A program made the translations under genes and the position numbers. A model generated the notes under the pieces. The model was not told the origin of the DNA. It ran no database searches and saw only the letters and a list, made by a program, of their open reading frames with translations. Below are positions 1 to 64,000 of a stretch of DNA of 64,000 nucleotides, one piece after another (position 1 is the stretch's first letter; each line of letters opens with the position of its first letter). Source of the stretch: Leifsonia sp. PS1209 (GTDB lineage Bacteria > Actinomycetota > Actinomycetes > Actinomycetales > Microbacteriaceae); assembly GCF_012317045.1 (NCBI RefSeq), contig NZ_CP051154.1, forward strand, positions 1,550,001 to 1,614,000. The letters run 5' to 3'.

Positions 1-597
1 GTCGTCGAGGGCGGCTGCAACGGCAACCTGCGCGTCGAGGTGCGCACGTACGGACTGCGGGCGCACTCGGCCCGCGGCTGGATCGGCGACAACGCCATCC
101 ACAAGGCCACGCCCATCCTGGACACGCTGGCGGCGTACACGGCGCGCGAGGTCGAGGTCGACGGGCTCGTCTACCGCGAGGGCCTGAACGCGGTCGGCAT
201 CACCGGTGGCGTCGCCGGCAACATCATCCCGGACGAGTGCATGGTGCACATCAACTACCGGTTCGCGCCGTCCCGCACCTCGGACGAGGCCATCGCGCAC
301 ATGCACGAGCTGTTCGGCGACTACGAGATCACCGTCGTCGACCGTGCGGACGGCGCCCGCCCCGGACTGGATGCGCCGCTCGCGCAGGAGTTCCTCGCGG
401 CGGTCGGCGGAACGGCCAAGCCGAAGTACGGCTGGACGGACGTGGCACGGTTCAGCGCGATGGGCATCCCGGCTGTCAACTACGGCCCCGGCGACCCGCT
501 GAAGGCGCACGCAGACGACGAGCGCGTCGCGGTCGACCAGATCACCGCCGTCGAGGCGGGACTCCGCGCCTGGCTGACCGGTGCTTCCCGCCGCTGA
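1..597 (+). CDS. dapE: Succinyl-diaminopimelate desuccinylase, C-terminal part (partial)
   Basis: The gene enters from the left edge; 198 residues are visible in frame 1. It is an M20-family metallopeptidase: the dimerisation (lid) domain begins with the RAHSAR segment near residue 22, followed by GGVAGNIIPDE and the NYRFAP strand. The C-terminal part returns to the catalytic domain with GWTDVARF, AVNYGPGDP and AHADDE, the last holding a metal-ligand histidine. In this family it hydrolyses N-succinyl-LL-diaminopimelate in the lysine/peptidoglycan pathway. The actinobacterial layout (next to DUF3117 and an O-methyltransferase further on) favours DapE over other M20 enzymes. The metal-binding N-terminal half is outside the window. 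Confidence 0.88.
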   Translation, partial: VVEGGCNGNLRVEVRTYGLRAHSARGWIGDNAIHKATPILDTLAAYTAREVEVDGLVYREGLNAVGITGGVAGNIIPDECMVHINYRFAPSRTSDEAIAHMHELFGDYEITVVDRADGARPGLDAPLAQEFLAAVGGTAKPKYGWTDVARFSAMGIPAVNYGPGDPLKAHADDERVAVDQITAVEAGLRAWLTGASRR

Positions 598-1816
598 CGT
601 CGAGGCGCCGCCGGCGGCGGGCGGCCTCCAGCGCACCTGGGCGCGCTGGTGGGTGCGGGTGCTGGCCGTGTACGCGGCGAGCAGGGTCGTCTCCACCGTC
701 TTCCTGCTGATCTTCGCGAGCGTGCAGGGCAAGAACCCCTGGACGGGAGCGCACCCGGACTACTTCTCGTTCGCGACGATCTGGGACGGGCTCTGGTACA
801 ACATCGTCGCCGTCTCGGGCTACCCGTCGTCGCTGCCGACGGTCGACGGCATCCACGTCACCGAGAACGCGTGGGCGTTCATGCCCGGGTACCCCGGCCT
901 CGTGAACGTCGTCATGTTCCTGACCAGGATGCCGTGGGCCCCCGCCGCCGTCACCGTCTCCGTGCTCTGCGGGGCAGGGGCGACGCTCGTCTTCTACCGG
1001 CTGATGCTGCGGGTCGGCCTGTCCGCGTCGACCAGCCTGTTCGCGGTGGTGCTGTTCTGCGTCTCTCCGGTCTCCCCGCTGTTCCAGCTGGCGTACGCGG
1101 AGTCGCTGTATCTGCTGCTGCTCGCCACCGCCCTGCTGCTGCTCGTCGAGCGACGATACGGCTGGCTGTTCCCCGTGGTCACGGTCATGGCGTTCACCCG
1201 GCCGAGCGGACTGGCGTTCGCGCTGGCGCTCGGGATGCACGTGATCTACCGCTGGGTGGTGCGCCGCCGCGACCCGTTCCCGGTGCGCGACCGCATCCTG
1301 AGCCTGTCGCTGACGGTGTTCAGCGGGCTGGCCGGGCTGGCGTGGCCCGCCATCGCCGCCGCGGCGACCGGGTCGATCACGGCGTACACGGACACCGAGC
1401 TGGCCTGGCGCTCTCCATACATCGGATACACGCACCTGGTGCCGTTCGCGTCGTGGTTCCAGGGCGCGTACTGGTGGTCGAACGCCATGCTCGGGCTGCC
1501 GGGCTGGCTCGGCATCGTGGTGCTCGTGATCGTGCTCGCCCTCTTCGCGATCACGCTGTTCTCGCCCGGTGTGCGGAGGCTCGGCGTCGACCTGCGGTTC
1601 TGGATCGTGGCGTACGCGCTGTATCTGCTTGCCGTGTTCTTCCCGCAGTCGAGCACGTTCCGGCTGCTGATGCCGCTGTTCCCGCTGCTCGGCGCGATGG
1701 CGCTGCCGCGCAGCAGGGTGTACCGGGTGGGGCTGGTGCTGCTCTTCCTGGCGCTGCAGGTGGGCTGGCTCGCGATCGCCTGGGGTGTCGACGGAGCCGA
1801 CTGGTCGCCCCCGTGA
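581..1816 (+). CDS. PIG-V-like polytopic mannosyltransferase
   Basis: A 411-residue integral membrane protein with roughly nine to ten hydrophobic segments. After a short cytoplasmic N-terminus comes an arginine-flanked first helix (VLAVYAASRVVSTVFLL) and then a loop with the segment WDGLWYNIVAVSGYP, the acidic/WDG luminal loop typical of PIG-V/GT-C polyprenyl-phosphate-mannose-dependent transferases. It likely adds a mannose to a lipid-linked or protein acceptor on the outer face of the membrane. The GTG start at 581 lies 17 nt inside dapE, so translation is probably coupled; a second in-frame GTG at 649 is less likely because it would cut into the first helix. Acceptor unknown. Confidence 0.7.
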   Translation: MLPAADVEAPPAAGGLQRTWARWWVRVLAVYAASRVVSTVFLLIFASVQGKNPWTGAHPDYFSFATIWDGLWYNIVAVSGYPSSLPTVDGIHVTENAWAFMPGYPGLVNVVMFLTRMPWAPAAVTVSVLCGAGATLVFYRLMLRVGLSASTSLFAVVLFCVSPVSPLFQLAYAESLYLLLLATALLLLVERRYGWLFPVVTVMAFTRPSGLAFALALGMHVIYRWVVRRRDPFPVRDRILSLSLTVFSGLAGLAWPAIAAAATGSITAYTDTELAWRSPYIGYTHLVPFASWFQGAYWWSNAMLGLPGWLGIVVLVIVLALFAITLFSPGVRRLGVDLRFWIVAYALYLLAVFFPQSSTFRLLMPLFPLLGAMALPRSRVYRVGLVLLFLALQVGWLAIAWGVDGADWSPP

Positions 1817-1874
1817 TCGGCGGTCAGCCCCGAACGCGGGTGGATTCGATTTCCGCCCGTCCGCTCCGATGACA

Positions 1875-1904
1875 GATAATAGACATACATCCACGAAAGG
1901 GGAG
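1875..1904 (+). promoter_or_regulatory. Probable -10 box and strong RBS of the DUF3117 gene
   Basis: GATAAT at 1875-1880 is a good -10 hexamer in an otherwise GC-rich stretch, and AAAGGGGAG at 1896-1904 is a strong Shine-Dalgarno 4 nt before the ATG at 1909. No clear -35 is visible. Confidence 0.4.
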
Positions 1905-1908
1905 CTGC

Positions 1909-2082
1909 ATGGCGGCCATGAAGCCGAGGACCGGGGACGGGCCAATGGAGGCTGTGAAGGAGGGTCGGCTCATCATCGTGCGGGTGCCGCTCGAAGGTGG
2001 GGGACGGCTCGTCGTCTCCGTCAACGACGCGGAAGCCAAAGAACTTCACGATGCTCTCGCGAGCGTCGTGACGACCTCCTAG
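1909..2082 (+). CDS. DUF3117 small conserved protein
   Basis: A 57-residue protein. It starts MAAMKPRTGDGPMEAVKEG, has a central RLIIVRVPLEGGGRL segment and ends AKELHDALASVVTTS. This pattern is the actinobacterial DUF3117 family (55-60 residues, full length here). It is very highly conserved and has no known function that I can state; the protein should be a small cytoplasmic beta/alpha fold. It has its own promoter-like -10 and a strong RBS and is followed by a hairpin terminator, so it is probably monocistronic. Confidence 0.85.
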   Translation: MAAMKPRTGDGPMEAVKEGRLIIVRVPLEGGGRLVVSVNDAEAKELHDALASVVTTS

Positions 2083-2103
2083 CGCACACGAACGAGTACC
2101 CGA

Positions 2104-2129
2104 GGAACGGGCCCCACGGGGCCCGTTCC
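2104..2129. terminator. Bidirectional hairpin between convergent genes
   Basis: Perfect 11-bp arms GGAACGGGCCC / GGGCCCGTTCC (2104-2114 and 2119-2129) around a 4-nt loop, between the end of DUF3117 (+) and the end of the O-methyltransferase (-). There is no long T-run on either side, as is common in high-GC actinobacteria. Confidence 0.65.
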
Positions 2130-2145
2130 GCCGTTAAGGCGTCGG

Positions 2146-2778
2146 TTACGGCGTCAGCTTGGTGAGCTGCAGCAGGCCGTCTCCCGCGGGGGAGAGCGCG
2201 GCGATCACGGCGCCTGAGCCCGCGGTCTCCGTGATGAGCGTTCGGAAGCCGGTCGCGACGTCGTCCCGCGCCGCGGGGTCGGAGACGCGGCCCTTCCAGA
2301 GCGCGTGCGCCACGAGCACGGTTCCGCCGGGGCGGGCGAGGCGGAGGCCGTGCTCGACGTACTCGATGACCGAGCCGGGGTCGGCGTCGACGAAGACGAT
2401 GTCGTAGGAGTTCTCGTTCATGCGGGGGAGCACATCCAGTGCCCTGCCGGTGATCAGCCGCACGCGGTTGGAGGCGATGCCCGCCTCGGTGAAGAACCCG
2501 CGGGCGTGCTGCTGGTGGTCGACCTCGGAGTCGATCGAGGTGAGCTGCGCCTCCGTGCCGCCTGCGAGAAGCCACAGGCCGGAGACGCCGACGCCCGTGC
2601 CGATCTCGACGATGCTCTCCGCCGCCGTCGCCGCGACGACGACAGCGGCCTGCGCACCGATGCTCGGCGCGATCGGCTCGATGCCCAGTTCGAGCGACTG
2701 CTGCCTGGCGCGCGCGATCACCTCGCTCTCGACGATGACGTCGTCGGCGAATTTCCAGTTCGAATCTTTGTCAGACAC
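2146..2778 (-). CDS. SAM-dependent O-methyltransferase
   Basis: A 210-residue class I methyltransferase of the O-methyltransferase family 3 type. After an N-terminal helical part the SAM-binding motif VEIGTGVGVSGLWLL is followed by the acidic end of strand 2 (TSIDSE), ALDVLPRM, and the metal-site region DIVFVDADPGSVIEYVEH. The substrate is unknown; members methylate catechol-like hydroxyls using a divalent cation. The GTG start at 2778 (VSDKDSNW) was chosen because GGGAG lies 6 nt upstream; the open frame runs on to 2940 without conserved sequence. It is divergent from tatB. In mycobacteria the equivalent gene stands next to sigE-rseA-htrA-tatB; here sigE, rseA and htrA are absent from this spot. 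Confidence 0.82.
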   Translation of the reverse strand: MSDKDSNWKFADDVIVESEVIARARQQSLELGIEPIAPSIGAQAAVVVAATAAESIVEIGTGVGVSGLWLLAGGTEAQLTSIDSEVDHQQHARGFFTEAGIASNRVRLITGRALDVLPRMNENSYDIVFVDADPGSVIEYVEHGLRLARPGGTVLVAHALWKGRVSDPAARDDVATGFRTLITETAGSGAVIAALSPAGDGLLQLTKLTP

Positions 2779-2847
2779 AGTGCTCCCGATGCTCTCCGGT
2801 CCAGGATACGGCCAGGACGCACAGCAACACCGCAGGCGCGACCGCGA

Positions 2848-2860
2848 TACCCTTGCTCCT
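2848..2860 (+). promoter_or_regulatory. Leaderless promoter of tatB
   Basis: TACCCT at 2848-2853 then 7 nt to the GTG at 2861; no Shine-Dalgarno. The transcript is likely to begin at or next to the start codon. Confidence 0.5.
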
Positions 2861-3235
2861 GTGTTCGGTCTGACTTTCGACAAGTTGCTCATCGTGGCGG
2901 TGATCGCTGCCTTCTTGCTCGGACCGGAACGCCTTCCCACCTACGCGGCCAAGCTCGGCAAATTCACCAGGTCGCTGCGCGATTTCGCGAACGGCGCCAA
3001 GACCAGGATGCGCGACGAGATGGGCCCGGAGTTCGACGAGGTCGACTGGAAGAAGCTGGACCCGCGCCAGTACGACCCGCGCCGCATCATCCGCGAGGCG
3101 CTGCTCGACGATCCGGCCGCCACGTCGACGGTCACGGAGAGCAGCATCAAGCCGGTGACCGAGTCGGCGTACGCGCAGCGCAAGCGCAAGCTGGAGGCCG
3201 GCGCGGTCCCGCCGTTCGATACCGAATCCACCTGA
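2861..3235 (+). CDS. tatB: Twin-arginine translocation protein TatB
   Basis: A 124-residue protein with one N-terminal membrane helix (KLLIVAVIAAFLLGPERLP), the conserved GPERLP hinge and then an amphipathic helix (AAKLGKFTRSLRDFANGAK), followed by a charged, probably disordered tail. This is the TatA/B fold; the glutamate in the membrane-proximal segment and the longer tail favour TatB, which together with TatC recognises twin-arginine signal peptides. tatA and tatC are not in the window. The GTG start fits a leaderless transcript. Confidence 0.83.
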   Translation: MFGLTFDKLLIVAVIAAFLLGPERLPTYAAKLGKFTRSLRDFANGAKTRMRDEMGPEFDEVDWKKLDPRQYDPRRIIREALLDDPAATSTVTESSIKPVTESAYAQRKRKLEAGAVPPFDTEST

Positions 3236-3282
3236 GCGGAAGCCCGCAGCGCTGAATCCTCCTGGGAGGCCCCCGCATCCAA

Positions 3283-3294
3283 TACGATGCGGGA
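3283..3294 (+). promoter_or_regulatory. Leaderless promoter inside an inverted repeat, upstream of the MFS gene
   Basis: TACGAT at 3283-3288 then 6 nt to the ATG at 3295. The -10 lies within an 8-bp inverted repeat, CCCGCATC / GATGCGGG (3272-3279 and 3286-3293), which could be an operator or the tatB terminator. Confidence 0.45.
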
Positions 3295-4671
3295 ATGATC
3301 GCAACGGAGCAGACGGTCGCACGCGCGACGGTCACGCGCTACGCCGTCGGCTCGCTCGGCACGGGCGGCTTCTCCACCCTGCCGGGGCTGGTGCTCGTCT
3401 ACTACCTGACGGACACGCTCGGCGTCGCCGCGATCGTCGCCGGCCTCGTCGTGACGCTCGCCAAGGTGTGGGATGTGATCATCGACCCGGTGATCGGCGC
3501 CCGCTCCGACCGGATGCTCGCCGTCGGCGGGTCGCGCCGCCCGATGATGATCCTCGGCGCCGTCACCCTCCCCGTGCTCTTCCTGCTCACCTTCGCCGTG
3601 CCGGTCGGGACGCCCGAGCCGCTCGCGGCCGTGTGGGTGTTCGTGGCGTTCCTGCTGACGGCGACCGCGTTCAGCCTGTTCCAGGTGCCGTACATCGCGC
3701 TGCCCGCTGAACTCGCCTCCGGCTACGACCAGCGCACCAGGCTACTGACCTGGCGTGTCGTGGTGCTCACCTTCGCGATCCTGCTGTTCGGCGCGGGCGG
3801 CCCTGCTCTGCGGTCGCTCGGCGGCGACAACCAGTTCGCCGGCTACTTCCTGATGGCGCTCGTCGCCGGTGTGGTGATCGGGGCCGGGATGCTCGTGTCG
3901 GCGTTCGTCGCACCGCGCCGGCCGGCATCCACCCTCGTCCCGCCGACGGTGGGCGTGCTCACGACGCTGCGCACGAACTACGCGGCCGGGGTGGCGGCGC
4001 TCCGCGACAGCCAGCCGTTCCGGGCGCTGCTGCTGACCTTCCTGCTGCAGGGGCTCGCCACCGGGCTGATGCTCGCCGGGGCCAACTACGTGGCCACCTG
4101 GGTGCTGCACTCCGAGGATGCCGTGACGTTCCTGTTCGTCGCGCTCATCGGTCCCGCGCTGATCGTGACGCCGCTCTGGGGCGTGATCTCGCGCCGGATC
4201 GGCAAGGAACGCGGGTTCGTGGCCGCGAGCATCCTGTTCGGGGTGGCCGCGCTCTCGATGGTGCTGCTGGTGTGGTTCCCTGGGGCATGGGTGTATGCGC
4301 CGGTCGCACTGGTCGGCGCAGGGTACGCCGGGATGCAGTCGCTGCCGATGGCGATGCTGCCCGACGTGATCTCGCACGACGCCACCCGTAACGGACCGGG
4401 GCGGGCCGGGACGTTCGGCGGGATGTGGACGGCAGGGGAGACCACCGGGATGGCGCTCGGCGCGACCGTGCTGACGATCATCCTGACGCTCACCGGCTAC
4501 GTCACCCGGTCGATGACGGAGTCCACGGCGATCGCCACTGGGCAGCCGGCGAGTGCTGTCGTCGGCATCGTGATCGGTTTCAGCATCGTTCCCGCGGCGA
4601 TCGTGGCGCTCAGCCTCATCCCGCTCTCCCGGTACGGCCTGCGCAAGGAGGACATCGATGGTCGCGTTTGA
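3295..4671 (+). CDS. MFS sugar:cation symporter (GPH type)
   Basis: A 458-residue transporter with twelve hydrophobic segments. The features ARATVTRYAVGSLGTGGF at the N-terminus, WDVIIDPVIGARSD after helix 2 and the FQVPYIALPAEL segment after helix 4 are those of the glycoside-pentoside-hexuronide:cation symporters. Substrate unknown. Its stop overlaps the start of the PLP decarboxylase by 14 nt, so the two are co-translated, which suggests that the transported molecule is a substrate or product of that enzyme, though a GPH-type carrier next to a decarboxylase is not a standard pair. Confidence 0.78.
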   Translation: MIATEQTVARATVTRYAVGSLGTGGFSTLPGLVLVYYLTDTLGVAAIVAGLVVTLAKVWDVIIDPVIGARSDRMLAVGGSRRPMMILGAVTLPVLFLLTFAVPVGTPEPLAAVWVFVAFLLTATAFSLFQVPYIALPAELASGYDQRTRLLTWRVVVLTFAILLFGAGGPALRSLGGDNQFAGYFLMALVAGVVIGAGMLVSAFVAPRRPASTLVPPTVGVLTTLRTNYAAGVAALRDSQPFRALLLTFLLQGLATGLMLAGANYVATWVLHSEDAVTFLFVALIGPALIVTPLWGVISRRIGKERGFVAASILFGVAALSMVLLVWFPGAWVYAPVALVGAGYAGMQSLPMAMLPDVISHDATRNGPGRAGTFGGMWTAGETTGMALGATVLTIILTLTGYVTRSMTESTAIATGQPASAVVGIVIGFSIVPAAIVALSLIPLSRYGLRKEDIDGRV

Positions 4672-6151
4672 CTCTGCGGCGATCCTGGGGCGGCTCGCCG
4701 CGCTCCGGGCGGCGGACGCCCCGACGCACGGCGGTCGCGTGCTGAGCTACGTCTACGACTCGGGTCTCGCCGAGGTGGACGAGCTGGCCGCGCAGGCGAT
4801 GCGCCTGGTGCAGCCCGTGAACGGGCTCGACCCCACCACGTTCACCTCGGTGGCCGTGATGGAGCGCGAGGTGCTCGGCTTCGCCCGCGAACTGCTGCAC
4901 GGCGCGGACGACGTGGTCGGCTCGGTGACGTCGGGCGGCACGGAGTCGTGCCTGCTCGCCGTGAAGACCGCGCGCGACGTCTGGCGGGCGGCGGGAGGCA
5001 CCGGCCGCGCGCGGATGGTCGCTCCCGTGACGGTCCACGCGGCGTTCCAGAAGGCGGCGCACTACTTCGACGTGGACCTGGAGCTCGTCTCCGTGCATCC
5101 GGAGACGGGCGTGGTCGACGCGGACGCGATCGTCGGCAGGCTCGGGGCCGACGTGGCCCTGGTCGTCGTCTCCGCGCCCGGATACCCGCTCGCGGCGCTC
5201 GACCCCGTCGAGGCCGTCGCCGCCGCCTGCGCGGACGCCGGCATCGCCCTGCACGTGGATGCCTGCATCGGCGGCTGGATCCTGCCGTTCTGGCGGAACG
5301 CCGACGGCTCGCCGCTGCCGCTCTGGGATTTCCGCGTTCCCGGCGTCACCAGCATCTCCGCCGACCTGCACAAGTTCGGCTACGCCCCGAAGGGCGCGAG
5401 CGTGCTGCTGCAGCGCGGCCGCGACCGGCAGAGGATGCAGTACTTCGCGACCACGGGCTGGCCGGGCTATCCCGTGGTCAACCCGACGATGCTCGGCTCC
5501 AAGTCGGCCGGAGCCCTCGCGGCGTCCTGGGCGATCGTGCAGGCGCTCGGCGCGCGCGGCTTCGCCGAGCTGGCCGAGTCCTGCCGCCGGGCGACGCGCG
5601 CGCTGGCCGACATCGTCGGCGACATCGACGGCCTGCGGATCGTGGGGGACCCTGTCGGGCCGCTGCTCGCGGTCGCCACCGACGAGTCCGTTCCTCCCGA
5701 GCGCCGCGTCGACCCGCACCACTGGGCGGACAGGGCGGGGCGCCGCGGCTGGCACCTGCAGCTGCAGCCCGGTCTGGTTCAGCCGGACGGCACGCGGCTG
5801 CCGCACACCACGCACCTCACGATCACCCCGGTGACCGAGGAGCGCGTCGACGAGCTCGAGGCGGCGCTGCGCGCCTCCGCCGACGAGGTGCGCGGGGTGC
5901 CCGCGGTCGACCCCTCCGCGATGCTGGGGGCGCTCCCGCCGGGTCTCGCGGACGGCCCGCTCGACGCGGAGACGGCGTGGGGCGTGCTGCAGGCGATCGG
6001 GCTCGCCGGCGCGAGCGACGACGCGTCAGGAGCCACGCTGCCGGACGAGCTGGCGCCGTTCCTCGCGCTGATCGGGGCGCTGCCCCGGCCGCTCACCGAA
6101 CGCCTGCTGATCGAGCTGCTCGCGCGGATCGTCGAGCCGACCGAGAGTTGA
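4658..6151 (+). CDS. PLP-dependent group II decarboxylase / lyase
   Basis: A 497-residue fold-type I PLP enzyme. Landmarks: TSGGTESCLLAVKTAR (phosphate-binding region), the HVDACIGGW aspartate that contacts the PLP nitrogen, and the Schiff-base lysine in DLHKFGYAPKG (Lys239). The overall pattern matches the sphingosine-1-phosphate-lyase-like and glutamate/aspartate decarboxylase branch. A C-terminal helical extension of about 100 residues (from roughly residue 400) is not part of the catalytic core. The substrate cannot be told from sequence alone. Co-translated with the upstream transporter. Confidence 0.8.
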   Translation: MVAFDSAAILGRLAALRAADAPTHGGRVLSYVYDSGLAEVDELAAQAMRLVQPVNGLDPTTFTSVAVMEREVLGFARELLHGADDVVGSVTSGGTESCLLAVKTARDVWRAAGGTGRARMVAPVTVHAAFQKAAHYFDVDLELVSVHPETGVVDADAIVGRLGADVALVVVSAPGYPLAALDPVEAVAAACADAGIALHVDACIGGWILPFWRNADGSPLPLWDFRVPGVTSISADLHKFGYAPKGASVLLQRGRDRQRMQYFATTGWPGYPVVNPTMLGSKSAGALAASWAIVQALGARGFAELAESCRRATRALADIVGDIDGLRIVGDPVGPLLAVATDESVPPERRVDPHHWADRAGRRGWHLQLQPGLVQPDGTRLPHTTHLTITPVTEERVDELEAALRASADEVRGVPAVDPSAMLGALPPGLADGPLDAETAWGVLQAIGLAGASDDASGATLPDELAPFLALIGALPRPLTERLLIELLARIVEPTES

Positions 6152-6154
6152 CGG

Positions 6155-7297
6155 TCAGACCACCGAGATCCCGAGTTTCCGCCCGGAGAGCCCGCGCGCC
6201 CGGGTGGCGAGCCTGTCCGCCACCGACCGGATGGACACGGCTGCGGCATCGGCGGGGTCGGTGACCACGATCGGCGCGCCGGTGTCCCCGCCAGCCCGCA
6301 ACGGGATGCTCAGCGGCACCGACGCGAGCAGCGGCACCTCCTCGTCCTGTCCGGCGGAGAGGCGGCGCGCCACCTCGGCCCCGCCGCCGCTGCCGAACAG
6401 GTCGAGCACGGTGCCGTCCGGCTGGGGGAGCCCCGCCATGTTCTCGATGACGCCGATGACCTTCTGGCCGGTCTGGCGGGCGAGCACGCCGCTCCGCTCA
6501 GCGACGTCGGCGGCCGCGGGCTGCGGGGTGGTCACCACGATCACCTCGGCGTTCGGCAGCAGCTGGCCCACCGAGATCGCCACGTCCCCCGTGCCGGGCG
6601 GGAGGTCGAGCAGGAGAACGTCGAGATCGCCGAAGAAGACGTCGCCGAGGAACTGCTGGATGGTGCGGTGCAGCATCGGGCCGCGCCAGGCGACGGCGGC
6701 GGACGGCGAGTCCACGAACATCCCGATCGACACCACCTTCACGCCGTAGGCGACGGGAGGCAGGATCATGTCGTCCACGCGCGTCGGGCGCTGTGCGACG
6801 CCCTCGGCGTCTGTAAGGCCCAGAATGCCGGGGATCGAGAAGCCGTGCACGTCCGCATCCACGATCCCGACCCGCAGGCCGCGCTCCGCGAGGGCGACGG
6901 CAAGGTTGGCGGTGACGGTCGACTTGCCGACGCCGCCCTTTCCGCTGGTCACCGCGTAGACGCGGGTGAGCGAGTCCGGCCCGAACTGCTGGGCCCGGGA
7001 TGCGCGGCCTCCCCGCAGCTTCTCGGTGAGCGCCCTGCGCTCCTCCTTCGACATCACCGTCACGTCGACCGTGACGGCGGTGACGCCGGGCACGCTCGCG
7101 GTGGCGGTGCGCACATCCCGTTCGATCGTGTCGGCGGCCGGGCAGCCGACGATCGTCAGCTTGACGCCCACCGTCGCGTGCCCGGACGGGTCGACGGCGA
7201 CGCCGCCCACCATGTCCAGCTCGGTGATGGGCTTGCGGATCTCCGGGTCGAGCACACCGGCGAGGGCGTGCAGGACCGTGTCGGCCAGCTCAGCCAC
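6155..7297 (-). CDS. mrp: Mrp/NBP35-type P-loop ATPase (Fe-S cluster carrier family)
   Basis: A 380-residue protein. Residues 1-90 form a MIP18/DUF59-like domain with GCPAAD; the ATPase domain begins with the deviant Walker A SGKGGVGKST near residue 120 and has DADVHGFSIPG and LLDLPPGTGDVAIS. The family assembles or carries iron-sulphur clusters, but the CxxC that binds the bridging cluster in other Mrp proteins is missing: the segment after VIENMAG is LPQPDGTVLDLFG with no cysteine. The start overlaps the DUF1003 gene by 8 nt; transcription runs mgtE-like, DUF1003, mrp. Confidence 0.85.
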   Translation of the reverse strand: MAELADTVLHALAGVLDPEIRKPITELDMVGGVAVDPSGHATVGVKLTIVGCPAADTIERDVRTATASVPGVTAVTVDVTVMSKEERRALTEKLRGGRASRAQQFGPDSLTRVYAVTSGKGGVGKSTVTANLAVALAERGLRVGIVDADVHGFSIPGILGLTDAEGVAQRPTRVDDMILPPVAYGVKVVSIGMFVDSPSAAVAWRGPMLHRTIQQFLGDVFFGDLDVLLLDLPPGTGDVAISVGQLLPNAEVIVVTTPQPAAADVAERSGVLARQTGQKVIGVIENMAGLPQPDGTVLDLFGSGGGAEVARRLSAGQDEEVPLLASVPLSIPLRAGGDTGAPIVVTDPADAAAVSIRSVADRLATRARGLSGRKLGISVV

Positions 7298-7832
7298 GCG
7301 CCTGCGCTCCGTCGCCTTCCCTGCTGCCGTCGTCGTCGCGCCGGTCCAGGTCGTCGAGGAGGGCGCGCAGCTCGGCGCGGATGAAGTCCTTGGTCGCGAT
7401 GTCCTTGATCGCCAGCCGCAGGGCGACGACCTCGCGCGCCAGGTACTCCGTGTCCGCCAGGTTGCGCTCAGCGCGCTGCCTGTCCTGCTCGATCTGCACG
7501 CGGTCGCGGTCGTCCTGCCTGTTCTGGGCGAGCAGGATGAGCGGGGCGGCGTACGACGCCTGCAGCGACAGCACCAGGGTCAGCGCGATGAAGCCGAGCG
7601 CGATCGAGTCGAACCGCCAGGCGACGGGGGCGAGGGTGTTCCACGCCATCCAGAACACCACGAAGACGGTGAGCCCCAGGATGAACCAGGGCGTGCCCAT
7701 CGCGCGGGCGATCCACTCGGTGAACCGGCCGAACCTGTCGTTGTTGTCGACGGTCTGGCCGCGGCGGGGGATGACGGTGGTGCGGAGGCCCTTGGGCGCA
7801 TCCAGGCGGGTGTCCTGCTTACCTCGTGCCAT
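7290..7832 (-). CDS. DUF1003 membrane protein
   Basis: A 180-residue protein with two membrane helices (WFILGLTVFVVFWMAWN and FIALTLVLSLQASYAAPL), then the hallmark APLILLAQNRQDDRDR and a charged coiled coil (EQDRQRAERNLADTEYLAR) ending in the cytoplasm. This is the DUF1003 family; function unknown. In actinobacteria it commonly lies between an MgtE-domain protein and mrp, as it does here, with overlaps of 14 and 8 nt. Confidence 0.85.
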   Translation of the reverse strand: MARGKQDTRLDAPKGLRTTVIPRRGQTVDNNDRFGRFTEWIARAMGTPWFILGLTVFVVFWMAWNTLAPVAWRFDSIALGFIALTLVLSLQASYAAPLILLAQNRQDDRDRVQIEQDRQRAERNLADTEYLAREVVALRLAIKDIATKDFIRAELRALLDDLDRRDDDGSREGDGAQARG

Positions 7833-9141
7833 TGCCGCCCCTCCTTCCGTTCACAATGCGGATACTGCCGGTCTGATCGGAGACGGGCGCGCGTTTCACG
7901 GGCTCGTCTTCGTCGCGACTTCGCCAGTCGTCTGGCAGCAGGTAGTCGAGGATGTCGTCAATGGTCACCACCCCGACCAGTCGGTGGTTGTCGTCCACGA
8001 CGGGAACGGACACCAGGTTGTAGCTGGCCAGGATGCGCGACACCTCGGCAGCGGAGGTGTTCGCCGTCACCGGTTCCAGGCTCGGGTCGAGCAGGGTGCC
8101 CAGGCGCACGTGCGGCGGGTAGCGGAGCATCCGCTGGAAGTGCACGACGCCGAGGAAGCGCCCGGTCGGCGCCTCGTAGGGCGGCAGGGTCACGCACACC
8201 GCCGCGCCGAGCGCCGGGGCGAGCTCGTGCCTCCTGATCAGGGCGAGTCCTTCCGCGACGGTGGCGTCGGCGGAGACGATGATCGGCTCGGTCGTCATCA
8301 GACCGCCCGCGGTGTCCGGCGCATAGCTGAGCAGCATGCGCACGTCCTCCGCCTCCTCCGGCTGCATCAGTTCGAGCAGGTGCTCTCCGCGCTCGTCGGA
8401 CAGCTGGGCGATGAGGTCGGCGGCGTCGTCCGGCTCCATCTGGTCGAGCACGTCCGCCGCGCGGTCGTCGTCGAGCTTGGCGAGGATCTGCACCTGCTCG
8501 GACTCCGGCATCTCCTCGAGCACGTCGGCGAGACGGTCGTCCGGCAGCTCTTCCGCGACCTCGAGCATCCGGAGCGGTGGGAGGTCGAGCAGGGTGTTCG
8601 CGAGGTCGGCCGGCTTCAGCTCGGAGTACGTGGCGATCAGCTGCTCGGCGGACTGCGCCTCGCCGCGCGCCTGCTTCTCGCGCACCTCGTTCCAGGTGAC
8701 GAATGTGGTCGGGCCCTTGCCGAACGGGGACGATCCGGACTTTGGGCGGCGCACGAAGAGCTGGCTGATCGCCCACTCTCCCGTCGCGGACTCCTCGATC
8801 GCCACGTCCTCGATGGTCGCCTCGCCCGTGCCGTCGGCGAACAGCACCTTGCGGCCGAGCATCTCGGCGATCACGCGCACCTCGCCGCCGCGCTGCTCGA
8901 ATCTGCGCACGTTGATGAGGCCGGTCGTGATGATCTGGCCGCTGCCGATGCTGGTCACCCGGCCGATGGAGACGAACACCCGCCGCTTGCCGGGGATCTC
9001 GACGATCAGTCCCACGACGCGCGGCGGATCGCTTTTTCGGTAGACCACCAGGACGTCGCGCACCTTGCCGACCCGGTCGCCGACCGGGTCGAAAACGGTG
9101 CACCCTGCCAAACGGGCGACGAAGACTCTGGTGGCACTCAC
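7819..9141 (-). CDS. MgtE N-terminal/CBS-domain protein without channel domain
   Basis: A 440-residue soluble protein. Residues 1-170 form two PRC-barrel-like repeats (GDRVGKVRDVLVVYR; GRKVLFADG), residues about 190-280 the MgtE N-domain superhelix (TLLDLPPLRMLEVAEELPDD, DQMEPDDAADLIAQL), and residues about 290-415 a pair of CBS domains ending GVVTIDDILDYLLPDDW. The membrane part of MgtE is absent: the protein ends 25 residues later. It therefore cannot itself carry Mg2+; a sensor or partner role is inferred. GTG start with a TAAGTT -10 exactly 7 nt upstream; first gene of the mrp operon. Confidence 0.8.
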   Translation of the reverse strand: MSATRVFVARLAGCTVFDPVGDRVGKVRDVLVVYRKSDPPRVVGLIVEIPGKRRVFVSIGRVTSIGSGQIITTGLINVRRFEQRGGEVRVIAEMLGRKVLFADGTGEATIEDVAIEESATGEWAISQLFVRRPKSGSSPFGKGPTTFVTWNEVREKQARGEAQSAEQLIATYSELKPADLANTLLDLPPLRMLEVAEELPDDRLADVLEEMPESEQVQILAKLDDDRAADVLDQMEPDDAADLIAQLSDERGEHLLELMQPEEAEDVRMLLSYAPDTAGGLMTTEPIIVSADATVAEGLALIRRHELAPALGAAVCVTLPPYEAPTGRFLGVVHFQRMLRYPPHVRLGTLLDPSLEPVTANTSAAEVSRILASYNLVSVPVVDDNHRLVGVVTIDDILDYLLPDDWRSRDEDEPVKRAPVSDQTGSIRIVNGRRGGNGTR

Positions 9142-9154
9142 ATGTAATAACTTA
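9142..9154 (-). promoter_or_regulatory. Leaderless promoter of the mgtE-like/mrp operon
   Basis: On the minus strand TAAGTT (9154-9149) is followed by 7 nt and the GTG at 9141. This AT-rich patch stands out from its surroundings. Confidence 0.5.
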
Positions 9155-9197
9155 AGCCCTCCGGCCGTCAGGTCGCTGCGGATGGAAGAATGGAGCG

Positions 9198-9854
9198 ATG
9201 AGCAGCCAGAGTCCGCTTGGCGGACGCAACCGTGTCATGTTCCCCACGCTCCCGCGCGGAGAGGTCGTCGCCACCTACGAGACCTACCCGGAAGCGCAGC
9301 AGGCGGTGGATGTGCTGGCGCGCGCGGACTTCCCCGTCGACAAGGTCTCGATCGTCGGAAGCGACCTCAAGAGCGTCGAGCGCGTGACGGGGAAGCTGAC
9401 CTGGGGGCGTGTCGCGGTCGCCGGTGCGGCATCCGGTGCGTGGCTCGGAATCTTCTTCGGCCTGCTGCTGGTGATCTTCTCCCCGCAGGTCAGCCTGGCC
9501 TTCGTGCTCGCCGCCGTGCTCATCGGCGCCGGGTTCGGGATGCTGTTCGGCGTGGTCTCGTACGCCATCAACCGCCGCCGCCGCGACTACACCTCGGTGA
9601 TGCAGGTGATCGCGACCAGCTACTCGGTGCTCGTCGACTCGGACCTCGTCAACCGCGCCCGCAACCTGATGCAGGGCGGCGTCGGAGACGGCAGGGAGGC
9701 GCCCGTCGCGCACCCGTCCGACCCGCCGGTGGCGCCGCATCCGTCCGACCCGCCGCCCGCGTTCCCGCAGCCGGAGCACCCGTCCGACCCGCCGCCTGCG
9801 CCGCCCGCGCCGCCCGCTCCGGCTGGGCCGCCCGCGCCTGAGGAACCGCGCTAG
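9198..9854 (+). CDS. General stress protein 17M-like membrane protein
   Basis: A 218-residue protein. Residues 20-65 form a ferredoxin-like domain (VVATYETYPEAQQAVDVLARADFPVDKVSIVG, read as two segments) typical of the general stress protein 17M-like family. Two membrane helices follow (GAWLGIFFGLLLVIFS and FVLAAVLIGAGFGMLFGVV). The last 60 residues are proline-rich with three HPSDPP repeats, probably disordered. RBS GGAG is very near the ATG. Function unknown; convergent with the aminopeptidase gene. Confidence 0.72.
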   Translation: MSSQSPLGGRNRVMFPTLPRGEVVATYETYPEAQQAVDVLARADFPVDKVSIVGSDLKSVERVTGKLTWGRVAVAGAASGAWLGIFFGLLLVIFSPQVSLAFVLAAVLIGAGFGMLFGVVSYAINRRRRDYTSVMQVIATSYSVLVDSDLVNRARNLMQGGVGDGREAPVAHPSDPPVAPHPSDPPPAFPQPEHPSDPPPAPPAPPAPAGPPAPEEPR

Positions 9855-9869
9855 CGGAACCGCGCTAGC
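9842..9869. repeat. 14-bp tandem duplication carrying both convergent stop codons
   Basis: GGAACCGCGCTAGC occurs twice in a row (9842-9855 and 9856-9869). The first copy holds the TAG of the stress-protein gene and the second the minus-strand TAG of the aminopeptidase gene. The two CGCTAGCG palindromes can also pair as a hairpin and may act as a bidirectional terminator. Confidence 0.6.
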
Positions 9870-11397
9870 GCAGTCGCTGCACCCACGCCTCCACGTCGTC
9901 CGCCGTGCGCGGGATGGCGATGGAGAGGTTCTCTGCACCGTCTTCGGTGACCAGGATGTTGTCCTCGATGCGCACGCCGATCCCACGGAACGCTTCCGGC
10001 ACCGTGAGGTCGTCCGGCTGGAAGTACAGGCCGGGCTCGATGGTGAACGTCATGCCCGCTTCGAGCACGCCGTCCAGGTAGAGCTCGCGGCGGGCCTGCG
10101 CGCAGTCGTGCACATCCAGTCCGAGGTGGTGGCTGGTGCCGTGCACCATGTAGCGGCGGTGGTGCTGGTTGTCGGCCTGCAGAGCCTCCTCAGCGGTGAC
10201 CGGCAGTAGCCCCCACTCCGCCGTGCGGCGAGCGATGACCGCCATCGCGGTGGCGTGGATCTCGCGGAACTTGATGCCGGGACGCACGATCGCGAACGCG
10301 GCGTCCGCCGCCTCGCGCACGGTCTCGTAGACCAGCCGCTGCGTCTCGGTGAAGGTGCCGTCGATGGGGAACGTGCGGGTGATGTCGGCGGTGTAGTAGC
10401 TGTCGACCTCCACGCCGGCGTCCAGCAGGATGAGGTCGCCGGGGACCACGGGGCCGTCGTTGCGCGTCCAGTGCAGGATGCACGCGTGCGGTCCGCTCGC
10501 CGCGATCGTGTCGTAGCCCACCGCGTTCCCGTCAGCACGGGCACGGCCGTTGAAGACGCCCTCGACCAGGCGCTCGCCGCGGGGATGCGCGGTGATGCGC
10601 TCCAGGTCGCCGATCACGTCGTCGAAGCCGCGCGCCGTCGCCGCGATGGCGGAGCGCAGCTCGGCCACCTCGTACGCGTCCTTGACCAGCCGCAGCTCGG
10701 AGAGGTCGCGCGCCAGCTGGTCGTCGGCCTCGTGCTGTTCCGGGTCGTAGCCGGGCGCGGAGGCGTCGTCTCCCGCGAGGACGATGCGGAGCGCATCCAC
10801 CGAGTCGGTGATCGCCGAGTCGGCCTCGCGCAGCACGATGGTGTCCGCGTCGGTAGCGTCGACGACCGCATCCAGGTCGGCGATGCCGCGGGTGGCGAGC
10901 GCGAGATCGCTGGCGACCTGCGCGAGCGACGGGCGCGGGCCGATCCAGAACTCGCCGATCTCCGGGTTGGCGTAGAACTCGTCGGAGTCGCGGCCGGCAC
11001 GCTCGCGGAAGTAGAGGGTCGCGTCGTGACCGGCGTCCGTCGGCTCCAGCACGAGCACGCTGCCCGGCTCGGAGTCCGAGCCCCAGCCGGTGAGGTGCGC
11101 GAACGCCGAGTGGGCGCGGAAGGCGTAGTCGGTGTCGTTCGAGCGCTGCTTGAGGCGCCCGGCCGGGATGATCAGCCGCTTGCCGCGGTAGAGCTCGGAG
11201 ATCGCCGCGCGGCGGGCAGCGGCGAACGACGCCTGCTCCCGCGCATCCGGCAGCGTCTCCTCCCGCTCGGCCCAGCCGCTTCCGATGTATTCCTTGAAGC
11301 CGTCCGAACCCGGTGTCGTCGACCGGTTGGAGGTGGCGCGCGGGGCGGGGGCTGCTGTTGCCGGCTGGGTCTGCTGCTGCGAGGACATGCCGACCAT
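9865..11397 (-). CDS. pepP: Xaa-Pro aminopeptidase (M24B, aminopeptidase P)
   Basis: A 510-residue two-domain enzyme: an aminopeptidase P N-domain (about residues 60-210, with YRGKRLIIPAGRLKQRSND) and an M24 pita-bread domain. Metal ligands are visible in order: LLDAGVEVDSYYTADITRTFP holds the two aspartates, GTSHHLGLDVHD the histidine, EPGLYF the first glutamate and GVRIEDNILV the second. It removes N-terminal residues that precede proline. Of the two possible starts, the ATG at 11397 (MVGMSSQQQ) is preferred: AGGAG lies 7 nt before it and a -10-like TAGGAG ends at the same distance. The first 40 residues are Gln/Pro/Thr-rich. Confidence 0.88.
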   Translation of the reverse strand: MVGMSSQQQTQPATAAPAPRATSNRSTTPGSDGFKEYIGSGWAEREETLPDAREQASFAAARRAAISELYRGKRLIIPAGRLKQRSNDTDYAFRAHSAFAHLTGWGSDSEPGSVLVLEPTDAGHDATLYFRERAGRDSDEFYANPEIGEFWIGPRPSLAQVASDLALATRGIADLDAVVDATDADTIVLREADSAITDSVDALRIVLAGDDASAPGYDPEQHEADDQLARDLSELRLVKDAYEVAELRSAIAATARGFDDVIGDLERITAHPRGERLVEGVFNGRARADGNAVGYDTIAASGPHACILHWTRNDGPVVPGDLILLDAGVEVDSYYTADITRTFPIDGTFTETQRLVYETVREAADAAFAIVRPGIKFREIHATAMAVIARRTAEWGLLPVTAEEALQADNQHHRRYMVHGTSHHLGLDVHDCAQARRELYLDGVLEAGMTFTIEPGLYFQPDDLTVPEAFRGIGVRIEDNILVTEDGAENLSIAIPRTADDVEAWVQRLR

Positions 11398-11421
11398 TCT
11401 TCCACTCCTAGGATGGAGTGC
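11398..11421. promoter_or_regulatory. 24-bp divergent control region with shared -10 palindrome
   Basis: The only DNA between the divergent start codons at 11397 (-) and 11422 (+). It is built on an inverted repeat, CACTCC-TAGGAT-GGAGTG (11403-11420), centred on CCTAGG. The plus -10 is TAGGAT (11409-11414), 7 nt before the ATG; the minus counterpart is TAGGAG, also 7 nt before its ATG. The two RNA polymerases would have to overlap. Confidence 0.5.
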
Positions 11422-12294
11422 ATGGCTGATGTGCGACGCTTCCGTGGTCCCATCGACCTGCACACCCACTCGTCCGTCTCCGACGGCACCGAGACACCGG
11501 CGGAGCTGGTGCGGGCTGCAGCGGTCGCCGGGCTCGGCACGGTCGCGCTCACCGACCACGACTCCACAGCCGGCTGGCTGGATGCTGCGGCCGCCGGAGC
11601 AGAGGTGGGTGTCACCGTCCTCCCCGGCATGGAGCTCAGCACACGCATCGAGTTCGCCAGCGTGCACATGCTCGGCTACCTCTTCGACCCGCTGAATCCG
11701 GCGCTCGTGGCGGAGACGGCGCGCATCCGGGAGGGACGGCTGACCAGGGCGGAGGAGATGGTCAACCGCATCGCGGAGGACTACGACATCACCTGGGCCG
11801 ACGTGATGGATCAGGCCACAGAAGGGGCGACCGTCGGACGCCCGCACATTGCGGACGCCCTCGTCGCCCGCGGGCTCGCCAGCGACCGCAGCGCCGCCTT
11901 CGCGGGCATCCTGCACTGGCGAGGCGGCTACTACCAGCCGCACTACGCTCCGGAGCCGCTGACCGGGGTGCGTCTCATCCGCGAGGCCGGCGGCGTCCCC
12001 GTGCTCGCGCATCCGGCGACGGGCGGGCGCGGCAGGGTCATCCCGGAGCAGCGGCTCGCGCGGCTGGTGGATGCCGGCCTCTTCGGCCTGGAGATCGACC
12101 ACAGGGAGAACACCGAGGACGGCAAGGCCAGACTGCACGAACTGGCCGCGAAGTTCGGGCTCGCCGTGACCGGGTCGAGCGACTACCACGGCGACGGCAA
12201 ACCGAACCGGTTGGGGGAGAACACGACCGATCCTGAGGTTGTTGACAGGATCATCGAAGAAGCGACAGGCGCGGCGCCCTTCTACGCGTCCTGA
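11422..12294 (+). CDS. PHP-domain phosphoesterase (RNase AM/TrpH-like)
   Basis: A 290-residue PHP protein. The motifs run in order: DLHTHSSVSDGTETP, LTDHDSTAGW, LPGMELST, HIADALVARG, VLAHPATGGRG, and a closing TGSSDYHGDG; these supply the His/Asp/Glu ligands of a trinuclear metal site. The closest family that I recognise is the nucleoside 3',5'-bisphosphate nuclease / 5'-3' exoribonuclease AM group. The ATG at 11422 fits a leaderless start better than the ATG at 11413, which lies inside the -10. Confidence 0.82.
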   Translation: MADVRRFRGPIDLHTHSSVSDGTETPAELVRAAAVAGLGTVALTDHDSTAGWLDAAAAGAEVGVTVLPGMELSTRIEFASVHMLGYLFDPLNPALVAETARIREGRLTRAEEMVNRIAEDYDITWADVMDQATEGATVGRPHIADALVARGLASDRSAAFAGILHWRGGYYQPHYAPEPLTGVRLIREAGGVPVLAHPATGGRGRVIPEQRLARLVDAGLFGLEIDHRENTEDGKARLHELAAKFGLAVTGSSDYHGDGKPNRLGENTTDPEVVDRIIEEATGAAPFYAS

Positions 12295-12366
12295 GGTTTT
12301 CTGCTTAGCCTGGGTCGGGGTTCGAAGCACGGAGCCCAGGATCGAGCACGGGAGACGAGGTCAGGC

Positions 12367-13515
12367 GTGAGCCGACGGAGCTGGTCAGCAGCGGCAGCGG
12401 CCGCGGTGCTGGTCGCCGCCATGGTGACGGCAGGAGGAGCATCCCCTGCCATCGCGGACACCTCGTATCCGTCGTGGGACGACGTGCAGGCGGCGAAGGC
12501 CAACGCCGCGGCCAGTCAGGCGGAGGTGGATCGCATCAACGGTCTGCTCGCCTCGCTGCAGACCTCCGCGGACGCCGCAGGCGACCTCGCGATCAAGCGC
12601 GCGGGCGAGTACGGGCAGGCGGAGGCCGCCCTGCAGGCGGCGACGCAGAAGGCGGACGACCTGCGGACGGCCGCGACGGCGGCGAGCACCAAGGCGGCGT
12701 CCCTGCGCTCGCAGAGCGGCAAGCTCGCCGAGCAGCTCACCCGCTCCGGAGGGGCGGAGGTGTCTCTGCGGCTGTTCCTCACCGGGAACAGCTCGGTCAA
12801 GTCGTCGGAGCTGCTCTACCAGCTCGGTGCCGTCTCCAAGCTGGCCGACCAGGCGAGCACCCTGTTCGCGCAGGCCACGGCACAGAAGAACATCGCAGCA
12901 TCCCTCAGCGAGCAGGCCGCCCAAGCCCGCACCATCCGCGACGGGCTGGCGACGCAGGCCAAGACGGCGCTCGACGCCGCCAAGGCGGCCAAGCAGGCGG
13001 CGGACGCGCAGCTCGCCGACCAGAAGCAGCACGCCACCACCCTGTACGCGCAGCTCGCCGCGCTGAAGAACACCGAGGCGTCGGTGGAGCAGAAGTACGC
13101 GGAGGGTGTCGCGGCGGCGCAGGCGGCGGCAGCGCAGGCCGCAGCGGCCGCAGCGGCGGCGGGCGACGGAGGGGCGGACGGCTTCGCCCCGCCTCCCGGT
13201 GTCGACGTCGACCCGGCCGGAGCGCAGAACTACGCGTCCAGTGTGCTCGGGTCGTACGGCTGGGGCGGAGACCAGATGGGCTGCCTCATCCGGCTCTGGA
13301 ACCAGGAGTCCGGCTGGCGCACCGACGCGTACAACACCTCGAGCGGGGCGTACGGCATCCCGCAGTCGCTTCCCGCGAGCAAGATGTCGTCGGCGGGCGG
13401 CGACTGGATGACCAACTACCGCACGCAGATCAACTGGGGTCTCAACTACATCAGCGGCCGCTACGGCTCACCCTGCGGAGCCTGGACCCACGAGATCGGC
13501 TACAACTGGTACTAA
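12367..13515 (+). CDS. Secreted coiled-coil protein with transglycosylase-like domain
   Basis: A 382-residue exported protein. Residues 1-30 are a signal peptide (SAAAAAAVLVAAMVTAGG, cleavage near SPAIADT). Residues 35-260 form long alanine-rich coiled coils similar in look to NlpC/P60- and EnvC-type scaffolds. The last 100 residues resemble the lysozyme-like fold of actinobacterial transglycosylases: CLIRLWNQESGWRTDAYN carries the catalytic glutamate, then SGAYGIPQSLPASKM and the closing CGAWTHEIGYNWY. It probably cuts or binds peptidoglycan. GTG start at 12367 after a weak GAGG. Followed by a strong hairpin shared with the convergent helicase gene. Confidence 0.75.
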   Translation: MSRRSWSAAAAAAVLVAAMVTAGGASPAIADTSYPSWDDVQAAKANAAASQAEVDRINGLLASLQTSADAAGDLAIKRAGEYGQAEAALQAATQKADDLRTAATAASTKAASLRSQSGKLAEQLTRSGGAEVSLRLFLTGNSSVKSSELLYQLGAVSKLADQASTLFAQATAQKNIAASLSEQAAQARTIRDGLATQAKTALDAAKAAKQAADAQLADQKQHATTLYAQLAALKNTEASVEQKYAEGVAAAQAAAAQAAAAAAAAGDGGADGFAPPPGVDVDPAGAQNYASSVLGSYGWGGDQMGCLIRLWNQESGWRTDAYNTSSGAYGIPQSLPASKMSSAGGDWMTNYRTQINWGLNYISGRYGSPCGAWTHEIGYNWY

Positions 13516-13517
13516 GA

Positions 13518-13581
13518 AATCGAGTCCGGACCTATTCACGCGACACGCCGGAGCGGTGCGTGAATAAGTCCGGACTCGATT
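13518..13581. terminator. Long bidirectional hairpin between convergent genes
   Basis: Arms of 24 nt with a single mismatch: AATCGAGTCCGGAC plus TATTCACGC on the left (13518-13541) and GCGTGAATA plus GTCCGGACTCGATT on the right (13558-13581). It fills most of the 80 bp between the transglycosylase-like gene (+) and the helicase gene (-). No T-run follows on either side. Length and perfection exceed what termination needs, so it may be a dispersed repeat. Confidence 0.6.
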
Positions 13582-13595
13582 GGTCCTGGCGCGGG

Positions 13596-15107
13596 TCAGG
13601 CGGTGGGAGCCGCGGGGGCTCCTCCGCGGGAGCGGCGACGACGGCGGCGCGGTGCGCTGTTGCCGTCGTGGTGCTCTGCTCCTCCACCGTCGTGGGTTCC
13701 GGATGCCGGTGTGTCGGTTGCGGGAGCGGTCTCGGCCGAGCCTGCTCCGCTCGGGCGTCCGCCGCGGGTGCGGCGACGGCTGCGCTGGCTGTCGCCCGCT
13801 GCGTCCGATCCGCCGGAGCGACCGCCCTCGGAGCGTCCGCCGTCTGAGCGCTGTCCGCCCTCCGAGCGTCCACCGTCCGAGCGTCCGCCCGAGCGCTGCG
13901 CGCCGTCGGCCTTCACCGCGGGCGTCGCCTTCAGGCGGCCCTTGGAGCCGGCGGGGATGTCCAGGTCGGAGTACAGGTGCGGCGACGACGAGTACGTCTC
14001 CGTCGGCTCCGGCTGGCCGAACTCGAGGGCGCGGTTGATGAGCGCCCACTTGTGCAGGTCTTCCCAGTCCACGAACGTGACGGCGATGCCGGTCTTGCCG
14101 GCGCGTCCCGTGCGGCCCGCACGGTGCAGGTAGGTCTTCTCGTCGTCCGGGATGGTGTGGTTGATGACGTGGGTCACGTCGTCGACGTCGATGCCGCGGG
14201 CCGCGACGTCCGTGGCGATCAGGATGTCCTTCTTGCCGGCCTTGAAGGCGGCCATCGCGCGCTCGCGCTGCTCCTGGTTGAGGTCGCCGTGCACCGCGGC
14301 GGCGTTGAATCCGCGGTCGTTGAGCTCCTCGACCAGCTTGGCCGCCGCGCGCTTGGTGCGCGTGAACACCACGGTCTTGCCGCGGCCTTCCGCCTGCAGG
14401 ATGCGGGCAACGACCTCGTCTTTGTCGAGCGAGTGGGCGCGGTAGATCAGGTGCTTGATGTTCGCCTGGATCTGGCCCTCGTCCGGGTCGGTCGCGCGGA
14501 TGTGGATGGGGCGCGTCATGAAGCGGCGCGCCAGGGCGACGATCGGGCCGGGCATGGTCGCGGAGAACAGCATGGTGTGGCGTGTGGCCGGAGTCTGCGC
14601 GAACAGCTTCTCGATGTCGGCGAGGAAGCCGAGGTCGAGCATCTTGTCCGCTTCGTCGAGCACCATCTCGCGCACGTTGGAGAGGTTGAGGAGTCGCTGG
14701 CCGGCGAGGTCGAGCAGACGGCCCGGCGTGCCGACGACGATCTGCGCGCCCGACTTGAGCTGGGCGATCTGGCCCTCGTACGCCTTGCCGCCGTAGATGG
14801 CGACGACCTCGGTGTCGCGGTTCGCCGCCGCCTGGGAGAGGTCTTCGAAGACCTGGACGCACAGCTCGCGGGTGGGGACGACGACGAGCGCCTGCACCCC
14901 GGGCTCCGGGTGGAGTCCGAGACGCTGGATGATCGGGAGGCCGAAGCCGAAAGTCTTGCCGGTTCCCGTCTTGGCCTGGCCGATGATGTCCTGGCCGTCG
15001 AGAGCGAGCGGGATGGTCTGCGCCTGGATGGGGAAGGGCTCGATGATGCCCTTCGCGGCGAGAGCGTCGACCATGTCCTGGTCGATGTTGAGTTCAGAGA
15101 AAGTCAC
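13596..15107 (-). CDS. DEAD-box ATP-dependent RNA helicase (RhlE-like)
   Basis: A 503-residue helicase. Q motif FSELNIDQDMVDALAAKGI, motif I AKTGTGKT, motif Ia PTRELCVQV, motif II VLDEADKML, motif III SATMP, motif V ATDVAARGIDVDDV and motif VI HRAGRTGRAGK are all present. The last 110 residues are an Arg/Gly/Ser-rich tail with repeats of GGRSEGG type, probably an RNA-binding low-complexity region. The start is the GTG at 15107 (VTFSELN); upstream frame is unconserved and overlaps the divergent gene. Its divergent ferritin-like neighbour and the nearby DUF3107 gene match the mycobacterial rhlE region. Confidence 0.87.
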   Translation of the reverse strand: MTFSELNIDQDMVDALAAKGIIEPFPIQAQTIPLALDGQDIIGQAKTGTGKTFGFGLPIIQRLGLHPEPGVQALVVVPTRELCVQVFEDLSQAAANRDTEVVAIYGGKAYEGQIAQLKSGAQIVVGTPGRLLDLAGQRLLNLSNVREMVLDEADKMLDLGFLADIEKLFAQTPATRHTMLFSATMPGPIVALARRFMTRPIHIRATDPDEGQIQANIKHLIYRAHSLDKDEVVARILQAEGRGKTVVFTRTKRAAAKLVEELNDRGFNAAAVHGDLNQEQRERAMAAFKAGKKDILIATDVAARGIDVDDVTHVINHTIPDDEKTYLHRAGRTGRAGKTGIAVTFVDWEDLHKWALINRALEFGQPEPTETYSSSPHLYSDLDIPAGSKGRLKATPAVKADGAQRSGGRSDGGRSEGGQRSDGGRSEGGRSGGSDAAGDSQRSRRRTRGGRPSGAGSAETAPATDTPASGTHDGGGAEHHDGNSAPRRRRRRSRGGAPAAPTA

Positions 15108-15221
15108 TAGAGAATATGCCTGTCGATCGTGAGTTGAAGGTCTACGCCTTGTTCCTCGTTCGCAGGCGTAGGGCCGTCGATCCAGCGCCGACGGCGGCAC
15201 CAGCTTACTGGACGTCCCCGT

Positions 15222-15234
15222 TACACTGCTGTAC
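15222..15234 (+). promoter_or_regulatory. Leaderless promoter of the ferritin-like gene
   Basis: TACACT at 15222-15227, then 7 nt to the GTG at 15235; no Shine-Dalgarno. Confidence 0.5.
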
Positions 15235-15951
15235 GTGGCAACCTGGATCTCCCGACGCCGGCCCCCGGTCGAGCTTCCCCGACTGACGCCGCGGAACACT
15301 CCCACGGAGGCGATCCGCGTCGATCTGCACGAGGTCATGCCCGATCTGCTGCCGTATCTCGGCCAGGCCGCCTACCTCCAGCTGGAGACGTTCCAGACCC
15401 TCTCGCGCGTCGTCGGAGAGGTGGATGCGCTCTCCGCCAAAGAGAAGGTGGCTGCGGCGGCCGGTCACGCGCTGTCCAAGCACCAGGGCGTCGTGGCGGA
15501 GATCCGCCGTCGCGGCGACGACCCTGCCGAGGTGATGAAGCCGTTCGCCGACGAGATCGACGGCTTCAGCGCTCTGACGACCGGCGCGGACTGGCGCGAG
15601 ACGCTGCTGGCCGTGCTGGTGACGAGCGGCCTGCTCGACGACTTCTTCATCCGCCTGGCGGCCGGGCTCCCCGGCGACGTGGGCCCGCGCATCGCCCAGC
15701 TGCTCGGCTCGGACGGCGGCCAGGAGGGGGTGCTCGACGTGCTGCGCGACGAGATCGAGGCCGACCAGCGGCTGTCGTCGCGCCTGGCGATGTGGGGGAG
15801 GCGCCTGGTGGGCGACACGCTCCTCGTCGCACGCTCGGCGCTGCACCTGTCCGGCAACGCCGCGAAAGACGACGAGCGCATCGAGCCGATCTTCACCGAG
15901 CTCATCGCGGCGCACACCCGCAGGATGGACGCCCTCGGCCTCACGGCCTGA
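15235..15951 (+). CDS. Ferritin-like fold protein (MiaE-like family)
   Basis: A 238-residue all-helical protein of the ferritin-like type found next to rhlE in actinobacteria. Helix 1 carries YLQLETFQTLSRVV and helix 2 EKVAAAAGHALSKHQGVVAEI, the likely Glu and His metal ligands; a second pair lies in DDFFIRLAAGL and LDVLRDEIEADQRLS. It resembles tRNA-hydroxylase (MiaE)-like diiron proteins, but function has not been established for this group. GTG start with a TACACT -10 at leaderless distance. Confidence 0.72.
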   Translation: MATWISRRRPPVELPRLTPRNTPTEAIRVDLHEVMPDLLPYLGQAAYLQLETFQTLSRVVGEVDALSAKEKVAAAAGHALSKHQGVVAEIRRRGDDPAEVMKPFADEIDGFSALTTGADWRETLLAVLVTSGLLDDFFIRLAAGLPGDVGPRIAQLLGSDGGQEGVLDVLRDEIEADQRLSSRLAMWGRRLVGDTLLVARSALHLSGNAAKDDERIEPIFTELIAAHTRRMDALGLTA

Positions 15952-16244
15952 CGCGGCCTCACGCCCTGACGCGGCCGCATCGGCAGCGGGTGTTCGACCG
16001 GAGTTCTGCCGTGACACGCCGCCGGGTTCTCCGCCCGAGCGGAGAAACTCGTCGCATCGGCCCGAAACTCCGCTCGAACGGACCGGGCGCGCAATGCGGA
16101 GGTCCGTTGCGTCGGAGGAGTCGCGCGTGGCCGGGATCTCCGTCGTTGGGGAGGATGCGGGCGCAACGGCCGGGATCTCCGCAACTACGGAGAGTGCGGC
16201 GGCGTGTCGGGCGCGGATTCCGTTCGAGCGGAGCCGGTGGGGAC
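15952..16244. other. Non-coding stretch with several small stem-loops
   Basis: No convincing gene in 293 bp. At least three hairpins with a TCTCCG/CGGAGA-type core occur: TTCTCCGC-CCGA-GCGGAGAA at 16027-16046, a TCCG/CGGA pair near 16070, and TCTCCG-CAACTA-CGGAGA at 16176-16193. The phrase GGCCGGGATCTCCG occurs twice, about 40 bp apart. The region separates convergent genes, so terminators are one reading; a degenerate repeat family is another. Confidence 0.45.
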
Positions 16245-16547
16245 TCAGCGCGCGACGGCGCCCTTGGTGAGGTCGGCGAGCATCCGGTCGTCGTGCGCGG
16301 TGCGGACACGGCCGATGACCACGTCGACCACGGCGACCACCAGGGCGGTGCCGAGGAGCGTGATCCACCAGATCCAGCCGCCGTTCCACTTCAGGCCGGC
16401 CCAGGTGAGGGCGACCCAGAGCACGCTCGACACCATGACCCCGAGAGCGGGGATCAGCACGGCGCCGTGCGTGTGACGGTTCGGCAGCAGATAGCGGGCG
16501 GCGAGGCCGATGATGGCCCCGCCGAGCGCGACGAAGAGCAGTTCCAC
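16245..16547 (-). CDS. Small membrane protein of unknown function
   Basis: A 100-residue protein with three hydrophobic segments (FVALGGAIIGLAARYLL, GAVLIPALGVMVSSVLWVAL, WIWWITLLGTALVVAVVDVVIG) and a short basic tail. I do not recognise a named family. The GTG start at 16547 was chosen because the hydrophobic reading begins there. It lies 10 nt downstream of the DUF3107 gene on the same strand and is probably co-transcribed. Confidence 0.65.
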   Translation of the reverse strand: MELLFVALGGAIIGLAARYLLPNRHTHGAVLIPALGVMVSSVLWVALTWAGLKWNGGWIWWITLLGTALVVAVVDVVIGRVRTAHDDRMLADLTKGAVAR

Positions 16548-16557
16548 GCTGGCGAAT

Positions 16558-16782
16558 CTAGCCGACGAAGCCGATGCGGCGCGACTCGTCCGAACCGATC
16601 TCGATGTATGCGATGCCGGCCGTCGGGACGACGTACAGCTTGCCCTTGTTGTCGGTGAGGCGGACGAATCCGGTGCCGCTCGAGAGCGCTTCCTCGACCT
16701 GCGATGCGATCTCCTCCGCCGTCTGGGACGACTCGAAGCTGAGCTCGCGAGGAGCGTTGACGATTCCGATGCGGATCTCCAC
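16558..16782 (-). CDS. DUF3107 protein
   Basis: A 74-residue protein: MEIRIGIVNAPRELSFES at the start, a middle helix TAEEIASQVEEAL, and the closing KLYVVPTAGIAYIEIGSD and RRIGFVG. This is the actinobacterial DUF3107 family (TB9.4 in M. tuberculosis), full length. Function unknown. GTG start with GAAAGG 8 nt upstream. Confidence 0.85.
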   Translation of the reverse strand: MEIRIGIVNAPRELSFESSQTAEEIASQVEEALSSGTGFVRLTDNKGKLYVVPTAGIAYIEIGSDESRRIGFVG

Positions 16783-16877
16783 GTGTGGTGCCTTTCGAAT
16801 CTGACCGGCGGATGTGAGTTCAGACTACGACACGCAGCCTGCGGCGCTGCGCCGCGTTCTCTGTCGGCGGACGCCGG

Positions 16878-16890
16878 TAGCGTTTCAGGC
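16878..16890 (+). promoter_or_regulatory. Leaderless promoter of adnA
   Basis: TAGCGT at 16878-16883, then 7 nt to the ATG at 16891. Confidence 0.5.
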
Positions 16891-19800
16891 ATGACGATCC
16901 GAGGCTTCCGACCGCCGCCTTCCGCGGAGCAGACGGCGGCCGACCTCGCACTCGACGACACGCAGGCGGCCGTCCTCGCGCTGCCGGACGGCGCATCCGG
17001 TGCCGTCATCGGCGCGCCGGGCACCGGCAAGACCACCGCGCTGGTGGAGGCGCTCGCCGAGCGGGTGCTCCAGCGCGGCTACGGAACAGGGGAGGTGCTC
17101 GCGATCAGCGCATCCCGGTCGGCGGCCACCCGGCTGCGCGACAGGATCGCGCTGCGGATCGGCGTCCCGACCAACGGCCCGCTGGCGAGGACGGCGACGT
17201 CGCTCGCGTTCCAGCTCGCGGGGGAGCGCGCCAGGGCGGCGGCGCTGGAGCCGCCCCGCCTGCTCACCGGCGGCGAACAGGACCAGATCATCGCCGAGCT
17301 GATCGACGGCCATCTCGAAGACGGCACGGGACCGGCCTGGCCGGAGCCGCTGGTCGCCGACGTGCGCACCCTCCGCGGCTTCCGCACCGAACTGCGCGAA
17401 CTGATGGCGCGCTGCGTCGAACTCGGCGTCACGCCCAGCAGGCTCTCCGAGCTGGGCGCGATCACGGGGCACGACGAGTGGAGGGCCGCCGCGCGTTTCA
17501 TCGCGGAGTACCAGCGCGTGGTTGACAGCTATCGCGGCACCTTCGTCGACTCGTCGGAGCTGATCGCCGAGGCCGTGTCCGTCGTGCGCGGCGGCAGCTC
17601 GCTCGACCGGCTGAGGGCGATCTTCGTCGACGACTTGCAGGAAGCGACGCTCGCCACCGTCTCCCTCCTGCGCGCCTTCGCCGCCCGCGGGGTGGCGATC
17701 GTGGCGTTCGGCGATCCGGATGTGGCGTCCACCACGTTCCGCGGGGCCGAGGCGACGGCTCTCGGCCAGCTGGAGGCGCGGCTCGGCGTTCCCGTCACGC
17801 GCTTCGTCCTCGGCACGGCGCACCGCCAGACGCCGACGCTCCGCGACCTCACGACGCGCGTCACCGAGCGCATCGGCACGGCGGCGGCCGGCGTCCAGCG
17901 CCTCGCAGCAGCAGGCCGGGATGCGCCGCCCTCCGGCCAGGAGGTCGTGCGCATCGAGGCGTCGTCCGCCCCGGCAGAGGCGGCGCGGCTGGCGCGCAGG
18001 CTGCGGGAGCAGCACCTGATGAAGGGCGTGCCGTGGAACAGGATGGCCGTCGTCGTCCGCTCCGGGGCGCACGTGCCTGGCCTCGCCAGGTCGCTCGCGG
18101 TCGCCGAGGTGCCGACCAGGACCAGCGTCGCCGGGCGCGCTCTGCGCGACGACTTCGCCGCCCGGCAGCTGATCACGGTCGTCGGCGTCGAGCTCGGCGC
18201 CGTCGAGCTCGACCCTCCCGTGGTCTCCGATCTGCTGCTCGGGCCGTTCGGCGGCCTCGACGGGATCAGCCTGCGCCGCCTGCGGCTGGCCCTCCGCCAG
18301 GAGGAGCTGGCTGGAGACGGCAACCGCTCGGCCGACGACCTCCTCGTCGAGGCGCTGAGCGCGCCCGGCCGGTTCTCCACCATCGACTCCGCCCCGGCAC
18401 GCCGCGCATCCCGGCTCGCCGAGACCATCGCGGCCGGACGCGAGAAGGCGCAGAACGGCGCCACTATCGAGGAACTGCTCTGGCACGCCTGGGAGCGCAG
18501 CGGGCTCGCCAAGCGCTGGCTGGAGCAGTCGGAACGCAGCGGCATCGTCGCCGACGAGGCCAACCGCCACCTCGACGGCGTCGTCGCGCTCTTCACCGCC
18601 GCCAGGCGGTTCGTCGAGCGCTATCCGGAACGTCCCGCGTCCGACTTCGTCGTCGAACTGCTCGGCGCAGAGGTCCCGGAAGACACCCTCGCCGCGCAGA
18701 CGGCGGGGGAGGCCGTGCTGGTCTGCACCCCGAGCGCCACCATCGGCGCCGAGTTCGACATCGTCGCCGTCGCAGGCCTGCAGGAGAGCGTCTGGCCCAA
18801 CCTGCGCCTCCGCGGCTCCCTGCTGCACCCCCAGGCGCTCGCGGACGCACTCGCCGGAACCACATCGGACACGGTGGATGAACGCGCCCAGGTGCTCGGC
18901 GACGAGCTCAGGATGTTCGCGCTCGCGGTGTCCAGGGCGCGCACGCAGGTCATCCTCACGGCCACCGCCAACGACGACGAGCAGCCGTCCCCGTTCCTCC
19001 GGCTCGCCGGCGATCTGGCCTACGACGACACGGACGACTCCGTGCATCCACTGTCGCTGCGCGGGATGGTCGGGCGGCTGAGGCGGCGGCTGGTCACCAC
19101 CGGCGCCCCGGATGCGGCCGACGCCCTCGCACGTCTCGCCGCCGCGGAGGTGGAGGGCGCGAGCCCGGACGACTGGTACGGCCTGATCGCGCCGTCGACC
19201 GAGGAGCCGCTGGTCGACCTCGACGATCCGGATGCGGTGGTCCGGGTCTCCCCGTCGCGCCTGGAGACCTTCGAGAAGTCGCCGCTCGCCTGGTTCGTCG
19301 ACGCGATGGCGTCCTCGCCGAGCGGCCTCGCCGCCGGGATCGGCACCGTCGTGCACGCGGTGATGGAGCAGGTCAGCACCGAGCCGGACGGCGACCTCAG
19401 CGTCGAACGCGTCTGGCGGGGCGTCGAGGAACGCTGGAACGAGCTGCAGTTCGAGTCCCCGTGGCTCGAGGAGAAGGAACGCAGGCGCACCAGGAAGCTC
19501 GCAGAGGGCGTCTCCGAGTACCTGCGCGACTTCGAGCGGGCCGGAGGGGCGCTGCTCGGCTCGGAGGGCGCGTTCGAGCTCTCCGTCGGCCGCGCGCTCA
19601 TCCGCGGCACCATCGACCGCGTGGAACGCACTCAGGAGGGAACCATCGTCATCGTCGACCTCAAGACAGGCAACACCGTGCCGAGCGCCGCGCAGGTGGC
19701 CGGGCACGCCCAGCTCGGCGCATACCAGCTCGCCTTGGAGCACGGGGCAGTGGAGGCGGCGGAGGGCGCCCCGTCCGGCGGCGCGAAGCTGCTCTATGTG

Positions 19801-20007
19801 AGCAAGGGCGTGCGCGGCAAGGGCTACAGGGAGGTCGCCCAGGAGCGGGTTGACGGCGACGGGCTCGACCGGCTGAAGGCCAGGGTCGAGCAGGCGGCGG
19901 CCGGGATGGCGGGCAGCACGTTCGCCGGAGTGGTCGACCTCGGAGACAGGGACCCGCACGCGAAGTACGAGTACCGCATCCACCTCGTTCCGGCGGTCAG
20001 CGCATGA
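16891..20007 (+). CDS. adnA: AdnA-like helicase-nuclease subunit
   Basis: A 1038-residue UvrD/Rep-like motor with a C-terminal nuclease. Walker A is GAPGTGKTTAL near residue 43; Walker B reads IFVDDLQEAT, with Asp-Asp in place of the usual Asp-Glu. FGDPDVASTTFRGAEA, the QESVWPNLRLRGSLL motif IV-VI region and an AVSRARTQVILTAT motif VI follow. The C-terminal PD-(D/E)XK domain shows RGTIDRVE, IVDLKTG and AQLGAYQLALE. Order and sizes (1038 then 1108 residues) match mycobacterial AdnA-AdnB, the heterodimer that resects double-strand breaks. Starts at 16891, with a leaderless -10; the open frame extends upstream without conservation. Confidence 0.87.
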   Translation: MTIRGFRPPPSAEQTAADLALDDTQAAVLALPDGASGAVIGAPGTGKTTALVEALAERVLQRGYGTGEVLAISASRSAATRLRDRIALRIGVPTNGPLARTATSLAFQLAGERARAAALEPPRLLTGGEQDQIIAELIDGHLEDGTGPAWPEPLVADVRTLRGFRTELRELMARCVELGVTPSRLSELGAITGHDEWRAAARFIAEYQRVVDSYRGTFVDSSELIAEAVSVVRGGSSLDRLRAIFVDDLQEATLATVSLLRAFAARGVAIVAFGDPDVASTTFRGAEATALGQLEARLGVPVTRFVLGTAHRQTPTLRDLTTRVTERIGTAAAGVQRLAAAGRDAPPSGQEVVRIEASSAPAEAARLARRLREQHLMKGVPWNRMAVVVRSGAHVPGLARSLAVAEVPTRTSVAGRALRDDFAARQLITVVGVELGAVELDPPVVSDLLLGPFGGLDGISLRRLRLALRQEELAGDGNRSADDLLVEALSAPGRFSTIDSAPARRASRLAETIAAGREKAQNGATIEELLWHAWERSGLAKRWLEQSERSGIVADEANRHLDGVVALFTAARRFVERYPERPASDFVVELLGAEVPEDTLAAQTAGEAVLVCTPSATIGAEFDIVAVAGLQESVWPNLRLRGSLLHPQALADALAGTTSDTVDERAQVLGDELRMFALAVSRARTQVILTATANDDEQPSPFLRLAGDLAYDDTDDSVHPLSLRGMVGRLRRRLVTTGAPDAADALARLAAAEVEGASPDDWYGLIAPSTEEPLVDLDDPDAVVRVSPSRLETFEKSPLAWFVDAMASSPSGLAAGIGTVVHAVMEQVSTEPDGDLSVERVWRGVEERWNELQFESPWLEEKERRRTRKLAEGVSEYLRDFERAGGALLGSEGAFELSVGRALIRGTIDRVERTQEGTIVIVDLKTGNTVPSAAQVAGHAQLGAYQLALEHGAVEAAEGAPSGGAKLLYVSKGVRGKGYREVAQERVDGDGLDRLKARVEQAAAGMAGSTFAGVVDLGDRDPHAKYEYRIHLVPAVSA

Positions 20008-20020
20008 TCGGGGGGCGCGC

Positions 20021-23000
20021 ATGATCGAGGAGAACGGCGACGGCCTGCTGGAGTGGGGAGCGGACGAGGCGACGCTCGACTTCGTGGAGCAGGCGTTCAC
20101 ACTCGCGCACGAGGAACATCCCCGTCCGGCGCGCAGGATCAGTGCGGTCGAGATCGCGGAGGCGCTGGGGCTGCCCACCCCCACGCCGCAGCAGCAGGCC
20201 GTGATCGAGGCGCCGCTCGAACCGGCGATCGTCGTGGCGGGCGCAGGCAGCGGCAAGACGGAGACGATGGCCAACCGGGTGGTCTGGCTGCTCGCCAACG
20301 GGCACGTCAGGGTGCCGGAGATCCTCGGCCTCACCTTCACCCGCAAGGCGGCCGGCGAGCTGGCGATCCGCATCAGGAAGCGCATCGAGCAGCTGGTGGC
20401 GTCCGGGCTGACCGACATCGAGTTCGACCCGTTCGACGCGCCGGAGGTGGCGACGTACAACGCGTTCGCCAACGCGATCTTCCGCGAGAACGCGCTGCTG
20501 ATCGGGAGAGAGCCGGAGTCCGCCGTGCTCAGCGAGGCGTCGGCGTGGCAGGTCGCCCGCCGTCTCGTGGTGACGAGCACCGACGACCGGCTGGTCGAGC
20601 TGGAGAAGAGCGTCGACACCGTCACCTCGGCTGTCATCTCGCTCAGCCGCGCGCTCAGCGAGAACGTGGTCGAGGCTGCGGACGTGCTGCGGATGACCGA
20701 GCGGTTCCAGGCCATCGCCGACCTGCCCACCGGCAGCGGGAGGGTCAAGGAGCTGTACGCCTCCGTGCGCTCGGCCATCCAGGTGGTCGGTGCGCTCCCT
20801 CCACTGCTCGACCTCGCGGAGCAGTTCGCGGCGGAGAAGGTGCGCCGCGGCTTCGTGGAATACTCCGACCAGGTCGCGCTCGCGCTGCGCGTCAGCGAGC
20901 GTATTCCGTCCGTCGCAGACGACTACCGGTCCCGCTACCGGGTGGTGCTGCTCGACGAGTACCAGGACACCTCCGTGGTGCAGACCCGCCTGCTCTCGGG
21001 CCTGTTCAGCGGGCAGGCCGTCATGGCGGTCGGCGACCCGCACCAGTCCATCTACGGCTGGCGAGGGGCGAGCGCCGCCAACCTCGGCCGGTTCTCGCTC
21101 GACTTCACCGGCACTCGCGACGGCGCCGCCGAGTACGCCCTCAGCACCAGCTGGCGCAACCCCACGAGCGTGCTCGACGCCGCCAACGCGCTGGTCGCCC
21201 CGCTGACCGCGAGCTCGCCCGTCCACGTCGAGCAGCTGCAGCCGAGGCCCGGCGCGGAGAAGGGCGAGCTGCTCGCCGTCTTCGAGCAGACCGTCGCCGA
21301 CGAGGCGGAAGCGGTCGCCGCGTGGCTGGGCGCTCGCCTGGCCACCCGGGATGCGCGCGGTGCCGTGCCGAGCGCCGCCATGCTCTGCCGGTCGCTCAAG
21401 AAGATCGACGTCTTCACCGCGGCGCTCTCGCGGAGGAACATCCCGTATCACGTGCTCGGGCTCGGCGGCCTGCTGGAGCAGCCGGTGATCGCCGACCTGG
21501 TGAGCGCCATGCGCGTCATGCACGACCCGACGGCCGGCTCGGAACTGATCCGGCTGCTCACCGGTGCGCGCTGGCGGATCGGGCCGAAGGACATCCAAGC
21601 GCTGCGGAACGTCGCATCCTGGCTCGCCGCGCGCGACCACCGGTTCCAGGAGCTCGATCCCGAGGTGCGCAGGCGCCTGCGGCAGTCGGTGGCGGGCGAC
21701 GAGTCCGCCTCCCTCGTCGACGCCCTCGACTTCGTGGTCGAGGCGAAGGACGGGCACTCCCAGCTGGCCGGGTTCAGCGAGGCCGGCCTGCACCGGATGC
21801 GCGAGGCCGGCCGCCAGCTCGACCACCTGCGATCCCGGGTCGGTCTCGACCTGCTCGACCTGGTGACGCTGGTGCAGCAGGAGCTGCTGCTCGACATCGA
21901 GGTGGCCGCGAACGAGACGGCCCAGCTCGGCCAGGCGAGCCTCGACGCGTTCGCCGAGCAGGTCTCCTCCTATCTGGCCAGCGACGATCAGGCCACGCTC
22001 GGCTCGTTCCTCGCCTGGCTGGCCGAGGCGGAGCGCAGGGACAACCTCGCGCCGCGCAGCGAGGAGCCGGAGCCCGGCACGGTGCAGATCCTGACCATCC
22101 ACGGGTCGAAGGGCCTCGAATGGGATGTGGTCGCCGTGCCGCGGATGGTCGACGGCGAACTGCCGGGCGGGCCGCAGAGCAAGCGCGGCTGGTTCGAGTT
22201 CGGCGCTCTGCCGTACGAGTTCCGCGGAGACTCCACCGAGCTGCCCGTGCTGGCCTGGCGCACGGCGGAGACGCAGAAGGACATCGACGAGTCGATGACC
22301 GCGTTCGAGGAGGAGATCGTGGCCCGGCACGCCGCCGAGCAGCGGAGACTCGTCTACGTGGCCGTCACCCGGGCGAAGGAGCACCTGCTGCTCTCCGGGT
22401 CGTACTGGTCGACGCAGAAGAAGCCGCGCGGTCCTGGCGCGTACCTGCTCGAACTGCAGGCCGCCGGTCTGCTTCCGGACGACGCGTTCCCGGAGTGCGC
22501 TGAGCCGGACGAGAACCCGTTCGCGCTCGACGCGCAGACCGTGACGTGGCCGCTCGACCCGCTCGGCGTGCGGCACGACAGGGTGCACGCCGCCGCAGCA
22601 GCCGTCAGGAACGCGCTGGAGCGCGGGCCCGGCGACGGAGGAGTCTACGCCGCCGACCTCGACCTGCTGCTCGCCGAGCGTGCTCGCCGCCTCGACGACG
22701 CCGGCCTGGTCGAGCTGCCGACGCGCATCCCGGCCTCGCGGTTCAAGGACTACGTCACCGATCCCGCGTCCGTCGCGGCAGCCCTCCGCCGCCCGATGCC
22801 CGAGCGGCCGTACCGGCAGACCCGTCTCGGCACCCTGTTCCACGGCTGGGTGGAGCAGCGATACGGCACGGTGGCGGGAGCTGCCGACGTCATCGACGCT
22901 GCGGCATACGAACTGGACGACCCGGCGGGGGAGCAGCTCGAGTCCGAGCAGCTGGCCGAGCTGCAGCGCACTTTCGCGGCGAGCGAGTGGGCGGGCCGCC

Positions 23001-23347
23001 GTCCGGACGAGGTGGAGATCGAGATCCACGTCACGCTCGCCGGGCAGGTGGTGGTCTGCAAACTGGATGCGGTCTACCCGGCGGACGACGGCGTGCACAG
23101 CCACCAGATCGTCGACTGGAAGACCGGCAAGGCGCCGCGCGACGCCGCCGACCTCGAACGCAAGCAGCTCCAGCTCGCCCTCTACCGGCTGGCGTACGCG
23201 CAGTACGCCGGCGTCGACCCGGAGAAGATCGACGCCGTCTTCTACTTCGTGGCCGACGACGAGGTCATCCGGCCGGAACGGCTCTACTCCGCGGCGGAGT
23301 TGCGGTCGCTCTGGTCCTCCTCGACGGGCTTCATCCCGCCGGCGTGA
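20021..23347 (+). CDS. adnB: AdnB-like helicase-nuclease subunit
   Basis: A 1108-residue UvrD-type motor plus nuclease. All SF1 motifs are intact: AGAGSGKTETM, FTRKAAGEL, VVLLDEYQDTS, VGDPHQSIYGWRGA, STSWRNP, LTIHGSKGLEWD and VAVTRAKEHLLLSGS. The nuclease domain ends the protein: CKLDAVY, IVDWKTGKAP, KQLQLALYRLAYA. The intact Walker B here, against the degenerate one in AdnA, fits the known division in which the B subunit is the main motor. ATG at 20021 follows GGGGGG 8 nt upstream and 13 nt after adnA. The last 64 nt overlap the convergent phosphotransferase gene. Confidence 0.88.
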   Translation: MIEENGDGLLEWGADEATLDFVEQAFTLAHEEHPRPARRISAVEIAEALGLPTPTPQQQAVIEAPLEPAIVVAGAGSGKTETMANRVVWLLANGHVRVPEILGLTFTRKAAGELAIRIRKRIEQLVASGLTDIEFDPFDAPEVATYNAFANAIFRENALLIGREPESAVLSEASAWQVARRLVVTSTDDRLVELEKSVDTVTSAVISLSRALSENVVEAADVLRMTERFQAIADLPTGSGRVKELYASVRSAIQVVGALPPLLDLAEQFAAEKVRRGFVEYSDQVALALRVSERIPSVADDYRSRYRVVLLDEYQDTSVVQTRLLSGLFSGQAVMAVGDPHQSIYGWRGASAANLGRFSLDFTGTRDGAAEYALSTSWRNPTSVLDAANALVAPLTASSPVHVEQLQPRPGAEKGELLAVFEQTVADEAEAVAAWLGARLATRDARGAVPSAAMLCRSLKKIDVFTAALSRRNIPYHVLGLGGLLEQPVIADLVSAMRVMHDPTAGSELIRLLTGARWRIGPKDIQALRNVASWLAARDHRFQELDPEVRRRLRQSVAGDESASLVDALDFVVEAKDGHSQLAGFSEAGLHRMREAGRQLDHLRSRVGLDLLDLVTLVQQELLLDIEVAANETAQLGQASLDAFAEQVSSYLASDDQATLGSFLAWLAEAERRDNLAPRSEEPEPGTVQILTIHGSKGLEWDVVAVPRMVDGELPGGPQSKRGWFEFGALPYEFRGDSTELPVLAWRTAETQKDIDESMTAFEEEIVARHAAEQRRLVYVAVTRAKEHLLLSGSYWSTQKKPRGPGAYLLELQAAGLLPDDAFPECAEPDENPFALDAQTVTWPLDPLGVRHDRVHAAAAAVRNALERGPGDGGVYAADLDLLLAERARRLDDAGLVELPTRIPASRFKDYVTDPASVAAALRRPMPERPYRQTRLGTLFHGWVEQRYGTVAGAADVIDAAAYELDDPAGEQLESEQLAELQRTFAASEWAGRRPDEVEIEIHVTLAGQVVVCKLDAVYPADDGVHSHQIVDWKTGKAPRDAADLERKQLQLALYRLAYAQYAGVDPEKIDAVFYFVADDEVIRPERLYSAAELRSLWSSSTGFIPPA

Positions 23348-24360
23348 CCGTAGGCATCCGAGCTGCGGTCGCCCGGCGTGCGGTCGAGCATCGCCTCGAC
23401 GTCGTCGATCGCGAGGATCGGTCCCGTGGCCGTGGACAGCGGGGTGACCGCGTTGCTGTGCACCCGGTCGACCAGGCCGTCGAGCATCTGCACGGCGTCG
23501 TCGACGATGCTCTGGTCGCGCACCTCGCGGCCGTGCAGCAGCCAGCGCGCGACCTCGAGCTCCGCGTACAGCATCGCGCGCTGCGTGAACTGGCGGTCGG
23601 TGGCGACCTGGCGCGTCGAGGCGTATGCGCCGAGCGCGCCCTCCGTCGCCTCCGGGTTCATCGCGAGCAGCCAGTGCAGGTCACGCGCAGGGTCGCCGAC
23701 GCGCAGCGCCGACCAGCCGAGAACGGCGAGCACGGTCTCGTCCTCCACGAGGAACGAGTCGGCGGTGAGGGCCCCGTTGACCACGGTGGGCTGGAACTGC
23801 CAGAGCGACTGGTCGGCCGACGCATCGCGCCAGCGGTCGCGGAGCGCGCTCGGCAGCAGCCCGGTGGATGCGGCGGACTCGATCAGGGCCGTGGTGGACG
23901 TGTGGCACTCCGCGGCGCTCAGCACCGGGAGTCCCGCCTCGCCGACGAAGTTGGTCGGAAGCATGTGGATGGCCGCGATGGCGTGCCCGATCGATCCGGC
24001 CAGACCGTCGCCGGGCGGGATGTCGTCGACGTCGATGTGGTGGCCGGGCAGGAAGTCGTAGACGATCGCGCGCGTGCCGCCGACGGGAGCCTGGCCGAGG
24101 TAGGTCGGCACGTCGAACGGGAGGCGGCTGCGGATGCCGGTGGTCAGCGCGCGCAGGGCGACCAGGTCGGCGCTCTGCTCGGTCTCCGCCGCCTGCGACG
24201 TGGGGACCCGGATGACCGACGTTCCGCCGTCCCGCCCGCTGAGCAGCGCGGAGTCGAACTCGCCCGCGCCCCCGAGTGTGTAGCTGCGGGCACCGGAGAC
24301 CTCGAGCCCCGGCACGGCCGAAGTGGCCAGCGCGGCTAGAGTGAGATGGGATCTGGCCAT
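23284..24360 (-). CDS. Aminoglycoside/macrolide phosphotransferase-fold protein
   Basis: A 358-residue kinase-fold protein. It has VIYDFLPGHHID (hinge), a catalytic-loop-like VVNGALTADSFLVED (where a His-Gly-Asp would be expected; here Asn-Gly replaces His-Gly) and a DPARDLHWLLA metal-site segment. The first 200 residues form the N-lobe and helical insert. The usual role is phosphorylation of small molecules, but the altered loop makes activity uncertain. Its position between adnB and nudC is common in Microbacteriaceae-like genomes as an inference only. TAACCT lies 6 nt before the ATG. The final 21 residues are antisense to the end of adnB. Confidence 0.7.
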   Translation of the reverse strand: MARSHLTLAALATSAVPGLEVSGARSYTLGGAGEFDSALLSGRDGGTSVIRVPTSQAAETEQSADLVALRALTTGIRSRLPFDVPTYLGQAPVGGTRAIVYDFLPGHHIDVDDIPPGDGLAGSIGHAIAAIHMLPTNFVGEAGLPVLSAAECHTSTTALIESAASTGLLPSALRDRWRDASADQSLWQFQPTVVNGALTADSFLVEDETVLAVLGWSALRVGDPARDLHWLLAMNPEATEGALGAYASTRQVATDRQFTQRAMLYAELEVARWLLHGREVRDQSIVDDAVQMLDGLVDRVHSNAVTPLSTATGPILAIDDVEAMLDRTPGDRSSDAYGHAGGMKPVEEDQSDRNSAAE

Positions 24361-24372
24361 GCGCCAAGGTTA
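24361..24372 (-). promoter_or_regulatory. Leaderless promoter of the phosphotransferase gene
   Basis: Minus-strand TAACCT (24372-24367), then 6 nt to the ATG at 24360. Confidence 0.45.
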
Positions 24373-24420
24373 ATTGGACTTCCCCGCGTGAGCCGTTCGC
24401 CACGCCCCGAAAGGACCTCG

Positions 24421-25428
24421 ATGTCGCCCATCCCATTCGATTCGCTGCCGCTCTCGCGTCACGCCGTCGACCGCGATCATGTCTCCCGGTCGCGTCCAGC
24501 GCTGTTCGACGAGCTCTGGGAGGAGCCGTCGACGCGCGTGCTCGCGCTCTGGAAGGGCAGGGCGCTGCTCACGGCGGACAGCGTGGAGGCGGCGACGCCC
24601 GCCGCGGACGGCTGGGGCGGATCCGGTGCCGGCGCTGCCGCGCTCGAGCTGCTTCCCGTCGAACGGGTGACCTCTGCGCTTGTCAGGGTCTATCTGGGAC
24701 GCACGCTCGTCGCGAGCGACGCGGAGCCGGCCGGCACCGCCGTCGTGCTCGAAGTGCTCACCGACGCCGCCGCGCAGGAGCTCGAACCGGATGAGGCCCG
24801 CTGGGGGAACCTGCGCACCGTCGCCACCGCGCTCACCGACCGTGACGCCGGGCTGTTCACCGAGGCGCTCGCGATCGCCAACTGGCACGCCTCCCACACC
24901 CACTGCCCGCGCTGCGGCACGCCGACCGTCGTGGAGCAGGCCGGCTGGGTGCGCCGCTGCTTCGAGGACGGCTCCGAGGTGTTCCCGCGCACTGACCCCG
25001 CCGTGATCGTGACCGTGCTGGATGCGGACGACCGGCTGCTGCTCGGATCGAACGCGATGTGGGAGAACTCGCGATACTCGCTGCTGGCCGGTTTCGTCGA
25101 GCCGGGGGAGTCGTTCGAGTCTGCCGTGCAGCGCGAGATCTTCGAGGAGGCGGGCATCCGGGTGGTCGACCCGCAGTACAAGGGGTCGCAGCCGTGGCCC
25201 TTCCCTGCATCGGTGATGGTCGGCTTCACGGCCCGGCTGGCCGACGACCAGGCGCCGTCCGGGCTCGCACCGGACGGGGAGGAGATCCTCGACCTGCGCT
25301 GGTTCAGCCGCACCGAGCTGTGGGAGGCGCGCGAGCAGGTCATCCTGCCCGGCCGGTCCTCGATCGCCCGCGCCCTGATCGAAGACTGGTACGGCGGATC
25401 GCTGGACGAGGCTCCGGTGGCGCGGTGA
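24421..25428 (+). CDS. nudC: NAD(+) diphosphatase / NADH pyrophosphatase
   Basis: A 335-residue Nudix hydrolase. A zinc-ribbon-like segment HCPRCGTP ... RRCFEDG comes first (the second knuckle is CxxD instead of CxxC), then SEVFPRTDPAVIV, the Nudix box GFVEPGESFESAVQREIFEE, and the NADH-specific signature SQPWPFPAS. It splits NAD(H) or NAD-capped RNA ends into NMN and AMP. The ATG at 24421 is chosen because AAAGGA sits 6 nt upstream. Followed at 13 nt by uvrD2. Confidence 0.9.
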   Translation: MSPIPFDSLPLSRHAVDRDHVSRSRPALFDELWEEPSTRVLALWKGRALLTADSVEAATPAADGWGGSGAGAAALELLPVERVTSALVRVYLGRTLVASDAEPAGTAVVLEVLTDAAAQELEPDEARWGNLRTVATALTDRDAGLFTEALAIANWHASHTHCPRCGTPTVVEQAGWVRRCFEDGSEVFPRTDPAVIVTVLDADDRLLLGSNAMWENSRYSLLAGFVEPGESFESAVQREIFEEAGIRVVDPQYKGSQPWPFPASVMVGFTARLADDQAPSGLAPDGEEILDLRWFSRTELWEAREQVILPGRSSIARALIEDWYGGSLDEAPVAR

Positions 25429-25441
25429 CCCGGGTGGCTCG

Positions 25442-27202
25442 GTGAATCCGGACAGTCTGCTCGACGGGCTGGATGCGCAGCAGAGGGTCGCCGCCGAGGC
25501 GCTGCTCGGGCCGGTCTGCATCCTGGCCGGCGCCGGCACGGGCAAGACGCGCGCGATCACGCATCGCATCGCGTACGGCGTGGCCTCCGGCGCGTACGCG
25601 CCGAACCGCGTGATGGCGCTCACCTTCACCAACCGTGCGGCGGCCGAACTGCGCGGGAGGCTGCGCCAGCTCGGCGCGGGCGGTGTCGCGGCGCGCACCT
25701 TCCACGCCGCTGCGCTGTCCCAATTGAACTTCTTCTGGCCGCAGGTGGTCGGCGGCCAGCTGCCGAGCGTGCTCGACGGCAAGGGCAGGGTGCTCGGCCA
25801 GGCGGCCGAGCGCCTGAAACTGCGCGTCGACACGGCGACCCTGCGCGACGTGGCCGCCGAGGTGGAGTGGCGCAAGGTGTCCGGGCTCAGCATCGAGCAG
25901 TACGCCTCCGCCGTCGCGGACCGCACGGTGCCGGGCACCCTCACCGCCGAGCAGCTGGTGCTGATGCTGCAGACGTACGAAGACCTCAAAGACGAGCGGA
26001 AGCAGATCGACTTCGAGGACGTGCTGCTCGTCTGCGCGGGGATGATCGAGATCGAGCCGGCCGTGGCGATGCAGGTGCGCGAGCAGTACCGCTTCTTCGT
26101 GGTGGACGAATACCAGGACGTCTCGCCGCTGCAGCAGCAGCTCCTCGACCTGTGGCTCGGCGGCAGACGCGACGTCTGCGTGGTCGGCGACGCCAGCCAG
26201 ACGATCTATTCGTTCGCCGGGGCGCGCAGCGCGTACCTGCTCGACTTCGAGCGGACGCATCCGGGAGCGACGGTGGTGCGGCTCGAGCAGAACTACCGCT
26301 CGACGCCCGCTGTGGTGGATGCGGCGAACCGGCTCATGCGCGGTCGCGCGGGCGCGCTGACGCTGCACTCGGCAGCAGCGGTGGTGGCGACGCCGGGCGA
26401 GGCGGCTACGGGTGCGGTCACGCCGGGTGCGGTCGACTCTGCTGCGCCGGGCATCCCGTCGCCGACGGCGTACGAGAGCGACCGGGACGAGGCCCGCGCC
26501 GTCGCCCAGAAGATCGCCGCGGAGCTCGCGGCGGGGGCGAAGCCGGAGGACATCGCGATCCTGTACCGGGTGAACGTGCAGGCCGCCGCCATCGAGCAGG
26601 CGCTCGGTGATCTCGGCATCAGCTACCAGATCCGAGGCTCCAAGCGCTTCTTCGACCTGCCGGAGGTGCGCCAGGCGATCATGTCGCTGCGCGCCGCCAG
26701 TGTCGCGGTCGGCGACGAACCGCTCTTCAAGTCGGTCAGCGACGTGCTGCGCTCGCTGGGCTGGAGCCAGGAGCCGCCGGAGACGCGGGGCGCCGTACGT
26801 GACCGCTGGGAGTCGCTGAACGCCATCATGGGCCTGGTCGACACGATGCCGCCCGGCACGTCGTTCCGTCGCTTCACCGACGAACTGCTCACCCGCCAGG
26901 CCGGCCAGCACGAGCCGACCCTGTCCGCCGTGACCCTGGCGACCCTGCACTCGGCGAAGGGCCTGGAGTGGGAGTCGGTCTACCTCGTCGGCCTCAGCGA
27001 GGGGCTGGTGCCGATCAGCTATGCGAAGAGCTTCGAGCAGATCGACGAGGAACGCCGCCTGCTCTACGTCGGCATCACCCGGGCGCGCAGCAACCTGCAG
27101 CTCAGCTGGTCGCAGTCGGGCCAGTACGCCGGTCGCTCCTCGGTGCGCCAGCCGTCGCGGTTCCTCGCCGAGATGGCCCCGCACGTGCCCGTCAGTCGCT
27201 GA
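25442..27202 (+). CDS. UvrD2-like SF1 DNA helicase, short form
   Basis: A 586-residue SF1A helicase: AGAGTGKTRAITHRI, FTNRAAAELR, VVDEYQDVSPLQQQ, VGDASQTIYSFAGA, EQNYRSTP, LATLHSAKGLEWESV and VGITRARSNLQLSW. Mycobacterial UvrD2 (about 700 residues) has a tetracysteine and an HRDC domain after this core; here the protein ends 35 residues after motif VI, so both are missing. It is presumably a 3'-5' repair helicase. GTG start 13 nt after nudC; together they form a repair/NAD-capping transcription unit. Confidence 0.83.
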   Translation: MNPDSLLDGLDAQQRVAAEALLGPVCILAGAGTGKTRAITHRIAYGVASGAYAPNRVMALTFTNRAAAELRGRLRQLGAGGVAARTFHAAALSQLNFFWPQVVGGQLPSVLDGKGRVLGQAAERLKLRVDTATLRDVAAEVEWRKVSGLSIEQYASAVADRTVPGTLTAEQLVLMLQTYEDLKDERKQIDFEDVLLVCAGMIEIEPAVAMQVREQYRFFVVDEYQDVSPLQQQLLDLWLGGRRDVCVVGDASQTIYSFAGARSAYLLDFERTHPGATVVRLEQNYRSTPAVVDAANRLMRGRAGALTLHSAAAVVATPGEAATGAVTPGAVDSAAPGIPSPTAYESDRDEARAVAQKIAAELAAGAKPEDIAILYRVNVQAAAIEQALGDLGISYQIRGSKRFFDLPEVRQAIMSLRAASVAVGDEPLFKSVSDVLRSLGWSQEPPETRGAVRDRWESLNAIMGLVDTMPPGTSFRRFTDELLTRQAGQHEPTLSAVTLATLHSAKGLEWESVYLVGLSEGLVPISYAKSFEQIDEERRLLYVGITRARSNLQLSWSQSGQYAGRSSVRQPSRFLAEMAPHVPVSR

Positions 27203-27205
27203 GCG

Positions 27206-28018
27206 TCACGCGGGGTCGGCCGGCAGCCCCAGGCACCCGCATCCCGGATGTGCGGCCCAGTCCGTCTCCTCCCTCGCGCCCGTGACGTAGTCGACCGCCA
27301 CGCTCGACCGGCTGAGCGCACGGCCGCCACGCAGCCGGTCGAGCACCGCGAAGCCGGCCACACCGGAGGCGGCGGCCGCGACGAGCGGCGTCTCGCGCCG
27401 CGCATCCCGGGTGTACAGCTGCGTGGCCATCGCGGGCCAGGCCGGATCGGCGTCCGTGAGCCGGAGGTCCACGCAGCCGAGGCACGGTCCAGCGCCCGGG
27501 TCGACGAACGGCCCGACGCGCACACGCTCGTCGCCGAACACGATGGCCAGGTGCGGCACGTCCCTGCGCAGCCAGCGGCGATGCCGCTCCGGCTCGACCG
27601 CGAACGAGCCGACCACGACGGCGGCCGCTGCCGTGTCGACGGCAGGGTCGTCCCAGGTCAGGCCGCTGCGTGCATCCACCCCGGCCTCGCCGAGCGCCTC
27701 GATCAGCCGGGCAGCGGTCTGCCCGGCGCCGTCGATCACGACGACGGGGCGCTCGCACTCCGGCTCCGGCTCCGGCTGCGGCGCCAGCACGGGTGCGAGA
27801 CGCTCCAGCAGCCGCGCGGGAGCCCCGGCGCCCGCGCGCGCCCTCCTCGCCACCATCTGCAGCCCGGACATCGTCACGCCCGCGTCGAGCGCCACGAGCA
27901 TCCGCTCGTCCGCGTTGCTCAGGTCGTCCAGCGTCAGCACCGCCGTGTCCACCCCGAACTGCAGGGTGCTGGGCGACCGCCAGACCCGGTGGATGCGGGG
28001 ATCGAGTGCGTAGACCAT
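27206..28018 (-). CDS. E1-like protein related to TOMM cyclodehydratase partners
   Basis: A 270-residue protein. The C-terminal half looks like the ThiF/E1-derived partner domain found in bacteriocin (thiazole/oxazole peptide) cyclodehydratases: VVVIDGAGQTAARLIEALG (dinucleotide-fold strand), VFGDERVRVGPFVDPG, then the zinc pair GPCLGCVDLRLTDADPAWP, split from a second pair in HPGCGCLGLP at the very end. No YcaO gene, precursor peptide or dehydrogenase is in the window, so it is an orphan here. A homologue at the same place next to uvrD2 is known in mycobacteria (Rv3196 position), which suggests a housekeeping job. ATG at 28018 is the most probable start; convergent with uvrD2. Confidence 0.62.
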   Translation of the reverse strand: MVYALDPRIHRVWRSPSTLQFGVDTAVLTLDDLSNADERMLVALDAGVTMSGLQMVARRARAGAGAPARLLERLAPVLAPQPEPEPECERPVVVIDGAGQTAARLIEALGEAGVDARSGLTWDDPAVDTAAAAVVVGSFAVEPERHRRWLRRDVPHLAIVFGDERVRVGPFVDPGAGPCLGCVDLRLTDADPAWPAMATQLYTRDARRETPLVAAAASGVAGFAVLDRLRGGRALSRSSVAVDYVTGAREETDWAAHPGCGCLGLPADPA

Positions 28019-28165
28019 CCCGGCATCATCCCGCAGCTGGCCGGACGGCGCCGGAGTTATCCACAAGCCGGAGGCGCCGTCCACACGCTCAGCACGAAAA
28101 AAGCGCCGCGCCCCGAAGGGCACGGCGCTGAATCCGGCGGACCGGCGACCTCGCAGACCGGCGGC

Positions 28166-29509
28166 CTACTCCTCCGTCGGCCGCTCCGTGTCGCCGCGGA
28201 GCAGGTCTTCGAGCGCCTGGTCGACCGCGTCGCGCTCCGGCTCCTGGCCGTTCGCGGTGGCGGTGAGCCTGGCGACGATCGCCGACGGGTCGTCGAGGTC
28301 GCTGGACTGGGGGAGCAGGTCGGGGTGCGACCACAGGTCGTCCCTGGCCTCCTGGCCGACGGCGTCGGTGACGGCCTGCCACATCGCGGCGGCGTCGCGC
28401 AGCCGGCGGGGGCGGAGTTCCAGGCCGACGAGCGTCGCGAACGCCGACTCGGCAGGGCCACCGGATGCGCGGCGCCTGCGGACCATCTCCGCGATGGCGT
28501 CCGCCTTCGGCAGCAGCCGGGTGGCGTTGGCGGTGACCACATCCACCCAGCCTTCGACGAGCGCGAGCACCGTCTCCAGGCGGGCGAGCGCCTCCTGCTG
28601 CTCCTCGGTCTTCGGCGGGATCAGCGCGCCGCTGACCATCGCCTCGCGCAGCTCCTCCGGGTTGGAGGGGTCGAAGCCCTCCGCCAGCTCTTCGAGCCGC
28701 TCGGTGTCGATGGTGATGCCCTTAGCGAAGGCCGTGATCTGGGTGATCAGCTGCAGCCGCAGCCACTTGGCGTGGCGGAACAGGCGGGCGTGCGCGAGCT
28801 CGCGCACCGCCAGGTACAGCTGCACCTGGTCGGCCGGGATGTCGAGGCCGTCGCCGAACTCGGCGACGTTCTGGGGGAGCAGGGCCGCCTGGCCGTCGGC
28901 GAGCAGCGGGATGCCGATGTCACCGCCGGAGACGACCTCCTTGGCGAGCTGGCCGACCACCTGGCCGAGCTGCATCGCGAAGAGGGCTCCTCCGACGCTG
29001 CGCATGATCTGCCCGGCGTTGGCGAGCATTCCCTGCATTTCTTCCGGCGCCTGCTCGGTGAGCACGCGGGTGAGCGCGTCGGAGATGCTGAGGGCGACGG
29101 GCTCAGCGAGCTGCGTCCAGAGTGGCATCGTCTGCCTCGCCCATTCCGCGCGGCCGATCAGCTGGGGCGGGCTGGTGAGCTCGGACACCGTGGTGACCTG
29201 GTCGAGCCAGAGGGCGGCGACGTTGAACGCCTGGTCGAGCGTTGCGCGCTCGGCCGGGGTGACGGAGTGGGCGCCCTCGGACGCGAGCGTGCGGGCCTGC
29301 TCGAGCGAGAGGTCCCAGTTGATGCCGCCGTCGGTGTTGCGCATCGCGTTCTGCAGCTGGCCGATCAGGGCCTGGATGCTCGCTGGATCGCTCGGCAGTC
29401 CTGCGGCCCCTGCCAGCTGGCTCGGGTCGATGGACGCGTTTCCGGAGAGCATCTCGCGCAGCAGGCGGGCCAGCTCGTCGTCCGGTTCCTTGTTGGGATC
29501 GTCGGCCAT
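28166..29509 (-). CDS. DUF2342-type zinc-dependent metalloprotease homologue
   Basis: A 447-residue, mostly helical protein of the family called zinc-dependent metalloprotease or F420-biosynthesis-associated (DUF2342), at the Rv3195 position. The region that should carry the active site reads VRELAHARLFRHAKWL, and no HExxH is present anywhere: the first His is Arg. The conserved LVEGWVDVVTANAT and RRRRASGGPAESAFATLVGLELRPRRL segments follow. Activity as a protease is therefore doubtful. ATG with AAAGAGG 7 nt upstream. Divergent from the PDZ-Lon gene. Confidence 0.78.
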   Translation of the reverse strand: MADDPNKEPDDELARLLREMLSGNASIDPSQLAGAAGLPSDPASIQALIGQLQNAMRNTDGGINWDLSLEQARTLASEGAHSVTPAERATLDQAFNVAALWLDQVTTVSELTSPPQLIGRAEWARQTMPLWTQLAEPVALSISDALTRVLTEQAPEEMQGMLANAGQIMRSVGGALFAMQLGQVVGQLAKEVVSGGDIGIPLLADGQAALLPQNVAEFGDGLDIPADQVQLYLAVRELAHARLFRHAKWLRLQLITQITAFAKGITIDTERLEELAEGFDPSNPEELREAMVSGALIPPKTEEQQEALARLETVLALVEGWVDVVTANATRLLPKADAIAEMVRRRRASGGPAESAFATLVGLELRPRRLRDAAAMWQAVTDAVGQEARDDLWSHPDLLPQSSDLDDPSAIVARLTATANGQEPERDAVDQALEDLLRGDTERPTEE

Positions 29510-29593
29510 CGTTACGCCTCTTTCGTGTGGTCCGGCTTTCAGGCTTGGAATCTACGCTAGACCGTGTACGACGGCGCCGGGTGAGAATTGGCC

Positions 29594-29670
29594 TAGGCTC
29601 GGGCTCTGGATGTGCGCCCGTGGCGAACAGACGAGCGACCAGCCGATGCAACACACGAAAGGGACAGTGC
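29594..29670 (+). promoter_or_regulatory. Promoter and RBS of the PDZ-Lon gene
   Basis: TAGGCT at 29594-29599 is a typical actinobacterial -10; this predicts a leader of about 65 nt with GAAAGGGA about 9 nt before the GTG at 29671. No good -35. Confidence 0.4.
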
Positions 29671-30813
29671 GTGAGCCTCTTCAGCGACGACGAACTGCAG
29701 CCGCCTGCGGAGGAGAGCACCACCAGGGTCGCCCCTCCCCGGCGGGTGATCGCGGGATGGATCGCCGTCGGCGTCGCCTTCGCGCTGACCCTCGTGCTCG
29801 CGGTAGCGCCGGCGCCGTTCGTGATCGAGCAGCCGGGCCCCGTCTTCAACACGCTCGGGAAGGACCAGCCCGTCGGGTCGAAGGAGAGCGACAAAGCGAA
29901 GCCGCTGATCAGCATCCCGTCGCAGAAGACGTACCCGACGTCCGGTTCCCTCGACCTGCTGACCGTCTCCGTCGTCGGCAACCCGGACCAGCGGCCCAGC
30001 TGGTTCGACATCATCGCCGCCTGGTTCCAGCCGAGCAAGGCCGTGCTGCCGGTGGACGTCGTCTTCCCGCCCGGCACCACCACCGAGCAGTCCAATGCGG
30101 AGAACGCGGCCCTGATGGTCAACTCGCAGCAGGATGCGGTGGCCGCCGCCCTCAACCACCTCGGCTACGAATTCCCGGAGGCCGTCGCCGTCAAGCAGGT
30201 CATCAAGGGCACACCGGCAGCCGGCGTGCTGAAGGTCGACGACGAGATCACCAGCGTGAACGGCGAGCCGGTGCCCGGCGTCGCGACCCTGCGCGAACTG
30301 ATCAACAAGAACGGCACTGACAAGGCGGCCGAGGTCGGCATCATCCGCGGCGGTGCGGCGTCCACGGTGTCGATCACGCCCGTGAAGTCGGGCGCGCAGA
30401 CGGTCCTCGGCATCGGAGCCGGAATGGACTACACCTTCCCGTTCGACGTGAAGATCCAGCTCGACAACGTGGGAGGGCCGAGCGCCGGCCAGATGTTCGC
30501 GCTCGGGATCATGGACCAGCTCACCCCCGGATACCTCAACGGCGGCAAGAAGGTCGCGGGCACCGGCACCATCGACAACGAGGGCAACATCGGCCCGATC
30601 GGCGGCATCCGGCAGAAGATGTACGCGGCGAGGGACACCGGGGGAGCCACGTACTTCCTGGCGCCAGCGACGAACTGCAACGAGGTCACCGGACACATCC
30701 CGTCCGGGCTGCACGTCTTCGCGGTGAAGACGCTGGACGACTCGCTCGCCGCACTGAAGGCGATCAGCTCGGGAGGCAGCACCTCCGGTCTCGCGACCTG
30801 CCCTGCTTCATAG
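29671..30813 (+). CDS. PDZ domain / Lon-type (S16) membrane protease
   Basis: A 380-residue protein of the YlbL family. One N-terminal membrane anchor (IAGWIAVGVAFALTLVLAV), an extracytoplasmic region, a PDZ domain (about residues 180-255, with AGVLKVDDEITSVNGEPV) and a Lon-like protease domain. The catalytic serine is Ser271 in GGPSAGQMF and the lysine is Lys316 in GIRQKMYAAR, 45 residues apart as in Lon. It probably degrades or processes proteins outside the membrane. GTG start after GAAAGGG. Followed by UPF0182, the same order as Rv3194c-Rv3193c. Confidence 0.88.
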   Translation: MSLFSDDELQPPAEESTTRVAPPRRVIAGWIAVGVAFALTLVLAVAPAPFVIEQPGPVFNTLGKDQPVGSKESDKAKPLISIPSQKTYPTSGSLDLLTVSVVGNPDQRPSWFDIIAAWFQPSKAVLPVDVVFPPGTTTEQSNAENAALMVNSQQDAVAAALNHLGYEFPEAVAVKQVIKGTPAAGVLKVDDEITSVNGEPVPGVATLRELINKNGTDKAAEVGIIRGGAASTVSITPVKSGAQTVLGIGAGMDYTFPFDVKIQLDNVGGPSAGQMFALGIMDQLTPGYLNGGKKVAGTGTIDNEGNIGPIGGIRQKMYAARDTGGATYFLAPATNCNEVTGHIPSGLHVFAVKTLDDSLAALKAISSGGSTSGLATCPAS

Positions 30814-30896
30814 CGCTTACATAGGCTTCGCCCAGCGCCCGCCGCGAGCTTCGCCGCAGGCGTATTCGATACGGCGTTCTCCAAGCGACGGACGCC

Positions 30897-30943
30897 TAGG
30901 ATGGATTTCTGACCTTGCCACGCGAGAGCAATGAGGGCCATTC
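30897..30943 (+). promoter_or_regulatory. Promoter of the UPF0182 gene
   Basis: TAGGAT at 30897-30902 as the -10, giving a leader of about 35 nt with GAGGG before the GTG at 30944. The 130 bp upstream contain nothing else that I can name. Confidence 0.4.
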
Positions 30944-33889
30944 GTGAGTTCAACAGCAGCAGTCCGACCACCTGGGCGCCGTCGCGCGGCCATCTGGATC
31001 ACCCTGGGGGTGATCGTCGCTCTGGTGATCGCCTTCTTCGTCTTCGCCGGACTGTACGCGGACATCCTGTGGTACCAGCAGGTCGGTTTCCTCAACGTCC
31101 TCACCACGCAGTGGTTCGGCGCGATCACCATGTTCCTCATCGGGTTCCTCGGCATGGCCGTGCCCCTGTGGCTCGCCATCCAGCTCGCATACCGGCTGCG
31201 ACCGGTCTACGCCAAGCTGAACTCGCAGCTCGACCGCTACCAGCAGGTCGTCGAGCCTCTGCGTCGCCTCGCGATGTACGGCATCCCGATCGTCTTCGGC
31301 ATCTTCGCCGGCGTCTCGGCGGGTAGCCGCTGGCAGACCGCCGCCATGTGGCTGAACGGCACGGCGTACGGCAAGACCGACCCGCTGTTCCACCTCGACA
31401 TCGGCTTCTACCTGTTCGCGCTGCCGTTCTACCGCGGTGCCGTCGGGTTCGCATCGGCCGTGGTGCTCATCGCACTGCTGGCAACGCTCGCCACCTGCTA
31501 CCTCTACGGTTCGCTGCGGGTGAGCGGGCGCGAGGTGCGCATCTCGAAGGCCGCGCGCATCCAGATCTCGGTCATCTCGGCGCTCTACCTGCTGCTGCAG
31601 GGCGTGAGCATCTGGCTGGACCGGTACGCGACCGTCACCGACTCCAACGTCAACGACATGATCAATGGCGCGGCGTACACCGACGTGAATGCCACCATCC
31701 CAGCGCGCGCGGTGCTCGCCGGTGCGGCGGTCTTCGTGGCGCTGCTCTTCGTGCTGACGGCCTTCATCGGCCGCTGGCGCTTCCCGATCGTCGGAACCGC
31801 GCTGCTCATCGTCGCAGCCCTCATCGCCGGTGCGATCTACCCCTGGGTGATCCAGCGCTTCCAGGTCGAGCCGAGCCAGAAGACGCTCGAGACGCCGTTC
31901 GTGCAGAACGGCATCGACGCCACCCGGGATGCGTACGGCCTCAGCGACATCGACGTCATCCCCTACAACGCCACGACGGACGTCGAGCAGGGCCAGCTGC
32001 GCCAGGACGCGCAGACCACGGCGCAGATCCGCATCATCGACCCTGCCGTCGTCAGCCCGTCGTTCCGGCAGCTGGAGCAGTTCCGCCAGTACTACGCGTT
32101 CCCGAACAACCTCGCCGTCGACCGTTACGACATCGGCGGCAAGGAACAGGATGCGGTGGTCGCGGTCCGCGAGCTGCAGCAGTCCGGCCTGACGAGCGCC
32201 CGCAACTGGTACAACGACACCATCGTCTACACGCACGGCTACGGCCTTGTGGCCGCGTACGGCAACAAGCGCTCCGTCGACGGCCAGCCCGTGTTCCTCG
32301 AGTCCGGCATCCCGAGCCAGGGGTCGCTCGGCACGTATGAGCCGCGCATCTACTTCGGCCAGCAGTCGCCGACGTACTCCATCGTCGGCGGTCCGAAGGG
32401 CGGCAAGAACGTCGAGCTCGACTACCCCGGCGGCAAGGGTGACGCGCAGCAGACGTACACGACGTTCAGCGGGGAGGGCGGCCCGAAGCTCGACAACATC
32501 TTCAAGCGGCTGGTCTACGCGCTCAAGTTCCAGGACGAGCAGATCGTGCTGTCCGACGCGGTCAACAACGACTCGCAGATCCTCTACGACCGCGACCCGG
32601 TCAAGCGCGTGCAGAAGGTGGCGCCGTACCTGACGCTCGACTCGCAGGCGTACCCGACGGTCGTGGACGGCCGGGTCAAGTGGGTCATCGACGGATACAC
32701 CACGAGCGACCAGTACCCGTACTCGCACGTCGGCAGCCTGAGCGACGCCATCGCGGACACCGAGACGCCGAAGCCGGCATACGCCTTCGACGACATCAAC
32801 TACATCCGCAACTCGGTCAAGGCCACGGTCGACGCGTACGACGGCTCCGTCACGCTCTACGCCTGGGACGCCAAGGACCCCATCCTGAAGACCTGGGAGA
32901 AGATCTACCCCGCCACGGTCAAGCCGATGAGCGACATGAGCTCGCAGCTCCTCAGCCACGTGCGCTACCCGGCGGACATGTTCAAGGTGCAGCGCTCGGT
33001 GCTCGGTCAGTACCACGTGACCGACGCGGGATCGTTCTACTCGCGGGAGGACGCGTGGACGACGCCGAACGACCCCGTGTCGTCGCCGACCGATCCCACG
33101 CTGCAGCCGCCGTACTACCTGACGATGCAGATGCCGGGTCAGAAGGCGCCGTCGTTCTCGCTGTACACGACCTTCATTCCCCAGGCATCCAGCGAGTCGA
33201 GCAGGTCGGTGCTGAAGGGCTACCTGGCGGTCGACTCCGATGCCGGCTCGACGAAGGGCAAGGTCTCCTCGGCCTACGGCAAGTTGAGACTCTTGACCCT
33301 GCCATCGAGCGACACGGTGCCAGGGCCTGGACAGGTGCAGAACACGTTCAACTCCGACCCGACGGTCTCCGCGCAGCTCAACCTGCTCAGACAGGGCAAG
33401 ACGGACGTGATCAACGGCAACCTGCTGACGCTGCCGGTGGGTGGCGGTCTGCTCTACGTGCAGCCGGTCTACGTCAAGTCCACGGGTGAGACGAGCTACC
33501 CGCTGCTGCAGAAGGTGCTGGTGGCGTTCGGCGACAAGATCGCGTTCGAGGACACCCTCGACCAGGCGCTCGACGCGCTGTTCGGCGGTGACTCCGGCGC
33601 GACGGCCGGCGACAACAATGTGCCGCAGACCGGGGGAGGCACCGGGGGAACGGGCGGTACAGGAGGCACCGGAGGAACGGGCGGCTCCCAGACCGGCTCA
33701 GGCGGCTCGGGCTCGGCGCAGAACAACCCGGCTCTGCAGCAGGCGCTCGCGCAGGCGAAGCAGGCTCTCGCCGACCGTGAGACGGCGCTGAAGGCGGGCA
33801 ACTGGGCAGAGTACGGCCAGGCCGACCAGCGCCTCCAGCAGGCGCTGCAGGACGCGCTCGCGGCGGAGGGCACCACCTCCTCCAAGTAG
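30944..33889 (+). CDS. UPF0182 family large membrane protein
   Basis: A 981-residue protein. About seven membrane helices fill the first 300 residues (first: IWITLGVIVALVIAFFVFAGL; the segment YADILWYQQVGF is a family mark). The rest is a large extracytoplasmic domain, followed by a Gly-Thr repeat linker of about 40 residues and a C-terminal coiled coil rich in Gln and Ala. UPF0182 is universal in actinobacteria; function unknown. GTG start. A classical terminator follows 15 nt after the stop. Confidence 0.88.
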   Translation: MSSTAAVRPPGRRRAAIWITLGVIVALVIAFFVFAGLYADILWYQQVGFLNVLTTQWFGAITMFLIGFLGMAVPLWLAIQLAYRLRPVYAKLNSQLDRYQQVVEPLRRLAMYGIPIVFGIFAGVSAGSRWQTAAMWLNGTAYGKTDPLFHLDIGFYLFALPFYRGAVGFASAVVLIALLATLATCYLYGSLRVSGREVRISKAARIQISVISALYLLLQGVSIWLDRYATVTDSNVNDMINGAAYTDVNATIPARAVLAGAAVFVALLFVLTAFIGRWRFPIVGTALLIVAALIAGAIYPWVIQRFQVEPSQKTLETPFVQNGIDATRDAYGLSDIDVIPYNATTDVEQGQLRQDAQTTAQIRIIDPAVVSPSFRQLEQFRQYYAFPNNLAVDRYDIGGKEQDAVVAVRELQQSGLTSARNWYNDTIVYTHGYGLVAAYGNKRSVDGQPVFLESGIPSQGSLGTYEPRIYFGQQSPTYSIVGGPKGGKNVELDYPGGKGDAQQTYTTFSGEGGPKLDNIFKRLVYALKFQDEQIVLSDAVNNDSQILYDRDPVKRVQKVAPYLTLDSQAYPTVVDGRVKWVIDGYTTSDQYPYSHVGSLSDAIADTETPKPAYAFDDINYIRNSVKATVDAYDGSVTLYAWDAKDPILKTWEKIYPATVKPMSDMSSQLLSHVRYPADMFKVQRSVLGQYHVTDAGSFYSREDAWTTPNDPVSSPTDPTLQPPYYLTMQMPGQKAPSFSLYTTFIPQASSESSRSVLKGYLAVDSDAGSTKGKVSSAYGKLRLLTLPSSDTVPGPGQVQNTFNSDPTVSAQLNLLRQGKTDVINGNLLTLPVGGGLLYVQPVYVKSTGETSYPLLQKVLVAFGDKIAFEDTLDQALDALFGGDSGATAGDNNVPQTGGGTGGTGGTGGTGGTGGSQTGSGGSGSAQNNPALQQALAQAKQALADRETALKAGNWAEYGQADQRLQQALQDALAAEGTTSSK
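33629..33700 (+). repeat. GGT-codon repeat in the UPF0182 linker
   Basis: A run of near-identical 9-bp units encodes Gly-Gly-Thr five times, then Ser/Gly-rich sequence. It makes a flexible linker and is a possible site of length variation between strains. Confidence 0.6.
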
Positions 33890-33904
33890 CGGGCGGACTC
33901 CGAC

Positions 33905-33946
33905 GGGCGGGGCGCGCATCCACGGGATGCACGCCCCGCCCTTTTT
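33905..33946 (+). terminator. Rho-independent terminator
   Basis: Stem GGGCGGGGCG / CGCCCCGCCC (33905-33914, 33932-33941) with an inner stem GCATCC / GGATGC and ACG loop, followed by TTTTT (33942-33946). It ends the UPF0182 transcript. This is the most canonical terminator in the window. Confidence 0.92.
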
Positions 33947-34051
33947 CGTGTGCTCGGTCCTGTATGTTCAGCCGCCGTACAAAGTGTCGCGGGCGGGGAC
34001 GCGCGCGAGTGGCGGATTTCCGCGACGCGCCGCCGCGAGGCCAGGAAACGC

Positions 34052-34087
34052 TTGCGAAAACTTTGATTGTCGACTTTACTAACAAAC
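34052..34087 (+). promoter_or_regulatory. Leaderless promoter and probable ROK operator
   Basis: TTGCGA (34052-34057), 17 nt, TTTACT (34075-34080), then 7 nt to the ATG at 34088. An imperfect inverted repeat, TTTGATTG and CTAACAAA (34062-34069 and 34079-34086, 6 of 8 positions symmetric), overlaps the -10, as expected for autorepression by a ROK regulator. Confidence 0.5.
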
Positions 34088-35284
34088 ATGCTGGTCGACG
34101 AAGGACGGCGCTCCACCGCGAGCGAGCACAGCACGATCCCGCAGGATCGCGGCATGGTTCCCGGGCGTGCGCTGCGCCCGCGCGGCAAGGTGCTCCCCGA
34201 GCACGCCCGCAATCACAACCGCTCCCTGGTGCTGCAGACGCTGTATCGCGCCGGCCAGGTGAGCAGGGCGGACATCGCGAGGGAGACCGGCCTCACCAGG
34301 GTCACCATCTCCGACCTCGTCGGCGACCTGATCGCCGAGGGCCTGGTCATCGAGCTCGGTCAGCGGGACGACGCGCGACCGGGCAAACCGGCCGTGCTCC
34401 TCGACATGAACAGGGCGGCGACGCAGATCGTCGGCGTCGACCTCAGCGAGCACTCCGCCTTCCGCGGCGCGGTGCTCGACATCGACGGCACGATCCTGGC
34501 GACCGCGGAGGTCGCTCTCGCCGGCAGCCACGGCGAGGAGGCCGTGGCCAAGGTACTTGGGCTCGTGGACAGGCTGGTCGGGATGACGACGGCGCCCATC
34601 CTGGGCATCGGCATCGGCTCGCCCGGCATCGTCGACCCGTCCGGCACGGTCGTTGCCGCCCCGAACCTCGGCTGGACGGACCAGCCGCTGCAGCGCCGGA
34701 TCGAAGAGCGCACCGGCCTGCCGGTGTTCGTGGCGAACGACGCGAACGTCGCGGTGCTCGCCGAGCACGGCTTCGGCGGCGCGCACGGGGACATGATGCT
34801 CATCAAGGTGGGCCACGGCGTCGGCTCCGGGCTGCTCGTCGCCGGTGCTCTGGTGCTCGGCAGCAGGTTCGCCGCCGGTGAGATCGGCCAGGTGATGGTC
34901 GGCACGGACGACGGCGCAGAGGCCGAGTACGACAGGGAGAAATGCCTGGAGGCCTGGCTCGCCGTGCCCCGGCTGGAATCGCGCGTCGCGGCCGCGGCGA
35001 TCGCCGGAGAGCCCGTCCACCAGGTGCTGCGGGTGGCCGGGCAGCGGCTCGGCGTGGCGCTCGCGCCGATCGTCGGCGCACTGAACCTGTCCGAGGTCGT
35101 GCTCAGCGGCCCGGAGGAACTGCTCGACGGCGCGCTGATCGATGCGGTGGGGGAGACCCTGCGCAACCGCACGATGGCCGGCTTCCACTCGGACGCCACG
35201 CTCCGCATGACGAGTCAGGGCCGCGACATCGTGGTGCGCGGCTGCGTGGTCATGGTGATGTCGGCGCAGCTCGGGGTGTCCTGA
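34088..35284 (+). CDS. ROK-family transcriptional regulator 1
   Basis: A 398-residue protein: an N-terminal winged helix-turn-helix (GQVSRADIARETGLTRVTISDLVGDL) and a ROK sugar-kinase-like domain (IVGVDLSEHSA, GIGIGSPGIVDPSG, NDANVAVLAEHGFGG, KVGHGVGSGLLV). The usual ROK zinc motif CxCGxxGCxE is degenerate: only KCLEAWLA remains, the first two cysteines being lost. The effector is probably a sugar. The ATG at 34088 fits a leaderless transcript; a TTG at 34067 lies upstream of the -10 and is rejected. The stop overlaps the next gene by 1 nt. Confidence 0.82.
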   Translation: MLVDEGRRSTASEHSTIPQDRGMVPGRALRPRGKVLPEHARNHNRSLVLQTLYRAGQVSRADIARETGLTRVTISDLVGDLIAEGLVIELGQRDDARPGKPAVLLDMNRAATQIVGVDLSEHSAFRGAVLDIDGTILATAEVALAGSHGEEAVAKVLGLVDRLVGMTTAPILGIGIGSPGIVDPSGTVVAAPNLGWTDQPLQRRIEERTGLPVFVANDANVAVLAEHGFGGAHGDMMLIKVGHGVGSGLLVAGALVLGSRFAAGEIGQVMVGTDDGAEAEYDREKCLEAWLAVPRLESRVAAAAIAGEPVHQVLRVAGQRLGVALAPIVGALNLSEVVLSGPEELLDGALIDAVGETLRNRTMAGFHSDATLRMTSQGRDIVVRGCVVMVMSAQLGVS

Positions 35285-35808
35285 TGTCCCTGGTGCTCGA
35301 CCGTCCGGCGACCTCGGAGGTGATCGCCCGGTCGTTCGCGTTCGCGCCGACAGCTCAGGATGCGCTTCCCGCCTTCCGTGGGCGCTGCACGGTGGTGCGG
35401 CTGGCCACCGTCGACAACGAGCTGCTCGGCGTGCCGCGCTGGTCGACCCTCGCCGAGGCGTGGGCCGAGCCGGACTCGCCGTCCGGGCGGCAGTGGGCCG
35501 CCAACCCGGTGGTATCGGTCGCGGAGGGTGACGACCCGCATCTGGTGCTGGCGACGCAGGCTCCGGTGGTGATCGTCGGCGTCGACAACGAGCGGAGCGC
35601 GTGGGTGCGCGCCGTGGTCGACGCGGTGCGCGCATCCTGCCGGTCGGTGCTGGTGGTGGATCTCGGGCACAGACTGACTGGTCACGCCTATGCGGACATC
35701 GCGACGTTCGGGTTCGACAGGGCGCGCGGGGGAGCGCTGCTCGATCTGCTGACCGGCGCGCACGAGCACGCGCACGAGCACCGGGCGGAGCGGGACGGCG
35801 CGGTCTAG
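35284..35808 (+). CDS. Stand-alone GH3 C-terminal-like domain
   Basis: A 174-residue protein coupled by TGATG to the ROK gene. It resembles the C-terminal alpha/beta domain that follows the barrel in actinobacterial GH3 beta-N-acetylhexosaminidases (NagZ type): VVIVGVDNERSAWVRAVVDAV, then SVLVVDLGHRL, YADIATFGFDRARGGALLDLL. No catalytic GH3 barrel is encoded in any frame upstream; that DNA is the ROK gene. It is either a remnant of nagZ fused behind ROK by deletion or a sugar-binding partner of the regulator. The stop codon shares a CTAG with the convergent ROK gene. Confidence 0.55.
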   Translation: MSLVLDRPATSEVIARSFAFAPTAQDALPAFRGRCTVVRLATVDNELLGVPRWSTLAEAWAEPDSPSGRQWAANPVVSVAEGDDPHLVLATQAPVVIVGVDNERSAWVRAVVDAVRASCRSVLVVDLGHRLTGHAYADIATFGFDRARGGALLDLLTGAHEHAHEHRAERDGAV

Positions 35809-36944
35809 AGCGCCCAGCTGACCCCGAGGGTCGACTGCATGGCGTGCTGCGCCGCGCCGCGGAACGGCTGTTCGAGCGCGACCTTCGCGTAGCGGAAGCT
35901 GAGCGGCATGGCCGCACGCACCGGGTGCCGCGCCGCCTCGGCGCGCAGGTGGCCGATGAACTCCTCGCCGAGCTTGGGCGCCGTTCCGCCGAGCACGACG
36001 TTCGGCACATCCAGTGCGGCCCCGACGAGCAGCAGCGACCGGGCGAGCACGCGCGCGCCGAATGCGATCCGCTCCCGCGACTCCGGCGTCGCCGCGAGTC
36101 CAGCGACATCCACGGATTCCAGGTCGGTTCCGTGCGGGAGGCCGAGCAGGGCGGTGACGGAGACGACCTCTTCGAGGCAGCCGCGGTTGCCGCACGGGCA
36201 GAGTGGCGCATCCTGGCCGAACAGCACGGGCACGTGGCCGATCTCGCCTGCACGGTGGGCGGCGCCGGCGAGCACGCTGCCGTCGACGATGAACGCGGCC
36301 CCGACGCCGGTGCTCAGCGACACGACCATCTGGTTGGCGCCGAACTGGTCGGAGCTCGAATAGTCGGCGAGGGCTTCCGCGTCGGCATCGTTGACCAGGT
36401 GCACGGGGGCGTCGACGATGCCCAGGAGCGCGGCGCCGAGGTCGACGTCCGTCCAGCCGAGCTGCACGGACTCCCGGATGAGCGGGCCGTCCGCGATGCC
36501 GGGCACCTGCACGCCGACGGCGACGATGGCGGCGGTGGTGGATGCGGCGAGCCTGCGCACGACGGACTGAACGTCCTCGATCGCGCCCGGCGCAGACGGG
36601 CGCTGCGACACGGTGGTCAGCTCGGCCCCGAGCAGGTTGACGACCGCGCCGCGCACGAGACCCGGCTGCACGATCACCGACAGCAGAACGTGCCGTTCCT
36701 GATCGACCTGCAGGGTCGTGGCACGCTTGCCGCCCGTGCTCTCCGCACGCTGCCCTTCGAGGACGAGGCCGTCGGAGATCAGCCCGGAGAGCAGGGACGA
36801 CACGGTGGCCGACGTGAGACCGGTGCGCCGGGCGATCCCGGCGCGCGTCGCCGTGCCCCCACCGGAGAGGACGAGCTGCAGGGCGCTCCGGACGTTGCGC
36901 TCACGGATGGCGGCCTGCGTCGCCGTGCTGTGATCGTCTGCCAC
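35805..36944 (-). CDS. ROK-family transcriptional regulator 2
   Basis: A 379-residue ROK repressor. N-terminal winged helix (ATRAGIARRTGLTSATVSSLLSGLI), then a ROK domain with GVQVPGIADGP, NDADAEALAD, LSTGVGAAFIVDG, GEIGHVPV and the intact zinc motif CPCGNRGCLEE, which ROK1 lacks. GTG at 36944 with GAGGAG 9 nt upstream is preferred; an ATG at 36968 with GGGGAG only 2 nt away is the alternative. It ends within the same CTAG as the convergent domain protein. Confidence 0.82.
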   Translation of the reverse strand: MADDHSTATQAAIRERNVRSALQLVLSGGGTATRAGIARRTGLTSATVSSLLSGLISDGLVLEGQRAESTGGKRATTLQVDQERHVLLSVIVQPGLVRGAVVNLLGAELTTVSQRPSAPGAIEDVQSVVRRLAASTTAAIVAVGVQVPGIADGPLIRESVQLGWTDVDLGAALLGIVDAPVHLVNDADAEALADYSSSDQFGANQMVVSLSTGVGAAFIVDGSVLAGAAHRAGEIGHVPVLFGQDAPLCPCGNRGCLEEVVSVTALLGLPHGTDLESVDVAGLAATPESRERIAFGARVLARSLLLVGAALDVPNVVLGGTAPKLGEEFIGHLRAEAARHPVRAAMPLSFRYAKVALEQPFRGAAQHAMQSTLGVSWAL

Positions 36945-37057
36945 TGTCTTCCGCTCCTCGGTGCGCATTGCTCCCCGCTGTCGACCATAGCGAATCGGGC
37001 TCGCCCGGGATGCTGCACGGACTGGCGGGTCGCCGGGGGTGGGCGGATGATGTGGAG

Positions 37058-37576
37058 ATGGGTTACGGACTGATGCTGGTGGATGTGCAGCGCAACATGC
37101 TCGACGGCGAGACGGCGATCGAGGGTGCTGCGGCGTTCCGCGAGGCGATGTCCGGGCTGCTCGAACGGGCGAGGGAGGCGCGCATCCCGATCGTGCACGT
37201 GCAGAACGACGGACGGCCGGGAGACCCGGACGAGCCGGGGACGCCGGGCTGGGAGTTCGTCTTCCGTCCGCTGCCGGGGGAGCCGGTGGTGCGCAAGGAC
37301 GTGGCCAACACGTTCGAGTCGAACCCCGCGCTCGCCGACGTGCTGCACGCGATGGGCGTCTCCACCCTGATCGTGGCCGGGCTGCAGAGCGAGTACTGCA
37401 TCCGGTCGACGGCGCTCGGCGCCCTGGAACGCGGCTTCGAGGTGATCCTGCCCGCCGACGGGCACGCCACATACGACGACGGCGAACCGGCGGAGGACAT
37501 TCGTGAGCGGATCGAGATCGAGCTGACGGCCGAAGGCGTCACCATCGTGGATCTGGTGGAGGTGCGGTTCGACTGA
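37058..37576 (+). CDS. Isochorismatase-family cysteine hydrolase
   Basis: A 172-residue alpha/beta hydrolase of the isochorismatase/nicotinamidase superfamily. The triad is Asp9 (MLVDVQRNM), Lys80 (VVRKDVANTF) and Cys114 (GLQSEYCIRSTALGALERG). Metal-site residues of nicotinamidases are not obvious, so an amidase or a generic cysteine hydrolase is more likely. The start is uncertain: ATG 37058 directly follows GGAG; a GTG at 37052 would add two residues. Confidence 0.8.
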   Translation: MGYGLMLVDVQRNMLDGETAIEGAAAFREAMSGLLERAREARIPIVHVQNDGRPGDPDEPGTPGWEFVFRPLPGEPVVRKDVANTFESNPALADVLHAMGVSTLIVAGLQSEYCIRSTALGALERGFEVILPADGHATYDDGEPAEDIRERIEIELTAEGVTIVDLVEVRFD

Positions 37577-37618
37577 GTCGGGTCTGTTGGGCTACGCGGC
37601 GTAAGCGTTCGCGAGACC

Positions 37619-39508
37619 TCACCACCCGCCTCCGCCGCCTCCACCCCCGCCGCCCCCGGAGAAGCCGCCGCCACCGGCGCCGCCGGTGAAGCTGCTGCCG
37701 CCCGAGCCGGAGTATGACGAGACGGGCGGCGTCGTCGCGAACGGGGTGCCGTGGTACAGCGTGGAGAAGGCGGCGACCTGCAAGGGGAGGAGCGCCGGGT
37801 TGGCCGAGCCGGGCATCCACTCGGGTTGGGTGGCGGTGACCTCGTAGGAGTGGGCGAGTTCGCGCATCCACTCCTTCTCGACGCCCCACACGATCGCGTA
37901 CGGCAGGAGCTTCTCGTTGAGTTTGACCACGGCCGTGCCGTCGCGCGCGTCCACGCGCTCCGCGCCTTCCGGGCTCTGCAGCACGCGGAAGCGGTCGGCC
38001 TCGGCGAGAGCGAGATAGTCGCGGAGGCCGAGGAGGTAGTCCCGGAGCTCGACGCCCTTCTCGGTCAGGAGGTTCGGCACGGCGCTCAGCGGGAAGACGG
38101 CGATCGTTGCGGCTATCACGCCGGCGAACCCCCAGCCCAGGATGGCCGTCGTCGCGTTCTGGGTGGTCGACCAGGCGAACACGACGATCCAGGCGATGAG
38201 GATCAGCACGATGCCCAGCCGGAACAGGAGCGGGAGGCGGCTCTTCGGGCGGGCACGCAGGCCGCGTTGGGCCACCACGGTGTTCAGTGCGCCGCCGAGT
38301 CCGGCCAGGCGGTCGCCGAGAACCTGGTTCTGCGGGTCGAGCACTTCCTCGTGGCCGGGTTCCGCCGCACCGAAAACCCTGGTCAGGATGTCGCGCTCCG
38401 CGTCGTCTCGCACGGTCGCGGGGTCGGCGAGGAGGCGCAGGCCGAACGGCCGGGACTGGGGGGCGTCCGAATGGTCGATGATCGCGGCGACCCGGTTGAC
38501 GGCGAAGCCGACGAGCTGGGCGGGCAGCGCGCGGTCCTCCCGCTTCAGGAGCGTGGCGGCCAGGGCGGGGAACACGCCGGGCGGCGGGGTGTACTGCGGC
38601 ACGATGATGCCGCGCCCGCGCGGCGTCCGCCAGAGGACAGAACGCGCGACCACGGCGCCCGCGACGATCAGCGCGGCGATGGCCAGCAGGATCCAGGGCA
38701 GCACGGCGAAGGGGAAGGCGTCCCTGACGTCCGGCGGGGGAGCGAACGTGCCCGGGCGGAAGCCGACGGCGATGGTGACGTTCTGCCGGGGCGGCACCGT
38801 CGCCTGGCTCACGGAGATCACCGTCCCGTCCGGTGCGGGAGTCGACGAGATGGTGCACGGCGTCGTGCTGCCCTGCTCGCCGACGTAGCAGGACTGCTGA
38901 CCGGTCAGCGCGCCGGTCAGCGCGCTGTCGAGATGGAGACGTGCGCTGACTTTGCCGAACGGTTGATCCCATCCGGTGCCGTTGACGTCCCAGTAGAACT
39001 CGTCGTCGTGCGTGTCGGCGAACGGCCGGACCACGAAGCGCTGGGTGTAGGTGATCACGTAGGTCTGGCGTCCGTGCACGTATGCGTCGGCGGAGCCGAT
39101 CGTGAGCCGGGCGAAGCCGTCCTGATCGTCCCTGGTGAAGGGGATGGCTGCGCCGTTCGCGTCGGTGACCGAGCGGACGTCGAGCCGGAGATCGGTGTGC
39201 TGATTCGACAGCGGGATGGCGCGGACGATGCCGTGGTTCTGGTCGAACGACGGGAACTCGGCCACCAGCGTCTCGACGGTCGTGAGCGCCGAGTCCTTGT
39301 TCGCGTCGCGCGTGAGCGTGTAATCGGCGTCGAAGGAATCGAAGGTGAAGTCGCCGGCGTCGGCGCGGACGGGTCCGGCGGGCTGGACGGGTCCGGCGGG
39401 CTGGGCGGGACCGGCGGCGACGGCAGCCGTCGCGGGCCCGGCGCCGATCAGGCCGAGCGCGACGACGGCGGCGACGATGACGGCGCGAATTCCAGGCAAC
39501 CAAGACAC
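37619..39508 (-). CDS. DUF2207 membrane protein
   Basis: A 629-residue protein: signal peptide (IRAVIVAAVVALGLIGAG), Pro/Gly/Ala linker, an extracytoplasmic beta-rich domain (about residues 55-240; DFTFDSFDADYTLTRDANKD), a membrane helix (AVLPWILLAIAALIVAGAVVA), a cytoplasmic region, two further helices (GIVLILIAWIVVFAWS; FAGVIAATIAVFPLSAV), and a C-terminal tail ending in a glycine run with final Trp. This is the DUF2207 family; function unknown. The GTG at 39508 has TAGCCT 7 nt upstream. Confidence 0.8.
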   Translation of the reverse strand: MSWLPGIRAVIVAAVVALGLIGAGPATAAVAAGPAQPAGPVQPAGPVRADAGDFTFDSFDADYTLTRDANKDSALTTVETLVAEFPSFDQNHGIVRAIPLSNQHTDLRLDVRSVTDANGAAIPFTRDDQDGFARLTIGSADAYVHGRQTYVITYTQRFVVRPFADTHDDEFYWDVNGTGWDQPFGKVSARLHLDSALTGALTGQQSCYVGEQGSTTPCTISSTPAPDGTVISVSQATVPPRQNVTIAVGFRPGTFAPPPDVRDAFPFAVLPWILLAIAALIVAGAVVARSVLWRTPRGRGIIVPQYTPPPGVFPALAATLLKREDRALPAQLVGFAVNRVAAIIDHSDAPQSRPFGLRLLADPATVRDDAERDILTRVFGAAEPGHEEVLDPQNQVLGDRLAGLGGALNTVVAQRGLRARPKSRLPLLFRLGIVLILIAWIVVFAWSTTQNATTAILGWGFAGVIAATIAVFPLSAVPNLLTEKGVELRDYLLGLRDYLALAEADRFRVLQSPEGAERVDARDGTAVVKLNEKLLPYAIVWGVEKEWMRELAHSYEVTATQPEWMPGSANPALLPLQVAAFSTLYHGTPFATTPPVSSYSGSGGSSFTGGAGGGGFSGGGGGGGGGGGW

Positions 39509-39521
39509 GAGAATGAGGCTA
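39509..39521 (-). promoter_or_regulatory. Leaderless promoter of the DUF2207 gene
   Basis: Minus-strand TAGCCT (39521-39516), then 7 nt to the GTG at 39508. Confidence 0.45.
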
Positions 39522-39555
39522 CCCGAGGGTGCTGACCGGTCGGGACGCAAAGAAC

Positions 39556-39587
39556 AAGGCCCGGATTTCCGTGGAAATCCGGGCCTT
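39556..39587 (-). terminator. Terminator of the initiator tRNA
   Basis: Perfect 15-bp complementary arms (39556-39570 and 39573-39587, core GGCCCGGATTTCC), directly after the tRNA on the minus strand; the downstream flank on that strand is T-rich (TTGTTCTTT). Confidence 0.8.
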
Positions 39588-39589
39588 TC

Positions 39590-39666
39590 TGGTTGCGGGG
39601 GCAGGATTTGAACCTACGACCTCTGGGTTATGAGCCCAGCGAGCTACCGAGCTGCTCCACCCCGCG
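39590..39666 (-). tRNA. Initiator tRNA-fMet (CAT)
   Basis: 77 nt with encoded CCA. The acceptor stem is CGCGGGG/CCCCGCA, which leaves the C1-A72 mismatch that marks bacterial initiators. D arm GAGCAGCTCGGTAGCTC, anticodon loop CTCATAA with anticodon CAT, three G:C pairs at the base of the anticodon stem (GGG/CCC), and T loop GGTTCAAATCC. Elongator Met tRNAs lack these two signs, so this should be the initiator. Confidence 0.95.
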
Positions 39667-39678
39667 TCACAAGAATTT

Positions 39679-39684
39679 ACTTTA
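39679..39684 (-). promoter_or_regulatory. -10 box of the initiator tRNA
   Basis: Minus-strand TAAAGT (39684-39679), about 12 nt before the tRNA 5' end at 39666; a weak TTCCCT lies 17 nt further upstream. Confidence 0.45.
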
Positions 39685-39811
39685 GCACCGGCCGGCGACG
39701 AAGGGAAAATCGGGGTCGCATCCCGGGCGTGCCGCGTCGTCGGCGGCGGTCGCCGGTAGACCGATCTGTCGATGCCGTGTTTCGGGGCCGGACCCTGGGC
39801 GGCCCCGCCGG

Positions 39812-39836
39812 TAGAGTCGACGCAGGGAGGGCGCCC
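39812..39836 (+). promoter_or_regulatory. Promoter and RBS of the signalling/enzyme operon
   Basis: TAGAGT (39812-39817) as -10, giving a leader of only about 13 nt that is almost entirely the GGGAGG Shine-Dalgarno (7 nt before the ATG at 39837). Confidence 0.4.
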
Positions 39837-40922
39837 ATGCCGAGTTCGCTTCAGAAGTACCGGGTCTGCGTGATCGAAGACGATCCGGATGTCGCCTTCT
39901 ACATGAAGACCGTGCTGGAGAAGCGCGCGGATGCGTCGGTCATCGCGATCACCGATCCGTCGAAGGCGCTGGCCGCCATCGCCGACTTCGAGCCGGACCT
40001 CGTGCTCACCGACATCGAGATGCCCGGCATCTCCGGCCTCGACCTGCTCAAGGAGCTGCGCAACCAGTATCCCGGGATGCCCGTCGTCGTGATGACGGCG
40101 CACGTCTCGGTCGACTACGCCGTGTCCGCGCTGCGGGCGCAGGCGGACGAGTTCCTGACCAAGCCGGTCTCCTCCGCCGACCTGGTGTCCATCGTGACGC
40201 GGCTCGCCGAGCAGGGGCGCACCAAGAAGGCCGCACAGCGTCCGCAGGTGGTGCTGGCAATCGGCGCGCATCCCGACGATGTCGAGATCGGCGTCGGCGG
40301 CATCCTCTCCGCCCACCGGGATGCCGGCAACACCGTGGTCATCCTCACCATGTCGAGAGGTGCCAGGGGAGGGGATGCGGACGACAGGCAGCACGAGTCG
40401 CTCGCCTCCGCCGAACTGCTCGGCGCCCGCCTGTTCATGGAGGACCTGGAGGACACGCAGATCTCCGCGGCCGACCCGACCGTCGGCATCATCGAGCGCG
40501 TCGTCGCCGAGGTGCAGCCGGACATCGTCTACACGCACTCCGCGCACGACCGCCATCAGGACCACCGCGCCGTGCACTCCGCGACCCTGGTGGCCACGCG
40601 GTCGGTGCGCACGGTCTGCTGCTATCAGAGCCCGTCGGCGACGATCGACTACCGGCCGACCCGGTTCGTGCCGATAGATGGTTTCACAGACGCGAAACTG
40701 CGCCTGATCGACTGCTTCCGGTCGCAGACCGAGCTCCGCTCCTACCTCGAACCCGATTTCGTGCTCGCCACGGCGCGCTACTGGTCGCGGTTCGGCGGAG
40801 GGCAGAGCTGCGAGCCGCTCGAAGTGATCAAAGACACCGCCGACATCTCGGTGCCCGCATCGTCCCTGACGACGGACGCCAGGACGAGAGCGAAAGAAAT
40901 GGATAGAGGAACAGAGAAGTGA
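39837..40922 (+). CDS. Response-regulator receiver / PIG-L deacetylase fusion
   Basis: A 361-residue two-domain protein. Residues 8-125 are a CheY-like receiver: acidic pair Asp15-Asp16, phospho-acceptor Asp59 (LVLTDIEMPG), Thr87, and Lys109 (FLTKP). Residues 137-330 are a PIG-L/LmbE deacetylase: AIGAHPDDVEIG (His145, Asp147, Asp148), then His234 and HDRHQDH at 237-243, the zinc and catalytic residues. No DNA-binding domain. The reading is continuous, with no sign of a frameshift. The family removes acetyl from N-acetyl-sugar conjugates (MshB, BshB, PIG-L), so phosphorylation presumably switches enzyme activity. First gene of a seven-gene operon with a sensor kinase; GGGAGG RBS. Confidence 0.85.
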   Translation: MPSSLQKYRVCVIEDDPDVAFYMKTVLEKRADASVIAITDPSKALAAIADFEPDLVLTDIEMPGISGLDLLKELRNQYPGMPVVVMTAHVSVDYAVSALRAQADEFLTKPVSSADLVSIVTRLAEQGRTKKAAQRPQVVLAIGAHPDDVEIGVGGILSAHRDAGNTVVILTMSRGARGGDADDRQHESLASAELLGARLFMEDLEDTQISAADPTVGIIERVVAEVQPDIVYTHSAHDRHQDHRAVHSATLVATRSVRTVCCYQSPSATIDYRPTRFVPIDGFTDAKLRLIDCFRSQTELRSYLEPDFVLATARYWSRFGGGQSCEPLEVIKDTADISVPASSLTTDARTRAKEMDRGTEK

Positions 40923-41920
40923 CCCGTGTTCTCGTGACAGGCGCAGGCGGCCCAGCCGGTGTCGCCGTCATCCGCTCCCTGCTGGCCCGCGACGACGTGC
41001 AGGTGCTCGCCGCCGACATGGACGGCTGGGCGAGCGGCCTCTACCTCGTCGACGCCGCCGACCGGCGCATCGTGCCGGCCGGGAAGTCCGCAGGATTCGT
41101 CGACGAACTGATCAGGTTGTGCGAGGCGGACGGCATCGACGTCCTGTTCTCGACGGTCGACGTCGAGCTGCCCGGCCTCGCAGCCCGGCGCGACGACCTG
41201 CTCGCCGTCGGAACGGCGCTCGCCGCCCCCAGCATCGAGACGCTGACTGTCTGCCTCGACAAGTACCTCCTCGCCGAGCGCTGCGCCGGGTCGCTCGCCG
41301 TTCCGGAGACGCGGCTGCTGAACGCGGACGGCGTCGCGCACGACTGGACCTTCCCCGTCATCATCAAGCCGCGCAGCGGGGCGGGCTCCCGCGGCGTCCG
41401 CCTCATCCCCGATCGCGAGACGCTCGAGTCGCTCGGCACGGACGAGAGCATCCTGATCCAGGAGAACCTGCCCGGCGACGAGTTCTCCGTCGACGTGCTC
41501 GCTGCACTCGACGGCAGCGTGATCGCCGCCGTTCCGCGCTCGCGCGAACGTGTCGACTCCGGGGTGTCCATCGCGGGTCGCACCGTGAAGCGCGACGAGC
41601 TCTCCCGCACGGCGGCCGACGTGGCACGCGCGATCGGGCTCACTGGAGTGGCGAATGTGCAGCTGCGGTACAGCACGGCGGGCATCCCGGCCCTGCTGGA
41701 GGTGAACCCGCGCTTCCCCGGCGCGATGCCGCTCACCATCGCTGCCGGTGTCGACATGCCGTCGCTGCTGCTCGACCTGGTCACCGGTGTCGGCGCACCC
41801 GCAACGGTCGACTTCGTCGAGCTGGCGAACGTGCGCTTCCTCGAAGACGTGTTCCTCGACCCGTCCGACGTCCTCGTGTCCGAGAACGCCGCCCACGCGG
41901 AAGGCCCGGGCGAGGAGTGA
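40919..41920 (+). CDS. ATP-grasp ligase (CarB-like)
   Basis: A 333-residue enzyme. The N-terminal Rossmann-like part begins RVLVTGAGGPAGVAVIRSL; the ATP-grasp core has FPVIIKPRSGAGSRGVRLI (nucleotide-binding lysine), a central ILIQENLPGDEFSVDVLA, and the Mg2+ site LLEVNPRFPGAMPLTI. It forms an amide or related bond between a carboxylate and an amine by way of an acyl phosphate; the substrate is unknown. Similar stand-alone ligases occur in polysaccharide and amino-sugar modification loci, often with PIG-L. GTG start overlaps the PIG-L stop by 4 nt. Confidence 0.82.
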   Translation: MTRVLVTGAGGPAGVAVIRSLLARDDVQVLAADMDGWASGLYLVDAADRRIVPAGKSAGFVDELIRLCEADGIDVLFSTVDVELPGLAARRDDLLAVGTALAAPSIETLTVCLDKYLLAERCAGSLAVPETRLLNADGVAHDWTFPVIIKPRSGAGSRGVRLIPDRETLESLGTDESILIQENLPGDEFSVDVLAALDGSVIAAVPRSRERVDSGVSIAGRTVKRDELSRTAADVARAIGLTGVANVQLRYSTAGIPALLEVNPRFPGAMPLTIAAGVDMPSLLLDLVTGVGAPATVDFVELANVRFLEDVFLDPSDVLVSENAAHAEGPGEE

Positions 41921-42714
41921 CGACGGCCCCGCGCGAGCTGCTGCTCGGCGACTACCACGTCCACTCCACCTTCTCCGACGACGCGGTCAGCACTCTCGCG
42001 GAGAACCTCGCCGCCGCGGAGGCCGCCGGTCTCCGCGAGCTGCGGCTGATCGACCACGTGCGGGCGTCGACCACCTGGGTGCCCGAGTTCGTCCGCGCCG
42101 TCGCGGCCGAGCGCATCCCGAGCGGTCTCACGGTGTTCACGGGGGTGGAGACGAAGCTGCTGGATGCGTCCGGTGCCGTCGACACGCCGCCCGGCCTGAT
42201 CGTCGGAGGCGACGGCGGGGTCGACGCCATCGTGATCGGCGACCACCAGTTCCCCGGCACGGACGGCCCGTGGTCGCCGCGCGAGACGACAGAGCGCCTG
42301 GCGGCGGGACTCTCGGCGGACGACGCACTGGATCAGCTGGTCACAGCGAGCATCCTGGCCATGCAGCGCACGCCGAACGCGCAGCTGGCGCACTGGTTCT
42401 CGATCCTGCCCAAGGTGGGCCTGTCGGAGGACCAGCTGGGCGCCGACCGGCTCTCCGCCTGGGCGGAGTCGGCGGCACGCACGGGCACGATCGTCGAGGT
42501 CAACGAGAAGTGGGCGTGTCCCGGTCCGGAGGCCGTCGCGGCCCTGATCGCGGCCGGTGCACGCATCGTCGCGTCGACGGACAGCCACGACGCGGCGGAC
42601 GTCGGCCGCTACGAACGTGTGGCGCACATCCTGGACGACGCCTATCGTCGTTCCCAGGACGACGTCGAACGAGAACGAGCACGAGCACGAGCAGCCAGGG
42701 AGGAGGACCGATGA
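41917..42714 (+). CDS. PHP-domain hydrolase
   Basis: A 265-residue PHP phosphoesterase: GDYHVHSTFSDDAVSTL, LRLIDHVR, TVFTGVETKLLD, DAIVIGDHQF, and the closing VASTDSHDAADVGRY, which supply the metal ligands. It is closest in pattern to histidinol-phosphatase-like PHP proteins, but it sits far from any his gene, so a sugar-phosphate or nucleotide substrate is as likely. A GTGA overlap joins it to the ATP-grasp gene, and ATGA to the next small gene. Confidence 0.8.
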   Translation: MTTAPRELLLGDYHVHSTFSDDAVSTLAENLAAAEAAGLRELRLIDHVRASTTWVPEFVRAVAAERIPSGLTVFTGVETKLLDASGAVDTPPGLIVGGDGGVDAIVIGDHQFPGTDGPWSPRETTERLAAGLSADDALDQLVTASILAMQRTPNAQLAHWFSILPKVGLSEDQLGADRLSAWAESAARTGTIVEVNEKWACPGPEAVAALIAAGARIVASTDSHDAADVGRYERVAHILDDAYRRSQDDVERERARARAAREEDR

Positions 42715-42866
42715 GTCCCATCCAGATCGACAGTGAGACGTACGACGAGATCCAGCGCGAGATCGACGCGAACAAGCGCTGGGAGTTCCGTCTGCTGCCG
42801 TACGCGGGGATCGCGCTGGTCGTGCTGGCCGCGATCGTCGTGGTGCGCACGGTGTTCCTCACGTGA
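42711..42866 (+). CDS. 51-residue single-pass membrane protein
   Basis: MSPIQIDSETYDEIQREID begins a charged cytoplasmic helix, followed by NKRWEFRLLPY and one membrane helix (AGIALVVLAAIVVVRTVFL) that ends the protein. It overlaps the PHP stop (ATGA) and the next GTG (GTGA) and has the excellent RBS AGGAGG 4 nt upstream, so translation is well supported although no family is known to me. It may anchor or modulate the adjacent kinase or regulators. Confidence 0.75.
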   Translation: MSPIQIDSETYDEIQREIDANKRWEFRLLPYAGIALVVLAAIVVVRTVFLT

Positions 42867-43258
42867 GCAGCGCAGGCGTTCCGAGGGTCGTCATCGCCGA
42901 TGACGACGACGACATCCGTGGGCTGATGCAGATCGCCGCGCGCCGCGCGGGCGTCGAGGTGGTCGCGGCCGTCGACAACGGTCCGGCGGCGCTCGACGCC
43001 GTGCGGGCGGGCGGGATCGACCTCGTGGTCCTCGACATCTCGATGCCGGGGATGAACGGGGTGGAGGTGGCTGAGGCGGTCAGGGCCGATCCGGTCGCCA
43101 GCGCGACGCTCATCCTGATGGTCTCCGCGTCCGTGCAACTGCTCACCGACCACGGCGTCGTCGCCGAACGATCGGACAGCTTCATCATCAAGCCGTTCAG
43201 CCCCAAGGTCCTCACCGCGCGGATCCGGCAGATGCTCGGGATGGAGGCGACGGTATGA
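42863..43258 (+). CDS. Single-domain response regulator
   Basis: A 131-residue receiver with no output domain. Acidic pocket VVIADDDDDI, phospho-acceptor Asp58 (LVVLDISMPGMNG), Ser in LMVSAS and Lys110 (FIIKPFSP). It may act as a phosphate sink or intermediate between the sensor kinase and the receiver-PIG-L fusion, or on a protein partner. Overlaps the kinase gene by ATGA. Confidence 0.88.
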   Translation: MSSAGVPRVVIADDDDDIRGLMQIAARRAGVEVVAAVDNGPAALDAVRAGGIDLVVLDISMPGMNGVEVAEAVRADPVASATLILMVSASVQLLTDHGVVAERSDSFIIKPFSPKVLTARIRQMLGMEATV

Positions 43259-45018
43259 CCCTCGATCGCTGGCTCGGCAGGATCTCGCTCGACTCTCCCA
43301 CCCCGTTCGTCAAGCAGCTTCCGACGATCATCGGCTTCCTGATCGCCATCGGCGTCATCCTGCTCCCTGTGAGCCCGTGGCCGACGGAGCCGCTCTACTT
43401 CACGATCGGAGTCGTGCTCGCCGCCCTGGCGAGCATTCTGTCGTTCGCCCTTCCGTGGAAGAAGATCCGCACGGAGTGGTCGATCCTCATCCCGGTGGTG
43501 TCGCTGATCGCGGTCGGCCTGTTCCGTCTGGGGACAGGCGGGTCGACCTCGCCGTACGGGGCGCTGATCCTGCTGCCGTTCGTGTGGATCGCGACGGAGG
43601 AGGGCAGGATCAACGCCGTGATCGCGGCGCTCGGCACGTTCCTCGTGCTCCTCGCCCCGCTCATCTCGACCTCGGTGCCCAGCACGGTCGGCGACCTGGT
43701 GCGCGCGTTCTTCTCCCCGCTCATCTACATGATCGTCGCCGTCGTGATCAACGAGATCGCGCACAGGGTGAGGGTGCAACTCGCCGCAGCGAACGAGGCG
43801 GCGAAGCTCCGCAAGGAACTGCTCGAGCAGGCCGTGCACGCGCAGGACGAGCTGGTGCTCAACGAGGCTCGCCTCAAGACGGCCAACCGGCTCATCCAGA
43901 GCATCTGGAACGCCGTGACGGAGCAGTCCGTGATCGGCACGGACCTCGACGGGCTGATCGACGTCTGGAACCCCGGCGCGGAGAAGATGCTCGGGTTGAC
44001 CGAGAAGCAGGCGCTCGACGGCCGGCGCCACATCATCGACTTCCACCTGGCCTCCGAGCTGGAGGAGCGCCTGCGCGCGATGGACGCGCGCGTGCAGACC
44101 GTGTCCAGCGCAGAGGACTTCTCCGCCCTGGTGGATGCTGTCCGCTCCGGCTACGCGGACGTGCGCGACTGGACCTATGTGCGCCCGGACGGCAAGCAGG
44201 TGCCCGTGCAGGTGGCCGCGACCCCGCGCCTGGACGAGAACGGCCACAGGGTCGGCTTCATCTTCGTGGCGACGGACATGACCCAGGCCCGCGAGTTCGC
44301 GCGGCTCAAGGACGAGTTCGTCGGCCTCATCTCGCACGAGCTGCGCACGCCGCTCAGCTCGATCCTCGGCTATCTGGAACTGATGCGCGACGACGAGGAC
44401 GACCCGCTCTCGCAGGAGCAGCTGCAGTACCTCGGCGTCGCGGAGCGCAACGCGCACCGCCTGCTGCGGCTGGTCGGCGACCTGCTGTTCACGGCGCAGG
44501 TGGAGTCCGGCCGGTTCCCGCTGGAGCACAAGGACGTCGACCTCGGCCCGCTGATCGCGGCCTCCGTCGAGTCGGCCGGCCCCGTGGCGGCCAACGCCGG
44601 GATCGCCCTGGCCGCCGAGTTCCCGGATGAGCCGGTGACGATGTTCGGCGACCCTGTGCGCATCGGCCAGTCCGTCGACAACCTCGTCTCCAACGCCATC
44701 AAGTTCACCCCGTCCGGCGGCACGGTCACCGTGACGCTGTCCAGGGACGGAGGGGACGCGGTGATCGCGGTCAGCGACACCGGCATCGGGATCCCGGCCG
44801 TCGAGCTCGGGCAGCTGTCCAACCGGTTCTTCCGCGCATCCACCGCCACCCGCAACGCCGTGCCGGGCGTCGGACTGGGGTTGACGATCACGAAGGCCAT
44901 CGTCACCGCCCACGGCGGAAGCATCGACATCGCCAGCGAGGAGGGCGTCGGCACCACCATCAGCCTGCGCCTGCCACTCGAGGTCACGACGGATGCGGTG
45001 GTCGAGGGAGGCCGATGA
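43255..45018 (+). CDS. Membrane sensor histidine kinase with PAS domain
   Basis: A 587-residue kinase. About five to six membrane helices fill residues 20-170 with short loops, so the signal is probably sensed in the membrane. A coiled coil (VRVQLAAANEAAKLRKELL) leads to a PAS domain (about residues 215-340; VIGTDLDGLIDVWNPGAEK). HisKA has His361 in LISHELRTPL. HATPase_c has N box DNLVSNAIKFTP, G1 DTGIGIP and G2 GVGLGLTI. It is the only kinase in the operon and the natural donor for both receivers. Confidence 0.9.
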   Translation: MTLDRWLGRISLDSPTPFVKQLPTIIGFLIAIGVILLPVSPWPTEPLYFTIGVVLAALASILSFALPWKKIRTEWSILIPVVSLIAVGLFRLGTGGSTSPYGALILLPFVWIATEEGRINAVIAALGTFLVLLAPLISTSVPSTVGDLVRAFFSPLIYMIVAVVINEIAHRVRVQLAAANEAAKLRKELLEQAVHAQDELVLNEARLKTANRLIQSIWNAVTEQSVIGTDLDGLIDVWNPGAEKMLGLTEKQALDGRRHIIDFHLASELEERLRAMDARVQTVSSAEDFSALVDAVRSGYADVRDWTYVRPDGKQVPVQVAATPRLDENGHRVGFIFVATDMTQAREFARLKDEFVGLISHELRTPLSSILGYLELMRDDEDDPLSQEQLQYLGVAERNAHRLLRLVGDLLFTAQVESGRFPLEHKDVDLGPLIAASVESAGPVAANAGIALAAEFPDEPVTMFGDPVRIGQSVDNLVSNAIKFTPSGGTVTVTLSRDGGDAVIAVSDTGIGIPAVELGQLSNRFFRASTATRNAVPGVGLGLTITKAIVTAHGGSIDIASEEGVGTTISLRLPLEVTTDAVVEGGR

Positions 45019-45833
45019 TGCACGAGGCTCAGACGGTCACGGTCGCCGTGGTGCAGTTCACGCCCACCGACGACAGGGTGCACAACCGGGATGCGGTCGC
45101 CGCGTTCGTCGCGGTCGCGGCGGGCCGGGGGGCGCGGCTGGTGGTGTTCCCGGAGTACTCGTCGTACTTCGAGCATCCACTGGGCTCCGGCTTCGCACGC
45201 AACGCCGAGCCGCTCGACGGCGCGTTCGTCGGGGCGCTGGTCGAGGCCGCGCGTGAGCACCAGGTGTTCGTGGTCGCCGGGCTGGTGGAGAGCACGGAGG
45301 ACAAGCACCGGTTCTCCAACACGCTCGTCGCCGTCTCCCCGGACGGCGACGTGGTCGCCACCTACCGCAAGCAGCACCTCTACGACGCGTTCGGCGCGAG
45401 CGAGTCGGAGTGGGTGGTCCCCGGAGCGCTCGACGCACCGCAGACGTTCGACGCCGACGGGATCACTGTCGGGATGCAGACCTGTTACGACCTGCGCTTC
45501 CCCGAAGTCACCAGGCGCCTGGCCGACACGGGGGCCCAGCTGGTGCTCGTGCCGGCCGAGTGGGTGCGGGGGCCGCTGAAGGAGCAGCACTGGCGCACGC
45601 TGATTGCCGCGCGCGCCATCGAGAACACGCTGTACGTCGCAGCGGCCGACCACGCGCCGCCGATCGGCGTCGGGTCGAGCACCGTCGTGGACCCGATGGG
45701 CGTCGCGCTCGCGACGATCGGGGAGACCACCGGAGTGGCCGTCGCCGAGGTCGACGCCGAACGCGTGCGCTCCGTCCGGGAGCTCAATCCGGCCCTCGCG
45801 CTCCGCCGCTACCGGGTGGAGCCGATCGACTGA
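45015..45833 (+). CDS. Nitrilase-superfamily carbon-nitrogen hydrolase
   Basis: A 272-residue enzyme with the triad Glu47 (VVFPEYSSY), Lys119 (YRKQHLYDAFG) and Cys157 (QTCYDLRFPE). The pattern matches the Nit/omega-amidase-like branch, which hydrolyses amides such as deaminated glutathione or alpha-ketoglutaramate. ATGA overlap with the kinase gene makes it the seventh gene of the operon. Its chemistry (breaking an amide) is the reverse of the ATP-grasp ligase's, which may be meaningful. Confidence 0.85.
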   Translation: MMHEAQTVTVAVVQFTPTDDRVHNRDAVAAFVAVAAGRGARLVVFPEYSSYFEHPLGSGFARNAEPLDGAFVGALVEAAREHQVFVVAGLVESTEDKHRFSNTLVAVSPDGDVVATYRKQHLYDAFGASESEWVVPGALDAPQTFDADGITVGMQTCYDLRFPEVTRRLADTGAQLVLVPAEWVRGPLKEQHWRTLIAARAIENTLYVAAADHAPPIGVGSSTVVDPMGVALATIGETTGVAVAEVDAERVRSVRELNPALALRRYRVEPID

Positions 45834-45858
45834 GGCGCGCCGCAGCGCACGCCCGTCC

Positions 45859-45909
45859 GGTCAGTGTCGCAGCCCGGTCAGCGTCGCAGCCTGGTCAGCG
45901 TCGCAGCCC
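45859..45909. repeat. Three tandem 17-bp repeats at the aminotransferase 3' end
   Basis: GGTCAGYGTCGCAGCCY occurs three times head-to-tail (45859, 45876, 45893). The last copy contains the minus-strand TGA stop and the last codons of the aminotransferase gene. The 61 bp between the convergent nitrilase and aminotransferase genes hold little else. Confidence 0.75.
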
Positions 45910-47091
45910 GGCGAGCTGGGCGGCCGCCCGCTCGAGCACCTCGGTGCGCTTGCAGAACGCGAACCGGACGAGGGATGCGGTCCGCGCCCGGTACTCGTCC
46001 GTGCAGAACGCGGACAGCGGCACGGCCACCACCCCGGCGAGGTGCGGCAGTTCGCGGCAGAACCGCACGGCGTCGTCGAAGCCGAGCGGGGCGGCGTCCG
46101 CCACCACGAAATACGTTCCGTCGGAGTTCGCGACACCGAAGCCGGCCTCGCGCAGGCCGGCCGACAGCAGGTCCTTCTTGCTCCGGAGGGTCTCTGCGAT
46201 GCCGGTGAAGTAGTCGTCGCCCAGCCGGAGCCCGGCCGCGATGGCCGGCTGGAAGGGTGCGCCGTTCACGTAGGTGAGGAACTGCTTCACGGCGAGGATC
46301 GCGGTGACGAGCTCGGCCGGGGCGGTGAGCCAGCCGATCTTCCAGCCCGTGGTGTTGAACGTCTTCCCTCCCGACGAGATCGTCACCGTGCGCTCTCGTG
46401 CACCCGGCAGCGTGGCGATGGGGACGTGGGGGAGACCGAAGGTGAGGTGCTCGTACACCTCGTCGGTGACAATGATGGCGTCGTGCTCGTGCGCCAGCTC
46501 GACGATCGTGCGCAGCACCTCGGCGCCGAGCACGGTGCCCGTCGGGTTGTGCGGCGTGTTCACGAGGATGATCCTGGTGCGGTCGGTGACCGCATCCCGC
46601 AGCTCGTCGAGGTCGGGCTGGAAGTCGGGCAGCCGCAGCGGCACCGTGCGGTGCCTGCCGTCCGCGAGGCCGATGAGGCCGCCGTATGCGTCGTAGAACG
46701 GCTCGAAGGTGACGACCTCGTCGCCCGGCTGCAGGAGGGCGAGCAGGGTGGCGGCGATGGCCTCCGTCGCCCCAGCTGTCACGAGCACCTCGCGGTCCGG
46801 GTCGACGGTGAGGCCGTAGAAGCGCTGCTGGTGCTCGGCGATGGCGAGCCGCAGCTCGGGGATGCCGATGCCCGGCGGGTACTGGTTCCTGCCGTCCCGG
46901 ATGGCGGAGACGGCCACGTCGAGGACCTCGGCGGGCCCGTCCTCGTCCGGGAAGCCCTGGCCGAGGTTGATCGCGCCGGTGCGCACGGCGAGCGCGCTCA
47001 TCTCGGCGAACACCGTCGAGGCGATCGTCCCGTCCGCCCCGAGCAGCCCGGCGCCGCTCGCCGCCCGTCTCCACGCGCCTGGCACCGTCAT
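45895..47091 (-). CDS. Class I/II PLP-dependent aminotransferase
   Basis: A 398-residue fold-type I aminotransferase. INLGQGFPDEDGP, QYPPGIGIPELR, TAGATEAIAAT, VNTPHNPTGTV, the PLP aspartate region VTDEVYEHL, the Schiff-base lysine in ISSGGKTFNTTGWKIGW, and a C-terminal Arg segment VRFAFCK. The Q-Y-P-P-G-I-G and GGKTFNTTGWK patterns are those of the methionine/kynurenine aminotransferase (YbdL/KAT-like) group. ATG at 47091 follows AGAGGA by 8 nt. Divergent from htrA. Confidence 0.87.
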   Translation of the reverse strand: MTVPGAWRRAASGAGLLGADGTIASTVFAEMSALAVRTGAINLGQGFPDEDGPAEVLDVAVSAIRDGRNQYPPGIGIPELRLAIAEHQQRFYGLTVDPDREVLVTAGATEAIAATLLALLQPGDEVVTFEPFYDAYGGLIGLADGRHRTVPLRLPDFQPDLDELRDAVTDRTRIILVNTPHNPTGTVLGAEVLRTIVELAHEHDAIIVTDEVYEHLTFGLPHVPIATLPGARERTVTISSGGKTFNTTGWKIGWLTAPAELVTAILAVKQFLTYVNGAPFQPAIAAGLRLGDDYFTGIAETLRSKKDLLSAGLREAGFGVANSDGTYFVVADAAPLGFDDAVRFCRELPHLAGVVAVPLSAFCTDEYRARTASLVRFAFCKRTEVLERAAAQLAGLRR

Positions 47092-47120
47092 GGTCACGTC
47101 CTCTCGCCGTCCTGCCTCCC

Positions 47121-47126
47121 AACCTA
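47121..47126 (-). promoter_or_regulatory. -10 box of the aminotransferase gene
   Basis: Minus-strand TAGGTT (47126-47121), about 29 nt before the ATG. In the same divergent region TTGACA at 47172-47177 (+) looks like a -35, but no -10 at the right distance is visible for htrA. Confidence 0.3.
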
Positions 47127-47259
47127 CGGGGTGTCGGTCACCGGATGCATTCGGTACGTTGTGCAGAGTCATTGACAGGCAGTAGCTCGTCCACAGGGGC
47201 CGCAAATAGAACACCCAGGTTCGCATCCCAAGCTGTCAGTGCTTGGAAGGAGCAACACC

Positions 47260-49020
47260 ATGACTGACACCCCGATCACTCCGGAGCCCGCGAAGGCCCA
47301 GCACGACGCCGACACCGAGTCGGTCGTGGACGCTGCAGCCGAGACTCCCACCGCAGCAGAGAACCAGGCGCCGGCCGCGCCCGCCGAGTCGGCGGAGACC
47401 GCAGCACCGGCAGCCCCCGCGGCGCCCGCCGCCCCCGCCGCTGGCACGCCCGCTTGGGAGGCGCCCGCCGCCGCCGAGACGGCACCCGCAGCACCGGCCG
47501 CGCCCGCCGCTGAGCAGCCGACGGGTGCTCAGCCCACCGCGCAGCAGCCGACGGCTCCCGTCGCACCGGCGGCGCACACCACGCAGCCGACGCAGCCCGT
47601 CCCGCCGCAGCCGTACGGCCAGCAGCCGACCGCGCAGCAGCCGACGGCGCAGCAGCCCAACTACGGCAACGGCGCGTTCGGCCAGCCCGCATACCAGGGC
47701 GTGCCGCAGCAGCCGTACGCCCCGCACACCCAGCAGGGCCCGTACGCCACGGCCCCCGGCGTCGCGGCCGCAGACAAGCCGGCCAAGAAGCGCAACACCG
47801 GCATGATCATCGCCACCCTCGCGATCGGCGCCCTCATCGGCGGCGTCGCCGGAGCGGGAGCCGGTGTCGGCATCTACGCGGCCACCAGCTCCAACAACGC
47901 CACGATCAAGACCGTCTCGGGTCCGCAGAACATCACGGTCAACGACGCGAACAACGCCACGACGGTCACCGCCGTCGCCGCGAAGGCGTCCCCGAGCGTG
48001 GTCACCATCTCGGTGACCGGGTCGAGCGAGGGAGGCACGGGCTCCGGCATCGTCCTCACCTCCGACGGCTACGTCCTCACCAACACGCACGTCGTGACCC
48101 TCGACGGCCAGGCATCCAACGTGACCGTCAGCGTCCAGGACAACGACGGCAAGATCTACACGGCCAAGATCGTCGGCACGGACCCGACGACCGACCTCGC
48201 CGTGATCAAGCTGGACGGCGCATCCGGGATGACCCCGATGAAGTTCGCCGACTCCAGCAAGCTGAACGTCGGGGACACCGCCGTGGCCATCGGCGCGCCG
48301 CTCGGCCTGTCCGGCACCGTCACCGACGGCATCGTCAGCGCCCTCAACCGCAGCATCAGCATCGCGTCGTCCGCCGCCCCCAAGTCGGGAGACGACTCGT
48401 CCGGCGGCAGCGGGGGAGACAACAACGGCAACCCGTGGAACTTCGACTTCCCCGGCCAGGGCGGCTCCGGCCAGCAGCAGCAACAGCAGCAGCAGGCGAC
48501 CGCGACCATCTCGCTGCCGGTCATCCAGACCGACGCCGCGATCAACCCCGGCAACTCGGGCGGTGCCCTGCTGAACAGCAAGGGCGAGCTGATCGGCGTC
48601 AACGTCGCCATCGCCAGCGCGAGCGGTTCGTCGTCGAGCGGCAGCCAGTCGGGCAGCATCGGCGTCGGCTTCGCCATCCCGGCGAACCTCGCGGAGCGCG
48701 TCTCGCAGGAGATCATCAAGAACGGCTCGGCGACGCACGGCCTGCTCGGCGCATCCGTCACCGACTCGTCCTCCGACGCCAAGGCGAAGAACGTCGGCGC
48801 CATCATCAAGGAGGTCACCTCCGGAGGAGCGGCAGCCTCTGCCGGGCTGAAGGCGGGCGACGAGGTCGTGAACTTCAACGGCCTGCCGATCACGAGCGCC
48901 ACCGACCTCACCGCTCAGGTCCGCGCCCTCGCGGCCGGTGCCAAGGCGGACGTGACGTACATCCGCGACGGCCAGACCAAGACGACCACCGTCACGCTGG
49001 GTTCCCTCCCGGCGAGCTGA
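47260..49020 (+). CDS. HtrA/DegP-like membrane-anchored serine protease
   Basis: A 586-residue protein. Residues 1-185 are a cytoplasmic Ala/Pro/Gln-rich region; one membrane helix (GMIIATLAIGALIGGVAGAG) follows; then a trypsin-like domain with His277 (LTNTHVV), Asp312 (TTDLAVIKL) and Ser433 (NPGNSGGAL), and a C-terminal PDZ domain (about residues 485-575). Between Asp and Ser there is an insertion with Gly/Ser/Asn and eight consecutive glutamines. Typical of actinobacterial HtrA/PepD proteins acting in envelope protein quality control. ATG with AAGGAG 7 nt upstream. Confidence 0.9.
   Translation: MTDTPITPEPAKAQHDADTESVVDAAAETPTAAENQAPAAPAESAETAAPAAPAAPAAPAAGTPAWEAPAAAETAPAAPAAPAAEQPTGAQPTAQQPTAPVAPAAHTTQPTQPVPPQPYGQQPTAQQPTAQQPNYGNGAFGQPAYQGVPQQPYAPHTQQGPYATAPGVAAADKPAKKRNTGMIIATLAIGALIGGVAGAGAGVGIYAATSSNNATIKTVSGPQNITVNDANNATTVTAVAAKASPSVVTISVTGSSEGGTGSGIVLTSDGYVLTNTHVVTLDGQASNVTVSVQDNDGKIYTAKIVGTDPTTDLAVIKLDGASGMTPMKFADSSKLNVGDTAVAIGAPLGLSGTVTDGIVSALNRSISIASSAAPKSGDDSSGGSGGDNNGNPWNFDFPGQGGSGQQQQQQQQATATISLPVIQTDAAINPGNSGGALLNSKGELIGVNVAIASASGSSSSGSQSGSIGVGFAIPANLAERVSQEIIKNGSATHGLLGASVTDSSSDAKAKNVGAIIKEVTSGGAAASAGLKAGDEVVNFNGLPITSATDLTAQVRALAAGAKADVTYIRDGQTKTTTVTLGSLPAS
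48472..48495 (+). repeat. CAG-repeat tract (eight Gln codons) in htrA
   Basis: Three CAG, one CAA and four CAG codons in a row, inside the insertion between the catalytic Asp and Ser. A simple-sequence tract able to change length by slippage. Confidence 0.85.
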
Positions 49021-49036
49021 TCGCCACCAGCGCCAC

Positions 49037-49072
49037 CACGAGGCCGTCCCGCAGCAGCGGGGCGGCCTCGTG
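49037..49072 (+). terminator. Hairpin after htrA
   Basis: Arms CACGAGGCCG / CGGCCTCGTG (49037-49046, 49063-49072) with an inner CCCGC/GCGGGG stem, 16 nt after the htrA stop. No T-run. Confidence 0.6.
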
Positions 49073-49142
49073 CCGTGCGGGGGTGCGGTTCCCAGGCGCG
49101 GCGATCCACGGCTGATAAGCTCGATTGACCCGAAAACGACGA

Positions 49143-50213
49143 ATGGAACCGATGCCGGACAACACTGTGCACACCCTTCCCGGTGTCTCGTACGTGATGC
49201 CCGTTCTGAACGAAGTCACTCACGTGCGGGCGGCCGTCGACAGCCTCCTCGCGCAGGACTACGCAGGACCGTTCGAGGTGACCGTCGCCCTCGGCCCGAG
49301 CATGGACGGCACCACGGAGCTCGTCGAGGAGCTCGCAGCGATCGACAACCGCATCCACATCGTCGAGAACGTCGTCGGCTCCACGCCGGCCGGGCTCAAC
49401 CTGGCCATCCGGCAGTCGCACTACCCGGTGGTCATCCGGGTGGATGCGCACTCGGTGCTTCCCCCCGACTACGCCCGCATCGCGGTCGAGACCATCCTGG
49501 AGACGGGCGCCGACAACGTCGGCGGGCTGATGGATGCGCAGGGCACCACCCCGTTCGAGCGCGCCGTCGCGCGCGCATACGGCAGCCGCATCGGCCTGGG
49601 CGGCACCAAGCTGCACGTCGGAGGCGAGGCAGGACCGGCGGAGACCGTCTACCTCGGCGTCTTCCAGCGCGACCGGCTGCTCGAAGTCGGCATGTTCGAC
49701 GAAGACATCAAGCGCGGGCAGGACTGGGAGCTCAACCGCCGCCTGCGCTCCACCGGTGGGACGGTGTGGTTCACCCCGCGCCTCAAGGTCACATACCGTC
49801 CGCGCCCCAACCTGTACCGGCTGGCCCGTCAGTTCGTCTCCACCGGTGTGTGGCGCGGAGAGCTGGCGCGCCGCTTCCCCGCCGCGAACGGGCTGCGCTA
49901 CTTCGCGCCGCCGCTGATGGTGGTCGCCGTGGCCATCGGGCTGCTCCTCGGCGTCGCCGGCATCGTGCAGGCCATCGTCGGGGCTGCACCGTGGCTGCTC
50001 ATCGGTTTCGCGATCCCCGCGTTCTACGTGCTCATCGTGCTCGTCTCCGCGCTGGTCTGGGGACGCTCTCTGCTCGCAGGGCCGGACGGCGGCTTTCGTT
50101 CGTTCTTGTGGTTTCTCGTAGTCTTGCCGTGCATCCATTTCTGCTGGGGGAGCGGGTTCATCCTCGGATACCTGTCGCTCACCCGGAACATCACTGCCCA
50201 CACGGGAAGGTAG
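49143..50213 (+). CDS. Family 2 glycosyltransferase with C-terminal membrane helices
   Basis: A 356-residue GT-A enzyme: VSYVMPVLNEVTHVRAAVDS, the DxD-like RVDAHSVLPPD, and FDEDIKRGQDWELNRRL carrying the catalytic-base ED. Three hydrophobic segments follow (MVVAVAIGLLLGVAGIV, LLIGFAIPAFYVLIVLVSAL, FLWFLVVLPCIHFCWGSGF). It probably works on a lipid-linked or glycan acceptor at the inner membrane face. No clear RBS; ATG 49143 or 49152 are both possible, and a TAAGCT -10 lies at 49116. First of a three-gene set with a CDP-alcohol phosphotransferase and a second GT2. Confidence 0.8.
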   Translation: MEPMPDNTVHTLPGVSYVMPVLNEVTHVRAAVDSLLAQDYAGPFEVTVALGPSMDGTTELVEELAAIDNRIHIVENVVGSTPAGLNLAIRQSHYPVVIRVDAHSVLPPDYARIAVETILETGADNVGGLMDAQGTTPFERAVARAYGSRIGLGGTKLHVGGEAGPAETVYLGVFQRDRLLEVGMFDEDIKRGQDWELNRRLRSTGGTVWFTPRLKVTYRPRPNLYRLARQFVSTGVWRGELARRFPAANGLRYFAPPLMVVAVAIGLLLGVAGIVQAIVGAAPWLLIGFAIPAFYVLIVLVSALVWGRSLLAGPDGGFRSFLWFLVVLPCIHFCWGSGFILGYLSLTRNITAHTGR

Positions 50214-50215
50214 CC

Positions 50216-51034
50216 ATGTCAGCCCCAGGAGCCGGCGCGCACGGAGCGCGCCCGACCTCGATCGCCGAACTGCGCGCCGTCGCGCAGCCGCCCGAGGTGC
50301 GCGGCCGACGCAACGCCGAGCACTGGACGGCGTCGCTCTACCTGCGCAACCTGTCTCCCTACCTCACCTGGTTCCTGCTCAAGACCTCGATCTCGGCCAA
50401 CGGCGTCACCGGGCTGATGATCCTCACCGGATGGGCGACGGCCGCGAGCCTGCTCATCCCCGGCATCGGCGGTGCGGCGCTCGCGCTCATCCTCGGTCAG
50501 CTGCAGATGCTCGTGGACTGCTGCGACGGCGAGGTGGCGCGCTGGCGCAACACGTCGTCTCCCGCGGGGATCTTCCTCGACAACGTCGGGCACTACTCCA
50601 CGGAGACGCTGATCGCCATCGCGCTCGGCATCCGCGCCGCCGGATACCCGTTCGAAGCTCCGGCCGATTACCTGTGGACCAACCTGGGCACGCTCCTCGC
50701 CCTCATCATCGTGCTCAACAAGGCGCTCAACGACATGGTGCGCGTCGCCAGGGCGAACGCCGGGCTCGGCAAGCTGGCCGACACGCAGGCGGCGTATGCG
50801 CCCACCCACGGCGTGATCGCCCGTCTGCGCCGTGCCGCCCGCTTCGTCCCGTTCCACCGCCTGTACCACTCGGTGGAGCTGACGATCATGATCTTCGTGT
50901 TCTCGATCGTCGGGCTGTTCATCGGCGACCAGCTGGCGAACCGCATCCTGCTGTCGGTGCTGGTGCCGCTCGCGCTGCTGGCGCTGATCGGGCACTTCGT
51001 GGCCATCATGTCGTCGAAGCGCGTCCGTGGCTGA
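50216..51034 (+). CDS. CDP-alcohol phosphatidyltransferase-like membrane enzyme
   Basis: A 272-residue protein with about five to six membrane helices. The CDP-OH-P signature appears as DCCDGEVARWRN followed by GIFLDNVGH: the pattern D-x2-DG-x2-AR-x8-G-x3-D-x3-D is kept except that the last Asp, normally the catalytic base, is His. It should transfer a phospho-alcohol from a CDP-linked donor. The context (glycosyltransferases either side; exporter and nucleotidyltransferase nearby) suggests an envelope polymer instead of a bulk phospholipid. GGGAAGG RBS; 2 nt after the first GT2 stop. Confidence 0.8.
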   Translation: MSAPGAGAHGARPTSIAELRAVAQPPEVRGRRNAEHWTASLYLRNLSPYLTWFLLKTSISANGVTGLMILTGWATAASLLIPGIGGAALALILGQLQMLVDCCDGEVARWRNTSSPAGIFLDNVGHYSTETLIAIALGIRAAGYPFEAPADYLWTNLGTLLALIIVLNKALNDMVRVARANAGLGKLADTQAAYAPTHGVIARLRRAARFVPFHRLYHSVELTIMIFVFSIVGLFIGDQLANRILLSVLVPLALLALIGHFVAIMSSKRVRG

Positions 51035-51908
51035 CCGCCAGGTCGCCGTCGTCGTGCTCACCCAGGGCACGCGACCGGAGGAGCTGCGCCGCGGCGTCGA
51101 CTCGGTGCTGGCGCAGACGGGGGTGACCACGGACATCGTCGTGGTCGGCAACGGCTGGGATCCTGCGACCTCAGACCCCGCGCTGCCGGAGGGTGTCCGC
51201 ACCCTGCACCTGCCGGAGAACCTGGGCATCCCGGCCGGACGCAACGCCGGCGTGCCACTGGTGGCCGGCGACATCCTGCTTTTCCTGGACGACGACGCGT
51301 GCATCCCGTCGCCACAGTTCCTCAGCGACGCGATCGGCAAACTGGAGGCGGACCCGGGCATCGGGATGATCCAGCCGCGCATCGTCGACCCGTCCGGCAC
51401 GATGTCGCCCCGGCGGTGGATCCCACGCATCCGCAAGGGCGATCCAGCGCGCCCGAGCAACGTCTTCTCGGTGTGCGAGGCGGTCATCGTGCTGCCGCGC
51501 AGCGTGTTCGACGCCGCGGGCGGCTGGGCGGCCCCGTTCTTCTACGCGCACGAGGGAATCGACCTGGCCTGGAAGGTCTGGGACCAGGGCCTGCGCACCT
51601 GGTACGCGGGCGACCTGATCGCCAACCACCCGGCGGTGTCGCCCACCAGGCACGCGTACTACTACCGGCTCAACGCCCGCAACCGGGTGTGGCTGGCGCG
51701 CCGCAACCTCCCCGCCGTGCTGGCGCCGCTCTACGTGGGTTCGTGGACGGGCATCCAGCTGCTCCGCTGGTTCAGGAAGCCGGCGGTGCTGAAGGCGTGG
51801 TTCGGCGGCTGGCGCGAAGGCTGGCGCACCGACCCCGGTGAGCGCCGCCCGCTCCGCTGGCGCACGGTCTGGCGGATGACGCTGGCCGGCCGCCCGCCGA
51901 TCGTCTGA
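51027..51908 (+). CDS. Family 2 glycosyltransferase
   Basis: A 293-residue GT-A protein without membrane helices: VAVVVLTQGTRPEELRRGVD, LPENLGIPAGRNAGV, the DxD motif LLFLDDDACIP, and APFFYAHEGIDLAWKVWDQG with the acceptor-side acidic residues. The pattern of rhamnosyl/galactofuranosyl-like GT2. GTG start overlaps the CDP-alcohol enzyme by 8 nt. Confidence 0.82.
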   Translation: MADRQVAVVVLTQGTRPEELRRGVDSVLAQTGVTTDIVVVGNGWDPATSDPALPEGVRTLHLPENLGIPAGRNAGVPLVAGDILLFLDDDACIPSPQFLSDAIGKLEADPGIGMIQPRIVDPSGTMSPRRWIPRIRKGDPARPSNVFSVCEAVIVLPRSVFDAAGGWAAPFFYAHEGIDLAWKVWDQGLRTWYAGDLIANHPAVSPTRHAYYYRLNARNRVWLARRNLPAVLAPLYVGSWTGIQLLRWFRKPAVLKAWFGGWREGWRTDPGERRPLRWRTVWRMTLAGRPPIV

Positions 51909-51924
51909 GCGCTGCCCCAGCGCT
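51908..51924. terminator. Small hairpin between convergent genes
   Basis: AGCGCTG-CCC-CAGCGCT begins on the last base of the GT2 stop codon; the EcsC-like gene converges from the right. No T-run. Confidence 0.4.
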
Positions 51925-51971
51925 GCGCGCGCTCAGTCGCCTGCGCGCTCGCCTGGTGGCCCTGCCCCTGC

Positions 51972-52955
51972 TCAGTCGTCGGCGCGCTCGTCGAGGGCGA
52001 GCGGGTCGGTGTCCTGTCCCTGCCCTTGCCCCTGCTCCAGCTCGGCCGGGGCGTCGGTCGCTGTCCGGCGGCGGGGGACAGCGCCTCGCAGCACCTTCCC
52101 GGCGCGGACGGCCGCACCACCGGCGCTTGCGCCCATCCTGCGCACGCCGTCGGTCGTCGCGGCGAGGGAGCGCCCGGCGATGCCCGGCTTCTTCTCGCCG
52201 ATCGCGACCGGCCGGATGACCGGGTCGGTCGCCGCCGGGAAGACTTCCGGCGCGCGGCCGAAGGCCAGGCGGGAGTTCTGCACGACGCGCCTGCCCAGGA
52301 TGTTGTTCCCCGCGCCACCGATGACCGCACCGACGCCGAACGGGATGGCGCGGCCGATGATGCCCGCCCCTCCGCGGATCGCGAACTGCCGGATGAACGC
52401 GCTCTTCAGCCTGTCCACCAGCGGCCCGACCATCATCGTCGGCAGGCTGGACGTGACCATCTCGCCCCAGTACGCGCTGCGCCCGGCACCGGATCCTGCG
52501 ACCTGCCCGGCGAGCTGGCGCACGAGGTCCGAGCCCTCCTTGCCGAGCATCATGGTGAGCACGAGGGCGCGGGCGCGTTCCGGGTCGTCCACGGCGATGC
52601 CGTGCAGCTCGCTGAGCGACTGCGCGTAGAGGGCGGTCGCTTCCAGGAAGGCGGCCGTCTCCAGCCCGGAGAGTGCGATGGTGACGCCGGTGCCGATCGC
52701 CGGGATGACGGCGGTGACACCGACCGCGGCTCCGCCGGTGGTCACGGCGGCCAGGTAGCGGCGTTCGAGGATGGCGGCGAGCTGCGCGGGGGTCGCATCC
52801 GGGTTCCTGCGCCGGATGCTCCGCAGGTGGGCCAGGACGGCCGGCCGGTGGATCGCGAGGAAACGGTCGAGCGTCGAGTTGAGCACGCGGGGCGTCTCGG
52901 CGCCGGACGGCGCGCCCCCGGTGACCGATACGAGCGGTTTCTGCTGTCTAGCCAT
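51972..52955 (-). CDS. EcsC-family protein
   Basis: A 327-residue protein of the EcsC type: NSTLDRFLAIHRPAVLAHL, the glycine-rich AVTTGGAAVGVTAVIPAIGTG hydrophobic segment, TAAFLEATALYAQSLSELHG, and a second glycine-rich segment IGRAIPFGVGAVIGGAGN. The last 25 residues are Gln/Gly/Asp-rich. Function unknown; membrane association is likely. ATG at 52955 with TACACT 8 nt upstream; GGAGG only 2 nt before the ATG is too near for a normal RBS. Confidence 0.75.
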   Translation of the reverse strand: MARQQKPLVSVTGGAPSGAETPRVLNSTLDRFLAIHRPAVLAHLRSIRRRNPDATPAQLAAILERRYLAAVTTGGAAVGVTAVIPAIGTGVTIALSGLETAAFLEATALYAQSLSELHGIAVDDPERARALVLTMMLGKEGSDLVRQLAGQVAGSGAGRSAYWGEMVTSSLPTMMVGPLVDRLKSAFIRQFAIRGGAGIIGRAIPFGVGAVIGGAGNNILGRRVVQNSRLAFGRAPEVFPAATDPVIRPVAIGEKKPGIAGRSLAATTDGVRRMGASAGGAAVRAGKVLRGAVPRRRTATDAPAELEQGQGQGQDTDPLALDERADD

Positions 52956-52969
52956 CGCCTCCGAGTGTA
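52956..52969 (-). promoter_or_regulatory. Near-leaderless promoter of the EcsC-like gene
   Basis: Minus-strand TACACT (52969-52964), then 8 nt to the ATG at 52955. Confidence 0.4.
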
Positions 52970-52980
52970 TGCGTACATTC

Positions 52981-53020
52981 TGCGAGGAACACGGGGGTTG
53001 ACTCTCCCGTGTTCCTCGCA
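52981..53020 (-). terminator. Perfect 15-bp inverted repeat between XRE and EcsC genes
   Basis: TGCGAGGAACACGGG and CCCGTGTTCCTCGCA with a 10-nt loop. It lies 15 nt after the XRE stop and 26 nt before the EcsC start, so it may terminate the XRE transcript or act as an operator. No T-run. Confidence 0.55.
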
Positions 53021-53034
53021 TGGGCGTGCCGGAC

Positions 53035-53349
53035 TCAGAGCGGCCGGCGCGTGCGCCCGTGCCGTGACCGGAGATAGTCGGACGCGGGGAGCACGCTGTA
53101 GACCTCCGGCAGATGCTCACCGGTCAGATCGGTCGTGAGGGCGCCGACGTCGACTCCGAGCACGCTCGCGATGCGCAGAATGGTCACGAGGCTCGGGTTG
53201 GCGACGCCGCGCTCGATCTTGCCGTAGTTGGTGACGTGCATCTGCGCGAGGTCGGCCACGTTCTCCTGGCTGAGACCGAGCTCGATGCGGACGCTGCGCA
53301 CCCGACGGCCGAAGATCAGGGCGGCTGGGGACAGGGGTTCTGGGGACAT
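53035..53349 (-). CDS. XRE-family DNA-binding protein
   Basis: A 104-residue protein with a helix-turn-helix_3 domain: RRVRSVRIELGLSQENVADLA, then HVTNYGKIERGVANPSLVTILRIASVLGV, split by the recognition helix. The 40-residue tail ends in basic residues. Probably a small repressor. The ATG at 53349 is preferred to a TTG at 53355; no RBS, an AT-rich TATTTA lies 6 nt upstream. Targets unknown; nearby palindromes are candidates. Confidence 0.82.
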   Translation of the reverse strand: MSPEPLSPAALIFGRRVRSVRIELGLSQENVADLAQMHVTNYGKIERGVANPSLVTILRIASVLGVDVGALTTDLTGEHLPEVYSVLPASDYLRSRHGRTRRPL

Positions 53350-53361
53350 AAACAATAAATA
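53350..53361 (-). promoter_or_regulatory. Probable leaderless promoter of the XRE gene
   Basis: Minus-strand TATTTA (53361-53356), 6 nt before the ATG; a fair TGGCCA lies 17 nt further upstream. The final base of the hexamer is not T, so this fit is weaker. Confidence 0.35.
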
Positions 53362-53425
53362 CGGCGAGCGTGCGTCCGTGGCCAGAGCCGAAAGACCTCG
53401 GACTCTTTCACCGTGTGCGTAAAAG

Positions 53426-53438
53426 ATGTAAAATACAT
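53426..53438. promoter_or_regulatory. ATGTA-AAA-TACAT palindrome upstream of the XRE gene
   Basis: A 5-bp perfect inverted repeat in an AT-rich patch (53420-53440), about 80 bp upstream of the XRE start. Possible operator. Confidence 0.3.
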
Positions 53439-53454
53439 GCGATGCCCGGCGCGC

Positions 53455-53844
53455 CTAGAAGCTGACGTTCCAGAGGTATTCCGTACCGTCCGGATGGAAC
53501 CACCGGACGACGAGGATCGTGTCTCTGGCGACGTCGCGCCCGATCACCGTGGCGACCACCGACGCATCCGGGGCGATCGTGCTGGGCGAGCTCACGCGGA
53601 GCCGGGAGCGGCCGGAGATGCTGACGGTGACCCCGCTGAGCACATCCCGGCTGGTGTTCACCAGCCGGTAGAGCGGGGGAGCGCTGCGGTCGACCACCCA
53701 CGGAACGGGGCGTGCGACGGCGTGCCCCGCTCCGGATGCCGGTGGCCGGCGCACCACGGGGGCGCGGAGCGCGGACGGGCGCCGGAGGGCGGAGGGACGA
53801 CGGGTCTCGGAGGGACGGTGGGCTTCATGGGGACGGCGGATCAT
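53455..53844 (-). CDS. Hypothetical protein with basic N-terminus
   Basis: A 129-residue protein of unknown family. The first 45 residues are Arg/Pro/Ser-rich with a repeated RRPSAL unit; the rest looks like one small beta domain (PPLYRLVNTSRDVLSGVTVSI ... ILVVRWFHPDGTEYLW). Codon third positions are G/C as in neighbours. TAGTTT lies 6 nt before the ATG at 53844, which supports a real gene. No signal peptide. Confidence 0.6.
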   Translation of the reverse strand: MIRRPHEAHRPSETRRPSALRRPSALRAPVVRRPPASGAGHAVARPVPWVVDRSAPPLYRLVNTSRDVLSGVTVSISGRSRLRVSSPSTIAPDASVVATVIGRDVARDTILVVRWFHPDGTEYLWNVSF

Positions 53845-53856
53845 GGCTACAAACTA
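53845..53856 (-). promoter_or_regulatory. Leaderless promoter of the hypothetical gene
   Basis: Minus-strand TAGTTT (53856-53851), then 6 nt to the ATG at 53844. The rest of 53857-53983 is AT-richer than average and shows nothing else. Confidence 0.4.
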
Positions 53857-53983
53857 ATGATGGCGTCTGACGCGGGAGCCGTCTGGTCGGGTGTTCGTGC
53901 CCTTTATGTGGACAACGTGTCGTAATTTAAATTGTGGAGGGATTGGCGGGGCTGTGGAAACCGCCGTTGACCGGGAGTTTCGA

Positions 53984-54721
53984 TCAGCTCCCGTAGTCGC
54001 GGTTGTAGAGCTCGAGCACGTCGTCGATGGAGCCGTCGAGCACCAGGGAGCCCTTGTCGAGGTAGAGGCCGCGTTCGCAGAAGCGGCGCAGGTCCTTCTC
54101 GTTGTGCGAGACGAAGAAGAGCGTCCTGCCGCCCGCGAGCAGCTCCTCGATGCGCCGGTAGCACTTCTCTCGGAAGCCCCGGTCTCCGACGGCGAGCACC
54201 TCGTCCACCAGGATGATCGGCTCTTCGAGCTGCGAGATCACGGAGAAGGCGATGCGCACCTTCATGCCGCTCGACAGGTGCTTGTACGGGGTGTCCACGA
54301 AGTCGCGGATCTCCGCGAAGTCGATGATGCTGTCGAACCGCTCGTCGATCTGCGAGCGCGACATCCCGTGCAGCCCGGCGGTCAGGTAGACGTTGTCGCG
54401 CACCGTGAGATCGTCGACGAACCCGCCGGTGATCTCGATCAGCGGCGCGACGCCGTCCTCGACCCGCACGAAGCCCTCGTCGGGCAGCATGACGCCGGCC
54501 ACCAGCTTCAGCAGCGTGGACTTGCCCTGGCCGTTGCGGCCGACGACGCCGATGGCCTCGCCCTCGCCCACACTGAAGCTGACATTGCGGAGCGCCCAGA
54601 AGTCGTCGGGGCGGGTGCGGCGCTGCCGCGAGCTGAACAGGTCTTTGAACGAACGCCGTCCTCCGCGGTTCCTGCGGAACCGCACGCCGAGGTCGGCCAC
54701 GTCGATGATGGGTGCCGTCAT
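53984..54721 (-). CDS. Wzt/TagH-type ABC exporter ATPase
   Basis: A 245-residue ATPase: basic RNRGGRRSFKDLFSSRQRR leader (typical of this class), Walker A GVVGRNGQGKST, signature HLSSGMKVRIAFS, Walker B PIILVDEVLAVGD, and switch FVSHNEKDLRRFC. It has no C-terminal carbohydrate-binding domain. Pairs with the following permease (1-nt TGATG overlap) to export a polysaccharide or teichoic-acid-like polymer. Confidence 0.87.
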   Translation of the reverse strand: MTAPIIDVADLGVRFRRNRGGRRSFKDLFSSRQRRTRPDDFWALRNVSFSVGEGEAIGVVGRNGQGKSTLLKLVAGVMLPDEGFVRVEDGVAPLIEITGGFVDDLTVRDNVYLTAGLHGMSRSQIDERFDSIIDFAEIRDFVDTPYKHLSSGMKVRIAFSVISQLEEPIILVDEVLAVGDRGFREKCYRRIEELLAGGRTLFFVSHNEKDLRRFCERGLYLDKGSLVLDGSIDDVLELYNRDYGS

Positions 54722-55530
54722 CAGATCTCCTTCAGGACGGCGCGCTCGCTCCGCCGGAACACCAGGACGCCGACCACCAGCAAGATGAGCGACACCAGGG
54801 CGCTCATCAGCACGAGATACCAGTCCAGCTCCTTCGCGAAGAAGGTGGCCCTGTACAGGCTGAACAGACCGGTGAGCGGGTTGAACGCCGCCAGGTCTTT
54901 CAGGATGTGGATGTGTTCGAGGTCGCGTGCGCTGTAGATGATCGGGGACGCGTAGAAGAGGAAGCGCAGGAACAGCTTGATCGCGCGCTCCAGGTCGCGG
55001 AAGAACACCACGAGCGGCGCGACGATCAGCCCGACGCCCACGGTCAGGATGACCTGGATCAGCACGGCGAGCGGGAACAGCAGGATGTCGACGTTGATGG
55101 TCGCCCCTCCGATGATCGCGAAGAACGCGAGCACGGGGAGGGACAGCAGGAACTCGATGCCCTTGGAGGCGACGATCCTGTTCACCCAGATCGAGCGCGG
55201 GATCATGGTCGACCGGATCAGCTTCGACTCGCGGAGGAAGGCCCTGGTGCTGTCCGAGACCGCGCCGTTGAACCACATCCAGGGCAGGAGGGCGGCGAGC
55301 AGGAAGACGATGTACGGGTCTTCGCCGACGTTGCGGTGGAAGATCTGGGTGAAGACGAGCCAGTAGATGCCGCTCATCACCAGGGGGTCGAGGATCGACC
55401 ACAGGTAGCCGAGCACGCTGGTCGAGTACCGGACCCGCAGGTCGCGCTTGGTCAGCAACCAGAGGGAGTGCCGATAGCGGGCGAACTTCGTTCGCTGCGC
55501 AGGGCGCACGGCAGTGAATGTACTGGTCAC
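54721..55530 (-). CDS. Wzm/TagG-type ABC exporter permease
   Basis: A 269-residue ABC-2 permease with six membrane helices, including VLGYLWSILDPLVMSGIYW, FLLAALLPWMWFNGAVS and FLRFLFYASPIIYS. The helix pattern and LRVRYSTSVLGYLW segment mark polysaccharide/teichoate exporters. The reading frame has an ATG at 55539, but that codon lies inside the TACGAT -10; the GTG at 55530 is 7 nt after it and is the better start. Confidence 0.85.
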   Translation of the reverse strand: MTSTFTAVRPAQRTKFARYRHSLWLLTKRDLRVRYSTSVLGYLWSILDPLVMSGIYWLVFTQIFHRNVGEDPYIVFLLAALLPWMWFNGAVSDSTRAFLRESKLIRSTMIPRSIWVNRIVASKGIEFLLSLPVLAFFAIIGGATINVDILLFPLAVLIQVILTVGVGLIVAPLVVFFRDLERAIKLFLRFLFYASPIIYSARDLEHIHILKDLAAFNPLTGLFSLYRATFFAKELDWYLVLMSALVSLILLVVGVLVFRRSERAVLKEI

Positions 55531-55543
55531 GGAACCCATCGTA
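55531..55543 (-). promoter_or_regulatory. Leaderless promoter of the exporter operon
   Basis: Minus-strand TACGAT (55543-55538), then 7 nt to the GTG at 55530. A second -10-like TATAGT lies at 55586-55581. Confidence 0.45.
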
Positions 55544-55552
55544 TTGATCGAA

Positions 55553-55573
55553 GCTGCGTGCTCGTCACGCAGC
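55553..55573 (-). terminator. Hairpin between nucleotidyltransferase and exporter genes
   Basis: GCTGCGTG-CTCGT-CACGCAGC. It lies 57 nt after the nucleotidyltransferase stop on the minus strand and just upstream of the exporter promoter; it could be a terminator or an operator. Confidence 0.4.
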
Positions 55574-55629
55574 CCACATGACTATACGAAAATACAGCGA
55601 CGACGCGTGAATTTCGTTTGCGCGGCGGA

Positions 55630-56322
55630 CTACACGAAGAGGTTCGCGCGCTCCAGGTCTTCCTGGAAGTCGACCTCGACGGCGTACAGGTCGGAGATGT
55701 CGACAGGCTCGACGAGCATCCCGTCCTGCTCGATCGCGAGCTCGATGCCGCGCTCGAAGTAGTCCTGGTCGCCGACGCGCTGCAGCTGGCGCAGCAGGCC
55801 CGCCTTGTCTGCGCTGGAGATGTAGTTGATGCCGACGGCCTCGCCCAGACCGTTCTTGACGGTCTTCGACAGCTCCTGGATGTAGCCCTCTGCGCCGGTG
55901 GTGTACTTGACCTCCTCGTCGGCCACCGACGAGGTGTTGACGGTCACGAACGACTGGTCGCGGTTGACGGTGGCTGCTGCACGCACGAGGACGGCCGGGT
56001 CGAAGACCACGTCGCCGTTCATCCAGAGCACGCCGCCGTTGCCGGACGCCTGCAGGGCGCGCATGAGGCTCTTGGAGGTGTTGGTCTGGTCGTACTGCTC
56101 GTTGTAGACGAAGGAGGCGTCGGGGAAGGCCTCGATGATGTGCTCGAGCTTGTAGCCGACGACGATCGTGACCTTGGCGTCCTTGCCGAAGGCAGCGTGG
56201 ATGTTGTCGAACTGCTGCTGCATGATGGTGCGGCCGTCGCTGAGCTCGGTGAGAGGCTTCGGAAGGCTTCGTCCGAGACGGCTGCCCATGCCGGCTGCCA
56301 GAATCACTACCTGGGTCGTCAC
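55630..56322 (-). CDS. Sugar/alcohol-phosphate nucleotidyltransferase (LicC-like)
   Basis: A 230-residue nucleotidyltransferase: AAGMGSRLGRSLPKPLTEL (nucleotide-binding loop and lysine), VTIVVGYKLEHI, FVYNEQYDQTNTSKSLMRAL, and LWMNGDVVFDP with the metal Asp. The TN-x-x-SL pattern is like CTP:phosphocholine and inositol-phosphate cytidylyltransferases, so it could make the CDP-alcohol used by the enzyme at 50216; that link is inferred. GTG start with AAGGAG 7 nt upstream. Confidence 0.75.
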   Translation of the reverse strand: MTTQVVILAAGMGSRLGRSLPKPLTELSDGRTIMQQQFDNIHAAFGKDAKVTIVVGYKLEHIIEAFPDASFVYNEQYDQTNTSKSLMRALQASGNGGVLWMNGDVVFDPAVLVRAAATVNRDQSFVTVNTSSVADEEVKYTTGAEGYIQELSKTVKNGLGEAVGINYISSADKAGLLRQLQRVGDQDYFERGIELAIEQDGMLVEPVDISDLYAVEVDFQEDLERANLFV

Positions 56323-56603
56323 AATTGTCTCCTTGGGTTCCGTGCGGACGGGTGATGGTGACCTTCTGGCCGCCACGTCACCGAAGTCTGGTTGAGGGTT
56401 CGCCCAGGGTTCAGCCGCACTTACGCGTATCGACACCCCTTCATGCCTCCGCCAGAATACCGGCGCACCCATTCGAGGGGCAGGGGTTGACGGATGTCGT
56501 TGTTGGGTCGTTATGTACCTCACAGGACTTTCCTAGGCTGCAGGACCGCTCCAGATGGCTGGGTGGGGCTCCGAAGACCCGGGCGTCTTGGTACGTTAGC
56601 TGC
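56323..56603. other. 281-bp divergent intergenic region
   Basis: Separates the nucleotidyltransferase (-) from the ABC ATPase (+). TTGACG at 56487-56492 with TTATGT 18 nt downstream, TAGGCT at 56534 and TACGTT at 56592 are promoter-like on the plus strand. No gene or structured RNA recognised. Confidence 0.4.
56592..56603 (+). promoter_or_regulatory. Leaderless promoter of the ABC ATPase gene
   Basis: TACGTT at 56592-56597, then 6 nt to the GTG at 56604. Confidence 0.4.
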
Positions 56604-57818
56604 GTGAGTTCCGAGCAAGCGCCATCCGACAGCACCGAGCCGATCACGGCGCGTACGCCGGGGACGCCGAGACGGAAGACCACACAGAAGACATCGAGCG
56701 CTGGGGAGCGGACGGGGGACGAGATGGCCGCGAATGCAGGTGAGGGAGACGGTGTCTCCTCGCCGCCGACGAAGGCTGCGAAGCCCGCGGCGGTGAAACG
56801 CGCTCCGAGCGCGAAGACGGCGGCGGCAGCCGCTGGTTCGAGCACGCGCAGCGCGTCGCCGCGCGCACCGCGCACCACGAAGCCGCGTGCGACGAAGGCG
56901 ACCCTGCCGGTCGAGACGACCGCGACGATCGAGGTCGCCGCGCCCGCCGAAGTGGATGCGCCTGCTGCGGTGGATGCGCCCGCCGAGGTTGCCGTGCCCT
57001 CCGCGCCCGCCGCATCCACTGCTGCCAGCACGCAGACGAAGGCGGCGCCCACCTCCACCGAGAGCGTGCTCAGCGTCACCGGGCTCTACAAGCGCTTCGG
57101 CGACACGGTCGCCGTCGACGGCGTGTCGCTCGACGTGAAGGAGGGCTCCTTCTACGGCATCGTCGGGCCGAACGGCGCGGGAAAGACCACGACGCTCTCC
57201 ATGATCACCGGGCTGCTCCGGCCGGACGCCGGACGGGTGCTCGTGCACGGCATCGACGCCTGGACGGACCCCGTCCGCGCCAAGCGCGCGATCGGCGTCC
57301 TCCCCGACAAGCTGCGGCTGTTCGACCGGCTCACCGGCGCCCAGCTGCTCCACTACTCCGGCACGCTGCGCGGGCTGAGCGCCAAGACCGTGCGGTCGCG
57401 CTCCGCCGACCTCGCGACGGCGTTCGGCATCGAGGACGCCCTCGACCGCCTCGTCGCCGACTACTCGGCGGGCATGACCAAGAAGATCGCGCTGGCCGCT
57501 GCGATGATCCACTCGCCGCGCCTCCTCGTGCTCGACGAGCCGTTCGAGTCCGTCGACCCCGTGTCCGCGGCGAACGTCATCGAGATCCTGCAACGCTATG
57601 CGGCGGCGGGCGGCACGGTGGTGCTGTCCAGTCACGGCATGGACCTCATCCAGCGGGTGTGCGACAGCGTCGCGATCATCGTGCAGGGCAAGGTGCTCGC
57701 GGCCGGGACCATCGACGAGGTGCGCGGTGAGCAGACCCTCGAGGAGCGGTTCGTCGAGCTGGCAGGCGGACGCAAGGCAGCGGAGGGCATGGAGTGGTTG
57801 CACAGTTTCTCGGACTGA
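56604..57818 (+). CDS. ABC transporter ATPase with long low-complexity N-terminus
   Basis: A 404-residue protein. The first 152 residues are Ala/Pro/Lys/Thr-rich with no fold visible; the ATPase starts at SVLSVTGLYKRFGDTVAVDG. Walker A GPNGAGKTTT, signature DYSAGMTKKIALA, Walker B LLVLDEPFESVD, and switch VLSSHGMDL. ABC-2 exporter class; overlaps its permease by 25 nt. The GTG at 56604 has a leaderless -10; an ATG at 56724 with GGGGGAC upstream would give a shorter tail. Substrate unknown. Confidence 0.82.
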   Translation: MSSEQAPSDSTEPITARTPGTPRRKTTQKTSSAGERTGDEMAANAGEGDGVSSPPTKAAKPAAVKRAPSAKTAAAAAGSSTRSASPRAPRTTKPRATKATLPVETTATIEVAAPAEVDAPAAVDAPAEVAVPSAPAASTAASTQTKAAPTSTESVLSVTGLYKRFGDTVAVDGVSLDVKEGSFYGIVGPNGAGKTTTLSMITGLLRPDAGRVLVHGIDAWTDPVRAKRAIGVLPDKLRLFDRLTGAQLLHYSGTLRGLSAKTVRSRSADLATAFGIEDALDRLVADYSAGMTKKIALAAAMIHSPRLLVLDEPFESVDPVSAANVIEILQRYAAAGGTVVLSSHGMDLIQRVCDSVAIIVQGKVLAAGTIDEVRGEQTLEERFVELAGGRKAAEGMEWLHSFSD

Positions 57819-59371
57819 AGCTGCGCCTCATGGGCAACGCCTTCCGGCGGAGCCCGTGGCAAGTCGTCGGGCTCTCGGTGGGGCTGGTCTACGGTTTCTT
57901 CGTCACCTTCGTGGTGGTCGGCAGCCTCATCGCCGCGCGCTTCGTGCCAGACGTCTCCCAGGTGCACCACGTGCTCGTGGTCGTCGGCTCGATCGTCGTG
58001 GCCGGGTTCTTCCTGCTTCCGCTGGTGTTCGGGGTCGACGACACGCTCGACCCGCGCGCGTTCTCGCTGTTCGGCATCCCGAACCGGCAGCTGTCGACCG
58101 GACTGCTGCTCGCCGCGCTGATCGGCATCCCGTCCATCGTGCTGACCATCTGCGCCGTCGGCACGGTCGTCACTTGGTCGCGGGATCCCGGCACCACGCT
58201 GATCGCGATCGTGTCCGCCGCGCTGCTGGTGCTGACCTGCGTCCTGGCGAGCCGCGTCTCGACGTCGGTGGCGTCGTTCCTGCTCGCCACCCGCCGGTCG
58301 CGCGAGTTCGGCGGGGTCATCGGCATCCTGATTATCGTGCTGATCGCTCCCGTGATCATCCTGCTGATGACGATCGACTGGGGACGCGACGGCCTCGGCG
58401 TGCTGTCCGGGTTCGCGGCGTGGCTCGGCTGGACGCCGCTCGGCGCCGTGTGGTCCGTGCCGGGAGAGGCCGCGGAGGGCGCGTGGGGCATCGCCGTGCT
58501 CAAGCTCCTGATCGCTGCGGCGACGGTCGGCCTGCTCTGGCTCGCCTGGACGTCGCTGGTCGCGAAGATGCTCGTCACCCCGCAGCGCGAGGCGCACGCC
58601 AAGGCCTATCACGGTCTCGGCTGGTTCGGCCGGCTGAAGGGCGGCCCGACGGCCGCCATCGCCGCGCGCTCGATGACCTACTGGGGACGCGACCCCCGCT
58701 ACTGGATCTCGTTGGTGATGATCCCCGTCGTGCCCATCTTCGTGATCGTCGCGCTCACCCTCGCCGGCATCCCGGGCCACTACGTGTCGCTCGTGCCGCT
58801 GCCGCTGGTGTGCCTGTTCCTCGGCTGGACCATCCACAACGATGTCGCGTACGACAGCACCGCCATCTGGTTGCACGTCGTCTCCGGCACCCGCGGCATC
58901 GCCGACAGGGTGGGCAGGATGTTCCCGCCGATCCTGTTCGGCATCCCGGTGGTCATCATCGGCTCGATCATCACGGCCGCGGTGTACGGCGACTGGGCCG
59001 TGCTGCCCGCTGTCGGCGCGCTGAGCGGCGCCATCCTGCTGATCGGGCTCGGGCTGTCCAGCCTGTTCTCCGCGCTCTTCCCGTATCCGGCCACCAAGCC
59101 GGGCGACAGTGCGTTCGCGCAGCCGCAGACCTCGGGCGCCTCTGCGGCGCTGGTGCAGGCGCTGAGCTTCTTCGCCATCCTGATCCTCGCGTCGCCGATC
59201 ATCGTGTTCCTTGTGCTGGGCCTCACGCTCAGCCCGTTCTGGCTGGGCATCGCCCCTGTGGCGGCCATCGTGCTCGGCTTCGGCGTCCTCTTCGGCGGCC
59301 TCTACCTCGGTGCGAAGGCCTTCGACCACCGCGGCCCGGAGCTCATGGCGTTCGCCAACCGCAACGACTGA
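57794..59371 (+). CDS. ABC-2 type exporter permease
   Basis: A 525-residue polytopic protein with about twelve membrane helices (first: QVVGLSVGLVYGFFVTFVVV). Arranged in two halves with a cytoplasmic linker around residues 260-295 (QREAHAKAYHGLGWFGRL). Co-translated with the ATPase (GGAGGG 6 nt before the GTG, inside the ATPase gene). Substrate unknown. Confidence 0.78.
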   Translation: MVAQFLGLKLRLMGNAFRRSPWQVVGLSVGLVYGFFVTFVVVGSLIAARFVPDVSQVHHVLVVVGSIVVAGFFLLPLVFGVDDTLDPRAFSLFGIPNRQLSTGLLLAALIGIPSIVLTICAVGTVVTWSRDPGTTLIAIVSAALLVLTCVLASRVSTSVASFLLATRRSREFGGVIGILIIVLIAPVIILLMTIDWGRDGLGVLSGFAAWLGWTPLGAVWSVPGEAAEGAWGIAVLKLLIAAATVGLLWLAWTSLVAKMLVTPQREAHAKAYHGLGWFGRLKGGPTAAIAARSMTYWGRDPRYWISLVMIPVVPIFVIVALTLAGIPGHYVSLVPLPLVCLFLGWTIHNDVAYDSTAIWLHVVSGTRGIADRVGRMFPPILFGIPVVIIGSIITAAVYGDWAVLPAVGALSGAILLIGLGLSSLFSALFPYPATKPGDSAFAQPQTSGASAALVQALSFFAILILASPIIVFLVLGLTLSPFWLGIAPVAAIVLGFGVLFGGLYLGAKAFDHRGPELMAFANRND

Positions 59372-59396
59372 CCCCGTCGTCGGGGCCTGGGGAACG

Positions 59397-59409
59397 TAGA
59401 CTGGTGGGC
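59397..59409 (+). promoter_or_regulatory. Leaderless promoter of the DUF3039 gene
   Basis: TAGACT at 59397-59402, then 7 nt to the ATG at 59410. Confidence 0.45.
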
Positions 59410-59694
59410 ATGTACGACGACAGCATTTCGGAACCCGGCGGCCTGCCGGACGGCGGAGGAACGGCGACGCTCGACCGCGAGCTCGAAGAGCTCCTGCAGA
59501 ACGAGGCCATCGAACCCGGTGACCACGAGCGCTTCTCGCACTACGTCAAGAAGGAGCAGATCCTCGAGTCCGCCATGACGGGCAAGCCGGTCAAGGCGCT
59601 CTGCGGCAAGATGTGGACCCCGGGCCGCGACCCGCAGAAGTTCCCGGTGTGCCCCAGCTGCAAAGAGATCTACGAGAAGCTGCGCGACGAATAG
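59410..59694 (+). CDS. DUF3039 zinc-ribbon protein
   Basis: A 94-residue protein. HERFSHYVKKEQILESAMTG, then VKALCGKMWTPGRDPQKFPV, then CPSCKEIYEKL, form a probable zinc site (His, CG, CPxC). This is the actinobacterial DUF3039 family, full length; function unknown. Confidence 0.83.
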   Translation: MYDDSISEPGGLPDGGGTATLDRELEELLQNEAIEPGDHERFSHYVKKEQILESAMTGKPVKALCGKMWTPGRDPQKFPVCPSCKEIYEKLRDE

Positions 59695-59730
59695 CGCAAG
59701 CGCAGCCCGGGTGGATGCGGCGCAGCCGCT

Positions 59731-61041
59731 TCACACGTAGAGCGTCGGAAGCACGGGGTCGCCCCGCCCGACGCGGAACGCCTGGTCGGGAAGCTCCGCC
59801 ATCGCGAGCGCCCTGTGCTCCCTGGCCGCGGCCGTCCCCGCTGCGCCCAGGTGCTCGCGGTGCACGACACCGTCGGTGATCAGCGGCACGAGCAGGTCGC
59901 GTCCGCGGTCTTCGACGGTCGCGCCCTTCTCGATCACGTGGATGGCCTCTGCCACCGCCACGCCGTTGTCGTCCAGCCGCCGCACCGGATGCTTGCGGCC
60001 GCCCACCGTGGCCTTGCCGTCGGACTTCTTGGCCACCGGGATCCACTCGCCTGTGCCGTCGTGCTCGCGGTGCGCGACCAGCTTGTAGACCATGCCGGAC
60101 GCCGGATGTCCAGAGCCGGTGACCACGGAGGTGCCGACGCCGTACGAGTCGACGGGGGAGGCGGCGAGGGCGGCGATGGTGAACTCGTCGAGGTCGTTGG
60201 TGACCGTGATCTTCGTGTTCACGGCTCCGAGCCCGTCGAGCTGGTCGCGCACCCGGCGGACGAGGTTCGGCAGGTCGCCGGAGTCGAGGCGGACGGCGCC
60301 GAGCCCGGTGCCGGCGACGCGGACGGCGGTGTCGATCGCCTTCTCGACGTCGAACGTGTCGACCAGGAGCGTGGTGCCGGGGCCGAGCGCATCCACCTGG
60401 GCGCGGAAGGCGTCCTCCTCTCTGTCGTGCAGGAGGGTGAAGGCGTGCGCGGCGGTTCCCATCGTCGGCACGCCCCAGGCGCGGCCGGCCTCCAGGTTGG
60501 AGGTGGCGCTGAACCCGGCGATGAACGCGGCGCGCGCTGCGGCCACGGCTGCCCGCTCGTTGGCGCGCCGGGAGCCCATCTCGGCGACGGGGCGGCCGCC
60601 GGCGGCGGTGACCATCCTGGCGGCGGCACTCGCGACGGCGGAGTCGTAGTTGAAGACGCTGAGGAGGAGGGTCTCCAGGATCACCCCCTCGGCGAACGGC
60701 GCGTCGACGACGAGGAACGGCGAGCCGGGGAAGAACACCTCGCCCTCGCGGTAGCCGGAGATGGTGCCGCTGAACCGGTAGTCCGCGAGCCAGTCGATGG
60801 TCGCATCCCGCACGACGTTGTTACTGCGCAGGTAGTCGAGCTCTTCGTCTCCGAACCGGAACTGCTCGATCAGCTCGAGCAGCCGTCCCGTGCCGGCCAG
60901 GATGCCGTAGCGGCGCCCGGCGGGCAGGCGGCGGGTGAACGCCTCGAACACGCACTCCCTGTCGTGCGTGCCGCTGAGCAGCGCGGCGTCGAGCATGGTG
61001 AGTTCGTAGCGGTCGGTCAGCAACGCGGAGGAGGCCATCAC
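59731..61041 (-). CDS. pncB: Nicotinate phosphoribosyltransferase
   Basis: A 436-residue enzyme of NAD salvage. [18 protein letters not shown] at the start, the substrate loop [41 protein letters not shown], and the phosphate-binding [19 protein letters not shown] and [20 protein letters not shown] segments. Makes nicotinate mononucleotide from nicotinate and PRPP with ATP. GTG 61041 (or ATG 61038); a perfect TAGGCT lies 6 nt before the GTG. Confidence 0.88.
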
Positions 61042-61053
61042 GCGTTCAGCCTA
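61042..61053 (-). promoter_or_regulatory. Leaderless promoter of pncB
   Basis: Minus-strand TAGGCT (61053-61048), then 6 nt to the GTG at 61041. Confidence 0.55.
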
Positions 61054-61095
61054 GCGAAGGCCGCGTGCGGCCGGGCCGCAGCAGCGCTCTCGTTG

Positions 61096-61109
61096 TAGGC
61101 TGGCTTCTT
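61096..61109 (+). promoter_or_regulatory. Near-leaderless promoter of murI
   Basis: TAGGCT at 61096-61101, then 8 nt to the GTG at 61110. Confidence 0.5.
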
Positions 61110-61931
61110 GTGACCGATGCACCGATTGGGATTTTCGACTCGGGCGTCGGCGGGCTCACCGTCGCACGCGCCGTCCGCGATCAGCTCCCGAACGAGTCCA
61201 TCCTCTACGTGGGCGACACGCTGCACTCCCCGTACGGGCCGAAGCCGATCGCCGACGTGCGCCGCTTCTCGCTGGACGTGCTCGACTTCCTGGTCGACCA
61301 GGGCGTGAAGATGCTCGTGATCGCCTGCAACACGGCGTCGTCCGCCATGCTCCGGGATGCGCGGGAGCGCTACTCCGTGCCGGTCATCGAGGTCATCCAG
61401 CCGGCCGTGCGCCGCGCGGTCGCCGCCACTCGCAGCAACAGGGTGGGTGTGATCGGCACCGTCGGCACCATCAACTCCCGCGCGTACGAGGACGCCTTCG
61501 CCGCCGCCCCGTCTCTCGAACTGTTCACCCAGGCCTGCCCGCGCTTCGTGGAGTTCGTCGAGGCCGGTGTCACCAGCGGAGACGAGGTGCTGCAGGTGAC
61601 CGCCGAATACCTGCAGCCGCTGCGCGACGCCGACGTGGACACGCTCGTGCTCGGTTGCACGCACTACCCGTTCCTCAAGGGCGCCATCTCGTACGTGATG
61701 GGGGAGGGCGTCTCGCTCGTGTCGAGCGACACCGAGACGGCCAAGGACGTGTACCGCACCATCGTGGGCGGCGGGCTGGAACGCACGTCGCCGCTGCCTC
61801 CGACCATCCACTACGAGGCGACGGGGGCGGACACCGAGACGTTCCTGCGCCTCGCGCACCGGTTCATCGGTCCGCAGGTCGCCTCCGTCGACCTCGTGCA
61901 GACCGGCGTGATCGAGTTGCCGCGCCCGTGA
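61110..61931 (+). CDS. murI: Glutamate racemase
   Basis: A 273-residue racemase. [30 protein letters not shown], first catalytic cysteine Cys73 (ACNTASS) and second Cys183 (LGCTHYPFL). It supplies D-glutamate for peptidoglycan. GTG at 61110 after TAGGCT. Followed by a tiny coupled frame and rph. Confidence 0.92.
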
Positions 61932-62023
61932 TCGACGCGCCGGCCGCAGCATCCAGAAACGCAGCACCCAAAAACGCTTCATCCAGCATCCCCGCATCCA
62001 GCATCACCGAGGAGAAACCGTGA
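61928..62023 (+). CDS. Possible 31-residue protein between murI and rph
   Basis: An open frame that overlaps the murI stop (GTGA at 61928) and the rph start (GTGA at 62020), 31 residues, Ala/Ser/Pro-rich (begins [20 protein letters not shown]). No own RBS, so it would depend on coupling; GAGGAG within it is the rph RBS. It may be only a coupling leader that keeps ribosomes moving to rph. Not a known family. Confidence 0.3.
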
Positions 62024-62775
62024 CCGACATCATCCGCGCCGACGGGCGCACCACCCACCAGCTGCGGCCGGTCACCATCGAGCGCGGCTGGAGCACGCAG
62101 GCCGAGGGCTCTGCGCTCATCTCGTTCGGCAACACCAAGGTGCTCTGCACCGCGTCGTTCACGAACGGCGTGCCGCGCTGGATGGCCGGCAAGGGCAAGG
62201 GCTGGGTGACCGCGGAGTACTCGATGCTGCCGCGCTCGACCAACAGCCGCATGGACCGCGAGTCGGTCAAGGGCAAGATCGGCGGCCGCACGCACGAGAT
62301 CAGCAGGCTGATCGGCCGCAGCCTGCGCGCGGTGGTCGACATGAAGGCGCTCGGCGAGAACACCATCGTGCTCGACTGCGACGTGCTGCAGGCGGACGGC
62401 GGCACCCGCACCGCCGCGATCACCGGTGCTTACGTCGCCCTGGTCGACGCACTGGAGTGGGGTCGGGAGCACCGCTTCATCGGCCAGAAGGCCACCCCGC
62501 TGATCGACTCGGTCTCTGCGGTCTCGGTCGGCATCATCGACGGGGAGCCGATGCTCGACCTCGCATACGTCGAGGACGTGCGCGCCGAGACGGACATGAA
62601 CGTCGTCGTCACCGGCCGCGGCCTCTTCGTCGAGGTGCAGGGCACGGCGGAAGGCGCGCCCTTCGACCGCCGCGAATTGGATGCGCTGCTCGACCTCGCC
62701 GTCGGCGGAGCGGCCGACCTCGCGCAGATCCAGACCGCAGCGCTGGCCGCGACGCCGGGCGGAGCGCAGGACTGA
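62020..62775 (+). CDS. rph: Ribonuclease PH
   Basis: A 251-residue phosphorolytic exoribonuclease: [42 protein letters not shown] (two segments), the catalytic/phosphate-site region [20 protein letters not shown], and [17 protein letters not shown]. It trims tRNA 3' ends. GTG with GAGGAG 6 nt upstream. TGATG coupling with the next gene. Confidence 0.93.
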
Positions 62776-63374
62776 TGGTCCGCGTCGTCCTCGCCACGCA
62801 CAACCAGCACAAGGCTGCCGAGTTCCAGCAGATCCTCGGGGACGCGGTCCCCGGCCTCGAGATCGTGGCGTACGACGGCCCGGAGCCGGTCGAGGACGGC
62901 GTCACCTTCGAGCAGAACGCGCTGATCAAGGCGCGTGCGGCGACGGCGCACACCGGGCTGCCCGCCCTCGCGGACGACTCGGGCATCTGCGTGGATGCGA
63001 TGGGCGGGGCACCGGGGATCTTCTCCGCCCGCTGGGCGGGTTCGCACGGCGACGCAGAGGCGAACCTGCGGCTGCTGCTCGACCAGCTCGCCGATCTGCC
63101 GATCGGCACGCGCGGCGCGCACTTCACGGCGACGCTCGCGCTGGTCACCCCGGACGGAGACGAGACGGTGGTGGAGGGCCAGTGGCCCGGCCGCATCGCT
63201 CGGACGGCACGCGGCACGAACGGCCACGGCTACGACCCGATCTTCGTGCCGGCCGGGCACGAGAGCACGGCCGCCGAGCTCGGGCCGGCGGTGAAGAACG
63301 CCGAGAGCCACCGCGCGCGGGCGTTCGCGGCGATGGTCCCCGCGCTGACCGCGCTGGTGGAGCGCTCGCGCTGA
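62775..63374 (+). CDS. rdgB: dITP/XTP pyrophosphatase (RdgB/HAM1)
   Basis: A 199-residue enzyme: VVLATHNQHKAAEFQQIL, TFEQNALIKARAA, the active-site ALADDSGICVDAMGGAPGI, SARWAG, and GTNGHGYDPIFVP. It removes inosine and xanthosine triphosphates from the pool. ATG overlaps the rph stop. The murI-rph-rdgB order is classic. Confidence 0.92.
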   Translation: MVRVVLATHNQHKAAEFQQILGDAVPGLEIVAYDGPEPVEDGVTFEQNALIKARAATAHTGLPALADDSGICVDAMGGAPGIFSARWAGSHGDAEANLRLLLDQLADLPIGTRGAHFTATLALVTPDGDETVVEGQWPGRIARTARGTNGHGYDPIFVPAGHESTAAELGPAVKNAESHRARAFAAMVPALTALVERSR

Positions 63375-63402
63375 GCGCTCGGCAGGGGGCGCTCGGCAGT
63401 GA

Positions 63403-63423
63403 GAATGAGAACGGCACTCATTC
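63403..63423. promoter_or_regulatory. Inverted repeat upstream of the metal transporter
   Basis: GAATGAG-N7-CTCATTC, perfect 7-bp arms (63403-63409, 63417-63423), centred about 65 bp upstream of the predicted transcript start of the CDF gene. The look is that of a metalloregulator (Zur/Fur- or ArsR-type) site. Confidence 0.45.
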
Positions 63424-63464
63424 CTATCTAGGCCGCTGATCTGGCGGGTCGCGCATCCACTGCA

Positions 63465-63478
63465 TACCGTTGATGGTG
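63465..63478 (+). promoter_or_regulatory. Near-leaderless promoter of the CDF gene
   Basis: TACCGT at 63465-63470, then 8 nt to the ATG at 63479. A second -10-like TATCTA lies at 63425. Confidence 0.4.
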
Positions 63479-64000
63479 ATGAGTCACAACCACGGGCATT
63501 CCGCCAATCGCAACCGGCTCCTGATCGCCATCGGGATCGTCGCGACCGTTCTGGTCGTCGAGGTGGTCGGCGCGTGGCTGAGCGGCTCGCTGTCGCTGCT
63601 CGCGGACGCCGGGCACATGCTCAGCGACCTGACCGGGCTGATCGTGGCGCTGCTCGCGACCATCGTCGCCGCGCGCCCGGCCAGCGACCGGCAGACGTTC
63701 GGCTACCGCAGGGCTGAGGTGTTCGGCGCGCTCGTCAACGGGCTGATCCTCCTGGTGGTCGCCGTCGGTGTCACCATCGGAGCGATCGGCAGGCTGGTCG
63801 CGGGCGAGTCGGAGGTGCAGAGCATCCCGATGCTGATCGTCGCGGCCATCGGGCTGGTGGCGAACCTCGGCGCCCTGCTGCTGCTGCGCCCGGCCGCCGG
63901 ACACTCGATCAACATGCGCGGCGCGTACCTGGAAGTGCTCGGCGACCTGATCGGGTCGGTGACGGTGATCGTCGCGGCCGTGGTCATCCTGGCCACCGGG
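63479..64000 (+). CDS. Cation diffusion facilitator transporter (partial)
   Basis: 174 residues visible, cut by the window end. Five membrane helices; the first metal-site motif is ADAGHMLSDLTG on helix 2 (His and Asp). The second, on helix 5, reads GAYLEVLGDLIGS: Glu replaces the usual His. CDF proteins export Zn, Co, Mn or Fe. Start: ATG 63479; in-frame GTG 63476 and ATG 63473 lie too near the -10. The His-rich N-terminus is short (SHNHGH). Confidence 0.85.
   Translation, partial: MSHNHGHSANRNRLLIAIGIVATVLVVEVVGAWLSGSLSLLADAGHMLSDLTGLIVALLATIVAARPASDRQTFGYRRAEVFGALVNGLILLVVAVGVTIGAIGRLVAGESEVQSIPMLIVAAIGLVANLGALLLLRPAAGHSINMRGAYLEVLGDLIGSVTVIVAAVVILATG

Follow-up and report, generated by a model that had tools for sequence, protein, structure and literature searches.

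What does a two-component phosphorelay control when it is encoded in one operon with a set of enzymes and no DNA-binding output? The question is raised by seven genes of Leifsonia sp. PS1209, all on the + strand at positions 39837-45833 of the 64,000-nucleotide stretch of DNA that we analyzed (the window). A preliminary description had read them as a single operon that links a phosphorelay to a metabolic or envelope-modification pathway. Reading of the open reading frames in the window found all seven genes, with 4 nt shared at each of the six junctions (GTGA, GTGA, ATGA, GTGA, ATGA and ATGA). Junctions of this kind are frequent in operons of actinobacteria, so the overlap by itself is ordinary. 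What exceeds chance is how well the gene set is conserved. The boundaries of the operon fit, because a tRNA-Met gene on the - strand (39590-39666) lies just upstream and a convergent aminotransferase-like ORF, read by eye (45895-47226), lies downstream. A scan for sigma-70-like promoters found none, and three terminator-like sites were found by scan, none of them at the 3' end of the operon. Pfam agreed with the seven domain assignments that had been made, the 51-aa protein being without a family, and listed no DNA-binding domain across the seven proteins.

The first gene (39837..40922; start ATG) encodes a 361-aa protein in which a receiver with its phosphorylation site is joined to an enzyme domain, as in enzyme-output response regulators. 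The enzyme domain is a PIG-L (LmbE-type) N-deacetylase (PF00072 and PF02585 for the two domains). The phosphoacceptor is D59 and the metal-site motifs are AHPDD (residues 144-148) and DRHQDH (residues 238-243). Among 105 relatives, D59 is kept in 105, K109 in 104, H145 in 103, D148 in 104, D242 in 102 and H243 in 104. The AF2 model of this protein had a pLDDT of 92.5 and a pTM of 0.79. By structure comparison of the model, the folds nearest to the PIG-L part were BC1534, BshB and diacetylchitobiose deacetylase, and CheB was among the matches to the whole model, probably by way of the receiver (in the VIA-align 2 comparisons, which covered the PIG-L part and GT2, a family absent from the lists is still not excluded). 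The top NCBIfam model over the PIG-L half was BshB1 (TIGR04001), whose score of 77.8 bits falls short of its cut-off, 182.5. PIG-L is the sole deacetylase in the operon; a CE4-type deacetylase (PgaB/IcaB) was absent from the seven proteins by Pfam. Two further PIG-L genes, which may include MshB, are present elsewhere in the host genome.

The other two-component proteins are a lone receiver of 131 aa (42863..43258; start GTG; PF00072, 76 bits), in which we read the motif DD...LDISMPG...S...KP, and a membrane PAS sensor histidine kinase of 587 aa (43255..45018; start ATG; PAS, HisKA and HATPase_c), in which we read SHELRTPL, the N, G1 and G2 boxes and N-terminal hydrophobic segments. A search with PADLOC gave weak matches only, in the receiver and kinase regions, and a defense system was rejected.

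We found that the gene neighborhood is conserved. The core sample comprised 106 distinct receiver-PIG-L loci in which 80% or more of the query was covered; a first synteny count of 121 loci had included nine partial matches and duplicate genomes, and 15 rows were dropped. The loci named here were picked by similarity to the receiver-PIG-L protein (the best 80 of 545 confirmed) and are not a random sample. The preliminary description had said that scattered homologues would speak against it; we looked for this and the description was not refuted. The ATP-grasp gene adjoins the receiver-PIG-L gene in 75 of the 106 loci, and 24 of the 106 have the kinase with neither ATP-grasp nor a membrane GT2 synthase on the operon strand. 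The neighborhood of receiver-PIG-L and ATP-grasp extends to Pseudomonadota and Gemmatimonadota; the operon is old. In addition, gene distances co-vary among 60 loci (Mantel r 0.79-0.92), which was matched in none of 999 permutations. Both Pfam and this conservation bear out the tie between two-component proteins and enzymes.

The ATP-grasp protein (40919..41920; start GTG; 333 aa) resembles carboxylate-amine ligases (PF15632, ATPgrasp_Ter, 106.8 bits). It scored below cut-off against PRK12767 models, its nearest solved sequence is 2pn1, and of its 29 NCBIfam matches, the top 25 included no model for BshC or MshC. The PHP-family metal phosphoesterase-like protein (41917..42714; start GTG; 265 aa; PF02811) had YcdX (1m65) as its single match among solved sequences, and its nine putative metal ligands are kept in 70-72 of 72 relatives. 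An ORF similar to LMW tyrosine phosphatases was seen, by eye, close to the operons of two Pseudomonadota loci, L109 and L124, and we considered it as a candidate stand-in for PHP; this reading left out the end of L118, L119, L121 and part of L122. The last gene (45015..45833; start ATG) encodes a nitrilase-superfamily amidase of 272 aa (PF00795, CN_hydrolase) that scored 231.2 bits against NF033621 (deaminated glutathione amidase), below the cut-off of 355. This enzyme had been counted as a member of the pathway. We found that the nitrilase gene adjoins receiver-PIG-L in only 30 of the 106 loci, 12 of which are without ATP-grasp, and that its position varies between upstream and downstream from locus to locus. 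That is, the nitrilase is a neighbor at the level of family (lineage) and is outside the core set.

In 61 of the 106 distinct full-length loci, a membrane GT2 synthase is encoded together with ATP-grasp and PHP on one strand, and its usual slot is between PHP and a small membrane gene. In the host genus, GT2 sits apart from the operon, elsewhere in the genome. GT2 and ATP-grasp were present in an identical set of 17 of 199 genomes of the family, including four of the host genus in which GT2 is unlinked; one member of the host genus, G594, breaks this rule of co-occurrence. The catalytic motifs of GT2 were intact in 71 of 71 cases. These motifs (DD, DxD, ED and QxxRW) and the aligned membrane part are those of a processive membrane GT2 (the fold class of HAS, BcsA and chitin synthase), and the predicted structure aligns lengthwise with hyaluronan and cellulose synthases. 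In the relatives scanned, the best NCBIfam model was PgaC/IcaA and the second was NodC, both below cut-off; against TIGR03937 (PgaC/IcaA), the synthase of L009 scored 128.2 bits and that of the Kangiella locus L109 scored 123.7 bits (cut-off 422.3).

Judging from sequence, the single-pass membrane protein of 51 aa (42711..42866; start ATG) is probably the partner of the GT2 synthase, kept where relatives have GT2 and the small gene. We applied one rule to six genes, with loci deduplicated by receiver-PIG-L sequence (an earlier hand-made rule, which gave 54 of 65 and was then relaxed for misses, is superseded). Of the 62 loci that have GT2 in the operon, 59 have a small hydrophobic ORF directly after it (57 of them by a 4-nt overlap), and it is this count that points to the partnership. 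Such an ORF follows receiver-PIG-L in 0 of 105 loci, ATP-grasp in 0 of 72, the kinase in 1 of 80 and the nitrilase in 0 of 29. It follows PHP in 7 of 69: six are host-genus loci without an in-operon GT2, and the seventh comes from L064, where GT2 is in the operon, so that the rule either misfired or picked up an ORF that overlaps the start of GT2. In PNAG systems, the integral membrane proteins PgaD and IcaD are needed for full glycosyltransferase function (PMC7112194).

We lean, with modest confidence, toward a post-translationally controlled glycan pathway for a surface amino-sugar chain or glycolipid. The envelope alternative of the preliminary description is thereby retained and its small-molecule reading is not. 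The parallel that it drew with mycothiol and bacillithiol chemistry gives way because the partner absent from the operon is a membrane GT2 that shares its fold with hyaluronan and cellulose synthases, and the 51-aa protein tracks this GT2. It is doubtful that the operon specifies a small-molecule cofactor or conjugate pathway, in which enzymes of other families, along with a glycosyltransferase in the membrane, would carry out mycothiol-like steps. The enzyme classes do parallel those of mycothiol assembly, BshB1 is the top model over the PIG-L half, and BshB is among the nearest solved structures. However, the glycosyltransferase, a membrane GT2, belongs to the HAS/BcsA fold class and has a conserved small membrane partner, in contrast to MshA and BshA, which are GT4 enzymes. 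BshB1 and the ligase models listed all fell below their cut-offs. Membership in the mycothiol or bacillithiol pathway itself was rejected, given the missed BshB1 cut-off and a ligase candidate that is an ATP-grasp protein and not BshC or MshC.

It is unlikely that receiver-PIG-L and the kinase form the true unit, acting on some common substrate (a cell-wall precursor, for example), with ATP-grasp, PHP and GT2 as optional co-regulated neighbors. The 24 loci whose operon strand has neither ATP-grasp nor GT2 would fit such a unit, as would the tree of loci, on which the ATP-grasp label requires nine changes. However, receiver-PIG-L lies beside ATP-grasp and GT2 even in distant loci (Kangiella L109 and L124, Solirubrobacterales L116, Conexibacter L117 and Miltoncostaea L126), and sets of PIG-L, ATP-grasp and GT2 without a receiver are found in L043, L134 and L135. 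In addition, five of the 24 loci (L106, L107, L111, L113 and L119) have a diverged pair of ATP-grasp and GT2 on the other strand, ~2-5 kb away in each of the five; in L043, such a pair is accompanied by its own receiver-less PIG-L. Co-transcription of genes with unrelated jobs, for convenience, is very improbable: the nitrilase, upstream or downstream by locus and present in 12 loci without ATP-grasp, would fit, but gene order is conserved across phyla, the operon and the unlinked GT2 co-distribute, and operons that are without the usual pair have the diverged one beside them.

What the analysis shows directly is which genes are present and in what order, how they co-distribute, that the active-site motifs are intact and which folds are predicted; the sugar, the order of steps, the substrate of the ligase, phosphotransfer and switching in the glycan pathway are our inference. 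GT2 (encoded elsewhere in the host genome) and the 51-aa one-TM protein would make a GlcNAc-type oligo- or polysaccharide or a glycolipid. The PIG-L half of the fusion protein would take off N-acetyl groups, the ATP-grasp protein would probably join a carboxylic acid to the freed amine through an amide bond, and the PHP enzyme would remove phosphate from a substrate or an intermediate. The PAS kinase would phosphorylate the receiver of the fusion protein, and the lone receiver may be its second target or a phosphate sink. The signal would switch the deacetylase directly, in the manner of CheB, with no transcription factor. It is possible, and we propose it tentatively, that the phosphorelay sets the extent of N-deacetylation of a GT2-made GlcNAc glycan without transcription, that amide decoration by ATP-grasp follows, and that the product is an undescribed glycan. 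On this reading, the operon would encode signal-gated machinery for an envelope glycan, deeply conserved in Actinomycetota and with outliers in two or more other phyla.

Control of surface polysaccharides is usually seen as transcription or as binding of c-di-GMP to the synthase complex. The latter is described as a means of control in work on PNAG (PMC7112194). If the glycan pathway is correct, a signal would get to a sugar-modifying enzyme in one step, via the fused receiver. The gene set is found across several phyla. The host genus would be a natural experiment, with the synthase moved off and the partner gene still in place. Uncharacterized PIG-L, PRK12767-type ATP-grasp, PHP and small TM genes would be gathered around one testable pathway.

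A description of the gene set was not found among the literature matches listed (titles and abstract openings). With PNAG pgaABCD/icaADBC and Streptomyces matAB, the locus has in common a PgaC/IcaA-like GT2 with an adjoining membrane partner gene, and the PNAG systems also N-deacetylate GlcNAc as a later step (PMC7112194, PMC5972031). Relatives have a candidate membrane partner gene adjoining GT2, and the window keeps such a gene, with GT2 unlinked. In contrast to PNAG systems, the deacetylase here is PIG-L fused to a receiver and not CE4-type, GT2 is far under the PgaC cut-off, and there are extra ATP-grasp, PHP and in-operon two-component proteins. The yaiO-yaiX-yaiP-yaiS stretch of E. coli K-12 has neighboring, distantly homologous PIG-L (33% over 156 aa) and GT2 (26% over 289 aa) genes. 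Its annotation lists neither a receiver nor ATP-grasp, PHP or a kinase, and includes the outer membrane protein YaiO and an interrupted acyltransferase gene. The homologous yaiP and yaiS are annotated as putative only, and our results would offer a lead on both. Mycothiol and bacillithiol assembly follow a common logic of glycosyl transfer, PIG-L deacetylation and amine ligation, but use other families of glycosyltransferase (MshA/BshA) and ligase (MshC/BshC). The Nod-factor pathway has a GT2 in common, NodC being the second-best NCBIfam match. NodC, NodB and NodA carry out GT2 synthesis, N-deacetylation and N-acylation in turn; NodB and NodA belong to families other than PIG-L and ATP-grasp, and the ligation proposed for the operon would depend on ATP. 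CheB and other enzyme-output response regulators likewise have a receiver joined directly to a hydrolytic enzyme; here, the output is a predicted GlcNAc-type N-deacetylase in a biosynthetic operon.

We found that the operon at 39837-45833 is conserved. Its seven ORFs, all on the + strand, overlap by 4 nt at all six junctions and encode, in order, a receiver-PIG-L fusion, an ATP-grasp enzyme, a PHP enzyme, a 51-residue protein with a single stretch of hydrophobic residues, a lone receiver, a histidine kinase with a PAS domain and an amidase of the nitrilase type. There was no DNA-binding domain among the Pfam domains of the seven proteins. This check of ORFs and Pfam domains bore out the preliminary description, which had reported the seven ORFs, the 4-nt overlaps, these gene families and no DNA-binding domain. 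The window's genome, a single 4.09-Mb contig, encodes another PIG-L protein (L139:676-2622) with an apparent fusion to a methyltransferase-like domain (by eye).

At E <= 1e-25, 37 of the 199 genomes from the family had a receiver-PIG-L match, nearly full-length in 31; of the 396 genomes from the phylum, 5 had a match, nearly full-length in 3. The window's genome is included in each count. Named genomes were also scanned with receiver-PIG-L, and the best 80 of 545 loci were taken. Among the matches listed, the closest named locus was that of Leifsonia sp. Root227 (97%), and those outside Actinomycetota included loci from Kangiella and other Pseudomonadota, Gemmatimonadota, Rhodothermota, Bacteroidota and Myxococcota. 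For synteny, 121 loci, picked for likeness to the first gene of the operon, were reduced to 106 distinct loci (window included) covering at least 80% of the query. Nearby partners on the same strand were ATP-grasp (75/106), PHP (71/106) and a membrane glycosyltransferase-2 synthase, GT2 (64/106), with all three in 61/106. The kinase was present, and ATP-grasp and GT2 were both missing from the operon strand, in 24/106. Six of the 106 (L104, L112, L118, L034, L038 and L056), some near contig ends, had none of these partners; L118 has a GT2 on the opposite strand. The Pseudomonadota loci L109 and L124 have receiver-PIG-L, ATP-grasp and GT2, with PHP missing. The nitrilase was found in 30/106 loci, and those with a named or known family were all Microbacteriaceae. 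Across 60 loci, pairwise distances of receiver-PIG-L, ATP-grasp, PHP and GT2 co-varied (r 0.79-0.92), and for each gene pair 0 of 999 permutations matched the observed r.

Some distant loci have other neighbors. Beside the Kangiella operon are an ORF resembling a heme-NO-binding-type sensor by eye, with no NCBIfam match, and a TPR protein (L109:8279-8824 and L109:12555-13799). In the Rhodothermales locus L118, a TPR protein adjoining GT2 (L118:3116-4255) has a weak match to the PgaA export porin model, at 31 bits vs a cut-off of 367. On a Streptosporangiales contig (L104:2850-8971), receiver-PIG-L is downstream of an apparent chemosensory-type cluster with receptor-like, CheW-like and CheR-like ORFs (all by eye).

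PIG-L also occurs with ATP-grasp and GT2 in other arrangements. At L043:7151-10301 (genome G188), three genes stand in a row: a PIG-L lacking a receiver, an ATP-grasp and a GT2 of a second subfamily. One receiver-PIG-L clade (L106, L107, L111, L113 and L119) is missing the usual ATP-grasp/GT2 pair from the operon strand; all five loci have, ~2-5 kb away on the opposite strand, a GT2 (53-61%) and an ATP-grasp (49-53%) of the L043 type, and their sole match to the L043 PIG-L is receiver-PIG-L. In L134 and L135, a PIG-L without a receiver is beside GT2 and ATP-grasp; the L134 cluster (L134:5346-10096, genome G427) includes an ORF resembling UDP-GlcNAc 2-epimerase (by eye). The L043-type and L134/L135 arrangements are further evidence for a PIG-L/ATP-grasp/GT2 unit.

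In relatives with the full set, PHP is followed by a GT2 of ~500 amino acids and then by the small membrane gene. There was none at this site in the window or in the fetched loci of the same genus (L011-L013, L047, L049, L050 and L120). A single close GT2 was found in the window's genome (G000:C1:3655287; 63% identity to the L009 copy), ~2.07 Mb from the operon, with no other part of the set in the surrounding 20 kb. The surroundings of the unlinked copies in genomes G055, G125 and G178, and of an extra copy in G025, likewise had no other set members. GT2 (E <= 1e-60) and ATP-grasp (E <= 1e-30) were found in the identical 17 of 199 family genomes and in no others. In 13 of the 17 they co-occur because both are in one operon; what is informative is their co-occurrence in the four window-genus genomes, where GT2 is unlinked. 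GT2 was found in all 28 genomes sampled from this genus, and ATP-grasp and receiver-PIG-L in 27 each; the exception, G594, has GT2 alone. Wherever GT2 and ATP-grasp were both present (27 genomes), they were on separate contigs or separated by at least 1.4 Mb. The independent share of the co-occurrence may be one event, with one counter-example. Two reduced genomes of the genus (G592 and G613; 2.6-2.7 Mb) have broken ATP-grasp copies, in pieces in both, and keep a GT2 match, which in G613 spans only part of the query; G592 has a stop inside its receiver-PIG-L match.

In the GT2 tree, the second G025 copy groups with the unlinked ones (100/100), and this group is nested within operon GT2s of other Microbacteriaceae (100/99), apart from the L009/L048 copies. 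The receiver-PIG-L tree places L009/L010 within the window's genus (SH-aLRT 96). Because the two trees are at odds, the genus probably lost the operon GT2 and retained an extra copy of different descent.

Of 62 loci with an in-operon GT2, 59 (all except L101, L110 and L116) have a short ORF, encoding a hydrophobic segment, that starts where GT2 ends, in 57 by a 4-nt overlap; the layout of the Kangiella copy is similar. By the same rule, such an ORF followed receiver-PIG-L in 0/105, ATP-grasp in 0/72, the kinase in 1/80, the nitrilase in 0/29 and PHP in 7/69 loci; six of these seven are window-genus loci without an in-operon GT2, and the seventh is L064. No small hydrophobic ORF was found downstream of the unlinked GT2 in the window's genus, and a different protein follows the extra copy in G025. 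Passages of PMC7112194 describe the integral membrane proteins PgaD and IcaD as needed for full function of their glycosyltransferases. Since the small ORF tracks GT2 and PgaD and IcaD have this role, the 51-residue protein is a likely GT2 partner.

From the genes present, their co-distribution, their motifs and the folds predicted for them, we infer a most likely pathway in which the kinase would phosphorylate the lone receiver and that of the PIG-L fusion, the latter gating its own deacetylase. GT2 and the 51-residue protein would make a glycan, PIG-L would deacetylate it, the ATP-grasp enzyme would couple the amine with an acid, and the PHP enzyme would take off a phosphate.

A literature search, with some result lists covered in part, found no published description of this gene system. 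Membership in the PNAG system failed on the features tested, as did membership in the mycothiol and bacillithiol systems, to whose assembly the operon's possible chemistry had been likened. In E. coli K-12, two adjoining genes are homologous to parts of the set, with the other parts missing beside them: yaiS to the PIG-L domain (33% over 156 amino acids, E 2e-22) and yaiP to GT2 (26% over 289 amino acids, E 1e-11).
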